Positions 1 through 64,000 of a stretch of DNA of 64,000 bases are shown here, one piece after another. The notes beneath the pieces were generated by a model. It was not told where the DNA came from. It saw nothing but the letters and a program-made list of their open reading frames with translations, and did not search any database. The translations under genes and the position numbers were made by a program. The stretch is taken from the NCBI GenBank assembly GCA_013423385.1, contig BLZA01000018.1, positions 310,001 to 374,000 on the forward strand, written 5' to 3'. Each line of letters starts with the position of its first letter. Within the stretch, counting starts at the first letter, position 1. The DNA comes from Naganishia liquefaciens. Its lineage: Eukaryota > Basidiomycota > Tremellomycetes > Filobasidiales > Filobasidiaceae.

Positions 1-362
1 GGCGAGAATGAAGCTTGCGAAGGGTCGTGAGATCGTGAGCAATAGTGTTCTGCGAGTGCTTCGACATGGCAAGAATAGAATGCACAGGCCGGCTTGTCAC
101 GCTTGACGGCGGATTCCTGGGCTATAAGTCTTTCCCATGCGGGATCACTCGAAGGATTGTTATTGTCCAGACTAATGGTCAGATGGCTCGACTCAAGGCC
201 GTCGTCAACTCTATACGAGATAGGCGCATGGGAGCATGCGCACGCGAATAACAGGTAGGCCACCTCTGCGTGGTATCTGGTGGCGCTTCGTCCGCCGAAA
301 TGGTGACTTGGGTTTTTTGCATTCATCACGATCACGAAACATATCGTCTCCACGGTCCGGAG
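1..362. other. 5' part of the DDI1 locus, not resolved
   Basis: This stretch should hold the upstream exons of DDI1, which normally encode an N-terminal ubiquitin-like domain. I could not read a convincing ubiquitin-like segment in any forward frame. A plausible donor (cag|gtaggc at 255) could pair with an acceptor near 362-364, but the exon before it does not translate into anything I recognise. The true start may lie upstream of the window. Confidence 0.4.
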
Positions 363-1606
363 AGGGAAACGACTTGCTTTCCCTACGAGACCCGTATCTT
401 ATAGCCTCCTACAACTGATCGTTCATAACTGACCTCTCTTTCCCAGATTTACTCGCACAGCAGGACCATCTTCAACATCGGCAGATCCCATGGAGAACGA
501 CATCGAGCGTATGCGACTCTCCATGCTAGGAAATCCAGCCCTCATGTCTCAAATCGCCCGCAGTCGGCCAGAACTCGCACAAGCGATTCGTTCCAATCCT
601 GCCGAATTCGCGACTCTCATGCGTCGCGAGTTTGCCGATCGGTCGCGCCTGGAATCGGAAAAGAATCGTCAAGTTGATCTACTCAATGCCGATCCGTACG
701 ATGTCGAGGCCCAGAAAAAGATTGAAGAGGCGATCCGGCAGCAGGCCGTGCTGGAAAATATGGAACACGCCATGGAGTATTCGCCGGAAAGTTTCGGCAA
801 CGTGACCATGCTCTATATCGATGTCGAGGTGAACGGAACCAAGGTCAAGGCCTTTGTCGATTCAGGGGCACAGAGCACGATCATCAGCCCCGACTGCGCA
901 GAAAAGTGCGGGATCATGCGGCTTGTCGATAAGCGCTTCCAAGGCGTCGCACGCGGTGTCGGAACCGCAAAAATTCTTGGTCGAATTCACAGCGCGCAAA
1001 TTCGGCTCAACGACCTGTTCCTTCCTGTGGGATTCACCGTGCTCGAAGGACGCGACGTCGATCTTCTCTTCGGTCTCGATATGCTCAAACGGCATCAAGC
1101 ATGTATTGATCTCGAAAAAAACTGTCTTCGGATTCAAGGTCGAGAAATTCCATTCCTCGCGGAACACGAGTTACCGTCCAAGGCGCGGGGCATGGAAGAA
1201 CTTGCGGGGGAACTCGAGGCAGCAAGTGTTGTACCGGGCGCAAAGGGAATTGCACCGACGAGGCCACATGCCGTCCCATCGTCTAGCACGTCTTCATTCC
1301 CCGGGTCCGGGCATACCTTGGCGCCATCCGGTACTTCTGCTACGCAGCAACCGAATCCAGCTTTGTCGTTTCCGGAGGCGGATATACAAGCGGTAGGTCT
1401 CGTATCCGGACTCCAACTCGCTTCATGCTGACGTTTGCGTCATACTCTCAGATCGTCAATCTGGGCGTATCTCGAGAGCAGGCGATCCAGACTTTGACTG
1501 CTGTAGGAGGAAATGGTAAGCTCTGTGCCGACGAATCGTGGTTTCGCGTTGTCTCATATCTGCATCACTCTCTCCAGTGGACATGGCAGCATCTCTTCTG
1601 TTTTGA
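363..1606 (+). CDS. DDI1: DDI1-type ubiquitin receptor and aspartyl protease (5' incomplete)
   Basis: Ddi1 is a shuttle protein that brings ubiquitinated clients to the proteasome and carries a dimeric retropepsin-like aspartyl protease fold. Exons read: (about 363)-393, 447-1392, 1452-1515, 1578-1606. Visible parts are the tail of an upstream domain (GNDLLSLRDP), a helical stretch rich in Leu/Glu, the protease domain with active site FVDSGAQSTI and the conserved NIMRLVD-like segment (GIMRLVDKRF), and a C-terminal UBA domain split over the last two exons, ending NVDMAASLLF. The last three exons join in phase. The first exon shown is less sure because its acceptor is weak. The protease family resembles retroviral proteases, but the helical region, UBA and introns make this an ordinary host gene. 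It converges on EPL1. Confidence 0.88.
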
Positions 1607-2337
1607 TCGTGGAGAGGTGGGAGCGTTTACAATCAGGCATCGGACAGGATTTTGTCGGGACGTTGTAGCGTTTAGTGTGGAGGCCGAGGCCATACCATCT
1701 GAAAGATTGTAAATCAGGCTTTTCATCGAGTCAGCTTAGCGATTGTGGCCATCTCCGTTGTTTCACAGCGCCTAAGTGGCCAAGACGTTGAGGGTAGAGG
1801 AGGAGAAATCCGCGGCGTGATTGCACTTGTCCAAGCGTAGCATTCCCGAGTTTTCCTCTCATTGTGTACTGTTGCAACGTAGAGCAGCCCTCCGATGTTC
1901 GTATTCTCCACTATATGCAATTGTTTCATTGTTACTACTATACAATCTGTTTGATTTGTTACTTGCTCTGCTGTGAGAGTGTAGACTTTCTCTCTCTTTC
2001 TGGCAGTGAAACGCGCCATGCGTTCGTCACGGCCCTCCCGGATACAAAGTATTGATACATTGTGTTCATGTTGCTTCCGGCCGACCGTCAATGCAGTTGT
2101 CGAGTCCATAAGTGTGTAGGTGTACGTATGTGTGGGGTCTGTGTGTGTTGAAGAGCCGATGTGTTGTGAGTGGGTATACATGAATAGTGGATAAGTGATC
2201 AATGATTACGTCTTGCCGCTGGCCTTTCGGTTGGCGAGCAATATCGGACTTTGACCCTTGACGTTATTTGGCATTCCCGCTGCTGATTGAGGCACATGTT
2301 TCGATAAGCTTATCTGACAAGAATGGCGCTTGACCGC
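1607..2337. other. DDI1/EPL1 convergent intergenic region with GT-rich tract
   Basis: No gene is apparent between the stops of DDI1 and EPL1. It holds the two 3' flanks and an imperfect GT-rich tract around 2104-2165 (repeats of gtgt mixed with gta). The open frames here are low in similarity to anything and lack family motifs. Confidence 0.5.
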
Positions 2338-5300
2338 CTAAGACGACATTTTCAACCAACCATTGCCGTTGGCGCCGTTGGGCAGCCGGTTCCCGTTCTG
2401 CAAGAGTGCCTGCAGGACTTGTGGAGAGATCTGGCCTTGGCGAGCAGCAGCAGCCATGTTTACCAAATTGAGGGGAGTGTTGTTCATCCCGTTGGGAAGA
2501 CCGTTGATACCATTGACCATTCCGTTGGGAGTACCATTAATGCCATTAGGTAAGTTTGGCATACCCGCCGGTAGGCCGTTTACTGGAGAGGCGGAGTTTG
2601 CAGGACCATTCGGCTGCGTAGGCTGACCATTAGAGGCCATTCGACGGATCTGAGGCATCTGACCTGCAACAATGGGTCGGGTCACGAGTTGACTGGGCAT
2701 GCCGCCGGCACTCATATTGTTGATTCGCGGTGTTTGATTGCCCGGCTGACCGTTCTGCTGTACGCCGTTGACCATTTGCGCCAATTGCGGCACCTGATTG
2801 CCCATGGCGACCATGGCCTGGGGAGCCGGGGACTGCTGTTGGCCGGTGGTATTCAGGTGAGGCATCTGTCGCTGCTGATGTGCTTGCTGCTGCATGAAAA
2901 GTGCGCGAGCCTGCGCTGCAGCCGCCTGGTCTCCCAATTGGCGTACTTGTCGGATCATGGCGGGATCTGCCGGCATCGGGATTTGCTGTTGGCCTTGTTG
3001 CGCCATGACATTGACCTGAGGTGGAGGCGGCACAGGTACGGACCTGGAGAAAACGACTTCCTGAGGCGCGGGAGGAGGCTGCGCCAATGCTGCATGGACT
3101 TTGTCAAGAGCGGCAATGGACGGAAGTAGATCCGCCAGATCGTTATCAGTGACGAGTTTCATCCTGTTCTGGATGTATCTGGAGCAACGGCAAGTCAGAA
3201 GCCAGCGATGGCCAGTATACAAGCTACTCACTTGATCTCGTAATCGTCAACTACGATCTGATCGTCATCCGTAATACCCATACCCACGCCAACAGTACCT
3301 TGAACAGCATCATAACGCCATCGCTCACTCAAGATCCGCGCGGCATCTTCATCCTCCTCTTCCATCGAAACGCCATCAGGCCTCGCAATCTGTTCTTCCG
3401 TCGGGTCCCGGTGTCGTCGTCTAGCCAATGGGTTGACGGTAAACATTCTTGCCAAGAACGAATCACCGTAACGGGATCGCTCCATCGCTTGTGAAGCGAC
3501 ACTGGGCATCCGCCTGTCCAGCCTGATGATGCCGCCACGACCACGACGCAGTCTGAAGCAGGTCTGATGGTTTGGGCGCAGGACAGTGCTATCGTCTTCT
3601 CCGCTCGGATGAACTTCCGGGCTTTCGGGATCCCAAGGCTTTGAGGGCAAGGAGGACTGTGAGACAGCCAGAGACTCCGTTGATGGCAAGCAACGGAAAT
3701 GCCGGAAGGCGGATGCGACTGGCAAGGGCTGGTAGGCAAGGTTCGTGGCGTCTTCGATGTTGCGGTCGGCTTCTCGCTTGCGCTTGAGTTCGCGTTCTAC
3801 CTTCTCCGCCAACAGCCCTGCCAGCTGTTCTGGCGGGACCTTTTCCATGACAGGAGACGCAGCGCGACTTCGCGTGCTGATTCCACCGTTCGTCATGCTC
3901 GATTTCAAGGCCGAGCTTCCAGTAGCAAGACCCGAAGGCATTGGGAAACCGCTGCCTGGTCCGGTAGCCGATCTCGCGCTCTCGTCCTTTTCTGCCCCGT
4001 TGTTCAACCTTTGCCGCTTCGAGCTGTTTGCAATGGCGGCTGCAGCTGCCAGCAAGGCATTGTTCGAATTGTTTCGCGTTGGGAACAGCAATGCTTCTTC
4101 TTCTGGCGTGCAGCTAAGGACACCTGATTTCCGCTTGACATCCAGAACGTGATAACGCGCTTGCCATATATCCTTCTCGGCCAAATATGACTTCTTCTTT
4201 TGCTTCTCGCGCTCCGACACCATCCGTACCAGTGCCATGGCCTGCGTCAACTCGCTTTGTATTCGGGTCATCCTGTCGGAAGACGTCATGTCTCTGTTTC
4301 TCGTCTTTCGCGTGACGGGTTTGTCCCGGCGTCGGAAACAGATGTATGGATCGTTCTCCTCGCTCCAGCTGAGATTAAGTGAAGGGATGATTGACTTTCC
4401 CTCCCTTTGCTCCTTACGTTGCTGCCAGTAGGGAAAAATGTTCCGAGCGATGCGTGTCAACAGATGCGGTGGAGGCAGGCATTGAGGAACTTCATAGGCG
4501 GGATAGAAGGATGCGGGCGGGGTGTCTCGAAAAACGGACTCGACCGCCTCATATGCTGGGATCTGGGCGAGATCCTGAAAGGGGAAATGAGCATAGTCTT
4601 TGCTTGGATGAAACGGGTACTAACTGTGTGAAGCATTGGAACATTTTTTTCGGTCCAAAGTTCCAGCATTCCCATAACGTATTCGAAAACGTCTTCCGAG
4701 ATCTTGAGCGCTCCCGTGGCCTCCTTCTCATCTTTCCTATCTTTCTCCTTGCCCTTCTTGGACTTGACACTGTCCTTGCCGTTGGTGAAAGACTCCTGCT
4801 TTACAGAACTCGTCCCTTCTTGCTTGGAGTTGAACTCCTTCAACCAGACTTCATCCCGCTCGTCCATCACGTAGTCCAATCCTCCCCAGCCATTGGAAAG
4901 CTGTTCGACCGTCTCTGAACTGCGGATCAATTGTTCCGGGCGGATCCATTTCGGCTGGACACTGTAAAAGGAATCCGCTTCCTCGGCCTGCCTTGATGCA
5001 TCAGGTGTTGGAATGTTGTAGGCAGGTAGCGGTTGGGTGGCTGGTTTGGCGGCAGCTTGTGCAAACGAAGTGGGGGAACGCGAACGCTTCCTGTCCGTCC
5101 GACGAGATGACGCGCCATACGCTGCTCCAGCATGTCCGAGAGCGGCTTTGCGAAATACATCAGTCGCATCATTCACAATAGAACCAGATCCACAACACAC
5201 CTAACAAATGGTGTTCCTACAAACGCGACCAAAGACCGACAAAGATGACAAGGAAAGAGTAAAAAGAAAGCAAAACGGTCATTTAGCATTTGTAACCTGG

Positions 5301-5972
5301 CAAAACGTCAACATTTGTGGACCGGGACGACGACAAGCCAACTCCTTGCGCTCGTGATTGATCGCGATGCGAAGCTAGGGTTTGACGTTGAATCTTCGGA
5401 GCGATATATCAATTGAGGCAGCCGATAGCTCTCGAGATCGTATTCATGTTGATCAAAACGGTCTCGGAAAGTTGCCCGAGGTCCCCTATCCTAGTACACC
5501 AAGCGACAACCCGAGCAGCTAGCATGACGAAGGTGTGGAAGTAGGGTGGACGATGTAGGTATTGACGATTGCATGAACATTGTTGTAGCATATCGGCAAG
5601 CTTGAGGAAGAACCGGTCGAAGGCAGAAAGTTGATTGCCGAATGCGGGAAGAACCGAAGGTGATCTTCGCGCGCGCGCGTCATCAATTTTCCTTGTTTTC
5701 CCAAAGGAAAACGCGAAAATATACCCTCTTTGCCACAGCCCATTGCGGCCTTGTCGTCGTCCCGACGGTCTCGAGAGTGGTATCATTGAACTCACATCGG
5801 CTTCTCCTTTCTCTACACCCAAAGCAGTCAATGATTTGTGTCCATCCGCGTTGTCCACCGTTTCCACGATGTACTCCAACGCGTCTTCCACCTCATGTTT
5901 ATAAACGATGAGCGGGGTCCGATTTTGAAGCGGTTTTTGACGTCGGCTCAACGTTCCGACACGATGTGCCAT
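2338..5972 (-). CDS. EPL1: Enhancer of polycomb-like protein EPL1 (NuA4/piccolo NuA4 scaffold)
   Basis: Epl1 holds the Esa1 catalytic module in the NuA4 histone acetyltransferase and presents nucleosomes to it. Exons (minus): 5972-5796, 5200-4625, 4574-3232, 3178-2338; summed length 2937 nt gives 978 residues. Exon 1 carries the EPcA N-terminus (TLSRRQKPL.., then a LGVEKGEAD stretch matching the family's TGVEK-E block). Next come YNIPTPDAS near residue 120, NIFPYW plus DPYICFRRR near 300, and the basic loop RLRRGRGGIIRLDRR near 590. The C-terminal 280 residues are rich in Gln, Asn, Pro and Met. The first intron, about 595 nt, is roughly ten times longer than its neighbours. A 187-codon open frame runs through exon 1 into that intron but the part after the gtgagt donor has no EPL1 similarity. 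Start chosen at the ATG opening the EPcA segment. Confidence 0.9.
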
Positions 5973-6646
5973 GCTGCCATGGGTTGAGAACGCCCTAGTG
6001 ATGTCGATGGGCGAATACGATGAGAAGAGACACGAAAAACGCCACTGCTACACCGCCTGAACAAGGTGAAAATGGTTGTTTTGATTGGAGCCAGAAAGGA
6101 AGGGGATTGGCTGACGGGCGGATCGCTGCAGCTGTTCCGCTGGCACAGCTCGCGGCAACGCTGGCAGGACTCGGCCGTGCGCGCACGGCTCTGCAGGCGA
6201 AAATTTCCTGATGCGCTACATCGAAGGAATCGTCTCATCTCACGAGGGGACGCGCTTTTGCGAGACAATCGAACTTAGTCGCATCTTAGCTTCTTGAACC
6301 AGCACTTGCATCGCTCATCAGCCGTTCATCATTGCTGCTGCTCAGTGAACTCTGTTGGACTGCAAACTCAGCCGGAAACTCAGCGAGCGCCGTTCAGGGA
6401 AGAACGCGGACGATCAAGCAGGAAAGGAACAATTACGCAGCGTAGAAGCAGCCATGCGCTCGGGGTACTATCGAGATACCTGTTCGGTTCAACGAGAGAA
6501 CGGTCAGCGGTCGATACCTACCTGTGATCTGACAGCACCGAGTACGAACAGTTGTCTACATACGGCTGAAATTCCAAGAATTTAGCCAGAACTCAACGCG
6601 TCACAGTCCCGGCAGGCAAAACTTACCAAATCCGCCGCTAACACAC
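5973..6646. other. Upstream region of EPL1 / downstream of FCF2
   Basis: About 670 nt with no recognisable gene. It should contain the EPL1 promoter on the minus strand and the 3' end of FCF2. No TATA element or repeat stands out. Confidence 0.4.
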
Positions 6647-8272
6647 CTACCAGTCCCCTTCCTTCCGCTTCTTCCAGCCTTTGCCACGGCCATTGGCCAT
6701 GCGCGTGCTCGAAAACTCGTCGTATTTGCGCTTTGCATAGCTGTTGAGATCGCTATTGGCCACCAAACCTTGCACGATGGAGCCTGGGTTGTATTTGCGT
6801 TCTTTGGCAAGCGTCGTGCTCTGCAAACGCTTGGGAGGATTGATAATGGTACCGATCTGAAAGAATGTCGCAAGCATTATCAGCGAAGAATTCGCGAGGC
6901 GGAGTATTCAAAGCTTACAGCAAAGTTTTCCGGAATCTTGGTAGATTTCGCTCCACCTTTCATGAACCGCTTGGGATCAAGCGAGTTTGCCAGATTCATT
7001 GCCTGGTAGTCTCGCTTCATTTGAGGAAGAAGAGCTGATGGAATTGTCGGCAAAGCCGCCCAAGCCTGATTCGCTGATTGGGTTTGGGGTTGCTGCGCGA
7101 ATGATAATGAACATCTGAGCAAGAGTGCACAATGGGTGACATGAAGACAAACCTTCATTTTCTGCTTTCGGGATAGTTCTGGTTGGTAGACCGTGTCATC
7201 CCTTTCCAGCTCTCTTCCGGCAGAATTGCCGCCGAGCTGCAGCTTTGAGCCGCTTGCGCGAGAACCTTCAGCATTGTCATCGACCGCCGACTTCTTCGAC
7301 GCCCGTTGATGACCTCGGTTGGCCGAGAAATCGAGCGAATGCACTGGAATGGAAGGCACTGAAAGTCCTGGAATGGGTCTGATAGGGCGACGAAGTGAAT
7401 GTCAGAAAGGGCATGGACGGATTTCGCGAACCGGCTTACCGCTCTTTCACAGCCTTTTCTGCGACCATCATCACATCTGCTTGCAATTCATCCTGCACCC
7501 CAGCTGCATCAATTCCTTCAGCCTGACGTGCCTTAGCCAACGCGCGTTGAAACAGATCGTCCAAATCGTTGTCGTCCTCGGCCTCGATTCGACTCAGCGC
7601 GATTCCCCGTGGAGTAGCGGTGGCATCCGAAGCGGTGGAGGTATCCGAGCCAGAGTCAGAGGCGCTGTCCTCATCGGCATTCACGCTTTCTGTGGTTTTG
7701 GCCTCGGGTTCCTCTGATTCCCGGGTCTCTTCGATATCCACCAGAGTCGCGTTAATAGGATTCAGGTTCTCCCGCCACGCCTCTACCTCAACACCAGCTT
7801 CAGGCTCGACTGAATCTACACCCTTGACAATCCTGGAGGTAGATTGCTGGGGATGCGGCAGGTCTAACAATAGCTCCGTATGATGACTGTCTTCGTCCTC
7901 GGTCGCACTGACATCGTCTATTCTCCTTGACTTGCCCCTTCTCGCCCTCGAAGTATCCCGAGCCGAGCCCCGCGATGGGGTCAGCGAGGCGGACCGTGTC
8001 ACCGAGCGAGGTAATCTCGGAGATCCCTGAGAACCAGGAATATGGGCGAGGTCGTCCTCGATGAGCGCCCGAGCTTCTCGAGTCAAATGAGCGACATCAA
8101 TGTGTTCGACATCAACATGTTCAGCGGGATGTCCCGACGACCGGAGGTTCCGGCTTGAGACTGGTGTCGATGTCGATGCTTGCTGTGACTGGAGATGTTC
8201 TTGAGCCCCGTGAAACTCAGGCGAGGCCGTTCTTGAGGCCGACCGCACAGATTGAGCTCTTGTAGTAGGCAT
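6647..8272 (-). CDS. FCF2: FCF2-domain pre-rRNA processing protein
   Basis: Fcf2 (related to vertebrate TdIF2/DNTTIP2) is a nucleolar factor needed for early cleavages of the 35S pre-rRNA. Exons (minus): 8272-7440, 7378-7153, 7092-6919, 6856-6647; total 1443 nt, 480 residues. The first 340 residues are acidic, Ser/Thr-rich and poorly conserved. The Fcf2 domain fills the last two exons: AWAALPTIPS, MKRDYQAMNLANSLDPKRFMK, IGTIINPP, TLAKERKYNPGSIVQGL, YAKRKYDEF and a basic end GKGWKKRKEGDW. The intron after KQKMK could also be read through in frame, but it has good gt..ag signals and the family aligns better when it is removed. The start is the first ATG of a long open first exon. Confidence 0.88.
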
Positions 8273-8833
8273 ATCAGGAATCGTAACCCTCGGTGGCTGG
8301 AGTGTACAGTGTTGAGCACTTGGCTAACGCATGGGAGTTCAGCAACTTCGCAAGCAAAGAAAGATGCGGCGGCGATCTCGAGATTATTTGCTTCCGCGAA
8401 ACCGGCGATATCGCCAAGAAGCGATATCACGTGAGTTTCCTTGTTTCCTGATGAGTTTCCTGTTGAGTCTCCTGACGAATTTCTTGTTGTCCACGGTTGG
8501 GAGCTGGACTCGGTATCCGTTTCGGATGCGTAGCGCGTCGCGAATGACGGCGTGACTGAACCTCGACAACTGGCGTCGTCTGAGAGCTCGATCCAAGTAT
8601 TTCATCTAGGCAAGCGGATCTGTCTGTCCCACGCAGAATTGTCCATGTAATCGCATTATCGTTGAGATTTTCAGGGAAGGCATATCATGGATTTGCGAGG
8701 CGAACAAGAACGCAACAAATACAACAGAATGACAGAGCCTAGACACATAACACGCGGCAGAACGAAACTCTATATACAGGCATAGTTTGCAGCAAGCAGG
8801 AAACATGGCTCAGCATAGGCCCAACCAATTTTT
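8273..8833. other. Intergenic region between FCF2 and GLT1
   Basis: About 560 nt with no supportable gene: the promoter side of FCF2 and the 3' flank of GLT1. The forward frame at 8331-8555 and reverse frame at 8384-8605 contain no motif that I recognise. Confidence 0.4.
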
Positions 8834-11800
8834 TCAGGCGAGCACTTCGGCGTTGATAGTCGTATCGACGGTCACGCTGTCGCCACTCTCGCTTCCCGAG
8901 TCACTCTTTCCATTGGACACAGTCTTGATCGCAGGTGGAATCCATTGTCGTTTGACAATTCCTCCAGGTTGCGGAAGTCGAGTCTGCCCTTGCAGAGCGA
9001 TATCGATCTCGGCAGCAGCACCCCTACCCTCGCGGATACCCCAGCTGTGAATATGGAGTGAGAAGGCGTCTTTAGGGGTTGAGTTAGAGACTCACACAAT
9101 AAGAGACTGCCCACGTCGACAGTCACCGGCAGCATAGACGCCCTCGACACTGGTAGAATACCGTCCAGCAGGTGTCTCAATGTTGGATCGAGGATCTGTC
9201 TTCAGCTCTAGCTGCTGAATGATCTCTTGTTGCGGGCCAAGGAAACCCAAGGCCAGGAAACAGAGTTGAGCGGGGAAGAACTTTTTGGTTGAGAAGCCAT
9301 CAGTTTGTGATATGTATTACAGACTGGAGAGCACATACCTGTTCGGATCCGTCAACCTCTTCCATACTCCATTTTCCGCCCTTTTCAGTCCATTCCACTC
9401 GAACAGTGTTCAAACCCTTCAGATTTCCTTCGTCGTCGAGAGCAAAGCTTTTCGTGGAGATGCAATACTCTCGAGGGTCCTTGGCGGTGAAGGCCAGCAC
9501 TTCAGAATGGCCGTAATCGGTTCCTACGCATGGTCGGCAAAAGAGAGAGATAAACGTTAAAGGTGGATCGAATTCGCTTTCGGAGTCATTACGCACGGAA
9601 TACTCGGGGCCACTGAGGCCAGGGGTTCCCGCGGGCCCTTGTAGCGGGAGGCTGGGGCAGTAGTTCGAAATTGGTTATTGATTTGGCCCCGTGCCGGATC
9701 GAAGTACCCAGGCAATCGTTTCCTGTATCTCCTCCACCGATGACAATGACGTCCTTGCCAGCGGCATTGATGTAGTTGCCGTCCTTCAGGCCCGAATCTT
9801 GCAATGACTTGGTATTCTTCTGCAAGAAATCCATGGCGAAATGAATGCCGTTTGCTTCCCTGCCGGGAACCCGAAGGTCTCGAGGCCAGGTCGCACCAGT
9901 GGAGATGACCAGAGCATCATTTTCCTCCTTGAGCTCTCTGGCGTCGATGTCGGTACCGACACTGGCGTTCGTAACAAAGTGGATCCCTTCCTGGGCAAGC
10001 AAATCTATTCGTCGTTGGACAATCTTCTTGTCAAGCTTCATGTTGGGAATGCCGTACTGCAGAAGACCTCCAATACGATCGTTTCGCTCGTAAACGGTGA
10101 CCAGATGTCCAGCCTTGTTGAGAGCCTCGGCGCAAGCCAGACCCGCGGGGCCTGAGCCAATCACCGCGACCTTCTTGCCAGTGCGTGAATGAGGAGGTCG
10201 AGGGACGACCCAGCCCATTTCGAAACCCTTGTCGATAATTGCGCATTCAATGCTCTTGATACCGACAGGCTGCTCATTGATTCCGGCAACGCAGGCACCC
10301 TCACACGGTGCGGGACAGACCTTTACAGTTTCAATATCAGTGAAACGATTTTCCCAGCCTATACCTATCAGGTACTCACCCTTCCAGTGAATTCAGGGAA
10401 CGGATTTGTCATGAGCAGCCTGTCTAAAGCCGCCTTCCACTGACCCTTGAATACCAAATCGTTCCACTTGGGAATAATGTTGGAGATGGGACAACCGGAA
10501 TCGGATTGACAGAAGGGCACACCACAATCCATGCACCGAGCCGTTTGGACCTTGAGCTCCGGCTCGGTTAACCTCGTGCTAATCTCATTCCAATCCTTGA
10601 CTCGCTTTCGTGCCGGTCGATAAGCTTCACCTAGTCGCTTGTACTTCATGAAGCCTCGCGTCTTGTCCAGCTTCGTCATGCGCTCTTTGGTAGTGTTGTC
10701 GTCCACCATGGCGTCTTCCAAATCGACAACGGACGGCTCATGAACTTTGGGCGTCGCGAGGGGTGTCTGTACTCGGGAAGCTCCAAACAAGCTATGATGC
10801 CTCGGCTCCAGCGTGGCAGCTAAGTCAACTTGACTGGCGGTCTGCGACGGAATGAGGTCGATGACGCTCTCCCGGGCCTTCTCTTCCGCTTCGCGAGCGG
10901 CGCGCTCTTCCAAGACTCGCTTGTAGTCCAACGGCATGACACGCACGAACTGAGGCAAAGTACGATGGAAGTTTTTGAGAATTGAAGAGGCCAATGGCGA
11001 TTGAGTGTAATGAGCGTGATCTTCGATCATGGTTCGAAGTTCGGCGATTTCGGCGGGGTCGGCGACGGGGCCAAGTTCCACCATTTCGGCGTTCACCTTG
11101 GAAGCAAAGGTATGGGCAGTGTCCAGAACATAAGCGATGCCGCCACTCATTCCTGCGGAAAGGTCACCAGAGTTAGCTCTCCTCAACGACTCGCGATGAA
11201 AATACCCATACCTGCTGCGAAATTGCGTCCCGTCTGGCCTAAGATGCATACTCGGCCGCCAGTCATATATTCACATCCGTGATCACCGCAGCCTTCAACG
11301 ACGGCGTGGGCGCCTTTGAAGTTTTCTGGGATCAGCCACGGCCTTGCACGAAGCCATTCAGTCGACTTACCACTGTTTCTGACGGCGAAACGTTCAGCGG
11401 CGATACCGTTGAGGTACACCTGACCTGTGGTGGCACCGTACAAGCATACATTACCGACAATGATATTCTCTTCTGGCTTGAAAGGTGAATTTCGGGGGGG
11501 ATACACGATCAGCCGACCTCCTGAAAGGCCCTTGCCCACATAGTCATTGGCATCGCCTTCCAGCTCGATGGTGATACCCGGTGCCAAGAAGGCCCCCAAG
11601 GACTGTCCGGCGGACCCCTTCATGTTGATGTGAATAGTGTCACGGGGAAGACCTGCCTCACCGTATTTCTTCGACACGCGATAAGACAGAGTGGTACCCA
11701 GAGCCCTATCGGTGTTGACGACTTCACAATCGATGCTGACAGGAATGCCTTGTAGAATAGCAGGTTCCGCTTCATCGATGAATTTGTTGTCGAGCCGGAC

Positions 11801-14800
11801 GTAGAGCTTGTGGTCTTGCTGTCGAACCTTATATGTGGCAGCGCCAGGTCGCATCTCATGAGCGGGTTTCAGGATTGGCGACAAATCGAGGTGCGCCGTC
11901 TTGGGACTTCTGAGTGCCTCGTCGACCTTCAAGAATTCGCTTCGTCCAACCATTTCATTCACGGTGCGCATACCCAGCTTGGCCATGATCTCCCGCATCT
12001 CCATTGCGAGATACCAGAAGAAATTTATGAGCTGGCTTGAACATCAGCATGGAGAGAAAGGTCATGTCTAGGTAGCTAAAAGAAGACTGACCTGTTCAGG
12101 CTGCCCGGCAAATTTGGCTCGAAGGGCAGGATCCTGTGTGGCGATACCGACGGGACAGGTGTTCAGGTGACACTTTCGCATGCTAGAAGAAAATTCATTT
12201 AGCGATCCTGGAGGATCCTTCACCTGTTGTAGCTCACAAAATGCAGCCCATTGCAATCAGGGGCGCAGTCGCGAAACCCATCTCTTCGGCGCCTAACAGA
12301 CAAGCGATAGCAGCGTCTCGACCGGTCTTGATGTTTCCGTCAGTCTGAATGCAGACTCGACCTCGCAGGTTGTTGAGCACCAATGTCTGATGGGTCTCGG
12401 CCAGACCAAGTTCCCACGGGAGACCAGCATATTTGATACCGGTCCATCGCGATGCACCCGTTCCACCGTCATGCCCAGAGATCAATATGTGATCTGCCTT
12501 GGCCTTGGCGACACCCGAGGCGACGATACCAACACCGACCTCTGACACGAGTTTTACTGAGACACGCGATCGAGGATTTGCGCACTTCAAGTCGTAGATC
12601 AGTTGTTTCAAGTCCTCAATCGAATAGATGTCGTGATGGGGAGGGGGCGAAATCAAACCGACACCGGGGGTTGAGTGTCGAGTTCGCGCGATGGATCCGG
12701 ATACCTTGTGCCCCGGCAACTCGCCGCCTTCTCCTGGCTTGGCTCCTTGAGCCATCTTGATCTGCAACTCGTCTGCGTCGGCAAGGTAGTTGGAGGTGAC
12801 ACCAAATCGACCGGAAGCAATCTGCTTGATGGCAGATCGCCTTGAATCGGTTGCCGGCTGCAGGTCGATCTCATGAGTGTAGGCGGAAGACTCTTTTCCA
12901 GCACCAGGGCCTGGAATCGGAATCGATCTTTCGGCATCTTCACCTCCCTCTCCGGTATTGCTCTTTCCGCCCAACCGGTTCATTGCGATAGCAATGGTTG
13001 AATGCGCTTCCTGGGATATACTGCCATAGCTCATAGCACCTTCATTTTGATTTGGAGGGATCAGTTAACGTCACTGGACGGAGTAAGCTCGCGCAACTCA
13101 CCAGTGGCGAATCTCTTGACGATCTCATTCCAGGGCTCGACCTGATCGATGGGAATAGGCGTCGCCTTCTCGAAGTCGAATTCCAGCATTCCTCTCAGAG
13201 TCGTATGCCGGATGGCTTCACGGGCGTTCCTCGAGTAAGCTTCGTAGGCGTTGGGATTTTTCTCTCGGACGGCGTCTTGCAAGTTGGCGATACCAGTTGG
13301 ATCGTTGATATGAGGTTCTCCTCCATCCCTCCAGTGATATTCGCCTGACTCCGGCATACCCGGCACACTGACGGTCTCTCGCGAGGGCCAGCCTCTTTCG
13401 TGGAATTCGAAGGCATCCATGGCGAGAAGCTCGAATGTTGCGCCTTCCACACGACTCGCTGTTCCAACGAAACACTGGGCGATGACTTCATGATGAATAC
13501 CTAAGGCTTCGAAAATTTGGGCTCCCTTGTACGACTGCAGAGTCGAGATACCCATCTTGGACATCACCTTGAGAATTCCGTTGTCAGTCGCAGTCCGGTA
13601 ATTCTCGATCATCTGGCTCGCGGTTGCGCCGTCGGAAAGACCTTCCTTTTCGACCTTCTGTATGACTTCCATCATCAAGTAGGGGCAGACGGCATCGGCA
13701 CCGTAGCCGACGAGGCAACAGATGTGATGAACTTCTCGCGCTTCCGCTGTATCAACCATCAAGGCAACGGCAGTTCGCTTCTTCTGTGCGACTAGGTAAT
13801 GGTGGACACCTCCGGTAGCCAGGAGAGCAGACAAGGGCACTCGTTGAGGGCCAGTAGCTCTGTCACTCAAGATGATAACCTTGAAACCGGCTTCAACGGC
13901 GGTCAAGGCTTCTTGGCAGACACGGTCGAGCGCCGCTCTGTATCCAGGCAGACCCTCGTCCTTGTCGAACGTGATATCCAGGGTAATGCTGGGCCAATCA
14001 CTATGCGCTACCTTGAGGTGCTTGAGGGCGTTCATCTCCTCGATCGATAAGACCGGGCTAGCTAGGAGCAACCGTCGACACTGCGCCGGGTTCATTTCGA
14101 GGAGATTGCCTTCCGGGCCTACGGTGGCTGAGAGAGACATGACAACAGCCTCTCGAATAGGATCGATAGGAGGATTTGTCACTTGGGCGAACAATTGTCG
14201 GAAATAGTCGTAGATGACACGAGGGGCAGTGGCCACACAAGCCAAAGGTGCGTCGTTACCCATTGAACCGAGAGCTTCCTTTCCGTCTTTGAGCATCGGC
14301 AACATCAACAAGTTGAGTTGTTCGACCGTGTAGCCGAAAGCGAGCAACATGGGATCCGTGCTCAGGGAGACTTCGCTGAGGGTTGAAACCAATGCCTCGG
14401 GTTTCCTTGATGCAACTCGCTGTACGACGGCAGGCAAGCGAATCATCTGCTCCTCGATCCAGTTGGCGAAAGGCTGCTTTCTGGCTGTAGTCATCTTGAG
14501 TTCGCGGTCGTCGACAATTCGTCCTTCCTTGGTGTCGACCAACAGCATTCGCCCGGGCTTAAGTCGACCCTTCTGGATGACCTTTTCGCTGTCAAGCGAG
14601 ATGGTACCGACTTCAGAGGCACAAATCATGATATCGTCGCTTGTGACAACGAATCGACAAGGCCTGAGACCGTTCCTGTCCAGGTTGGCACCGCAGTATC
14701 GGCCGTCCGAAAAGGTGAAAAGCGCTGGACCGTCCCAGGGTTCCTGCAAACAAGCAGCCCATTGATAGAAAGCCTTTTTCTCGGGCTCCATCGCCTCGTT

Positions 14801-16127
14801 GGTTTGCCATGCCTCGGGCACAAGCATCATGACGGCCTCGGGCAGCGTCAATACACCGTTGACGACCAGCAATTCGAGCACGTTGTCGAAGGCTGCCGAA
14901 TCACTGCCACCGACTTCGACCACAGGATACAAGAGTTTGAGCTCATCACCAAACTTTTCGGACTTGAGAGCGCCCTCTCGCGCTCGCATCCAATTCTTGT
15001 TGCCACGGACAGTATTGATTTCACCTGCGAGTCATGCCAATCAGCCCGACTTGGTTACAGCAAAATCTGTATTACATACCGTTGTGAGCCGCCCATCGCA
15101 TTGGCTGTGCTCGGTCCCAACTCGGGAATGTGTTTGTGGAGAATCTCGAATGCACAAGGGCAAAGTGACTCTCGAAAAGCGCATGGTTGAGATCATGATA
15201 GTACGCATAGACTGGGTCTCTTCAGTGTGAATGTGTACGGCAGAGAGACAGCCACTTACCTTGCGGCGGGCTCAATTGACCCTTGTAGACGATGTTGTTG
15301 GGTGTCAAAGAACAAACGTAGAACTGATTCTCGAGTCCAATCTTGTGACCGGCGTGTTTTCGCAAAACGTAAAGCTGCCTTGCAAAGTACGAATGGTCGA
15401 ATTTGCCCTTTTCTTCCGAGTGATCCGAGTCTCGTCCGTAGTGATCTGCGAGCACGACGAAGGGCTGCAAGATCTTGGGCTCCCTGCTGCTGCTTGCGGG
15501 TCCAAGAATGGATCCGTCCGTAGGCACCGCTCGCCAACCGAGGACACGGAGGCCGAGCTCTTCTGCGATAGTTTCGAACGTGCGTTGCTGACTTGCGAAT
15601 ACCGTACGCGACAAGAAGACGTTTCCGACGGCGTACTTTCCGAGGGCAGGGAGTCGAGGGAGAAAAGAGTGCGGTGTCTCTCGAAGAAAGAACTTGTGCG
15701 GAATGCCGTACATTCCTCCTGCTCCATCTCCGTCTCGAGCGTCGGCGCCGGCTGAGAAGGCGTGAGCGAATGTTGATCAAATTGTACCAGTGGATTACTT
15801 ACTCGCGCCTCGATGGGTCATATTACATAACAAGCTCCTCGCATCGCTGACAATCTTGTGGTTTGCCTGTCCTTTGATGTGGCAAACGAATCCTACACCG
15901 CACGAATCCTTTTCATTCTCGGGGTCGTACAAGCCTTGCGCAGCGGGGAATCCGGGGTTGACAGTGTCCAGGTTTGCAAGGATATGTTCAAGGCCATCGG
16001 AGGAATCAGAGGGCAAGGGGTAGGGAAGAGAACCTGAAGAGGCGGCATCGGAATTGTCTGATGCGTTCCAAATGGGACTGCCAGTTGCGCCTTCGTCGAT
16101 CCAAGCTGGACCGTCGGGGAAAGACAT
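8834..16127 (-). CDS. GLT1: Glutamate synthase, single-chain NAD(P)H-dependent (GOGAT)
   Basis: This enzyme turns glutamine and 2-oxoglutarate into two glutamates, pairing with glutamine synthetase in ammonia assimilation. Thirteen exons (minus): 16127-15803, 15751-15260, 15211-15080, 15024-13102, 13039-12238, 12182-12092, 12031-11371, 11313-11212, 11152-10380, 10320-9597, 9523-9339, 9280-9096, 9044-8834; 6606 nt, 2201 residues. A propeptide of about 75 residues precedes the glutaminase nucleophile Cys in KDSCGVGF. Then [19 protein letters not shown], the FMN/2-oxoglutarate domain ([12 protein letters not shown]), the 3Fe-4S ligands in [12 protein letters not shown], and the beta-subunit part with a 4Fe-4S motif ([11 protein letters not shown]), FAD site [13 protein letters not shown] and NAD(P)H site [11 protein letters not shown]. 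The open frame extends to 16196, so a start 23 codons upstream is possible, but MSFPDGP fits the family better. Only about 300 nt separate its start from the aconitase stop. Confidence 0.95.
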
Positions 16128-16431
16128 GGCGATCGAGAGAGAACGCTTTTGATGGCAATCCAGCAATTCAGAGACACAGAGGAGTCGACTTTGCACTTGT
16201 CAGACCTCAGAATGGAATGCATCGACTCAGAAACCAAAGGACGTCCACCGGCTGCACCGGCTGCAACGGGATGCCACAGGGAGAGATACGGCGTTGCTCC
16301 TGGGGCCTCCACCTCCAGCTGCAGCCAATCAGCGTTCGTCCGATACTACAATTTCAGATAACATTCCGGGGTAGAGCGGATGCAAGAGGGGCAATCGGGC
16401 GATATCGCCACGAGGCGAGCAGCCTTCCAGA
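16128..16431. other. Short GLT1 promoter / aconitase 3' flank
   Basis: 304 nt between the GLT1 start and the aconitase stop, both on the minus strand. I see no gene and no clear TATA element; the GLT1 promoter must lie here or reach into the aconitase 3' end. Confidence 0.4.
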
Positions 16432-19400
16432 TTACTCCGAGACTCCGGGTGATGCGGCTTCTCGAGCGGCTTCCTGCGATTCTTGCCGCAACGCGTTCAG
16501 AGCACTTCCGGCTTTGAACCTTGAATACGATTGGGAGTTAACGGGCAAATGAATGTTGCGGACCTTGCGCTCACCATTCTATCTCACGCTCTGTCATGCT
16601 ATGTTTGAGAGGCACGAATTCATCCTCTTGAGCGCCATTCCGGTGACCGCTCAGTCGGAGTACCAGGGGAGAACCGTGTCTGAGCGCGGCGAGGTTCTGG
16701 ATTTCCATCTAACGGTGTGACATGAGTCAAGGGGTCAATCAGGTCCATTATGCCTCGACGCACAGATTGATAGCCATCGACTCTATCATAATCAGACTTG
16801 TTGACGAAGAATGCGGGCAGAATCCCATGCCGTTTGAGGTTCTGTCTCAGACGACGAGAATGAGCCCGGAGGTTTCCCCAATCAGTCAGCCTTTCTCACC
16901 ACTCACCGTCTCATGTAATCTCGCCATACTCTTTGCCACAACAGCGAAGCATCCCATATAGCGAGGCGTCATTGCTGCTACTTCTCTAGATGAGCCTTCA
17001 CCGTAGTTATCATCGCTAACGATGATCCACTTGCGGCCGGCATCCCGGTAAAATCTGTCAAGATCAGCGAGTTAGTGAGACTGACAATACCTTGCAATTA
17101 CGACTAGGGATGGGCTGGACGTACTTCGCTACGGACGGCACAGTCCCATAATTTCCCGTTAGACGGTTCCTGACATGGTTGACCTTGTCATTTTCAGCAT
17201 TGACGGCACCGATTAGCAAATTTTCTGATAGATAGCAATGAGCGGGGATGATCCATCTCTTGATCCAAAAGACTTGCCAGAAATATTTTCCAAATGTCCC
17301 CGATACTTGTACCATGGTCCCGCCGCCGAGATATGATCCGTAGCTATTCGCGTAGTGAATGAGCATTCCCTCAATCGAAAGCAAGGAGCGCCACTCACTA
17401 CACTTGCCCTTCACCTTGATCAGCAATTCTACTTCCTGGTTAGCTTTCCCATTCCATCCAGCAAAGGGCTGGATCAACTGTAGACGCTCCGAATTCGGAT
17501 GTAGCTGAAGTTGCACCTCGAATGCGTTCTGACGAGGCGCTTGATAGTATTCGGAGACACGCTGGTAGCCCTTCTCCGGCCAAATATCACCTTGAGGTGC
17601 CGAGAAGCGGAAGGTTCCGCCATCGGGAAGAGGTAAGGTGTCCGTCAATGGATTAAAGTGAAGAGAACCGCCATACGCCATAGCTGTCACGATCTGGTGT
17701 AACGGGCATCAGCAGAGGATGCTTAGAGGGCGACGGATCAGAGCCCACCTCGGGATTGGAGACAAAGCTATGGGTTGCAGGGTTGCCATCGTGACGACCG
17801 ATGAAAGGCCTATTGAAGCTACTGATGATGCTGTTCTTCTCCCCTTGAGCAACGTCCGTGCGATCCCACTGGCCTACGCAAGCGCCGCAGGCATTCGCCA
17901 GCAGTTGTCCGCCGGCATCCTGCGTAAAGACGTCGAGAATGCCGTCTCGCTCGAGCGTTGCCCGGATTTCCTCTGAGCCTGGAGCGATCATAAATGGAAT
18001 TTTCGGGCTCAGTCCCACCTGGGATGCTTGCTTGATTAGCGAGGCGGAACGACTGAAATCTTCATATGATGAATTGGTGCAGGAACCGATGAGTGCGGCC
18101 GAGAGTTGAGACGGCCATGTTGGGTTGCGCTCGGCGGCGTTAGACAGCTGAGTGATGGAGTGCGACAGATCAGGAGTGAACGGTCCGTTAAGGTGGGGCT
18201 CCAAGTAGTCGAGATCCTGATATCCTGCGTTGAGCAGGTCGATCGTCAGGAGCGGAAGGCAAACTTACAATTTCGATGTGCCGATCATACTCAGCCTCAT
18301 CGTCCTTCTTCAGGTACCATTCTCCATCGTGCTCCGCAGCGTCAGCAATACCGCTCCTTCCCGTCAAGCGGAGGTATTCGCCCATGCTGCGCGTATAGGG
18401 AAATACGCTCGATGTAGCACCGACTTCGGCTCCCATATTACCCATGGTAGCCATTCCTGTCGCGCTGATGGTGTCAACTCCGGATCCGTAGTATTCGATG
18501 ACGTGCCCGGTGCCACCTCTGACGGTGAGAATTGAGGCCAGTTTCAGAATGACGTCTGGTCAGTCATGGGTCAGCCGTGCAACGTCGGGCCTCTGTCAGT
18601 CAACTGACCCTTGGCGGATGCCCATCCGCTCAGCTTGCCCTTGAGATGCACTCCGATGATTCTCGGATGGGTCACCTCATACTTGGCGCCGGCCATCACA
18701 TCGACCGCTTCCATCCCGCCACAGCCGATCGCCAACATGCCTAGTCCAGCTGCGTTGGGCGTATGTGAGTCTGTCCCGATCATGAAGCCTCCAGGATATG
18801 CATATTGCTCACTAATACAAGGGAGTGAGAAGAGAAGTTGTGGCTTGTATAGGAAAGTAGCACACTGACAATATAATTTGATGCAGGATACCGGCTCCAG
18901 GCTTCCAGTACGCAATGCCATACTATCAAGTCGGGTCATCAGCGCCATTCAACGCAGACTCCGGTGTGGTGGCGTACTTTCTCGCAAGCGCTCTGTAGAA
19001 AGTCGTACACCTCTCCGTTGACATTCTTGGCCTCTTCCAGATCCGCCTTCGCGCCGCTCCGCGCGGTAACGAGATGATCGGTATGGACGGATGTCGGAAT
19101 TTTGACTTGTGGAAAAGAGGTGGATATGAATTGAAGAAGAGCGAGTTGGGCATTTGCGTCTTTTTATATTGACGCATATGAACCAGAAATTCAGTTTGAA
19201 TTCTTCTAAAGACGAGTCAGATACTGACCATGAAGAGCTACTCTCTGACAGACAGGATGATAGTGAGTGATCGACCTGGAGCTCATATTTTCTACGATGG
19301 ACCTCGAACTCACCTTTGGCGCTAACGAGAGTTGATTGGACCCCCTATCTATCTCCTGATCAGGATTCGCAAGGTGTGCGTACAATATCTTCTCAGCCAG

Positions 19401-19667
19401 CGACAGGTGACGTCCCAAACTATGAGAAATCAGGTGGACTTTTACGCAAAAGGACGAGATTCAACCGCAGACTTACCGGTTTCGTACAGTTTTGGCTTTC
19501 TCTGTCAGCTCTGTGTAAGAATCTGCGAGTCCATCAGGCTCGAGAGGCGCCAGAAGAAATCTCCGGCCCAACGTTGATGTCGCGCTTAATGCATCGACAT
19601 TGGAAAGAGTCGCCAAGTTGCGTTGAAGCTTGCCGCTTCCACGGAGTCTGCGTAAAGAGGTGAACAT
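16432..19667 (-). CDS. Aconitate hydratase, probably mitochondrial (Aco2-like)
   Basis: An aconitase: interconverts citrate and isocitrate, or acts in the homocitrate branch of lysine synthesis if of the Aco2 type. Fifteen exons (minus): 19667-19477, 19419-19314, 19244-19229, 19159-18978, 18922-18870, 18811-18609, 18555-18269, 18216-17749, 17693-17399, 17343-17278, 17224-17125, 17054-16907, 16841-16764, 16708-16575, 16519-16432; total 2415 nt, 804 residues. The N-terminus ([17 protein letters not shown]) is basic and free of acids, like a mitochondrial presequence. Motifs: [14 protein letters not shown], the 4Fe-4S cysteines in [11 protein letters not shown] and [23 protein letters not shown], and the swivel-domain site NYGEGSSRE. 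Exon 3 is only 16 nt, and the intron at 17225-17277 is GC-AG (donor gcaagt). Whether it is the citrate-cycle enzyme or the Aco2 paralogue cannot be settled from one sequence. Confidence 0.92.
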
Positions 19668-20151
19668 TCTTCGACACGTCACCCTCTGCCAAACTATCTG
19701 CCTTACTGATGTAGGTGCTCTATATACTGTCGCTGTGCTCCGATGATGTGGACGACCTGTATCATCCACAGAGCCCATTCCCGCCTTTTCGGTCGTAACC
19801 TCGAAGATGCGACCTCGATGATCGACGTGAACGGCGTTCGTTTGCGCCGAGGGAAACCGAAGCCGAAGACATCCACGTGACCGGCAATGATGACGAATCT
19901 GGGGGATCTCGTTCTGAAAGGAGCCTTCTTGCAAGGCCTGTCCCGGACAATTGAAGCGAATCAGCCTTGACCGACACGGTGGTGCATCAAACCTCCGCAT
20001 TCTATCCAAGGAAGTGCTCGCAGATCTCGCCACCCATTCCGTTGAGAGATCAAGTCTCTCTACACTGGAAGGTGCCGGATAGTCCGATATCGTCGTCCTT
20101 TGCGTCAAACTGTTCAGGTCAGCAATCAACAAGACCGCAAAGATCGCAAAA
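19668..20151. promoter_or_regulatory. Shared upstream region of aconitase (-) and isoaspartate methyltransferase (+)
   Basis: 484 nt separate two divergent start codons, so both promoters must lie here. I identified no specific binding site. Antisense open frames cross it but carry no motif. Confidence 0.5.
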
Positions 20152-21426
20152 ATGGCTTGGACTTGCACGGGCAGGTCAAATGAAGAGGTATCTTTCCCCA
20201 CGAAGCCCTTGACGTCCTGACATACTGATCTGCCCACTTATCCTCAGCTGATCGACAAATTGCGCAAAGCCGGCTTGATCAATTCCAGACGAGTCGCCAG
20301 TGTGAGTCCCGCTTGCCCCCGAGCTCCGCGAAAGCAAAAACTCATGTTTTCCGACTGAAGGCGATGTCCCAGACTGATCGTAGACACTATGTACCAGAAA
20401 AGGAATACGCTTACCAAGATTCCCCTCAGTACGTTCATTCTGTCAAGCCGAGTGGCGAGCTCACCCCCCCCCTCGTCATATTTCATATCAGACCTATCGG
20501 CTTCAATGCTACCATCTCAGCACCACATATGCATGCCCATGCGTTGGAAGACTTGGAGGACTTTTTGCGTCCTGGCATGAGGGTCTTGGACGTAGGTTGC
20601 GGGAGCGGATATCGTATGTACTTTGCTGCGGCTGAAGGCTGGTGTGTTTTTTCGACCATCGCGGCTAACGTTCGTAATGTAGTCACCGCAGTCATGCACC
20701 GGATGGTGTCTCCGACAGACAGCGATATCAAAGGCACAGTCATCGGAATCGACCATTTGTCTGGCCTCACCGACCTGTCGGTGCGCAATCTCAAGAATGA
20801 TGGGGTCGAGACTGGGTCGGGGAAAGGGATAGAGATTGTAACGGGAGATGGCAGAAATGGTAGGTATAATCAGTTTACCACACAGACTTTGTGGCTAAAC
20901 GAATGGAGTTCTCCTCAAGGCTGGTCGCTTGGAGGTAAGAGCCTTGTCCGTGATCACGCCGCACTACGAGCTGATCAGGTCTTCTGGAAGCAGCGCCGTA
21001 TGATGCGATTCATGTCGGTGCAGCAGCATCAACCCTTCCTCCAGCACTGGTAGATCAGGTAAGGCATCGATACCCCTCAGACTAGGGTCAGGGAGTAGCC
21101 CTGACGCATCCTGCTATCCTTCTTTCAAGCTGAAAAGCCCAGGAAGGATGTTTATTCCTGTAGGAAGCTCTGAACAAGGTATGCGTCACGCTACGGTATT
21201 GTTTCTTGCCGCAGGCTCGATTGAGGCGCTTATCATCGATCTTATTAGCTATATGGAGAGTGGATAAGGCCAAAGATGGCACCCTAACGAAGACAGAGCT
21301 TTTCGGTGTTCGAGTGAGTCGTGCTTGGTTTCGCATACACAAGCTTGTACTCATGCTTCTCGCCCTTGTATCGCTTTTGAGCAGTATGTTCCCCTCACAG
21401 ACAAGAAAGCTCAATGGTCTGCATGA
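20152..21426 (+). CDS. PCM1: Protein-L-isoaspartate O-methyltransferase
   Basis: A SAM-dependent repair enzyme that methylates isoaspartyl residues formed by protein ageing. Ten exons: 20152-20187, 20248-20301, 20361-20428, 20492-20613, 20683-20859, 20920-20934, 20979-21058, 21130-21178, 21249-21313, 21385-21426; 708 nt, 235 residues, the usual family size. Motifs in order: MAWTCTGRSNEELIDKLRK, YVPEKEYAYQDSP, the isoaspartyl-binding ISAPHMHAHALE, SAM motif I DVGCGSGYLTAVMHRM, GIDHL, then AAPYDAIHVGAAAS and RMFIPVGS-EQ. Exon 6 is only 15 nt and is required for frame. The last exon gives YVPLTDKKAQWSA, which matches the family end. It shares an upstream region with the divergent aconitase gene. 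The symbol is by family, not by a named fungal standard. Confidence 0.92.
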
Positions 21427-21969
21427 ATCTTGGTCTCATGATGATATCAGCGATCTTAGCAATGTAAAGACAAATTTCCCCGATAGTGAACGAAGAGAAT
21501 CAGGACTTTAGGTTCCACTTCAACGTATATCACATGCAGTATGTCTCTCAGGAAAACCGTTGGTCATATGTGAAGGATGTTGAGTTGAGATACACTGCAA
21601 GGGTTGTATAGGGGCGGAGTCTATGGCGAGGACGGGTTCTGTGTGCTGTGGTGCAGCGGTGCTGTCAACCGACATCTGTTCTCTGTCATAGCAGCGAAAA
21701 CTCAGTCAAGAGCAAGGCAGATCTGCGCACGCTTAGGCGGTGTAGGCAAAGATTCCTCAAGATCCGGGCAACATCAAATTCATCTTTTGCCTACATTTCA
21801 CAGAGAGGTAATTTCCCAATACATATTCACTTTGCTTCTTTATTGTCCATTTTCCTTGAGTACTTGTTGCTTTCCTAGTTTCCATATTGTCTACAGATGA
21901 GCCATTGCGTCTTTCGATTATCGACTGACGGCCGGGAATGAAGCTTCCGAACACATTGTCGCAGCCGCT
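21427..21969. other. Convergent 3' region
   Basis: About 540 nt between the stops of the methyltransferase (+) and the small secreted protein (-). No gene seen; presumably two 3' untranslated regions. Confidence 0.4.
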
Positions 21970-22548
21970 TCATTGACAGCAGGCAGCAGCCAGGGTCGGG
22001 TTGGAAGCGAACTGGCTGCAATCTCCCTGAACATAAGTAGCGTATCGACTGTCGGGAACGAGACCGGCCAAGATGTCAGAAGTACTGCCGGTCTTGTGGT
22101 AAAAGTAGTTGGCGTTCTTGGCCTGAACGAAGACGGGAGACGGTCCAGGAAGCGAGTCGGAACGAGAGAACGCTCCGGCGACCCGGGGCCCGCCATAGTT
22201 ATCGTACTTGCCACTCGCCTGAACGGCGGCGATGCTGCTCTGCGAGAACTAGAAATGAAAAGACAAGTCAATGTGGCTGAAGTTCGATTGATCACTGCCG
22301 TGCTCACATCACGCCCTTGCACTGTGTACTGTTCGAGTCGCGCAAAGCCAAAGACACTCAAAGCGCCTTGGCAGGAAGTTGTCGTGGCCTAGCATAGGTC
22401 AAGAAGTATTGGAATAAAGGTCAGAGGGACAGACTTGGTGTGAGTGAAGCAGGTCTCAGTCACTCACAGTCTGGGCTTGAGGGACAGGTGTAGCGTTGCC
22501 CAGGATAGCGCCGAACAGGGCGACAGCAGAGATGATAGTGAACTGCAT
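21970..22548 (-). CDS. Small secreted cysteine-containing protein, function unknown
   Basis: Three exons (minus): 22548-22468, 22388-22308, 22248-21970; 441 nt, 146 residues, all junctions in phase. Residues 1-20 form a clear signal peptide (MQFTIISAVALFGAILGNAT), so the product should enter the secretory pathway. The mature part is Ser/Ala/Gln-rich with four cysteines: one near residue 33 (TSCQGAL), one in GDCSQF, and a CC pair two residues from the C-terminus (AACCQ). No enzyme motif or known effector family was recognised, and there is no GPI-type hydrophobic tail. It could be a wall or extracellular protein. Size, signal peptide and isolation next to a gene-poor stretch fit a small secreted protein gene. 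Confidence 0.75.
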
Positions 22549-25154
22549 GATGGCGAGCGTGCGAGCGTTGGCTTGGTGACTTGAGCGTTTGGTCGTGAAG
22601 GCTTAGAGGTCTGGTTGGAACAGGTGTTGAGCGACAAGAAGTGCGTGTGAGGTTACTTGACGGACTGGATGCCTCGTACTTATACCTGTCAGGAGAGGTG
22701 GACAGGCATTGACTGGCGACTTCGTTTGGGCGGCATCTCCTGGGAGGCCCGCTGCACAGACGAGGAAACCGGCACAGCCAGGTGACAAACGACTTGTTCA
22801 ACTGTTGTGCCTGAGAGAGGTTCTCATCTGATGACCGCTTCATAACCAGTGACATCGCGTGACTGCTGACCAAGGGCGTGAGTCCGCACGGGGCTGTAGA
22901 GCCTGGAAAGAGCTTGTCAATGAGGAAACGTTCGGGCTCACCTGTGTCTATACAGCAAGCCTTTGCGTGAGCGCGTGATCCGTCTTTCAGAGCAGGTGTT
23001 CGACCGCTTCGCAGAGTGAATGCTGTGTAAGAAAAAACGCTAGACAGGGCTGCAGCCACTTGCGCACACCATCTGTGACTCGGACTCTCCTGGAAGAAAA
23101 GGATTTGTTTTTCAGAAGCATTCCTTTTCTGGAACTCCTCAGAGAGCTCCCTTGCGAGAGGATCCTGCTTGAGGCAACCATGGAAGTGTACATGAACAAT
23201 GAGACGGTGACGAGGGAGACAGCGAAGCCTCTGACGATTCTAGTTTGAGGTCCTGCTAAACGCTAAGAAACTGTGCTTCCAAGCACTGCCTGAGCGTCGC
23301 GAAAGCTGTGGTAGCAAGCTTACCAGCTGATTGGAGAGCGCTGGCTAGGTAGACGGCCGAGCGATGTCCTAAAGGCGTTTGCCTGCAAATTCTCCATAGA
23401 CGAAACGTCATCTATTCAATATGTCTCAAATGATGCTTCTCCCGCGCCTCTCCCGTCGTGTGTGCCAGAGGTGCAGATTTTGTATCGTAATCAGGTTGAA
23501 ATCATGACTGCACATGACATTGCCCCACATTTACCCTTGTCAATCCTTGCCGAGCCTCGTCGGTCTATTGCTATACCCCTTTCACCCTGGTTTCAAGCCT
23601 TCGACGCGGGGTAAATGGGGCGATCCCGGAGGCGAATTGCTGATCTGCGCGCAGAATATCGTGTATCTGCAAATTCTCCGAGTTTCTCTTTCCTTACAAG
23701 CCGCTCTTCTAGAAGCAATCATCTTGAGCTCCTCTATTGGGCTGACAAGGTAGCCAGCCAGAAGTCTAGCTATACAGCATCTGCAAATTGTCGGTTCTCG
23801 CTCAAATGCATCATTTGTACCTAGGGATTCACACATTTGGGCAGCTGTTTGCGGAATCAAAATATCCAAAACGTCGAATCGCGCAGTTGCAGCAGAAGGG
23901 CTCACAGTGTGTCGTTACTTATGATATACAGTATCTTACGTGTTACCTTGACTGAACGATAAACGACGAGTGCGGAAGCGAGCTTCTGTCAAACGAGGGA
24001 CCGAGGAGTACGAGAGTGTGAAGACCGGCAAGGGAGTCACTCACTCAAAACCGCCGCCTAGCTGGCCTTACAACATACAGATGAATGACATGTATTCGAC
24101 TCCAGCAGTGCCTTAAGCGACTGTCTCCCACAGAATAGCCGATGATGCCCGGTTTGTCACTATGCTCACACGTGTGACTCACGTTTCTTCATTTCATGTC
24201 CAGCTGACGATCGCCTCGGGCAGAGTGATACCACGAGGCAGTATATCCGAACTTCTGTGGTAGTCTCTCAGCAAAAAGATTCCGTAAAGTACACTTTGAG
24301 AATCATCATTATCGCTCTTCTCCAGCGACTGCAGAGCATACAGTACGCAGAAGTGAACAGTCAGAGCAGAGAACTCAGGTCTCCCACACAGCCGTTACAG
24401 ATGATTATCAACAGCTGCAACGAGATCTTGGCCTCCTCTTGTCTTGTCTGTACTATGGCTGGCCCTGAAAAGGGTCTCGTTCCCCAAATGATGAGGAGTA
24501 GAGAGGATACCTCGTGTTCGTCAGCAGGGACTTCTCTGAGGGCTCAATGTGCGCTTCACAGACTAATAGCCAAGCCTCAGCTCAAGGTGTAACGCAGCAT
24601 GCATGGAAAGAAACCTTGACGCTATGAGGCCTCCGAAGGGCGCCCTGCATGAATGAGCAGAATTCTGGGGTGGTGGTGCTTTTCAGTAAGCAAATCGGTC
24701 GGACCATTAGCTGACACCTTTTGTCTCCGTAACGTCAGACTGGTCGAGTATGAGCTCCAACAACAGGCCATGGCGAATACCTCCCGCTTCTTCTCCGGGC
24801 GACCCAGATATCGGGGATGTCGACCAGTATCCAGTCGTTACTGGTGCTTGAACAATTTTAGAGCTGGGAGCTGAGCTGGGTGGGTGGAAGGTAATGTCTC
24901 AGAATGATCAGACGCGACCCGCGTCGCGCACATGAAGGAGAAATATCGAGAAATGGAACCAACAATTCATCATTGAAACAAAAGCTGGTCACCAACTCCC
25001 GATTGAATTCTTCTGATTATCGATACGTTCATAAGATATCGAGAACAGCGCAGTTCATCGATCTGTACCATCGGGAAGAGGGGAACCGGTTGCGCAGACC
25101 CATATTCAGGTTCGGGTGAGCACGCTCTGCACAGATGCATGTGTTCGCTTTTGA
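22549..25154. other. Gene-poor stretch of about 2.6 kb
   Basis: This is the longest stretch without a supportable gene. Open frames here (for example 22460-23059 minus, 23582-23905 minus, 24257-24592 plus) are short, lack family motifs and do not chain through good splice sites. I found no tRNA, terminal repeats or transposase. The left end holds the promoter of the small secreted protein; the right end holds the RTT109 promoter. A noncoding RNA or decayed element cannot be excluded. Confidence 0.4.
22676..22685 (-). promoter_or_regulatory. Possible TATA element of the small secreted protein gene
   Basis: On the minus strand the sequence gtataagtac lies about 130 nt upstream of the ATG at 22548. 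It resembles a TATA box, and secreted-protein genes often have one. There is no direct evidence that it is used. Confidence 0.3.
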
Positions 25155-26906
25155 ATGGATTCACTTCTTGTCAGGATACCGCCTAAACCTGACATGACTA
25201 GCAATGGAGCGATCAAGGGGGATCCGAAGCGATCGATGGAGTACCTGATTGATCATCTACAGTCTGCCCTATCCGCATCGCCCATTACGCATCCGTTGAC
25301 CATCACCGTCGTCGAATCACGCTGCAAGAGCACCACTGGACTCTTCCCGTACGTCGAAAATCCCCCAAAGGTTGGAGTTCAGCAAGTGCTCGTCACGATC
25401 TCAGCGGACATCGAGAGGGACGAAAGTCTCCTTAGCGACACACAGGAGACCGATCGACTCCTACTTTGCGCTCTCGAGGCGTATGTATACCATGTCCCCT
25501 CAACATCGTCCTGTCTTGTCTACATTTCAAAGGTAGATTCCACGGGTTACAGCCCAGATACGCTTCCAGAGACTTCCAGCACAGACCGCACGAAACGCAA
25601 ACGTCTACCGCCGACAACCTATTTCTTGCTGAAGGCTTTCCTGTCTTTTTACCATCCCTTGCCGCCCTCAAAATCACCTCGAATCCGAAGGCTCCACCAC
25701 CACAAACACGCCTACGTTCAGCTCTTTGCTCGTTCCGCCAACCAATACCTATTCCCGAACTCTATCTTGGGTGGCAGCAAAAAGGTTCTGGGTGGAATCA
25801 AACTCTGCAAATGGTGGAGACGGGTGTTTGAGGAGATTGCTCTGGACCTCAATCAGCCGTCACCGGAGGAGAATGAAGTGCACAAGACGAACCTGGAGTC
25901 GTACTTGACATATTACCTTCCGGCATACGAGCACTTGGAGGCACGCTCACTGCTTGGAATTTCTCCGACAGCTGCCGCCACCGCGACAACAATGCCACAA
26001 TGGCTGTACCTTCCGCCAGGCGATCCGTCTCTCAATTCACTGCTCTTTGCGCCATCGCCTGTGAAGACCGTTGACGACAATGCAGATGATCACAAACCAC
26101 GCCCACTCGCCATGCTTGTCCCGACCTTTGAGGATGATCCAAAAGCGCGATTCCTCGTCGAACTGGTCATTAACAATCCCGTCGGAAAGTTGCGAACGGG
26201 CCGACCAAAACGCGCTGCGCCCGAACAGGATGATCAGCAATCAGAGGGAACAAAGCGTCAGCGGATAGACGGCAAGGAACAAATCGACGACGCGCGTGAA
26301 GTGCCGCAGTCCGTTTCAGGAGATCAAGCCTCATCGACAGATCCATCTTCTTCCAGCGCAATCAAGGAAATCCAGGAGAAACGACGGACGGACGAGCGAC
26401 GACTCCGACAGGAAGACGCTGCGGCTCTGGCGAGCATCTCGTGGGATAACTTCTGGACGCGCATGGGTTACCGACAGGAATGCATCTCGGGCGATGTCAC
26501 GGGTTTCTTCAGCATGTATGTCGGCTTGCCTCCGGTATTCGACAAGGCCACTGCTGCCAACGAGAACGGGCAAGAGGGTCAATCGACAGAGGAAACGGCA
26601 CATCAAGTCTCGCATCCCTTATTTGGACGGATCGCCGCTGCACTTCTGAATCACGATTTCGCCAATCGGACATTGGCCATCGAAGCGACGAGAAGATTCC
26701 TCGATCAGACCGAAAACATTGTCGTTGCCGAGATTGGACGGGATGAATGGACGACGAGATGTACCGCTCGAGTGGAGAAGAACGATGCAGGCCGAGCGTT
26801 CCAGGATAGTAGCGCGCAGAGTTTGGCACAAACGTCTGGCGCGAATCAAGCAGTGCCGGCGGTTAATGTACTGCAGGTAAAGAAGAAGAAGAAACCTGCA
26901 AAGTGA
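25155..26906 (+). CDS. RTT109: Histone acetyltransferase RTT109 (KAT11 family)
   Basis: Rtt109 acetylates histone H3 (K56, and K9/K27) with the chaperones Asf1 and Vps75, supporting replication-coupled nucleosome assembly and genome stability. The frame is intronless, 583 codons. Family blocks: LVYISKVDSTGYSPD near residue 117, the basic segment around TTYFLLKAFLSFY, QLFARSANQYLFPNSIL, GGIKLCKWW near 220, and DDPKARFLVELV near 325. An acidic/Lys-rich insertion follows, then WDNFWTRMGYRQECISGDV and a basic C-terminal tail VKKKKKPAK that could direct it to the nucleus. The first ATG (25155) is used here. A second in-frame ATG at 25194 is equally plausible, because the first 13 residues are not conserved. 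It converges on the GFA gene with only about 100 nt between stops. Confidence 0.9.
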   Translation: MDSLLVRIPPKPDMTSNGAIKGDPKRSMEYLIDHLQSALSASPITHPLTITVVESRCKSTTGLFPYVENPPKVGVQQVLVTISADIERDESLLSDTQETDRLLLCALEAYVYHVPSTSSCLVYISKVDSTGYSPDTLPETSSTDRTKRKRLPPTTYFLLKAFLSFYHPLPPSKSPRIRRLHHHKHAYVQLFARSANQYLFPNSILGGSKKVLGGIKLCKWWRRVFEEIALDLNQPSPEENEVHKTNLESYLTYYLPAYEHLEARSLLGISPTAAATATTMPQWLYLPPGDPSLNSLLFAPSPVKTVDDNADDHKPRPLAMLVPTFEDDPKARFLVELVINNPVGKLRTGRPKRAAPEQDDQQSEGTKRQRIDGKEQIDDAREVPQSVSGDQASSTDPSSSSAIKEIQEKRRTDERRLRQEDAAALASISWDNFWTRMGYRQECISGDVTGFFSMYVGLPPVFDKATAANENGQEGQSTEETAHQVSHPLFGRIAAALLNHDFANRTLAIEATRRFLDQTENIVVAEIGRDEWTTRCTARVEKNDAGRAFQDSSAQSLAQTSGANQAVPAVNVLQVKKKKKPAK

Positions 26907-27005
26907 TTTTATATGATGGTTTTTCCGCCGGCTGTTTACAACGGGCCATGTGCAGGCTGTTTCGCATCGTTGGAGAAGTCCTTGCTTAGCGACTTGAATC
27001 TTGGC

Positions 27006-27947
27006 TCAATCCACCCACGTTCCTGTCGCCTTGTGCCACGCCTAAGCCGGATGATCCGTCAGCCATCGTATGAACGGACGCAATGTGCCAACTCACCTCG
27101 ATTCCAGCCCCGGGTGGGTACTCCTTGTACACGACCGCATCACAGGGCACCGGCACATGCGAGGGACAGCTTGCCCTCATGAGGACATACAGTTCTGGCT
27201 TGTCTCCCTCATCGGGCATGCCCATTCGAGCACCCTCTGTGCGAGTCGTGGGTGACATGGGGAACTCGGGGTATCCTGGGATACCGGGCAGGGGGTTGGG
27301 CGAGTCGATTACGGATGCAAAGGGGTAGATCCACTATTCGACGGCATTGCGTTCAGGTCAGATTGTTACAGTGATGTTTCATGGAAGAACGGCCTGAGAA
27401 CTCACATGAGCCCATTCTTCATCATAATTCCACAACATGGACGAGCATTCGCTGCAAAAGCTGCGAGTCCCGTTGGAGCGTTTGCCGGGCGTGCCGTCCT
27501 TGTTGAATTCTAAAACGGCTCGATACTCCCTTGAAGCGATAGGTCGATACCACTTCAGCCAGAAACAATAGACAGTGCTTACTTGATTTTATCTTTACCC
27601 TTGGTGATCTTCAGCGTATCAGTGTTGCCCATGATGTTGCAAGATCCTGTGAACAGTTTGATCAGGCCAAACATGAGGCAAGACGCCTCTTCGTGCCTGG
27701 CTTACCCATGTAGCCCCCAACCTTCCTGCAGATACTGCCTGTGAAAGAGGATGTCATCTCGGGCCCAGGGAAGACTTCGCCGTTCGACGATGAACTTGCA
27801 TTGGCAGATCATATAGGGTACCGGAGTGTTCGAGTCGAGTTCAAACTCGACTTGCTTGCAGTGGCAGGATCTGCAGTGTTGCAGCTTGTCAGTGGTACGC
27901 CGAGATCGCAAGAACAGCGTGCCATACCCTTTGAGTGTGAGCGGCAT
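27006..27947 (-). CDS. GFA / CENP-V family protein (glutathione-dependent formaldehyde-activating fold)
   Basis: GFA-domain proteins bind zinc through cysteine motifs; some react with S-hydroxymethyl-glutathione, many have no assigned substrate. Seven exons (minus): 27947-27928, 27870-27796, 27734-27706, 27646-27583, 27529-27406, 27333-27097, 27041-27006; 585 nt, 194 residues, all in phase. Zinc ligands appear in GSCHC (residues 7-11), the CQCNICRK block, and SFCSECSSMLWNYDEEWAHW. The C-terminus AWHKATGTWVD matches the usual family end and shows that the last intron is real, although the frame is also open through it. The first exon encodes only MPLTLKG. No operon-like context; RTT109 lies downstream in convergent orientation. 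Confidence 0.85.
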
Positions 27948-28295
27948 CTTCAGTTCGTTTCGGTAGACAGGGGTATGCTTGCCTTGGTTGTCGTGAACGC
28001 CTTGAATAGACATACAAAGCAGGATGACCGAAAACCGACCAGGCGAATTCGGACATGGCCGGCGAGAATTCGTGATGACGTATAAAACTCGGGGATGCGC
28101 TGTGACGTACGAGTACGTACTCGTATGGTGAAAGTCATCCAAAAGTACAGCTCGCGACTCAAACGGCAAGAGGGGACCAAGAGCAATTTCACGCAGCCGA
28201 CTGATGGACATCTGAATGGCATAAATGTCTATAGCGACTTGTACAGCTGTATCTCTGGCCGCGGGATGCAAGTACCTTTCGAAACTACTTGGCTT
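27948..28295. other. GFA-gene promoter / PRP24 3' flank
   Basis: About 350 nt with no gene seen. It includes an imperfect repeat of gtacgtac-like words near 28100-28125. Confidence 0.35.
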
Positions 28296-31200
28296 TTACT
28301 TCTTCCCTTCCAAGAGCATTCTCCTGAAATCATCTTGACCCTTTGGCCCAGCCGAAGTCGCGACCGATGCTGGCGTCGCCGAGGAGCCCGCAGCATCGCC
28401 ATTCTGTCCATTCGCCTCGCCCTCTGCGGCCTTGGTCTTTCGCGGTATCGATGCCGCCGTGAATGTCGCCTTTTTCCTTGCACCGATCCCGGCCTTGCGC
28501 GGTCGCGGCTGGAACATGGCGCCGGGGACGCTTTTGGCTGCGGACTCCACCGCACGATCGCGCGTCCCAAGCGTGGAATTTCGACTGATGTCTGTTTCTG
28601 CGGTGAATGTGATGGGCGAGTCAAGGTAGGTGAATGGTTCGCTACGCAGCAGGAGACCGCCGACATCCTATAAAGGCAAATTGTGTCAGATATCTGAGCG
28701 ACAAAGCCCTCCACGATCGCTTACAGCCACGGTACCCAGTTCTGCTGTTGCCTGGCCGAGATCCTGGAAAACTTCGAGCTTTTTGACCGGTACGATCTTT
28801 TCCAAAGCCTGTTGCAAGAGGCCTTCTTGCGTCTTTGGTGGGAGGCCATGTAACCTGACGCTTCGAGCAAGAATATCGCTCGTACGGTGGACGACGGCTG
28901 CTACCGCTGAAGTTGACGGTGCGCTGGCTTGTTCGGCTCTTCTTTCCCTTCTGGGTTTCTTTTCGGACAGCCTGACGCCCATTTTCCTCTTCTTGTACTC
29001 GTGGCCGTCGAGAGCGAGGGCCGCGCGCGCTTGGTCCTGAGGGAGTTCGTGTCAGTATCATGTCTCTCAAACGGGGCGGCGCGCTTACCTCGGTTTCAAA
29101 CTCGATGAATCCAAATCCCTTGCATTTACCCTCGTCGTCCTTGGCCAAGCTGATTCGTTTGATTTTGCCAAACTGACAGAAGCAAACAGATTAGTGGGAG
29201 CCTCCATAAGCCAATCGCCATTGAGACGCACTGGACTAAACGCCTTTTCCATGTCCTGATCCGTCATGAATTTGGAAAGCTGATTCACGTAGAGCTCTCT
29301 CGCATCTGCATGCGCATCCGAACGCTCCTTTTTCCGTCCCGGATCCGAAATCAGCACGGAAATGGGGAAACCAGACTCGAGCTCTTTGCCATCGAGAACC
29401 TGCGAGGCAGACGCCGCCGCGCCCGTTGTCGTAAACTGCACGTAGCAGAACCGTCGACTGTCCTTGAACTTTCGACTTGGCCACCGCGTCTCGACAATGT
29501 CACCAAATGGCGCAAACAATTCCCGTAGACTCGTGTCGTCCATCTTTTCCGGAAAGTTGGTCACAAACAGCGTCGTCTGGCCAGCCTGATACACGTGCGC
29601 TTGCGATTCGCCAATGGTCTTCTTGTCCCTCGTCAATGCTGCCGGAACGGATGAACGATCCATAAACTCTACTGCGGCGACTACCTGGCTATCGTGCGGT
29701 GACAGCGTCACTTCCCGTACCTGCCCGCACTCGCGGAAGAATTTGCGCACGTCGGCTTCCGTGACCTCGGTGCTCAGGCCGGAAACCAGGACCGTGGCGT
29801 GTTCCCGGTCTCGAGCAGGTTCCGCGTCAGGCGGTGCGACGCGCTGTTTCTTGTTGGCTCCCTCTTCCGCTGCATCCGTCGTCTCTTCGGCTTTGCGTTT
29901 GCGCCCTTCTTCAGCGGCGTCAACTTGCATCGCGTCACTCGCCAAGTCGACTACGGGGACATCCGCTGTCTGTATCGATCCGGCCCCGGCTTCGGTTGGC
30001 TCAGGTACCGTCGAGCTTGCAGCCTGCGCCTGGGTTTTCAGTCAGCTCGAGATAGCTGCAGCAAAACATCAAACGTACCTGCATCCTTTGAGCTACAAGA
30101 GCCTCCTGCAGAGGCGTCACACGAGCTTTGGCGGCGTTCAGACTCTCAGCGGTCCCGTAATAGTCCTCAAAAGCTATCCAAGCCGTCCAAATAGACTCTG
30201 GCCAATCGACGTTGCGGCTGATGGCGGTCTTGTACTGTGTTCTGGCTTTGGTATATTCGTTGTGTCGGCTAAAATGTGAAGACGGAGAGGCCCCTTAGCA
30301 CGGGTCCATTCACCAGGAGAGACTGCCTTGCCGCCGGTGACTCACGCCAGGTACTCGGTGTATCCGATCCAGGACTGGTAATTTCTTGGATGCAACTTGA
30401 CAAGGTCATCCCACACCTTGATCCCTTCTTCTACCTTGCCTTTCCTCTCGAGCTGTTTGTCCAAGATGATCAGTGAACCTACATTGCTTGAAAACGGAGC
30501 GCTACTCACCCAGCTGATCAGATAACGCTCCAGTCTCATGGTCGATTCGCCACGGGGATTGACTACCCGGTCGGAAAGAATGAGCCATTGGATTCTCCTC
30601 GTGTTGCCATCTCCCTACTCACGCTCATGACACCGCGCGATCCCGTCCCGCAATGTAATCTCGACCGCATCTTCCTTGTCCTCCTCCTCATCATCATCAT
30701 CGGCCTCTGCCATCCGCCGCATATATCCAGCCCATGCAGCTTCGAGCGCTGCTAGCTCTGCCACATCCGCGCCCCTGGCATCTCCCAGAACCAGCCTCGG
30801 TTCCTGCATTTCCACATCCTCTTCGCTCGCCTTGCCCTTGCCCTTCTTGTGATCCTTGACCTTGGCCTTGCCCTTGTCTTTACTCTTTGCAACATCTGGC
30901 GCGCCCTTGCGCGTGAGCACTCCACAGGCCAGCGCGCGCATGTAGGTTTCCCCGATGACGGCCGGGTCTTGTTTCGCAACCTCGAGTTGTCGCAGGAGAC
31001 GGGCCCACAGCTCTCCGGCATGAGGGCAGCATCGTACGGCGCGTTGCATGGTTTGCGTGACGTGAGCCTTGGAGAAGCCGTTTGTCGTTGCCTGTGCAGG
31101 TTGCGCGCAACGAGATTAGATATTCGAAAGAAAGAGGACACAGAGCGCGGACCGAGGACTTGCGATATAGGTAATGTACCGATCCCACACGGCCGCCTCG

Positions 31201-32500
31201 GCCACTCGTCCTTCACGCCGCGTATCCGTGCTGACGACCTGCAACCACCGCTCATACACCGCCTGCACCATCTTGGGCTCGGGCTTCCTCCCCTCGGCCG
31301 TCGACAACTCCATCTCGAGATACGCATAAAGATACCCGACCATCTGCTCCCGACGCGCAGCCTTGGCCTCCTCCGTTTCTGCCTCTGCCTCTGCCTCTGC
31401 CTCTGCCTCCTCTGCCTGCAAAAGGGCCATCCATCCGCGTTCCCACGGCTCGCGCGCGTCCCATCGTGCGCAAGACCGGGCGGAGATTTTGGATGCCTTG
31501 ACCATTTGTTCCTCGTACGTCGATTGGGCGTACGTGCTGTTGAATGTGGAATATCGTTGGGATGTCTCGGCGAGGGATTCGTGCGGGGTGGCGAGACGGT
31601 CGAGGAATGCTTGGTGGATGATGGGTAGGCGCTGCGCACTGGAGAGAAGAGGAGAGGAGAGGAGGTCAGGGTGTGCGCGCCGTGATGATACAGGCGAGGT
31701 GGATACGTACCGTTCGGCCTCTGGCAGAAAAACGAAAAGACCGAGTTCCCAATCGAGATAGATTTGCCATACCGAGCCGCTCTTTTTTTTTTTTCGGACC
31801 GGACCATGTTTCAGCGAAACCGCATGCGGGAGGGAGCGAGGACGAGACTGCTGCTCACCAGGGAGATATCGTTGCTGGCAAACGCGACAACGTCTTTGAA
31901 AAGCGCACGAGCGTCCTCTTCCTGAACGATCCTCCGCAGCGGTGCTTGTTGATTCACAGGTTCTGCTTCATCATCGGACGGGACGACTGGGCTCTCGTGC
32001 AAGGCGGCGGTGATGCGCGCGACGGCAAGCAGAACAGGTATGGCTGGTCCGGGGAAAAAAAAGAGCGGTAAGCGAGGCAAGGCGTCACACAAGCTCGCCC
32101 GGCTCATAGCTCACAGAGGTAATCCTGTGCCGCGAGACGCAACAAGGCTAGGACCGCCTGCACACGCTCTTGGGCGTCCTCGGACGACCACCCTGGAATC
32201 CTCCTCTCAATGTTCCCCAAAACCTCGAGCCATATTTCTGTATGGAAGCGTCAGCATCAGCGGCACGCGCACACACGCACCAGTCCCTAGCCCCTTGAAT
32301 CGCTCACCCTGCCGACATCCTTTTACCCTCGCCAGCATTTCCAAGCCGCTCTCGACCTGTTCCTCCATCGCACACTTGCGCGCCCAGAGGACGGTCTCCT
32401 CGACGAGCGGAATGTTGTCGGGCTCGTGCTGGAGGCGGTCGAGGTGGGCCATGAGGGTCGTGAGGGCGGCCTCCATGGCTGCGACGTCGTGGTCTGACAT
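28296..32500 (-). CDS. PRP24: U4/U6 snRNP recycling factor, SART3/Prp24 type
   Basis: SART3/Prp24 proteins anneal U4 and U6 snRNAs when the spliceosome recycles. Thirteen exons (minus): 32500-32308, 32237-32115, 32043-31859, 31781-31711, 31638-31164, 31091-30623, 30562-30510, 30452-30346, 30268-30079, 30029-29232, 29172-29089, 29036-28725, 28667-28296; 3432 nt, 1143 residues. The N-terminal 600 residues carry HAT-like helical repeats (SVWQIYLDWELGLF, VWDRYITYI, SWIGYTEYLA), as in SART3 rather than yeast Prp24. RRMs follow: TVLVSGLSTEV near 690, TLFVTNFPEKM near 770, ELYVNQLSKFM near 865, and a fourth degenerate one. The C-terminus ends in the Lsm-binding motif DDFRRMLLEGKK. The intron at 31092-31163 is GC-AG, and one intron (31782-31858) ends in a run of A just before its acceptor. 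A Glu/Ala hexamer repeat (near 31377-31413) codes for AEAEAE. Confidence 0.92.
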
Positions 32501-32735
32501 GGTGGTGGTGGCAAGGGGGAGGGGGGAGGAGGGCAAGTAGGACGATGACCGAGAGAGGGAAAAGCCATTCTCCACCAGATGACCCCCATACCCCTCCCCC
32601 TGCCGCGGGTGCGCCCGGTGTCGGAATATGACGAATGAATGAATCCATCCATTTGGGCGGCGAATTTCGAGCGGCGCATCCTTTCTCATTCGCTATTCCC
32701 TCCATCCCAGCCTCTGCCCCCTCGGACAGCACCGC
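32501..32735. promoter_or_regulatory. Shared upstream region of PRP24 (-) and CCA1 (+)
   Basis: 235 nt between divergent start codons; both promoters and 5' untranslated regions must fit here. It is pyrimidine-rich on the PRP24 strand. No specific element recognised. Confidence 0.5.
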
Positions 32736-34978
32736 ATGCACCGCATGCACCGCATCCTACGTCCGCATCCCATCCGCCGCTGCCTCGTCCGTAACATGTC
32801 CTCTGCCCGTGGCCCGCCTTTGCCTTACATCCAGCTGACGCCCGAAGAGGCACGCTTCTGCGACTTGCTCGATGATTTCGCGAGGGACGGCAGGAAGCGG
32901 ATCACCGTGCCGGCGGTCGAGGTCGAGATTCCAGAGGTCGAGTGTCGGATTGCAGGGGGGTGGGTCAGGGACAAGGTATGCTTTTCCAGAGGGATTTCGG
33001 GTTGGGTTGAACACTTCGGGCCCGGGTGCGCTGACAGGGAGAACATGCCCATCCACAGCTTCTCGGTCTGCCATCTTCAGACCTCGATATTACCCTTTCC
33101 ACATGTGCCGGCTATCCGTTCGCCGTGGCGTTTACTCACTACCTCACGACGCTCCCGCTCGATCCGCCAATTCCCATGCGGTCCATCGGTAAAGTCAATG
33201 CCAATCCCGACCAGAGCAAGCATCTCGAGACGGCAACGACGAATATCATGGGCTTGGAATGTGATTTCGTACAGCTGCGAAGCGAGGTCTACGCCGACGG
33301 GAGTCGGATCCCCACAGAGATTGCAAGTCATCTTGCGCTGCTGCCGGAATGGGAAGAATGTGGCTGACCCTGAATTTTATCCAGCGAATAGGAACACCCG
33401 AAGAAGACGCCCTCAGACGGGACATTACCATCAACACCCTCTTCTACAACGTGCACACCCGGCTCATCGAAGACCACACCCACCTCGGCCTATCCGACCT
33501 CGCTCACAAGCTCATCCGCACACCGCTCGAACCGCTCCAAACGTTCCGCGACGACCCACTTCGCGTACTCCGCTGCGTCCGCTTTGCGAGTCGGTTCGGA
33601 TACACACTCGTCAACGACGTCGCGGCCGCCATCAAGAACACCGAGATCCTCGATGCACTTCGGACGCGCATCTCGCGCGAACGGGTAGGCATCGAGCTCG
33701 AAAAAATGCTCAAGGGGCCCGACCCGCATCAATCCATCGCGCTCATCCATGCGCTCGATCTGTACCCGCACATTTTTTCCGTCAACCCGACGACGGTGCT
33801 CGCGTCGAGTTCCGCACCGCCGGCAGACGATTGCATCGATCCACCACCACCACCACCGACGTACTGTCCCGCTCCGCACACAAGGTTGGAATCCCGTCTT
33901 GCCGCGGATATCCTGCGCGCGCTCTTACCCTCCGGTGAGCTTGCGGCCCACTTGCATCCGACATTCCACTCGCACCTGGCGGTATCCGACGTCGACGTCG
34001 ACGTCGCGGGCAAATCGAGGGCCAAACATCTCTGGCTCGCCTGTGCGCTCGTGCCTTGTCGCGGAGGGATCGTCAAGGAGAAGAAAAAGGAGATTCCGCT
34101 GACCGAGGCTGTCATTCGGGAAGGTCTCAAGGTGCGTTTCTTTTTTTTTCTTGGTTTTTGTTTGTCCTGCGCATCGTCTCCCCCCCCCCCCGCCCCCGCC
34201 CGGCTTACACCTTGGCCCTTTTTCTCCAGCTGGGTAATGCCGAAGTGGGTGCCGTCTCGCGGATGTTTACGGCTGCATCGAAATTGTCACATCCGCATTC
34301 GGAAAACTATGAACAATCCACCATTCGCTCAAACATCGGTAGGTCGCCCGCCGCGTTACGTGATGCTTCTTCCGCTGACAATCGGTCAGGCAACCTGCTC
34401 CGTGACCCATCGGTTCACGATCCGTTGACGGACACGCACTGGTCCGTTTCACTGCTCTTTTCTTGTGTGCTAGATATCTTGCCGACATACAAAGCTACCG
34501 GTGACCTGCGAGGTGAGAATAATGCTCTCTTGGTGGCCAGACTCGGCGGGCTCATCTGCGTCATCCAGATCCGGCCATCATTGACATCATCAACAAGTAC
34601 AATGCGTTCGTGACGCTGATCGAGCAGCTCGGCTTGCCCCGCGCAATAGAAGAAAAGCCGCGGCTGGATGTAGGTTATGCTCGTTCCTGCAGATAGACAC
34701 GTTCTCATTCATTCCCTCTCCTCTTCCAGGGCAACGAAATCAACGCTCTCCTCGGCATCAAACCTTCCCCCATGACCCGAGTCCTTTTGCAAGAGGTCAT
34801 CACCTGGCAACTAGACCACCCGGACGCGACGCGAGAGGAATGCCAGGATTGGCTGTTACGGCGGCGAGAGGCAGGCACGTTGCCTGTGATGGAACAGCCG
34901 GTCAAGGGGAAGAAAACGCCGGGGCAAAAGGCGGGAAGGGGCGATGAGGAGCGGAGAAAGAAGGTGAGAAAGGAGTGA
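32736..34978 (+). CDS. CCA1: CCA-adding enzyme (tRNA nucleotidyltransferase)
   Basis: Adds the 3' CCA to tRNAs in nucleus/cytosol and mitochondria. Seven exons: 32736-32975, 33059-33322, 33385-34131, 34230-34338, 34390-34512, 34569-34669, 34730-34978; 1833 nt, 610 residues. Motif A: GGWVRDKLLGLPSSDLDIT with the metal-binding DLD. The nucleotide-template motif is present as EEDALRRDITINTLFYN, followed by LRVLRCVRFASRFGY and RISRERVGIELEKML. In-frame ATGs at 32736, 32745 and 32796 suggest alternative starts: the first 20 residues (MHRMHRILRPHPIRRCLVRN) look like a mitochondrial presequence, while the third ATG gives MSSARGPPL. The intron at 33323-33384 is GC-AG. The C-terminal tail is strongly basic. 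Confidence 0.93.
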
Positions 34979-35449
34979 TGGCGCTGGGTTCAAAACAGGC
35001 GATATGATGTCATTATGCCGGTTTATAACCATGCATTCCGAGAGGATCCGCGGCAGAGGTCTTGTACACAGCTGTGCGAATCCCTCGGTGGAGGGGTATG
35101 GCCGCAACACGGCGAAAGGGTTTCTCGAAATCGCGAGGCAGTCCTCTGAGGGCTATGCTTACGAGCATGTTCAGAGGCGGCCATCACGTTGCAATGATGG
35201 GCGTCATTCAGGTTTGAGCGATGCAGGGCTTCAGGCGTTTCCCTCAATTCGTGAAAGGCGGTCGGGGAAATACGGAGCAGTTCATCAAATGAAGGGCCAC
35301 CCGCCGCCGATCTCGTGATACGTTGTTAGCCAGAGATAAAGAAATAAAGGGAATCGAATCTGGGTGAAAAGCTCTTTTATCACCCGCATGAGAGCACTTT
35401 GTCCGGAACTTTATTCGCCCATCTAAACATTCCTCACTACAAGCGCAGT
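34979..35449. other. CCA1 3' flank
   Basis: About 470 nt with no gene that I can support. Confidence 0.35.
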
Positions 35450-36027
35450 ATGAGCAGCACATCGACTGATCGCACTCAGGGCAGCGACAGATACAAGAGT
35501 CTTCAGCTTTACCAGATCCGTGTTGGGGGAATTGGCTGAGAATATCCCAGCTTCCCAGCTCAACTACGAGACACTCCGAAGTCGCGAACCGACAGTTTTG
35601 TCTTGCGCCTTTGAGTCGAAGACATCAGGCATTGCAGACTGTTATGCGGAATCTATCACCGGATGCAGCGAGATGGACCGCATTCTCACAAATATCGACA
35701 AGGCGGACGAATCTCTGCTCGTCCTGAAAGGCGTTGCAGCGGATGTGAAAGCAGGGCTCAACTTTTTTCTTGCAAAGCAGACTCGAGGAGGAGTCGCCTT
35801 CGTTTATTACCCGCAGGTCCAATATTAACGACCAGGCCGTGCGACGACTTGCCATGGAGGTGCTCAACAACGAAGACGCGCTCAAACAGATGCCATACCA
35901 CGAGGACTTTGATGTTTTTGACGCTGTTCATATTGTGGTACAAGTAGTTGTATCTTCTTCATTCGACCGCTTGGAACATTTGGCTTCAGGCTTGAAGGTC
36001 CTGATCCGAGACGGCGTTCCCGAATGA
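35450..36027 (+). CDS. Doubtful small gene, two overlapping open frames
   Basis: An ATG at 35450 opens MSSTSTDRTQGS... . A frame from 35520 to 35828 (with TNIDKADESLLVLKG) and a second frame from 35770 to 36027 (NINDQAVRRLAMEV, YHEDFDVFDAVHIVV) both have protein-like composition with amphipathic helices. They overlap by about 60 nt in different frames. No GT-AG intron joins them in phase, and the only way to enter the first frame from the ATG needs an intron of about 31 nt, too short for this genome. It may be a real gene with an unusual structure, a decayed gene, or chance. No family recognised. Confidence 0.25.
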
Positions 36028-36351
36028 CCCGGGTCATTATAGACGCGCCACTTCTCGAGACACCTTTCAGGGATTCACTGCTCGCAGTACCGGTATCGAG
36101 GGCGACGGACCCGAAAGGCTGGCGGAGAGAGAAGCCATAGCTCAATATCCGCCTGAGAGCCTTGAGCGCGGCTCCAAAGCTACTCTTTCCAGGTCTCGAG
36201 AAGTAGCATCCGCCAGCGGTTTGCCTGTACATGTCGAGTCTTTGTACGAGAATATATGTAGGAATGTCGAGGGAAAAGCCAAGAATGCTCTCGCCAATAA
36301 TGATCGCTTCCTTCATGATTCAAGCCGACATTCCGCTAGTCTGGTCGGCAT
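36028..36351. other. OGG1 3' flank
   Basis: About 320 nt with no supportable gene; open frames on both strands lack motifs. Confidence 0.35.
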
Positions 36352-38466
36352 TTACGTTCCACCTGAATCTGTCGGTCCCAGAGGGTCCACCTCCAACTTG
36401 TCACACCGCACAGCATACCGCTCCGCCCGTCGACTCGCCTTCCTCGCCGTCCCATCCCCTGCATCTGCCTCACCCTTTATACGCTCTCCCTGCTGCAACG
36501 ATCCTTTCTCGCTCCCCAACAGATCACTGATCCGCGTCGTCGTTGTGGTCGTCACCGTCGTCATTTTTCGCGCGACTTTTCCGCCTGCTTTGGATGTCGA
36601 TTTCCGTGCACCCGATTCCAAAGGCTCGACGTGCCGCTTGCGTTTCCGCGTCGTCGTCGTCGTCGCGACTGCCGGCGGGACATCAAGCATCTCCTCCGAG
36701 ACGACCGATGCCGAGCTCTTGACTTGCCGGCGCTGTCTCGACCGTCGTCCGTTGATTTCCTCTGAGCGGTCGCTTTCCTCTGGCCCGCCGCCGCCGCCGC
36801 CGCCACCGACGAGCAACACTTCCTCCTTGACCATCACTGTCTGCTCGACCTTGACGCCTACGACCGCAGTCGACCCCTTGAGATCCGCCGCAAACATGAC
36901 CGACTGACACCATCCTGCCAGCCCGGACGCATGGTCGTCGCTGCCCCATATCCCCGCGAGGAATTCCTGAACGGCATTGTACACGGCCTCGGTCGAGGTC
37001 GCTTTCGATTTCAACTTGGCCGGGAACCGGGGATGACGTGCGGCGATTTGCTGCAAGTGGGTATCAATCGGAACGATGTGGTGCTGTACGGGCGCGCGCG
37101 CGCAAAAAGGGTCAGCCAAACCCCCCCCCCCCCTTCCTCGCGGCACGATCCGCGGGAACTCACCCGATCAAGACTCATCAGTCCGATGCAGTCCGCGACT
37201 TTCCGCCCGACGCCCTTGAGCGCCAACAATTCCTCGCGCCACGGTGCGCCCTCGGTTCTCAACCCGTGCAAAAACGCCTCGACACCGCGTACATCCCTGA
37301 CCTCCCCCGTCGTTTCCCCCTCGGTTGTGTCCTCGGTCTCCTCGGACTCCTCGCCAAGCAACGCCCGTTCCTCGTGCGTCCCATGCGCACAAACGAGCGT
37401 CCGCACCGCCGCGGCGATAAATCCTGCCCGGTAGCCGAACCCGAGGTCCCGAAGGGTATGTTCGAGGTGGTGGGTCGTCGTCGCCGTCGCCGTCCCCGTC
37501 CCCGTCCCCGTCCCCGACGCAGCGGCAGAACGGGATTGACTTAAGAGATCGATCGGGCGTGGGAAGAGGTGGTAGGTCGTGGTAGAAATGACGTCGGTGT
37601 CGGGTGTCGCGGATGGGTCCGCAGACGGAGCGGGTAGAGTGATGAGCGGCGGGGAAAAGTGTCGACAGAGACGATGCATGAGGGATGTGATTCTGGGTAC
37701 ATTGTTGGCCGAGGAAGTGATAAAGCTGGAGCCAAGGGGAAGCGTCATAATCAGGCGTCGGGCGGGAAGGGCGTCGGACGTCGGGCGAGGGACTCACGAC
37801 AGCAGACATTCCCATGGATCTTGCCTTAGGACTCTCACCCCGGTCGGCACCCCTCCCCTCTCCCTCGTCTTTCCAAACAATGCCGGATCCCCATGCGCCC
37901 ACGCGTCGTACACCCCGTTCAAACTCCCATACTCGGCCGTCACGTGGACGTTGAACAGATCGACGAGGTAGGCGCGGTCGGTCGCCGGGTGCGGAGGGAG
38001 GGAGGTGTAGTAGATCCTGGATGGGGTTTGACGGAGGAAGAGGATGCGCGGTGGGTTGGGGATGGCGCGGGACCATTCGTCGGTTGGAAGGGAGGGAGGC
38101 GTGTCGAATGATGGCTCGGGGTTGACGAGCGGGGAAGGGTCGGTTGGTTCTTGCTTAATAGGCGTTTCTGGTTCTTGCTTGACGGGCGGCCCTGGTTCTT
38201 GCTTAACAAACGTCCGCGACTCTCCCTCCACCGTATCCCCAACCCTTTCTGCCATCCATCCCCTCTGAATCCCCTGCCGATGCCACAAAAACGTCTGCCC
38301 AACAGGCAACGTACTGCATTCAAACCCTCAGCGCTACGAACCCGCCGCAACCCCGGAATCGCCACACTTACTGCCTCAAATCGAGCTCATCAACCGGAAT
38401 CTCGAGCGCGTGCCATTGTTCCGGGAAGCGGGGCCGTTCATCCGCGCCCGTTGTTGCCGTTGACAT
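36352..38466 (-). CDS. OGG1: 8-oxoguanine DNA glycosylase/AP lyase
   Basis: Removes 8-oxoguanine opposite C and nicks the abasic site. Four exons (minus): 38466-38372, 38313-37798, 37725-37164, 37083-36352; 1905 nt, 634 residues. The N-terminal part has the family TLPVGQTFLWHR block, interrupted by a Lys/Glu/Pro-rich insertion with KQEP repeats. The helix-hairpin-helix is LLALKGVGRKVADCIGLMSL with catalytic Lys, followed by the catalytic Asp in HIVPIDTHL. After the conserved domain come about 155 residues, low in complexity, with a Gly run and a basic cluster TRKRKRH that may be a nuclear signal. An in-frame ATG at 38532 would add a basic, acid-free leader (MQRPLALASTTCRRLGLA), so a mitochondrial form is possible. 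The protein is much longer than yeast Ogg1 (about 376 residues). Confidence 0.9.
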
Positions 38467-38722
38467 GATTGTTGTTCGTGCGAGTCCGAGTCTGCGGCAC
38501 GTGGTCGAGGCGAGGGCGAGGGGGCGCTGCATGGCAGGCACACCGCACACGTCGGGCACCTGAAACACGAGGCGGCCCGCGGTTTCACCTGCTGCGCCGA
38601 CGATCGCCCCCCGCGGATGCAAACCGCCCAGCGGCCCTGTGCATTCATTCCATCAGCGTTCCATCAACGCACACCACCCTCGACCGGATCATCCGCTGCC
38701 GTTGCCTCTCGCACAGCCCACA
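38467..38722. promoter_or_regulatory. Shared upstream region of OGG1 (-) and SRP receptor beta (+)
   Basis: 256 nt between the chosen start codons (190 if OGG1 begins at 38532). Both promoters must lie here; no element recognised. Confidence 0.45.
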
Positions 38723-39742
38723 ATGCCCGACCCGCTGCTCATCCTCGTCGCCCTCGTTGCGGCGACGTTTTTCGCCGCACTGATCCTTCGTGGACATGTG
38801 CTTCCGCGTGTGTCGGGAGGAGCGGGGAAAGGGGTCCCGGTCGTGGCACTCACGGGTGCACCAGATTCGGGCAAGACGACGCTCTTTTCCGCGGTACGCT
38901 ACGGTTTGGCGCGAGTGAGTAACTGACTGACATGTCGCTCGCCAGCTCGCATTCGAAAGTCGGCCGAAAACACATACATCGTTGACGACCTCGTCTGCCA
39001 AGGTCACCCTGCCCACGAACCCCGAGGCCTCATGGGTCCTGCTCGACCTACCGGGCCACGCGCGAATGCGTCAACAAACGCAAACCGCACTGAACAATCC
39101 TGATCTGCGTGGCGTGGTGTTTCTCGTGGATATCGCAGCGTTGATCAGGAACGCGAGCGTCGTGGCCGAGTACGTCCCCCCCTCCCCCGTTTGCACACGC
39201 CCGTCAGGGCGCCTCGCTGATTATCTTCCCGCCCTCTGTCTGGTAGAGACCTTATCCACGTCCTCACCACCCTCACCGCCCGTTCCATCCGCAACCCCAC
39301 CCTCCCGACCCCACACCTCCTCATCCTCGCCACCAAATCCGACCTCCTCCCGAGCGCAACCGCCTCTCGCAGCACGCTCGCGCACGACCGTCTCATCGCG
39401 CTCCTCGCTCGGGAACTCGACCGCGTGAAAGCCGCCCGCGCACATACGACCGGTCGGATCGACACCATCGAGCGAATCCCCGGGTCGGCGTCGGCGTCGT
39501 CGAATCCATTTTCATTCATCACATGGTTCTTTTCCGGTAGTGCTACCCCATCAACGACATCGCAAGCGGACGAATCATCCATCCTCGAACGGGCAGAAGA
39601 TGCCCTATGGGGCGACGCCGCCGGGGGGAACGGCTTCCGGTTCGAAAATATCGAGGGCGTCGAGGTGGAGTTTGGGGTCGCGAGTGCTGTCAAGGGTCAG
39701 GAAGGGTTGACCGAGGTGCGGGATTGGTTGGAGGGGTTGTAG
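38723..39742 (+). CDS. SRP102: Signal recognition particle receptor subunit beta
   Basis: A membrane-anchored small GTPase of the ER that tethers SRP receptor alpha and helps target ribosomes to the translocon. Three exons: 38723-38893, 38946-39169, 39247-39742; 891 nt, 296 residues. Residues 3-22 form a single transmembrane helix (DPLLILVALVAATFFAALIL). GTPase motifs: G1 GAPDSGKTTLF, a Thr-containing switch I region (TSLTTSSAK), G3 DLPGHARMR, G4 ATKSD. The C-terminal third contains a Ser-rich insertion around WFFSGSATPSTTSQ. It is divergent from OGG1. The second intron has a C-rich tract. Confidence 0.9.
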
Positions 39743-40514
39743 GGGGTAGGGGGGGGGGAGGGGGGGAAGAATCCCGGAGAGACGACAAATCGGAAATGCA
39801 TAGATGAAGTCTTGGACTTTCTACGCCGCAATCATTCGCCTCACGGCTTGAATCCCCCCGCCCGCTGTACACCCTGATCTCGAAAATCCTGAAACGCCCA
39901 ATGCCCTTTCCTTGGCGTTAATCTTTCCGCAATAGCCAGCTTGCGCGAATCGTACCGCCACATACAGACGCGTGTTCCTTTCTGCCTCGTCGCGCGAGTG
40001 GCCTTTCGGTAGTGGTTCAAGATTCGGGACCTCGTGCGTTTTAATGCGACGGGAACAACAGTGCGTCCGATCGATGCCTGGGATGAGCTTGTGGAAACGG
40101 TTGGTCAGCCATTAGAGTCATTGAGCGGGGAGACGTCGGTCGGGGAAAGGGTCTTGCAGCGGACTCCCAGCGGACTCCCAGCGGACTCCCACCGAACGAG
40201 TCTATTCAGTCTCATGATAGCCAAGACAATGACGCAGGGACCGCATTCTTCCCCCCCCCCACACACGACTTCCCGCCTCCCTCAGCCCCCTCTCTCGCCT
40301 GCCCATCGCCCGAACCAGACAAAACGTAAATGTCTAAAGTTATACGCTAGTGTTACAAGGATGAAAACAACAAGGGCTACACAGTCCTCCGGTCTCCGCG
40401 CGCTACGTCCACTGGTACCCTGCAGATGCCGGACGTATCAGCCGTCTAGACACGGGCGGGCGCTGAGGTCGACCGGAACATACCACATCACGTCGATTAG
40501 GTCGTAGACAGGCA
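39743..40514. other. Convergent 3' region of SRP102 and KRE6
   Basis: About 770 nt with no supportable gene. It includes a G-rich tract just after the SRP102 stop (near 39744-39769), a short tandem repeat at 40158, and a C run near 40249-40260. The 157-codon forward frame at 40034-40507 has no motif. Confidence 0.4.
40158..40190. repeat. Short tandem repeat, 11 nt unit, three copies
   Basis: Three perfect copies of agcggactccc in a row, lying in the noncoding region between SRP102 and KRE6. Probably a replication-slippage minisatellite. Confidence 0.8.
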
Positions 40515-43220
40515 TTAACACTGTTCAGGCATGAGATTAGCCACCGGGGACAAGAATTCAAACGACGCGAGCCGGCGAAAAAGGACGCACAGTATCCACG
40601 AGTCTGTTCTTGGGGAACGTGTACCCGGCATCGGCAAAGATCGTCAAATTGGGACTGGAGGGGGCGTCACATGATCAGCAAAGAGAGGCAATGGTCTCAC
40701 TCCTACGCCGCGCACGCACTTGGTATACGCATTTTCGTGAGCGGCAATGTATTCGGCCGTCGGGTAGTCATCGGGGTTGCATCCGACCGTGCCCAAACCG
40801 TCCTTGGTGAAGACTCGGACATAATCTACGGAAAGCCGAATGATTCAGCTCGTCGTCGCGCATACCTGCCGACCGGGACTCACCAATATGCATCTCGTTG
40901 GGGAAATTGAGCTGGGTGAACGTGACCGACTGGAAGTTGTTCGACATTCCGAAATTGAGAATAATGTACATTGGTTCCTCGGGAATGATTCGGTCTCCAA
41001 TCTCGGATATCGGATTCGCCCGGATGGCCGACGCATGAACAGTCCAGCTTCGCACGCCGTTGGCGACCCACGCAATGTACCCATTCTCTCGGTCATTCGT
41101 ATCGGCGTACCATTCCATGGCGTACGTGTTATAGTCGCCACTCGTGTTGGTATAAACATTGTTCGGAACATATGTCAGTGCACTGACGGCCTGTTGGAAC
41201 TCGCCGCCTCGGTAGCTATTCCACTTGGTGATGGTCGGATCATAGATTTGATAGTCGGACGAGCTGTTGAATGGGTAGTAGTAGGCATCGTACGGCGCCA
41301 GTTGCAGCGACTGAGACATTTCACCGGTCGCGACAGAGACATCGATCTGCAAGGCACGAGACGGCCGTCAGCACAAGCCGCCGGAGCATTCCACCTCAGA
41401 GACTTGCCTGGGCCTCGATCACATCGATTTCCGGTGCAGCACGGCCTCGGTAAGTGCCGTCGCTGAGCTTGGGTCCAGGGTGATCTTCGCCGTCACATGT
41501 GCATCGCGAAAGTCTTTGTCCGGGCAGGTAGCTCAGAGGATTTCCATTGTTACCTTCTAGCGTCGATGCGGGACCGGTGCCGTTGGGATAAGTCTGGTTG
41601 GGCAGGGTGCCAAGGTCGCACGTATCGTAAGTATAAGCTGGAAGGCGGTCGTCAGTCTGTGATTCTGCCGTGTATTAGGGTACATCAACTTACGCCTTGA
41701 TAAAAGAAGAGGCGATTTGCGCAAGAAGATGAGTACCCCAACAAACGCGAACGTTGAGCGCGCGAAACTTACCACATCTGCAGTACGTGAAAAGCTGTCA
41801 TCAGCAAGGTCCCACATCACACGCGTCACGAAAACTTACGCCTTCCGTCGTCGCACCATAGCCAGCTCGACCAAGGTTACCCATTGTCCACACACCGGGC
41901 CAGAATCCTCCGACATCGTTGACACCAGGCAGCGAGACCGAGACTTGGGTCGAGGACATGAGCAAGAGCGCTCGACGCGACGGTCTGCACCCTCGAACTC
42001 ACCTTCGAGATAGACGCCATGCGAGAAACAGAGCTTGTTCCAACTCTGCAACATACCACTCTTGAAATTCAAGTCGTGAATCGGCTCCTCCGTCATCGTG
42101 ATCACCAGCTTGCCGTCCCGGGTCGTAATGGCACTCGGGTCGTACCACTCAAAGTCACCCGTCGGCCAGTAGTGGAAATCGACGCCCTCCCAGTACGGAT
42201 CGTCACCGGGGAAAAACGTACGTCCATCAACGCTGAATTCGTCACTGAAAACAAGGGTATAGTCGGATCCATCGAATCCCTTGCGGGTGTACGCCTCGGC
42301 GGGCGTGTCCGGGTCAATCATCGAGGGAAAGTTGCCGAGCTGGGGAACCTGACCGGTCGAATTGATGCCGCCGAGGTTGAACCCGGGCGTCGCGCTGCCT
42401 TCGTCTTTCCGATCGTCCCGGAAATGCACAATGATGGGGAACCCACCAAAGAGCATGATCAGACCGGCGAGCAGGATGAAAATCGTGGCGACATTGAGCC
42501 AGCCTCGCGCGCTCCACAGCTCGAAATTATGCCGTTCATCTTTCCCGCTCGGGTCCGCCGTATGCAGGGCATCATCCATCTCGTCGTCCTTGTCATTCCA
42601 CAAATAAACGCCCGTCCCTGTCGTCGTCTGCTGTGATGGCCCGCCCGTCGACCGCGCCGCCGGACGCACACCGGGCGCAGTGTAGTGGCCCTTGTAGTCG
42701 CTCGCGTACGATGCCTCGGAGACGTTGGAGGAGAATCTGTTGGGCTGCGGCATCGGCGGAGTAGCGATGTGCCCTCGGCCGTTGCCAAGGAGCGGTTGTT
42801 CTTGTGGGTAGCTTTGCGGCAGGGTGTACTGCGCCGGGCCATTCCGTCAGCGGGCGGAATCCATCAGCTGTAAATGTTATTCAAGGCTGACTCACAGCAT
42901 ATGGTCCGTACCCTCCGCCGACTTCCCCACGAGCGATCCCGCTCGCCTCGCTGCTGGAATTATCACTGTGCGTGCGTGGCAACCCGGCAGCCGATCCTCC
43001 GGCTGCTGTACGCGGTTGACTTGACATTACGGGCGATAGTTCGTAAGCTGCTTGAGCGTCACTGAATGGATTGTGGGCCTGCGTAGGTGAATGGCTGATC
43101 GGGATGGGAATCAGCACGATATCGATGGTGGCCTTTGCGCGCGAAACCTGAGACTCACTTGGGCACAAAGGTATATTCTCCTGTATTCCGATCTCTGACG
43201 TTGGTCTCGTTTCTCACCAT
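40515..43220 (-). CDS. KRE6: KRE6/SKN1-type beta-1,6-glucan synthesis protein (GH16-like, type II membrane)
   Basis: Kre6/Skn1 proteins are secretory-pathway membrane proteins needed for beta-1,6-glucan in the cell wall. Eleven exons (minus): 43220-43159, 43094-42896, 42828-42003, 41943-41840, 41777-41773, 41695-41694, 41637-41408, 41346-40884, 40825-40720, 40654-40591, 40520-40515; 2067 nt, 688 residues. An N-terminal cytoplasmic tail with NPFSDAQAAYEL is followed by one transmembrane helix (VATIFILLAGLIMLFGGFPI). The lumenal GH16-like domain has TLVFSDEFSVDGRTF, GGFWPGVWTMGNLGRAGY, WPYTYDTCDLGTLPNQT and the catalytic-type APEIDVIEAQ. The end FPKNRLVDTC is family-like. Two micro-exons (5 and 2 nt) and a 6-nt last exon are needed to keep frame and motif. 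The intron at 41347-41407 is GC-AG. KRE6 versus SKN1 cannot be separated here. Confidence 0.9.
41694..41777 (-). other. KRE6: Two micro-exons of KRE6 (5 nt and 2 nt)
   Basis: On the minus strand, exon atgtg (41777-41773) and exon gc (41695-41694) are each flanked by an AG acceptor and a gtaagt donor. The three introns around them are 61, 77 and 56 nt, normal for this genome. Together they add 7 nt and supply the codons for Met-Trp and the first base of Pro in the family motif EGMWPYTYDTC. Leaving either out breaks the frame. Confidence 0.75.
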
Positions 43221-44215
43221 CTGATCAGCCCCAAACGGCGTGAAGAGCAGGCGCGGGAAGCGTCGGGAAAAACGGTGTTTTCACAAAGGGAGCGAGCGCA
43301 ACAAGAGTGAGCTGGCTGGGCTGGATGCACACGCCGACGAGGGTGATGCGACGGAACTGCGTTCGTCGCGCCGTATTGTCCGTATCGATCAAACGAGGTC
43401 AGCGTCAGGGAAGAGGGAAAGGGATGATTACACCCAAAACCACGCTTGATCGCTCGCTCGATTCCTGGCTCCCCGGGGGCAAGTGAGGAGCGCCAGGGGC
43501 AGTGCGAGAGGACGGAAAGAGGCGGGTATAGGCGCGTAAAGGCGGGATGAAACCTTGCCAAAAAAGGCGTCTTCTGACAGAATATAGCGCTTGAGTACGC
43601 GCAAGCCGGAATCTTGCTGCAGAAATCACTCTGATCGACCACAAAAGGGCCTAAAACCCTGCCCCTTCCATCGTCTCTTGTTTAGAATTGCTGACGGCTG
43701 ACCCGACTCGTTTTGTTTCCGCAGCTGAGCCCGTAGCGTGCTGGCGTGCTAAAAGGAGGCGATGCCAACGCGCTTTTCCAAGACGCGCTCGGTCGATCGC
43801 CCCGAGAAAAGGGCAGTCACCCGCAACATTCGATCTCGCTCAGCCCCGCTGCCAAGCGCAACGTGCGCGGGCATGGCGAGTCAGCGCGAGCGCGGGCGGC
43901 GGTCATGAGAATTCGTCAGTGGCCGGCGATCTTTTGCGGCCGGGATGTGAGGTGAGATGATATCAAGACGCGATGCGATGGCTGGCGAGCTGCAGGCAGT
44001 TGTACAAGTCTAGGTCGTTCATGAGCGGAGTAAAAATTCCGACGGGTCATGCACGTCGTCGAGTCTCGAGGTTCAGGCGGGCCAATGTCGCATGACGCGT
44101 ATCACTATTTGCGCTTCATACAATGGATCCCACAGTCACGTTGCGCCGCACGTGAGGCCATCAATGAAGCATGCATCTTCACGTATACAACTCGCTGAGC
44201 TCAAAACGGCACAAA
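43221..44215. other. KRE6 upstream region
   Basis: About 1 kb with no supportable gene: KRE6 promoter and possibly a long 5' untranslated region, then the PDX3 3' flank. Confidence 0.4.
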
Positions 44216-45191
44216 TTACGGCGACAGCCTCTTGATCTTCCACTCTGCATCCTCCGCCCCCTCGGGCCTCGTGTACCGGAACCGATCGTGCAATCTCGAC
44301 GGCTGACCACTCCAAAATTCGACCTCGCTGCATACCATTCAGTCAGCACGGTGCCACGTGTAGGCCAAGCCTCCAAACTCACAAAGGCACCACTCGCCAT
44401 CCTCCCCAATGCGGCGGACACGGCACCTCGTGGCCCTCATACTGTTTCTCCACCTCCTCCACCCACCGCGCCACCTGCTCTTCACTTTCTACTTCCTCAC
44501 TCTGCCGACTTGCCCACGCTCCAATTTGACTGCCCCTCGGCCGACTCGCAAAGTACGCCTCACTCTCCTCCCGACTGACTTTTTCGGCCCTCCCGACCAC
44601 ACGCACACTGCGTGACTGTTCCCGCCAATAAAACGCCATGCTCGCGTACGGGTTCGCATCCAGTTCCCGACTCTTGCGCGAGTGATAATTTGTGTAAAAG
44701 ACAAACCCGCGCGCATCGACTTGTTTGAGCAGGACAACGCGCGCCGAGGGAATCCCGTTGGGCAGGGCCGTGCAAAGCGTCATCGCCTCGGGTTCATGTA
44801 CGGGCTCAAGCCTCACGCGGTCGCCCGTGGCATCTTGCACCTCTTCCCGTGGGGGATTCATCGCGTCCCCGAGCCACCGCTGGAATTGCTTCAACGGTGA
44901 CGGATCGAGCAAGTCCCGGACGAGACGAGGCGTCTTGTATTGGTTGTGCGATGTGACCTGCAGTTTGTCGTCGTCCGAGGGAAGTGTGTTGCCAGGGTTG
45001 GCAGCGACCGAGGAGCCAGCGGGGGCTTGCGCGTCCGAGCGGGGTGACGGTTGCGGGCCAGACATGGTAGGGGCGTGGTCCATTATGGTACGGTAGTGTG
45101 CTATCGAATGCGCACGGGGGACGATTGCGCGATGTGGTGTGGCAAGGTAGCTGAGGCGTGGAAGGGCGTGTCGGATGCGTTGTATCGACAT
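44216..45191 (-). CDS. PDX3: Pyridoxamine 5'-phosphate oxidase
   Basis: FMN enzyme that makes pyridoxal 5'-phosphate from the pyridoxine or pyridoxamine form. Two exons (minus): 45191-44383, 44327-44216; 921 nt, 306 residues from this start. Family blocks: [86 protein letters not shown], then [18 protein letters not shown] and a C-terminal KIKRLSP. Both the substrate-binding RLHDR and the FMN-binding Arg-Lys pairs are present. Several in-frame ATGs exist (45191, 45083, 45065). The longest leader ([20 protein letters not shown]) looks like a mitochondrial presequence, while the enzyme core needs only the shorter forms. Confidence 0.9.
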
Positions 45192-45946
45192 GTAGAGGCC
45201 AGCGGTGGGATGGCTCGTGATGCCCGTTGATGGACCTCGACCCAACGATGCTCCGATGACTCATCCCTCTGTCCGATCGTTGCGCGGACCATTGATATTT
45301 GTATCCGACCACCAGTCGCCCTCAATATATAGGCAGCAGTCATCAGCACAAGATCGAGTCAAGGTAGGCTATGGGACCTCGTGTAGCAAGATATATCGCC
45401 TGCAGCAGGTGGGCGAAGGCGGTAAATTTCCAGCGTAGCCTGGGGAGGTCATAGGAAATCAATCACATAGGTGGAGGATCATCCTGTGGTATCTTTAGCT
45501 GAGCTCCGCCTTCCACATGACATGCTTCCCGGTCATTCTCGAGAATACACGCCCAGTCGGTTCAGCCAGCACGAAATGCTCATCGGTTGTGGATGCAGAG
45601 TCCCAGTCGTTGTCTGAAAACAGAGCATGTGATGGATCAGACAGCTGCCGAGACCCGCAAGTCGCGTCCGAGTTGGAATTGTCAAGTGAAAACTAGAAAT
45701 GACCTGCATCCGCCCGGGCAGGGAGGTGGTTTAGAGCATTGGGTTCTCCAACGCGTAACGCTGGTCGGCGTGACTACTGTCGGTTTCCTACATCAGATTC
45801 TCGCCAGACAGTCATTCAAAGACCGGTACTCTCCTCGAGGCTCTCCACGTCCACCTGTTCAGCGGGTCGCGGACGACCGCACCTGAACACAGCTCGGCGC
45901 AATCGACAGTGTCGAATGAAAAGCCCCTCCATTTCGACTTGTCATC
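45192..45946. other. Shared upstream region of PDX3 (-) and the first RRM-like paralogue (+)
   Basis: 755 nt with no supportable gene; the open frames seen are short and motif-free. Confidence 0.4.
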
Positions 45947-48900
45947 ATGTCTGCTCGAGACGCGCGGTATGATCCGTCTCGATACTCGACTCGCGGAAGG
46001 GACTATCAAGACGATGAGCATGATCCAGAAGACTTTAGGGCGTATGTAGAATTGACCGAGTGAGTCTTCCCAAAAGCCCTTGGCGGACGCAACAATGAGC
46101 TGAACTGTGATGGTTCCGCTTCCGCTTCAGTCTTCCGTCAGCGTTGACGCAAGATCCCATTGTTGGAGCGCGATTTATCACCCACTACTTTATCAAGATT
46201 ACGCATTTCCCTGTCGAGGACGTCCTTCTCGCCGTCGAGAGCAAGCCCGAACCACCATCACGGCTCGAAGCTGGGGAAATCGCCAGGCCATGTAAACCAG
46301 TATGCCTTATGACTCTAACGAGCCGTGAGGCCTGGGATCGGCTTCGTCGAGTGTCGGATCCTCCGCGTACAAGGCAAAACGAGCGGATAACATTCTGTAA
46401 GCCCGCTTTGACCGCCGTTACCGTAGTGTCGAAAATGCTGAACAAGAAGAGCCTGGTGCAGCGGACACGACCGTCGTCTGGGAACACGATATACTGTCAA
46501 AGCACGCGCCGGAATGGAGCAACATGACCAAAGTGCAAGGCGGAGGAACAGTGATCAGCCTAAAGGACAAGCTATACGGCAAGAAATTTCGCTTTCAACT
46601 CTTATCACTGGATGTCACCACCACTTTACCCGCTACCGCCCTTCTCCCACATGAACAGAAAAGCCACAAGAGTCCAGTACGGCGCGACATTGCAGCGTCC
46701 GCAGCGGATCCTCTCGCATGGGCTCCTCAAGCATTGCCCAAGCCATACTTGCCCTTTGGATCGCCAAAAAACAATAGGCCGAGCTCATGGGACATCCCGG
46801 ACGCGACGGATATGAATGGGATGGAAGGTACCGCGGTGGATGGAGGTACTTCAGCACGACAATGGGTGGATGAGAGGCACCCGGAGTACCGGTCAGTCTT
46901 AGCTAGCATCTTTCTGGTTCCCCCCCCCCCCCAACCCCCGCGGCTGATCTTTGGCTTGCTCAGAATCGGCCCTGATGAAGTCGGCCACATGAAGCACGAT
47001 AATTCGACAGACCCGTGGATGGAAAGGATCAAGGATCAACGATACAGCAACGCCGAGGAGAATTACCAGTGGTTGGATGCCCATCGGCAATACCTGCTTG
47101 CGACGGAACTGGGGAAAAAAACGCTGCCGATGACGATACCATTTTTCCCTCCGAAACGCACGATCGTCACTTGGCAACTCCCGAAATTTATGAGTAGGTT
47201 ACCACTTGGGAGTTGCAATGCTCGACCACTGATCACAGAGGCGGTCTGATAGCGCGTAAACATCTAGCCGTCTTTTTCAGTCAATTCGGTGAGCATAGGT
47301 CGGTCCTGCTGTCTGCACTATTCCTGAAAAGTTCTGCACGTTATAGGCCGCGTGGACGATGTCAAAATACGGACAATGCCAGAAGGATGGTCGCCCGCGG
47401 GTAGAATAGCCTTTGTCGCCTTCATGACGGAACGAGACTGCCGGGAGGTTCTCCGTAAAGTGACTGGCGTCATGTTCCCCAAAGCGACCGAGGAACTCCG
47501 AAAGAGCAGGAATTGGCAAGAATACGACGACTTTACGCGGTTTCCGTCGAAGCACTTGCCAGTGGCGGAAGCCGTAAAGGGGGAATGGTGCCCTGTCGCA
47601 TCGCAACTCGTAAATGGCAAGCTGGCTGATCCGGCCATGAGAGCGAGACAGCCCTCTGGTAAGTGCTCATTCAAGAAAGAAATACTCGGCGTTGACAGGA
47701 ATTGCAACTCGTCTGTCCCGTGTCCAGCGCGGGAACGTCCGCCTGGAGGCGATGCCTTCAATCGCGCTGACGATGCAGCTTCGTCGTTTCACCCTCTGCC
47801 AGGCGGCGCAGACCCGTCAGCTCACGCGACAGCAGCCGGTTCCGGTTCGGCGTCTCGATCGCAGTCTCGTGATAGACGGCTGAGGTCCCAGACCCCGAGG
47901 GAATACACCAAGATTACGATACCTGTCCGTCTGCCCGAAAAAACAGTTCCACCTCAAGACGCCCAGAAGTTGATTGGCGGTAGGATCCTTGACGAATCAT
48001 CCTTGCTATCGCGCTAAGGAGCACCCTATGATCGCAGAGAAACGTTTAGAGAGAAGGCGTATGGGCGTTCTAGGTGAGCTATAGGCTTTGAGCCAGTATG
48101 TTACCGTGGGAAGAGGATTCACACCTCATGTAGCCATCCCGCAAGGCGCAACTGTGACGCAGCTGAGAACAATATTGGAAGCCACCTTTGGGCTCATTAA
48201 ACCTATCTTGTACGTCCGTGCCTCTGACTGTTATCACAAGGTCCCTCACCCAACAATCTGGCCTCGGGGATATCGCAGTCTCAGCACCTCAGCGGACATA
48301 CCCTACAAAGTTGAATTTACTTCCGATAAGGGGATCGAAAAGGCGGAGAAGGTAGGAGCAAAGTTCATATCACTTGGTGTCTCCTGAAGTCTCTCGCCTT
48401 CCTGCAGGATGCCAAGCGAACAAATGCTCATGGCCGATTTAAAAATTGTTTCGAGCTGACCGTACCTCTCGTCGGTCTCGAGGCAGAACACGAGACCAGA
48501 TGGGCGGAATGGAAATGGAAAGACGGGGGCAAGGATTCTCCAGAAACCGACGAACAGCAGTCACATGCGACTCTTGATTCTTCTCATTCATTGCCATCCT
48601 CGACATCAGCAAGGATGCAGACCCAAAATGTCACCAGCGAAGAGCTTCCGCCGCTCACCATAGATGAGCTCGACGCTTTTGTGGATCATGGTACTATGCC
48701 TCTGACGACGAGCATGGTTCCTGCCTCCTCGCGCGAGCAGTCGCCACCGCCGCCACTTCCGCAACCATCGTCTCGACCTCCCGCTGTTCTCGCATCTTCT
48801 GCTACACATGCAAAACCAGAAACCGCTCCGATTGAAAGCCACAGCCAGAAACGACCCGGCCCCGAAACCTTTGTGCGCCAGTCTCCAGCACCGCTGGCTC

Positions 48901-49067
48901 GGGCTTCCATGTTCCAGCGGAGCTTTCGGGCAGCCGGGAAAGCAGCGGGATCTGCGATGGCGATTCTGATGGCGAATCAGCCGGATATCGAGCAACCAGA
49001 AAAGAGGCCAAGTCTTTCGTCTTCGGCTGTCGATTCGGCGTCTGCCAAGCGCCAGAGGTATGAGTAA
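45947..49067 (+). CDS. Unrecognised protein with RRM-like segments, tandem paralogue A
   Basis: Function not recognised. Ten exons: 45947-46059, 46131-46366, 46447-46891, 46964-47193, 47253-47288, 47347-47979, 48040-48073, 48114-48209, 48279-48351, 48408-49067; 2556 nt, 851 residues. It aligns along its length with the next gene. Shared blocks: EDFRAYVELTDLP, then HYF and PVEDV; GGGTVISLKDKLYGKKFRF; a central RRM-like segment HLAVFFSQFGRVDDVKI and GRIAFVAFMTERDC; a second RRM-like segment PQGATVTQLRTILEATFG; and a C-terminal helix AILMANQPD followed by a basic end. Between them lie Pro/Ser-rich linkers. The 46366/46447 junction is uncertain: the donor that matches the paralogue (46397) would create a stop at either in-phase acceptor, so an upstream donor (gtacaa at 46367) was chosen. 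RNA binding is inferred only from fold-like pattern. Intron 3 carries a C12-like tract. Confidence 0.65.
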
Positions 49068-49732
49068 ACGGTCTTCACCGCGAATGCTTTCCCTATCGAG
49101 CATGGTTCGAGTTCCACTTTGAAAATATCACAGGACGGCGTCTCGAGCATGAGCGAAATTGGATCCCTACTGGATCATTGCCGCTTCATGCACCATCTGC
49201 GCAGAAGCTAGAGATCTTAGACCAACATTAGGCAAATAGTTGTACAGTGCTCTTGCGTTGACATAATATGAGCTATCATGTTTGCGGTCTAAATTCCTCA
49301 CTGGTTCACCCACTAGCTTCCCTCTCGTAGAATTTGAGAGATACAGTGAGAGGTCTGTATTCTCTCGCCGTCGACCTTCCCATTGCACGATGAATGAAGA
49401 ATAGAGAAGTAGCTATTTATAAGAAGTCATTGCAGATAAGATACACTTCGCGACCTTTTGCTTCCGCATTCGGCACTTTCCACAATAAGTGGAGGTTGGG
49501 TATAGGGCACGAAGGCACGCAGTGCTTCTTGAAGAAGTCGCATTTTGGTGACAGTGATGATGGATTCAACAAGCCAGCGAGGATGACAAGGTAGTTCGAG
49601 CTGCTTGAACTCTACCATCGGAGACCTCAACACTGCTCTACCTCGACTTTGTCGTTATACGGTCCGACCGATTCCAGGGAAACATAGCACATGATTTGAA
49701 CCGCCTCCTATCGTTGAGATCAATCTTGAATC
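49068..49732. other. Spacer between the tandem paralogues
   Basis: 665 nt with no supportable gene: 3' flank of paralogue A and promoter of paralogue B. Confidence 0.4.
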
Positions 49733-52700
49733 ATGTCGTCCCGATACAACAACAGCAGCAAGCCTAGCAGCGATTCCTCTAGGATTACGGAAGAAGAACC
49801 ACTCCCGGAAGACTTCAGGGCGTATGTGGAGTTGACAGAGTGAGTAGATGACAGGGATTCTCACTTTCTCGCTTTGATTGACGGATTTCCGCATCAGCTT
49901 GCCAACGGCTCTGACTCGAGATCTCAAGATCGGGGAGAGATTCATCAGTCATTACTTTAGCAGGGCTTCCCATCATCCTGTCGATGACGTCCGCCTGACG
50001 TTGAATGGCGAAATGGATAAAGCGTCACCGAACGGTAGCGAAACGGGAAAGGAGGGACGACCGAAGGGAATCATGACCTTGACGAATCGAGACGCTTGGC
50101 GTCGCTTACGGCGGAATTCAATTCTACCTCGAGAACGCGAGCATGAACGGGCAGAAGCTCGTAAGCCAGCCCGCCTCTGCCTCTCCGGGTTGAAGGCTCT
50201 CTAAGCTTTCTTTCTCCAGCAAACACGACATTGATCTATGAACACAAAGTCATTGGTCGATACGTTCCCGAATGGTGCGAACTTACCGAAGTAGAGGGTG
50301 GAGGAGTTGCCAGCAGTCTTAAAGACAAGATTCATGGCAGGAAGATCCGTCTGCGCCTTGTCGCTCGGGAAATCACTACGAAACAATCGCCGACTTTGGT
50401 TCAAGGCCCAGGATTTGCTCACCAAAGTCGCTCCGACCCAGGAACATCAGTCGCCGAGCTTGACAATCTCCGGGAGTCAAATCCCTTACCTTCAAGGAAA
50501 ACGGAAGGGATATTACGGGCTTCGAAAATGGAGAAAGCAGTATCGTGGGCAGATTCCGTAGACATCGTTGACAATGCGACTAAGCATGATGGCTTGACTT
50601 CTCCACCGGGGAAACGACATGACGGCAGACAAATGGAAGATCGGTAAGACCCTTCACCTCCAAGGTCAGCGATGTTATTCACCATCCCGTCTTCAGATCA
50701 TCTGAAAATCAGGTTGGTCATACAAAGCACAACATCCAGACGAACCCTTGGCTTGGCCGCAGGCCAGATTTGAGATTCACGCACACTGAGGAGAATCTCA
50801 AATGGCTCCAGGCCCATAGGACATACCTGCTCTCACCGAAGAACGACCAGAAGACGTTGTCTACCACTCTTCCTTCTTTCCCGTCGGGAAGGACTATCGT
50901 CGTTTGGGAGCTCGGCAAGGCTGTCGGTGATTCCCTAAGGCAGTGACAACTCAGTGGCTCCCGCTGATACAGCTTACATATAGGCCCGGACCATCTCGCA
51001 GTATTCTTTAGTCAATGGGGCAAGTACAGGGGCTTGCCTCTTGCATTGTCTAAGCCTGACTTGCTGTCCACATACAGGTCGTGTTGACGACATCAAGATG
51101 CGTCGACTCCCAGAGGGCATTGCGCCCCAAGGCAGAATGGCGTTCATAGCTTTCATGACAGATCAAGATTGTTTCGAGGTTCTGCGACGAGTCAAGATGG
51201 GTACGCAGTTTCCGAAAATCATGCCCGACCTCAACGAAAAACAGCACTTGCCTACTATCACCGCCTTGAAAACGATGAAATTGTACTACTTGACGATCGA
51301 GAAAGCCGTCCCCGGACGGTGGTGCTCAAAAGCTCACAAGCTCCCTCAGCTAAAGCAGGTGAAGGATCTCTATCCGACATATGAATCCCGGCGTAACCGT
51401 CAAAGTCGGGTTGGACCGATCTCGCAACAAATGGCTCCTGACTTACCTTCGAACGCACATACAACGGTTCGGGCAGTGCCGCGACATACCACTCCGAAGT
51501 TCCGAAATGGGAGGCCCATTCCGGGAAATGAGGATCTTGATAGGACACTTGTTACAGCTGCCTCTAGTCATCCTTCAAACGTGCCCATTTTACACTCTTT
51601 CCCGGCGAAATCTTTCGACGCGGCCTTCAATCCTCGGTCGCACGGCCACAAGGACGATGTCACTTCGCCTGACCCTATCAAGGTTGTTCTACCTATTATG
51701 CTGCCAGACAAGGTAGTGCAGCTCATAGGTGGAGAATGCGTTTTAGGAGGTAAGTCAAGGTTTTGATCCGTTGGGAAGTCTCATGACCTCATTGCCCTAG
51801 CAAACAGAGGAACGCATGCACAGCAAGCGAATGAAGGTTCTAGGTCAGTGTGCTTGTCGAATCGACGGTTCACCTTGGGCTTTGCAATTTGTGGCTAAAG
51901 TTTCGCGGCGGTAGCACTCCCCTCCGGGGCGACTACCGCACAATTGCATACTGCCCTAGAGGCGGCTTTTGGCTTTGTCAGGAACATCTGGTGAGTCTTT
52001 TCGGCCTTGATGGCAACCTCCACATCTGCTACTTCGCTGTAACAATCATTATGGCCTGGTATCGGCAGTGGAGATCCTTCCGCCGACGATGCCTTTATTG
52101 TAGACTTTGCAACGGAAAGTGCAATGGAAAGGGTCAAGAAAGTAGGGGAATATATACGCGACCCAGAAGATTAATTCTGAATGATGCTTTTTCACTCAGG
52201 AGGCGAAACCGATGGGGGCAGTTGGCCCAGGATTCACAGCATGTTTCGACTTGACGGTTTCTTTGAGGGACATCGATGCCAAGGAGGAAGCCATTTGGAA
52301 GAGATGGGCGTATAAGCCTGCAGTCATCTATCCCGGTTTCAACAAGCAGACGATCCACTCCACGTCGACAAACGAGTCCGTGACCCACGGCAATTTATCG
52401 TTGGAACCGCGAATCGAAGCTCCTTCTACTTCCCAAGCCGGGACACCGACGGGCAAGGAGACGACAAGGTACGCCACAGATGGCGTCGAGAGTGGGACGA
52501 CGAGAGGTTCTCCAGAAAAGGCGTCGCTCAAGACTGCAAGTACACCCCAGCCATCGCCTTCATCACCGATCGTCGTCTTTCAACCTCCTCCGCAGGCGGA
52601 AGCTCCCTTTGATCGAGTCATTTCACCTTCATCGCCGTCAATCGATGTCAAGACCGATACCGATCCTGAACGGCCGAACGACGCGCCCAAACCACGGTCT

Positions 52701-52847
52701 TTGTTTCGAAGGGGCATGCAGGCAGGCAAAGACGCACTGACCATGCTTATGGCCAATCAACCCGACGTGTCTTCTCCACGAAAGCGATCCATCGAAGCAG
52801 CGTGTGCAAGCCCCATCGCTAGGGCGAAGAGAAAGAGAATCCGATGA
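49733..52847 (+). CDS. Unrecognised protein with RRM-like segments, tandem paralogue B
   Basis: Function not recognised. Ten exons: 49733-49839, 49898-50160, 50220-50643, 50697-50926, 50984-51019, 51078-51749, 51801-51843, 51901-51990, 52069-52141, 52200-52847; 2586 nt, 861 residues, every junction in phase. Exons 4, 5 and 9 have exactly the same length as in paralogue A (230, 36 and 73 nt). Blocks: EDFRAYVELTDLPTALTRD, GGGVASSLKDKIHGRKIR, HLAVFFSQWGRVDDIKMRR, GRMAFIAFMTDQDCFEVL, PSGATTAQLHTALEAAFG and the C-terminal helix LTMLMANQPD followed by a strongly basic end (ARAKRKRIR), possibly nuclear. The intron at 51020-51077 is GC-AG, whereas the matching intron in paralogue A has GT. The central blocks look like the beta-alpha-beta pattern of RRMs, but canonical RNP1/RNP2 aromatic residues are weak. 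Confidence 0.75.
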
Positions 52848-53033
52848 CATCCAACCATGGCTCCACTTTGACGTTGACCGTCCTCCCCACTGACGTTAGA
52901 CTTCCGGCTCGACCAAAAGCTGCCGATCACACTCTTAGCTAGCATTGTCCGGCATCATTTGCATGCATTGTCTTATCTCCTGCATCACATCACAATTCCA
53001 AGCGTTGTATACCATTCATGGTGATGTTGTTGA

Positions 53034-54036
53034 TCATGCTGATGTTGTTGTTGTTGTCTCTGCCTGGACGGACTCTTTCGCCAAGTATCCGTGCTTGGCT
53101 GGGTTCGAGTAGTACACTAGAGAGAAGAGGAGTGCTTCAGCAGAATCTGAAATTGTTTGTTTGTTTGACGCACAGATATCCGTCTTCCTGACAGGCAAAG
53201 CCTCCTTGACCTCTCGCCCAAAGAACTTCTCGGGATGGGCGGCCTGTCGTAGCGCCAGCGGGTTGTGATATACTGCTGTCACTTCGCCTCCTGCATCAAT
53301 GATGGCTTGAGCGGCTGACTTGGAGTATCGTGAAAAGCGCAGGTTGAGGGGCGGTAATGGCAGCGAAGAATCGGGCTACAGAGCAGCTGATAAGCTCGCG
53401 CACTTGCTTATTCCTCGAATGACTGACCTGGCCCAACAGCTTGACACCCGAGAATCCCTTGATGCCGTGTACAAGGTTGCTCTGGAACACGGCGCCCACA
53501 TCAATCGGCTGCGTCGAATCCAGTCTTCCGCTCGCGATCCACTCCTGAAGCTTGGCGATGTTGAGGGGTGCATACACTTTTTTTGTGCTAACAGAGATAA
53601 CATGATCAGTTAATAGTACTCGCGGTGAAGCGATAAGCAGATACGCACAAGTTATTGAAACCTCGCTTCGGGAACAGCCTCGTGATTGGTGTCTGACCAC
53701 CTTCAAATCCTGGCTTGGGTTTGCCGTTTCCTGCTCGCGCTTTCTGACCCTTGTGTCCCCGGCCTGAAGTTCCACCTTTGGTGGACGACCAACCACGACC
53801 GAGACGGACGTTCTATGAATATCAATGCAGAATCAGCCTATCTTCCAGCGGGAATAGACGAGAACTTGACTCACGTCCACTCGTGCACCCCTGTTATCCG
53901 CCAGTTCACCCAAATGCACATACGTGCTAGCCCATCGGCTGCTCGAAGGACCGGTCGGAACCGGCGGAAGTCGGGCCACTCGCGCCGTCGCCGGGAGTGC
54001 GTCTCGTAGAGTCCTCGTGAAGCTGATGCCGAACAT
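53034..54036 (-). CDS. MRPL10: Mitochondrial large-subunit ribosomal protein uL15m
   Basis: Bacterial L15-type protein of the mitochondrial ribosome (yeast Mrpl10). Five exons (minus): 54036-53875, 53812-53649, 53587-53428, 53375-53174, 53116-53034; 771 nt, 256 residues. The N-terminus is basic and free of acids up to about residue 30 ([15 protein letters not shown] has one acid), as for a mitochondrial leader. The family signature is [20 protein letters not shown] with [16 protein letters not shown], and [20 protein letters not shown]. Downstream are [19 protein letters not shown], and [19 protein letters not shown]. The C-terminus ends in a Thr run coded by an aca repeat. The genes upstream and downstream are unrelated. 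Confidence 0.92.
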
Positions 54037-54389
54037 GATCTGGGCTCAAAGAGAATACTAGATCACCAGCCTTGTCGATGCTCAACCATATGTCGCTTCA
54101 ACGGCTTCAACTGTAATTGCCGACGATCCAAAACTCGCGCTTGCGCCGATCACCGCGTTGCGCTTCTTTCGACTCTGTCGGGGCAGTCAACTTGCTATTA
54201 GGTCGTTTGCTATCTCTGTTTCGAGCCATTCAGCATCGGCTGCCACCAGACAAGCAGTCTACTTCAGCATGGCTTAGAGTCACTGCAAAGCCGGAGAACA
54301 AGTACATGATAAGAATCCGGAATACAACGAAGGCGATTCGAATACAAGGGATGACTCAACGCGACCCGCATGAAGGGTCCCCCGGCATG
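54037..54389. other. MRPL10 promoter / borealin 3' flank
   Basis: 353 nt with no gene seen between two minus-strand genes. Confidence 0.35.
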
Positions 54390-55856
54390 CTATATCTTCC
54401 AGCTTGCGAGTCTCTCCTGCAATTCGCGAATCCTCTTGGCCATCTCCTGCCTGACCTGGAGCCGAGTACTCTCCGCTACTCCGTTGCGAATTAGTTCTTC
54501 TTGAACGCGTGTCGGATCATCACTAAGAGGATCAAAATCTATCGTTAGACCCGCCTGTGTTGTCACCCGAATCATGGCACCACGATTGCTCATTCCCGGA
54601 CTTGATTCCCCAAGTTGCGCAGACTTGAAAAGGTGGGTTGGGTAGAGAGGTCGAGGTGTCTGCTGCATCACCGGTAGCGCGAAGGGATCCGACGGGTCTG
54701 CCAGCTGGGACTGTGATATTGATTGTCGGATGCGGATCGTCGACAAGCGTTTCCCTTTGGAGCTGGCTTTGTTGCTTGTCGCCGCTGCGCCACGCCCGCT
54801 CTTTGCGAGTAGACGTCTCTCCATTTCCTCGACATCGGGCAGCTCGTTCTCGTCGTCTTCGTCTGTCGACGTACCGAGATTGTACTGTCCGGGCATCTGA
54901 TACGATAAAGCTGGCTCGACCGGAGTTGGGGGGCCTTTCCAGGGATTCGCAACGGGACTGCCGTTGGCTGACGTGTGGTTTTCACTTTCTTGTAATGTTC
55001 GAGGCTCTTTTGGTGTCATTATCTCGGCGGGAGCTTCAAAGTTGGATATCGTTGGGACATTGGATCGTGTTCTCGTGTTGGCCTTTGTCGACGATGTCGA
55101 AAGGGCTACTATTGCAGGGTTCTGCACAAGAATAGAGTCACCGCGTGTACTTCGCTTTGTCGCCGGAGTCGTCGCAGTCGGTTTCGTCTTCTTTCCAGAG
55201 AGTATGCGCTTGCCTTTGCTAGCCAGATTTGAGAGCGTGCTTGGCTTGTCTGGGGCCGACTCCTGCGTTCGAGCTGATGAACAGAGCGTGTCAGATCATC
55301 GGTGGGACCTATGTTCTTTGAGCTCAACTCACTGCTCTTTCGTACAGGGCCGGTTTCGGTTTCGCTCGTCTCGGCAGACCGGCTAGCATCCCCTCTTTTC
55401 CTGTTGTATGCGAATGCTGTTAGACGAAATCAAACAAAGCGAAGGGATTGCTTACCTCTTCCGCTTATCATCCACTACTTGCTGCACGGCATCTTCGAAC
55501 TTCGCCTTCTCCTGTTGTTGTTGGTTCTCCATCGTCTTTTCTGCCAGTTTCCGCAAGGTCGTTCGCCAGTCCCCACCCCATAACTCATTCATCTCTCTCA
55601 TCCTCAGATTCCGTAGGTTCTTCGGTATACACATGATGGCGGACTCTTGGCGAATTTCGAAAGATGTGATGAGATCATCGAGATTTGACAGAAACGACTT
55701 TGTCCGATCCTCGACTGTGCCATGATTAGCCGACAAGAAACCCGAAGCAAAGGCGCTCAGCATACCTTCCAGATCTAAATTGTCCAGCATGCTCTGCTTC
55801 TCCGCCGCCGAGATGAGGGCGTCTTTCCCGCTCCTCTGCGGTGTTGCAAACTCCAT
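54390..55856 (-). CDS. Borealin-type chromosomal passenger complex protein
   Basis: Borealin (Nbl1 in yeast) bridges survivin and INCENP in the Aurora B chromosomal passenger complex. Three exons (minus): 55856-55456, 55400-55333, 55273-54390; 1353 nt, 450 residues. The recognisable part is the borealin N-terminal domain near residues 55-100: RTKSFLSNLDDLITSFEIRQ, then IPKNLRNLRMREMNELWG, matching the family's IPKN-R-M-M-EL signature. The rest is low-complexity Ser/Thr/Pro/Lys-rich, with possible phosphorylation sites, a central basic part (LSGKKTKPTATTP) and a C-terminal amphipathic helix (QEMAKRIRELQERLASWKI). It is much longer than yeast Nbl1 (about 73 residues) and closer to animal borealins in size. 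Function is inferred from the short N-terminal domain. Confidence 0.72.
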
Positions 55857-56269
55857 GGCGTTGCTTGTCCTGTGAAAGTCCCTGCTTGTGAGATCTCGTG
55901 GTCTCGATAGGATCTGCACGCAGCGATACGCAGATACCGAATTCAAGCACAGAATGGTTGAGTGATGATCGACGTCTCACACGTTGTTTACAAAGTGCGC
56001 CCAGGACCACACCGGTTGGTTTGACAGCTGGTTTGACAGGAAAGCAGCTAGGAAAGCTATCGTACTACGGCACTCATCAGGTTTTTAGCTTTCGGACTAT
56101 CTGGATAGTGTATATATTCATTGCACCATTCCGTACTTTGTAGCCCTCAGACAGAACTTGTATAAATCTGGTTGTTCAGCAAAAGCGCGTACAAAGTTGA
56201 ATCTGTACACTGCACTACAAATCTACTTCGCTAGGCAGACGGTGATGGAGGGCCAGTTCATATCTACAT
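55857..56269. other. Borealin promoter / INO1 3' flank
   Basis: 413 nt with no supportable gene. Confidence 0.35.
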
Positions 56270-58204
56270 TTACCAGACCCTGGTGTCAAGCAACAAATCG
56301 CCGCTGTGTTCCAAGCCAAGACAAGCCTTCATAAAGGTCTCCAAGGCGTTTCGCTGCCTGTTCAACGAGTTGACGACATCGGTGCCGGGCTTGACCAAGG
56401 GCGCCTTGAGCATGTAGGACAGCAACGACAAGACGCTGTACAAGGGTTGGAACTCGACACCGGCGACCTCCTCTTCAGAGACATCCGCGGAGGGAAGCTG
56501 TCGGTAAGTGATTCGGGTCATGAGTTCGGCGAGAATGGTCAAGTCCAGAATGAGAGGAGTTGCCAAGAGGGAGTCCTGAAAGAACAGACTCGATCAGTGT
56601 TCTATCGAATAAGCAGCAAGCATGTGGCCTACCTCGCAGATGTTGAAGACGGAAAGCGTGTTTCGGCCGCCCATCAGCAACTCGGAGTAGTACTCGTCAA
56701 GAGCTCGCTTGTCGTCACCGACGGCGGGCGCATACTTGATGACGACCAAGTGATCAGGGTGTTCACCCTTCTTGGTAATGTCGCCATCAACGCCCTTGGC
56801 AGCAGCCTCGGCGTTGAGCTCTTCCGCGGTCTTGAACAGCAAGGGGTTGGCGGCAACCATGTCATCAACGACAGAAGACTTGCTGATCTCCTTGGATCGG
56901 AACTGTCGCTGGGAGGACAAGTTCTTGCCGTCATTGTTGCCCAAGTGGTTATACGACGCGATCGACAAGGGCTTGATACCGGCGTTGACCAAAAACTCGG
57001 CGACAACCGACTTGAACTTGGTCTGACCGGACTTGAAGTCATCACCGCCAATAAAGGCCTTGTGTCGCTCGGCAAGCTCGACGCATCCGGGAACGAATGC
57101 GTTCGAGGGGGAGCCGTTGATGTAAGGGCAGCCTTCGAGAATCGATGCGATGGCGAACAAGGTCGAAGGGGAAACTTCTTCGTGCGAGTTCTTGACAGCG
57201 TCTGAGCGGAATTTTGGTCAGCTCCCGTTCGGACTAGCGATGTCAGAACACTCACTCAACAGGTTGTCAGCAGTGTCATTGACGCCGTCAATCAACTCCG
57301 AGTATCTCTCGGTGTTAGCCGTCCAGAGGACGACCACCTTGTCGAGACCGTGCTGAGCCTTGAAGTCTCGGATATCCTGTCGGATCCTCTCCAAGTGCTC
57401 CGCCTTGTTATCACCGGGAATCAAGTTGTCGGCTCGATCCTCTTGGTTGGCGGCGATGAAGTCGGGGTAGTAGATCGAAGGCAGAGGTTTACCCATGTCC
57501 TTCATCAAGGGGAAGAGCTGCCTCTGCAAGTCATAGTCGAGGACCTGGGCTCGAGACATGGCCTTGTCGAGGGGCATGGCGGAGATGTCCCAACCGCCCA
57601 GGACGAGGTCGTTGGGATGAACCATAGGCAAGACATCCGAGAAGGGAATGTTGACGTCTTTGCCGGTTTCAGGGTCGAAACCGAGTCGAAGGGTCGACGC
57701 ACGGATCAGAGAACCAATGTAATTGGGCTGAACCGGACCAGTCTTGGTAGACCAGGAGATATTGTGTCGGTTGGCGAGAACGGTGGCACAGACAGTGGTA
57801 CCATTGTTACCACCGATACCGACCATCATCAATCCGACCTTGGGAATCTTGGTGTCGGTCTTGAACTGGAAAGTCTTGGCAACTTTCTTGACGGAAAGAC
57901 GTCCACCTTCGATCTCTGATGGATAATTGTGGTCAATGTATAATTCACGACAATTCAGCCACTACTTACTGGTGCACGCAACCCCCTTGTCGGTGAAGCG
58001 GGCTCGGATCTCTCCTCTAGCATCGTCGTAAACCGTACCCTCCGATTCGACCTTGATGAGTCCACCTTCGGGAGTTCGACGCGCGGTGGCGTGAACGTCC
58101 GTAAAGGGAGGAGCGTCGACGGTGGGCTGCAAGTTGGGCGAGCCGAACGAGTTGTTACCATTGCCAGTACCGGTGTAGGTACTGTTGAGAGCAATGGGTG
58201 ACAT
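56270..58204 (-). CDS. INO1: Inositol-3-phosphate synthase
   Basis: Converts glucose 6-phosphate to inositol 3-phosphate (NAD-dependent), the committed step of inositol synthesis. Four exons (minus): 58204-57970, 57915-57256, 57201-56633, 56575-56270; 1770 nt, 589 residues, slightly longer than yeast Ino1 (533) owing to the N-terminus. Motifs: the NAD-binding loop [99 protein letters not shown] and [12 protein letters not shown]. The end LRL-like [16 protein letters not shown] fits the family. Inositol regulation is expected, but I could not point to a UAS-INO element in the upstream 400 nt. Confidence 0.95.
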
Positions 58205-59157
58205 GTTGGATTGTGGTTGTTGTTTGTGTTGTGGGTGGTGAGGTGATGTTATTACGTTCGCGGAGGGTACGGCTTTAATTCGCTGCTAGAGGAGGAGCGG
58301 CACTGTGCTTGCTACCGCGGTGAGGGTTGTGAGTAGATGCGAGCTGGTTAGAGTACATATAAAATGTATCGCAGGCTCGATAAAGGGGTTAGGTCAGTCT
58401 CCTTGAACCTTGAGGAGCTGTCCTTGGTGCGTTGGTGGTGTGTTTGGAAATTGGTGAGCGAGTTGATAACGATGAGCTTGCGCGAGAAGACGAAGAGATC
58501 GTTGATCAAAGGTGACACAGCAAAGGACACGCAGACTCGCTCAGCCCTCTATATATGAAACACCGCCAAGCCGTCAGCTCATTGTTGACCACGCGGCGCG
58601 CCCGGCGTTGTCAGCTTGAATGTGCAATCCCGCGTTTCGTTTCATCGACAACAAATCGGAGGCCGGAAATTAGCTCCGGCTTCGCGGCATCGCCTTTGCC
58701 GGCACCTCAAAAGGGGCTTGTTCTTTATTCTTTGTTCGCAGGTCAGATCCGTGATCCGGCCCTCTTCGGAATTCCGGATGTTCCTGCTCGAGATTTCTGC
58801 ACAGAGTACTGGCAGCTCTTTGGGACACCTTTTCAACGACGTGTTGATAGTCGCGTTCCTATCACCGAGAGTCGATCCGCGAAGCCTTCGATCTGGTGCA
58901 TGTCCGGAAGGCAGAAGGCTCATGGGAAGTGACGACGTCAAGGTTGAGACGGACGTCTGCAGGAAGTACACAACCTTTCTTGCTCCTGCGCTTTTACAGC
59001 TGCCGTCTGCCACGCTGGAGGTTCCCGCTCCTCGTTCGCGTTGCGCATACCTGGGATGCTGTGTCAGACCAGACATCTTCTCCGAGCGCCTTTCGAGCTT
59101 TCTACACGTGTATCATTCCGGATCGTATCAAGTGAGGCTATCTTCTCTTTGAAAGAG
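58205..59157. other. INO1 upstream region
   Basis: About 950 nt. Only the INO1 promoter and the 3' end of the next gene are expected. Two antiparallel open frames (58616-59152 plus, 58642-59076 minus) cross it; neither contains a recognisable domain, so I do not call a gene. Confidence 0.4.
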
Positions 59158-61116
59158 CTACACAGATTTCGACCAGGCATCTTCCAATTTCAAAAATCGA
59201 CCGAGTGTCTGGACTTCACGCGCCTGCCAGACCTCTTGCGGGAAGGCGGAGTGATAGTCCTTCTTTCCGGTAAACGAGTCCGGCTTAGAAGTCGACAGAA
59301 GAGCCGCTTTCTGTCTCGCGTACAACTCTCGAACCTGTGCAATCATCGGGATCGATGCCGTAGTCGAGAGATCGATAATTCGTCGCGAGCGGAACGATTG
59401 TCGAGAGCGATTGAAGGCTAGATCCGACGCAATCAGGCTCGTGTTGTCGTATCTGTCGTGTCTCTCCCTGAACGACGGTCCGTAGCGCGTCGACAGCTTC
59501 AGTATGCCTTGCGAAGGGGAACAGAGGAGTCGGGACCGGCAGAGGTGGAATGTATCGGTCGTTGCGGACAGAAGAGCCGAGGTGTCACATGTGTTCTCGC
59601 CGTCAACACCATTTTTGCTTCTTTTTGTCATCACAGGTGGCGATTCCACTATGTTGGTGTAAAAGACGATATCTGGTGGATCATTGCACATGATATGGAG
59701 CGAGCCTTGCGGAAAGTCAATGGTCGACTATTGAAAGGTAGAACCGGATTAGTCAACGAGGATTTGAGAGGGAATATTGATGCTTACCTTCCTGATTTTG
59801 GCTTTTAATCTCTGTATCAAATCGGTGAGTGTCAACCATCGCCTTCGGTCCGAAGAATCCCAATGCAACGCATGCCGCAGTTCTAGATAACGGGATTGTC
59901 TTGATCCAGTTGGGTTCGAACTTGTAGGCTTGATCCGCATCGCTTTGCCTTCATCCAAGATATCCATTCTTTCCGACGCCGTTACTACACTGAGAATAGG
60001 CTGCCGTCTGTGTTGGCGTTGTGTGTATGCATTCCGGTTGTCATCCCGTTGAAGGTCGATGGACCAATCTTGCCCATAGGGATAAATGATCAGGGCTGAA
60101 GTCGGCGTCAGAGGATACTCTCGCGATGGAAGTGGTGAAGCTGTGATGGGTCGTAGATCATCTACCGTGGCGCCTCTCGTGCGGTAATCCGAAAAAGACC
60201 GCACAGAGCACCGAGGCGAGTTCCGCTCATGGGTTTGAATAGATGGTCCGCCACTACGTATCTCGCACACCCTACGAGAGACGGCTATTGGCTTTGATTT
60301 AGGTGGTTGTGCAATTTTTGAGTCCACAGAGACGCCAGAATGATGTTCTTTCGGTTCGGGCGGGTCGGCCGTGCTTCGACTGACGCGCTGCATTAGAGGC
60401 GGTAAGATCTCGTTTGCTTTCAATTCATAATGTCGCTCTCGCGAAGGCAATGAAGCCTTAACCTCAATGTGCCCCGCCTGTACAGAGTGTCGAGCGTCCC
60501 GGACGAGTTTCACAATCTTGCGCGCCCGATTTGTTCGTGTCTGATAGGTCGTGTCGTCGGCCGAGAAAGCAAAAGTCGGCCTAGATTGAGAGGCACTCGA
60601 GAGTCTATTGACAGCAGCGTGCTTTAAAGTGGGCCGTTGATGTGTTGCCGGCACGCTCTTCGGAGCACGAGCGGCGATATTGTCTTCTGTCGGGACGGGG
60701 GAAGATGCCTTTGTGCCCCTTGTATCCTGTGCATCGAGGGGCCCTGGAAGCAGAGTCTGCGTTGCGCTTTGCTTCGTCGCTGATGGCTGTCTTTGCGGTG
60801 CCTCTGTCGAGTGCGTTTCTACTCCCATCGCCCTCTGAAGCGTGATATCCTCCAACTTTGCTCTTCGCCTTTCACGCCAATTCAGCTCCAGAGTTCGAAG
60901 CGTCTCCGGTGTGTTCCGTGAAGCTGGGGTCGAGGCGGAAGATATGATCTCTGTTGTGCGCCGCGATTGAGGCATCCTTGGCGATACCTCTGGAAACCGT
61001 TTGGAAAGCGACTTTTGCCGCGGAATCGTCACCTCTGGTTCACATTTGTCCGCCGAGATTTCTTGACCCGAAGTTTTGTAAAAGCGGATACGCCGTTGAG
61101 TCGGTTCAGATGCCAT
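59158..61116 (-). CDS. Unrecognised, probably disordered protein
   Basis: Two exons (minus): 61116-59788 and 59727-59158; 1899 nt, 632 residues, junction in phase with a gtaagc donor. The protein is rich in Arg, Ser, Thr and Pro, with scattered basic clusters such as NWRERRRAKLEDI and RTNRARKIVKLVRDARHS, and no recognised domain. The most ordered-looking pieces are YLELRHALHWDSSDRRRWLT, LTDLIQRLKAKIRK and, at the C-terminus, IPMIAQVRELYARQKAAL and LGRFLKLEDAW. The C-terminal exon may contain a further intron near VMTKRSKNG, which is Cys/Lys-rich and differs from its surroundings. It is divergent from the OB-fold-like gene with about 300 nt between the starts. Confidence 0.6.
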
Positions 61117-61419
61117 GATTCACCCTCGCTCTTTCAGGTTATATCACTGCGCAGTCCCTTGAGCATAGCGTAGACTGCCGATGACCATAGTATCCGAATC
61201 TGATACCACTTGGATGTTCAGGTTCATCGAGCTTCTACCGCACAAAGTAAACAAACGCGAACGATTCTAGTCAATGCGGAGCCAAAATGTCTGATAATCG
61301 ACTGCAGGGCTGCTTAAAACGTTGGCCGTTCGCAAGTCAGACGTTCAGGACGGCACTCGGAGAAGAGCTGCTTCCTACGAGGGAGTATCGGCTTACGACA
61401 GATCCGACCCATTTAGGTC
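61117..61419. promoter_or_regulatory. Shared upstream region of the unrecognised gene (-) and the OB-fold-like gene (+)
   Basis: 303 nt between divergent start codons. An ATG at 61287 opens a separate forward frame (MSDNRLQGCLKRW) that could act as an upstream open frame or an alternative start. No specific regulatory site recognised. Confidence 0.35.
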
Positions 61420-62103
61420 ATGAGTCAACCGGTCTCCCAACTTTCTCGTGCGGAACCCGGAAACATTCGGCAGGACATCAATACTCCAGTCTCGGCACAA
61501 CGTATCTGCATAGGACATCTGGAGGACAATCATGTTGGAAAGAAGATCAGGTTATATGGGAGATGTATTTCTGTAAGAGGAATCTCGTCATACAGGGATC
61601 GGTATGGCGGCTCATCCCGGTAGTACGATGTGCGGCATTCGTTGTTATTCCTACGAGACGACCTTTTACCGATAGTTAGCCCGAGTGACGAGATCGACGC
61701 CCGCGAGTCAACAGTGCTAGTGAACTGCAAGACAGTCCTCATAGCTGACAAGCATGGACACCTCGACGAGCGCGAGGATTCGATGACGACAACATTTCGT
61801 CGGAAAGCATCGTCTTTGATGTTTCATCCTGGCGAAGGTTTCTGCATCGTAGGATGGATTGAAAGGGTTTTGGATGAGGTGTGTTCGCTGCGTCTTCCGT
61901 CAGAAATGGTATCGATGCTCACGCTTGGCCGCAGAATTCTGTCTTCATCGCGCAAATACCGCCTTCTGTCTATCCTCCACGATACATCGCTTCAGCCATT
62001 CATATCTCGCCGTGCGAGAACTACCTACCTCATCAGTCCAGAAACAAGGTCTCGCTGTGATGCCAGAATTTCTACAGTCAAGGCATTGCTGGACGACCGC
62101 TAA
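61420..62103 (+). CDS. Small OB-fold-like protein, possibly TEN1/RPA3-like
   Basis: Two exons, 61420-61564 and 61676-62103; 573 nt, 190 residues. The N-terminal half resembles small OB-fold proteins that bind single-stranded DNA: AQRICIGHLEDNHVGKKIRL then YGRFSPSD, ESTVLVNCKTVLIAD, and GEGFCIVGWIERVLDE. The order of strand-turn-strand pieces is like TEN1 (telomere CST complex) or RPA3, but no single residue pattern is decisive. The chosen donor (gtattt) is weak; it is preferred over gtaaga 10 nt later because only it keeps frame with the second exon. A further intron after GWIER is possible and would change the C-terminus (a frame with KWYRCSRLAAEF). Confidence 0.45.
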
Positions 62104-62294
62104 CATCAATGGGCGTCTCAAGGCTACGCAGGTTGGAAGAAATACGTCTATCTGCAACATAGAGCACTGTCCGCAACGAAGACAAACAGCTCAGCTAATC
62201 TCTATTTCATAATTTTTGTGTCTTCCGAACCACTACATCTGTAGGTCGAGGTTGATCGACCACCAGTATCGGAACCCTTTTTTTGCTGACGCGC

Positions 62295-63829
62295 CTACTG
62301 GCTCTTGGCCTTTTCCCTCTGCTGCTTCCTCAGGGCTCGCTGTCGGATGTCCTTGTGGAGACCTATGAAAAACGCAGAGCATTCAGTACTTCCCCTGGCA
62401 AGACACGGCTGCAAAACGTACGCAGGTTGTACCAGATAGCAATGGACTCGGGAATGAAACCAACGACATAGTCCATCAAGGCATGAGTCCAAAACGGAGT
62501 GGACTCATAAGCTCGGCCTTGAGCCCCTCGGTTAAGGCCGATGGAGCTGAGGACGGATCGAACGTAGGCATCGGGCGTAGGAACAAGAGGAGATGACTGT
62601 CGGATCTTGGACATCTTAGAGACCTGTATGAATAGCAAATGACATTCAATCGAGGCTCTAGACGCGTGAAAAAGGATACTGACGACAAACGAGGGGACAA
62701 TCAATCGGACAGTGATGCCGTCATCCTTGACTTCCTCTCCAATAGCCTTGGTCCAGGTAGCCAGGAATGCCTTTGATGCAGAGTATGTTGCGAGAAGGGG
62801 CGAGGGGACTCGTGCACCGAAAGAACCAATGTTCAAGATCAGGCCGTTCTGCGTCTCGATCATTTTTGGCAGCACGATCTTGGTGATGGCGAGGACCGAG
62901 TTGATGTTCTGCAAGCGGTAAAGAGAATAGCAGATAAGCGAAGAGCGCTCAAGTTGGACAGGAGACTTACGACTTGGAGGATGTTCGCGAGCTCCTGATC
63001 AGGAGTCTTGGCAAAAGGAACGGGCATGTAGTGGGAGACACCAGCGTTGTTGACTGTGAATTAAGGTTTCCGGCATGCTCAATTGAATGCTTGACCTAGA
63101 CACAGATCGAGGGCATGCTTACCCAGCACACCAACATCGATGCTTTGTATGGCAGACTCAAGTTCGGCAAAAGAAACATTTTTGTCGGCGAGATCAACGG
63201 CGACGAATTTTGTCTGAACCTTGTACTTGGTGCCTAATGCCCTCCAGATGACCGTCAGTCCGCCGCACTGTTAAAGCATGAATGCAAGACGTACCGATTT
63301 CCTGAGCGAGCTGGTCGAGGACTTGCTTGTTTCGAGAGACGAGCAAGACATTGAATCCAGCCTTGCCGAGCTGCTTCGCGAAGGATTCTCCAATACCCGA
63401 TGTGCAGCCGGTCACGACTATGATAGAACGGTAAGTGGGATAAAATAGGCTGCTTGAAGATTGAACCGCTCACCAGCCCATTTTCCCTCCTTGGCCCCGA
63501 AAGACTTCAACTGCAGACAGGCATAGTTTATAAGTAAACCAGACTCCTCGGCAACCCTCACGACTTACGCTGGAACCTCCGAACGCAAAGGTCTCCGCAA
63601 GGAAGGTGATCCAAGATACGACGAATCTGGCGAGGACGATAGCGCCGACGAGAGCGAGAAGGAAAGCTTGCATAGGCATATCGATGACTGCGGGAGCGTA
63701 AGTTTGAGCCATTCAACATATGCAACGTGCGATGCGTGACTCACTGAACTTTTGGTCGAGAATGGTGAAAACGTGGTGTGCGGGATTCGCGAGGTGAATT
63801 TCGCCACCAGTGGTCTTTTGATTGAGCAT
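62295..63829 (-). CDS. IFA38: Very-long-chain 3-oxoacyl-CoA reductase
   Basis: ER membrane reductase of the fatty-acid elongase cycle (yeast Ifa38/Ybr159w), reducing 3-ketoacyl-CoA with NADPH. Nine exons (minus): 63829-63745, 63687-63569, 63510-63474, 63417-63295, 63233-63123, 63053-62971, 62908-62684, 62623-62422, 62362-62295; 1053 nt, 350 residues, the usual size. A hydrophobic N-terminal helix (MQAFLLALVGAIVLARFVV) precedes the short-chain dehydrogenase domain: cofactor loop VVTGCTSGIGESFAKQLG, NNAGVSHYMP, the Ser of ILNIGSFG and the catalytic YSASKAFLATW. The C-terminus is strongly basic (LRKQQREKAKSQ), as expected for an ER-facing tail. Exon 3 is 37 nt. Confidence 0.93.
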
Positions 63830-64000
63830 CTTTGCGGTCCGTATCTGCTCTCTGTGCGACGTAGACTACGTTGCAATGTCGATTGACAGTCTTGGATCAC
63901 TGTCGAGAAAAAGTCGGCTATCGAGGGGGCTGATGGCCGGTCGATGCACGAAGGTGGAGGAGCTGTCTGAATTTCCGACGTTTCAGCCTCGACAACGGAA

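Follow-up and report, generated by a model that had tools for sequence, protein, structure and literature searches.

A 1-nt exon, supported by SRA reads, was described for the Fusarium gene CYP621A, and the available passages of the same report state that exons of 2-5 bp are known in Arabidopsis, Drosophila and humans (PMC12940212). The plant genes APC11 and VPS55 have 1-nt microexons proven by RT-PCR and RNA-seq (PMC8831610). Among basidiomycetes, the shortest exon found by cDNA in bglA of the Tremellomycete Sirobasidium magnum is 5 bp long (PMC9142197) and that of the Phanerochaete P450 genes is 6 bp long (PMC1184071). In the portions available of two Cryptococcus papers, microexons are mentioned merely as a mapping option (PMC3990503, PMC8022950). 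The open-licence literature gave only a rare-disease database paper for a 2-nt exon by name, and no priority is claimed here.

The window analysed is a stretch of 64,000 nucleotides from Naganishia liquefaciens. A gene on its minus strand is predicted to carry two consecutive micro-exons, ATGTG and GC, separated and flanked by three introns. As in CYP621A, an ultra-short exon of a fungal gene lies within a conserved motif, with AG before it and GT after it, and is deduced from phase and from an uninterrupted relative. The excerpted text on CYP621A describes a transcript-confirmed P450 gene with one micro-exon of 1 nt between two introns, while the window gene is predicted from its sequence to have a 2-nt exon, as one of two micro-exons between three introns (PMC12940212). 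APC11 and VPS55 resemble it in having an exon below 3 nt that the correct protein requires, which in their case was missed by annotation; VPS55 also has a GTRAGT donor and APC11 has intronless relatives. As far as the consulted sections go, these two differ in being plant genes backed by RT-PCR and RNA-seq, whereas the exons of the window gene are predicted from genomic DNA (PMC8831610). With S. magnum bglA and the Phanerochaete P450 genes it shares short exons set between ordinary small introns in a basidiomycete; unlike it, those genes show no exon below 5 nt in the text available (PMC9142197, PMC1184071). Stwintrons and zero-length recursive splicing, as presented in the accessible parts of the reports, are similar in the consecutive excision of neighbouring or nested introns, but the window gene would keep two exonic bases and, unlike in stwintrons, no splice element is interrupted by another intron (PMC8469720, PMC12403724, PMC6616335). 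The predicted ATGTG and GC pair thus joins the ultra-short exons already reported and is near-record small. An earlier sequence-only reading of this DNA had called a 2-nt exon extreme, which is fair, although such an exon is not unprecedented in kind since the available passages report 1-nt exons in Fusarium (PMC12940212) and plants (PMC8831610). Less usual are the position of two consecutive micro-exons inside a single Trp-Pro pair and the series of paralogs that surrounds them.

The window gene matches the Pfam profile PF03935 (SKN1_KRE6_Sbg1) in three pieces of 230.7, 159.5 and 88 bits, for a profile cut-off of 30 bits, and the pieces flanking the micro-exon site have Pfam E values of 3.4e-68 and 6.2e-25. 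It is therefore predicted to encode a KRE6/SKN1-type fungal beta-glucan-synthesis protein, in line with the family first assigned from the letters alone. Its protein is 47-56% identical to those of the named species among the listed homologs, and a sequence search of the PDB at E 0.001 gave no relative. The motif GxWPY of PF03935, which follows NLGRAGYGATTEG, is present in the window gene only if both micro-exons are used. Conservation of this motif was assessed in 120 listed homologs of the 973 found, of which 111 were classified by pattern and the other nine were read individually. The individual reading gave WPY in P0017, P0066 and P0119 and WPF in P0060; the remaining five do not cover the site (P0001 and P0006 begin downstream of it, and P0069, P0081 and P0116 exit an intron before YxYxxC). 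Trp-Pro is found in all 115 listed homologs that span the site, as WPY in 114 and as WPF in one.

Features at the micro-exon site of the window gene (positions in the window; lengths in nt)
Feature	Position	Strand	Length	Sequence and coding	Basis
Exon A	41840..41943	minus	104	encodes ...GFWPGVWTMGNLGRAGYGATTEG; ends GGC	PF03935 match, spliced alignment
Intron 1	41778..41839	minus	62	GTAAGT...CTGCAG	
Micro-exon ATGTG	41773..41777	minus	5	Met codon and first two bases of Trp codon	
Intron 2	41696..41772	minus	77	GTAAGT...ATCAAG; splits Trp codon	
Micro-exon GC	41694..41695	minus	2	last base of Trp codon and first base of Pro codon	
Intron 3	41638..41693	minus	56	GTAAGT...TTCCAG; splits Pro codon after base 1	
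Exon D	41408..41637	minus	230	starts CTTATAC; encodes (P)YTYDTCDLGTLPNQTYPNG...PEIDVIEAQ	PF03935 match

The protein part encoded by exon A ends in GATTEG, and the 202 nt that separate it from exon D are accounted for as 62 + 5 + 77 + 2 + 56. Both micro-exons had been placed at exactly these coordinates in the sequence-only reading, which named no strand, with their AG and GTAAGT borders (CAG|ATGTG|GTAAGT and AAG|GC|GTAAGT, canonical in both cases); the lengths that it gave for the second and third introns stand, while the first has one nucleotide more than the 61 claimed. The predicted mRNA reads GGC ATG TGG CCT TAT at the site, coding G M W P Y. GTAAGT is found three times as donor in the 202-nt stretch, where about 0.036 would be expected at the rate of the window. 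Candidate branch sites are CTGAT in intron 1, CTCAT in intron 2 and CTGAC in intron 3, whose A lies 24, 35 and 15 nt, respectively, from the 3' splice site. In intron 1 another AG falls between this candidate and the acceptor; in intron 2 no AG intervenes, but the candidate is rather far from the splice site and the acceptor is AAG, a less common one. By eye, the junction of exon A with intron 1 (41839) and the 2-nt exon with its donor (41695) share the 12 bases AAGGCGTAAGTT, an identity that consists mostly of splice consensus and coding sequence. Further along the gene, after PEIDVIEAQ, there is a probable GC-AG intron (41407-41347, minus strand; CAG|GCAAGT...GCAG), at whose site the related protein P0121 reads EAQVS, compatible with a GT donor.

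The alternatives to this arrangement were enumerated over the stretch from GNLG to SYLPG as every GT-AG path that has between one and three introns, none of them shorter than 40 nt. There are 161 paths with one intron, 1,592 with two and 3,180 with three, 4,933 in total, and the frame stays open in 22, 256 and 586 of them, respectively, the micro-exon path included. GxWPY results from a single one of the 4,933, the micro-exon path with its three GTAAGT donors, so that the restoration of the family motif by both micro-exons, already proposed from the letters, is borne out; none of 7,259 paths with up to two introns gives the motif when GC donors are also allowed. When GC is skipped, a stop follows after 30 codons; it follows after 29 codons when ATGTG is skipped and after 26 when both are. 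Both micro-exons would therefore be needed for a functional frame. The earlier statement that only their joint inclusion restores the frame is thus correct for these exons; it fails for cryptic sites generally, as other GT-AG paths stay open.

One of these open paths is an intron of 183 nt from the GTAAGT at 41839 to the acceptor TCACAG at 41657, which skips both micro-exons and yields TTEG-TDDRLPA-YTYD. It combines an open frame, a strong donor and a CAG acceptor, but replaces MWP by seven other residues and would be far longer than the 46-82 nt of the other introns; seven open codons are presumably often expected by chance, and no relative with this form is present among the database proteins seen. 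It is quite unlikely that this intron is the true structure of the gene, and it may occur as a low-level or regulated splice form by which the enzyme is inactivated; as a minor product it would be compatible with the micro-exon form.

The probability that a micro-exon solution arises by chance was estimated with 20,000 shuffles of the inner 192 bases that preserved dinucleotides; exons A and D were kept fixed, as were six bases at the start of the stretch and four at its end. A shuffle counted as a solution if any set of micro-exons, separated by GT-AG introns not shorter than 40 nt, restored NNNTGGC. A solution was obtained in 58 of the 20,000 shuffles with GT-AG borders, in 2 with GTRNGT donors and in none with GTAAGT donors.

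Spliced alignment to 38 reference homologs was carried out with exons of any length allowed, at intron penalties of 8, 12, 16, 20 and 24. When a site model was included, introns of 62, 77 and 56 nt with exons of 5 and 2 nt were found with all 38 references at all five penalties. The model was built from the donors and acceptors of 29 other introns of the window gene and its paralogs (five genes), which the aligner itself had called under a 160-nt limit, not from cDNA, and which include at least one miscall, the GC-AG intron at 41407-41347 being taken as a GT intron. These 29 introns measure 46-82 nt and end in CAG (21), TAG (6) or AAG (2); the three introns at the site are of ordinary length in comparison. 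When the site model was left out, the 62/77/56 structure was found with all 38 references at penalty 8 only, and a run with three references recovered the micro-exons in 3/3 at penalty 5, 1/3 at penalty 10 and 0/3 from penalty 15.

At penalties 12-24, the aligner without the site model chose instead, with all 38 references, one intron of 192 nt with the donor TTC|GTGACG at 41829 and the acceptor at 41638. Exon A is then extended by 10 nt, the product is TTEG-VSFP-YTYD with an open frame, and the micro-exons would be a product of chance. This structure loses the Trp kept by every listed homolog that spans the site, and its donor GTGACG scores -3.6, against +11.1 for GTAAGT. Its length exceeds twice that of the longest of the 29 other introns, which were called under the 160-nt limit, it ignores the three GTAAGT donors of the 202-nt stretch and it does not predict the residues of the relative P0123 described below. 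The single 192-nt intron is accordingly improbable. A gene predictor could easily substitute a false intron of 183 or 192 nt for the GxWPY motif, and ultra-short exons are for this reason probably under-counted.

The GMWPY motif is thus very probably encoded across four exons (...GGC | ATGTG | GC | CTTAT...), joined by a form of recursive splicing that keeps 2 nt. The predicted product across the site is GAAGGCATGTGGCCTTATACT. For fungal introns of such size, recognition across the intron is the established view. The three introns of the site have the size and signals of ordinary introns of these genes and each could therefore be recognised as a unit (intron definition), in which case no micro-exon would need exon recognition. 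Just two bases separate the AG of intron 2 from the donor of intron 3, so that this AG falls within what should be the seat of U1; on this steric argument the two would not be bound together, and the introns would therefore be removed stepwise. If intron 2 is removed first, ATGTG would be joined to GC, leaving ATGTGGC|GTAAGT. Removal of intron 3 first would yield an identical mRNA through the predicted intermediate intron 2-GCCTTATAC. We infer the order of intron removal, as well as the use of this route in the cell. The arrangement suggests that fungi with short introns can decode exons that are invisible to exon definition, and makes splicing order and sterics testable in a small gene.

Consecutive excision would also be implied by a stwintron or by recursive splicing of the zero-length type, with GC not kept and belonging to an external GC-AG donor. 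Stwintrons are known in some fungi, according to the available text of two reports (PMC8469720, PMC12403724), and a GC donor appears to be in use at another place in the window gene (41407). Dropping GC, however, gives ATGTG|CTTATAC, with a stop 30 codons on, which makes this possibility extremely improbable. As to the formal classes, the [D1,2] stwintron was set aside because the frame is broken unless GC is retained, and the zero-length recursive site, an AG directly followed by GT, because the sequence is AG-GC-GTAAGT.

Five loci of the PF03935 family are found in the genome (19.4 Mb, 28 contigs), including the window gene. By spliced alignment, L012 (contig C6) and L013 (contig C27) have at the site an 8-nt exon between two introns, GTCTGGCC and ACATGGCC, respectively. 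L010 (contig C13), which shares 75% identity with the window protein across the aligned stretch, is uninterrupted at the site, with GGCATGTGGCCATAC, and the site is uninterrupted in L011 (contig C17) too, as GLWPYSYN. The site structure across the five paralogs is thus 5+2, 8, 8, uninterrupted and uninterrupted. Because L012 and L013 align with an 8-nt exon there, micro-exons at the GxWPY site appear to be a habit of the family, with L010 as the uninterrupted ruler, and the five genes provide a natural series for the rise and disappearance of micro-exons. Over YTYD-EAQ, L012 is 83% identical to P0032 from the Tremellomycete Naganishia vaughanmartiniae. Several minor features of the paralogs can be mentioned. 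L010, the nearest of them, has three introns in the aligned stretch versus six in the window gene, which looks like intron loss. The most divergent, L011, is 47-51% identical to the other four, and ten introns are predicted in its aligned stretch, with several exons of 28-62 nt. In L013, the intron after the 8-nt exon has a long run of C slightly upstream of the branch candidate CTGAC.

Open reading frames called on unspliced contigs carry translated introns, so that splice sites of relatives can be read through in their protein sequences. P0121, P0122 and P0123 (source JGI; short contigs, probably metagenomes) share 92, 83 and 83% identity, respectively, with the window protein from YTYD to EAQ. 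In all three, YTYDTC is immediately preceded by Ala. This residue fits AG|CN TAY, the acceptor phase of intron 3 of the window gene, and rules out the AG|N TAY phase seen in L012 and L013. The read-through of P0123 extends further upstream, as ...CYCYRFLGVSVHSNQ...LTAYTYDTC. Its sole place compatible with GTAAGT is VS, 67 nt before the acceptor, and for a donor at this VS only a length of 2 (AG|GC), among micro-exons of 1-7 nt ending in TGGC, fits the upstream L-G; no micro-exon length fits the other possible GTRNGT site (69 nt). This fit is one of residues only, shared by ~5% of random open places (3,150/60,467) and by 6/106 beside GTRNGT sites. VSVH at the donor is common to P0123 and P0122, the latter beginning there, 76 nt before its acceptor; these two proteins are 97% alike and hardly independent witnesses. 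They are nearer to L010 (86 and 87% for P0122 and P0123, respectively) than to the window gene (83%), which suggests that the 2-nt arrangement arose before L009 and L010 split and that L010 then lost its introns. A search for orthologous DNA of the site in viral contigs gave no match.

These relatives also bear on the possibility of an assembly error or a pseudogene, where the arrangement would repair an indel that does not exist. The pieces on both sides of the site match Pfam with the low E values given above, P0121-P0123 agree with the acceptor phase of intron 3, and the spliced alignment of two paralogs gives a comparable structure, all of which makes an artefact or a decayed gene very improbable.

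Intron places at the site were inferred by pattern from the residues of 306 proteins, with the same read-through logic. The site is contiguous in 171 of them. An intron ending just before TGG, seen as Q or K before WPY, is present in 62 proteins, exon A continues past the x codon in 19, and the intron lies inside the Gly codon in 12 and after Gly in 2. An intron inside the Pro codon is placed after base 1 in 3 proteins (P0121-P0123) and probably after base 2 in 3 others (P0069, P0116 and P0168). The 34 unplaced proteins comprise 33 unclassified ones and P0188, which has a changed motif. Counting the ATGTG|G of the window gene, about six intron places would fall within the same dozen bases. Intron 2 may derive from the ATG|TGG intron by a shift in position, or it may have been gained anew and divided an exon of 8 nt. 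An introner origin of intron 2 was considered and rejected, its only match in the 19.4 Mb being itself, in a search that skips very common words and can miss weak copies; the 202-nt stretch as a whole likewise matched only itself in this genome under the same word limit. It is possible, and proposed here tentatively, that the 2-nt exon is conserved between species, predates the L009/L010 duplication and adjoins the 5-nt exon, the Trp-Pro pair needing obligatory stepwise splicing at an intron hot spot of about six positions.

The search with exon A gave 66 hits, and those covering over half of the query are 51-83% identical to it. P0296 and P0301 are 100% identical, cover 34% and read GE, not GV. 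P0081 leaves exon A inside the Gly codon (GE) and enters YTYTSC with a preceding Arg, a pattern consistent with a 10-nt micro-exon that has an unspliced intron on each side. P0124 is 98% identical over part of exon D, but at its start the reading is from the other strand of this locus; its contig is probably chimeric and inverted, from the same species or a very close one.
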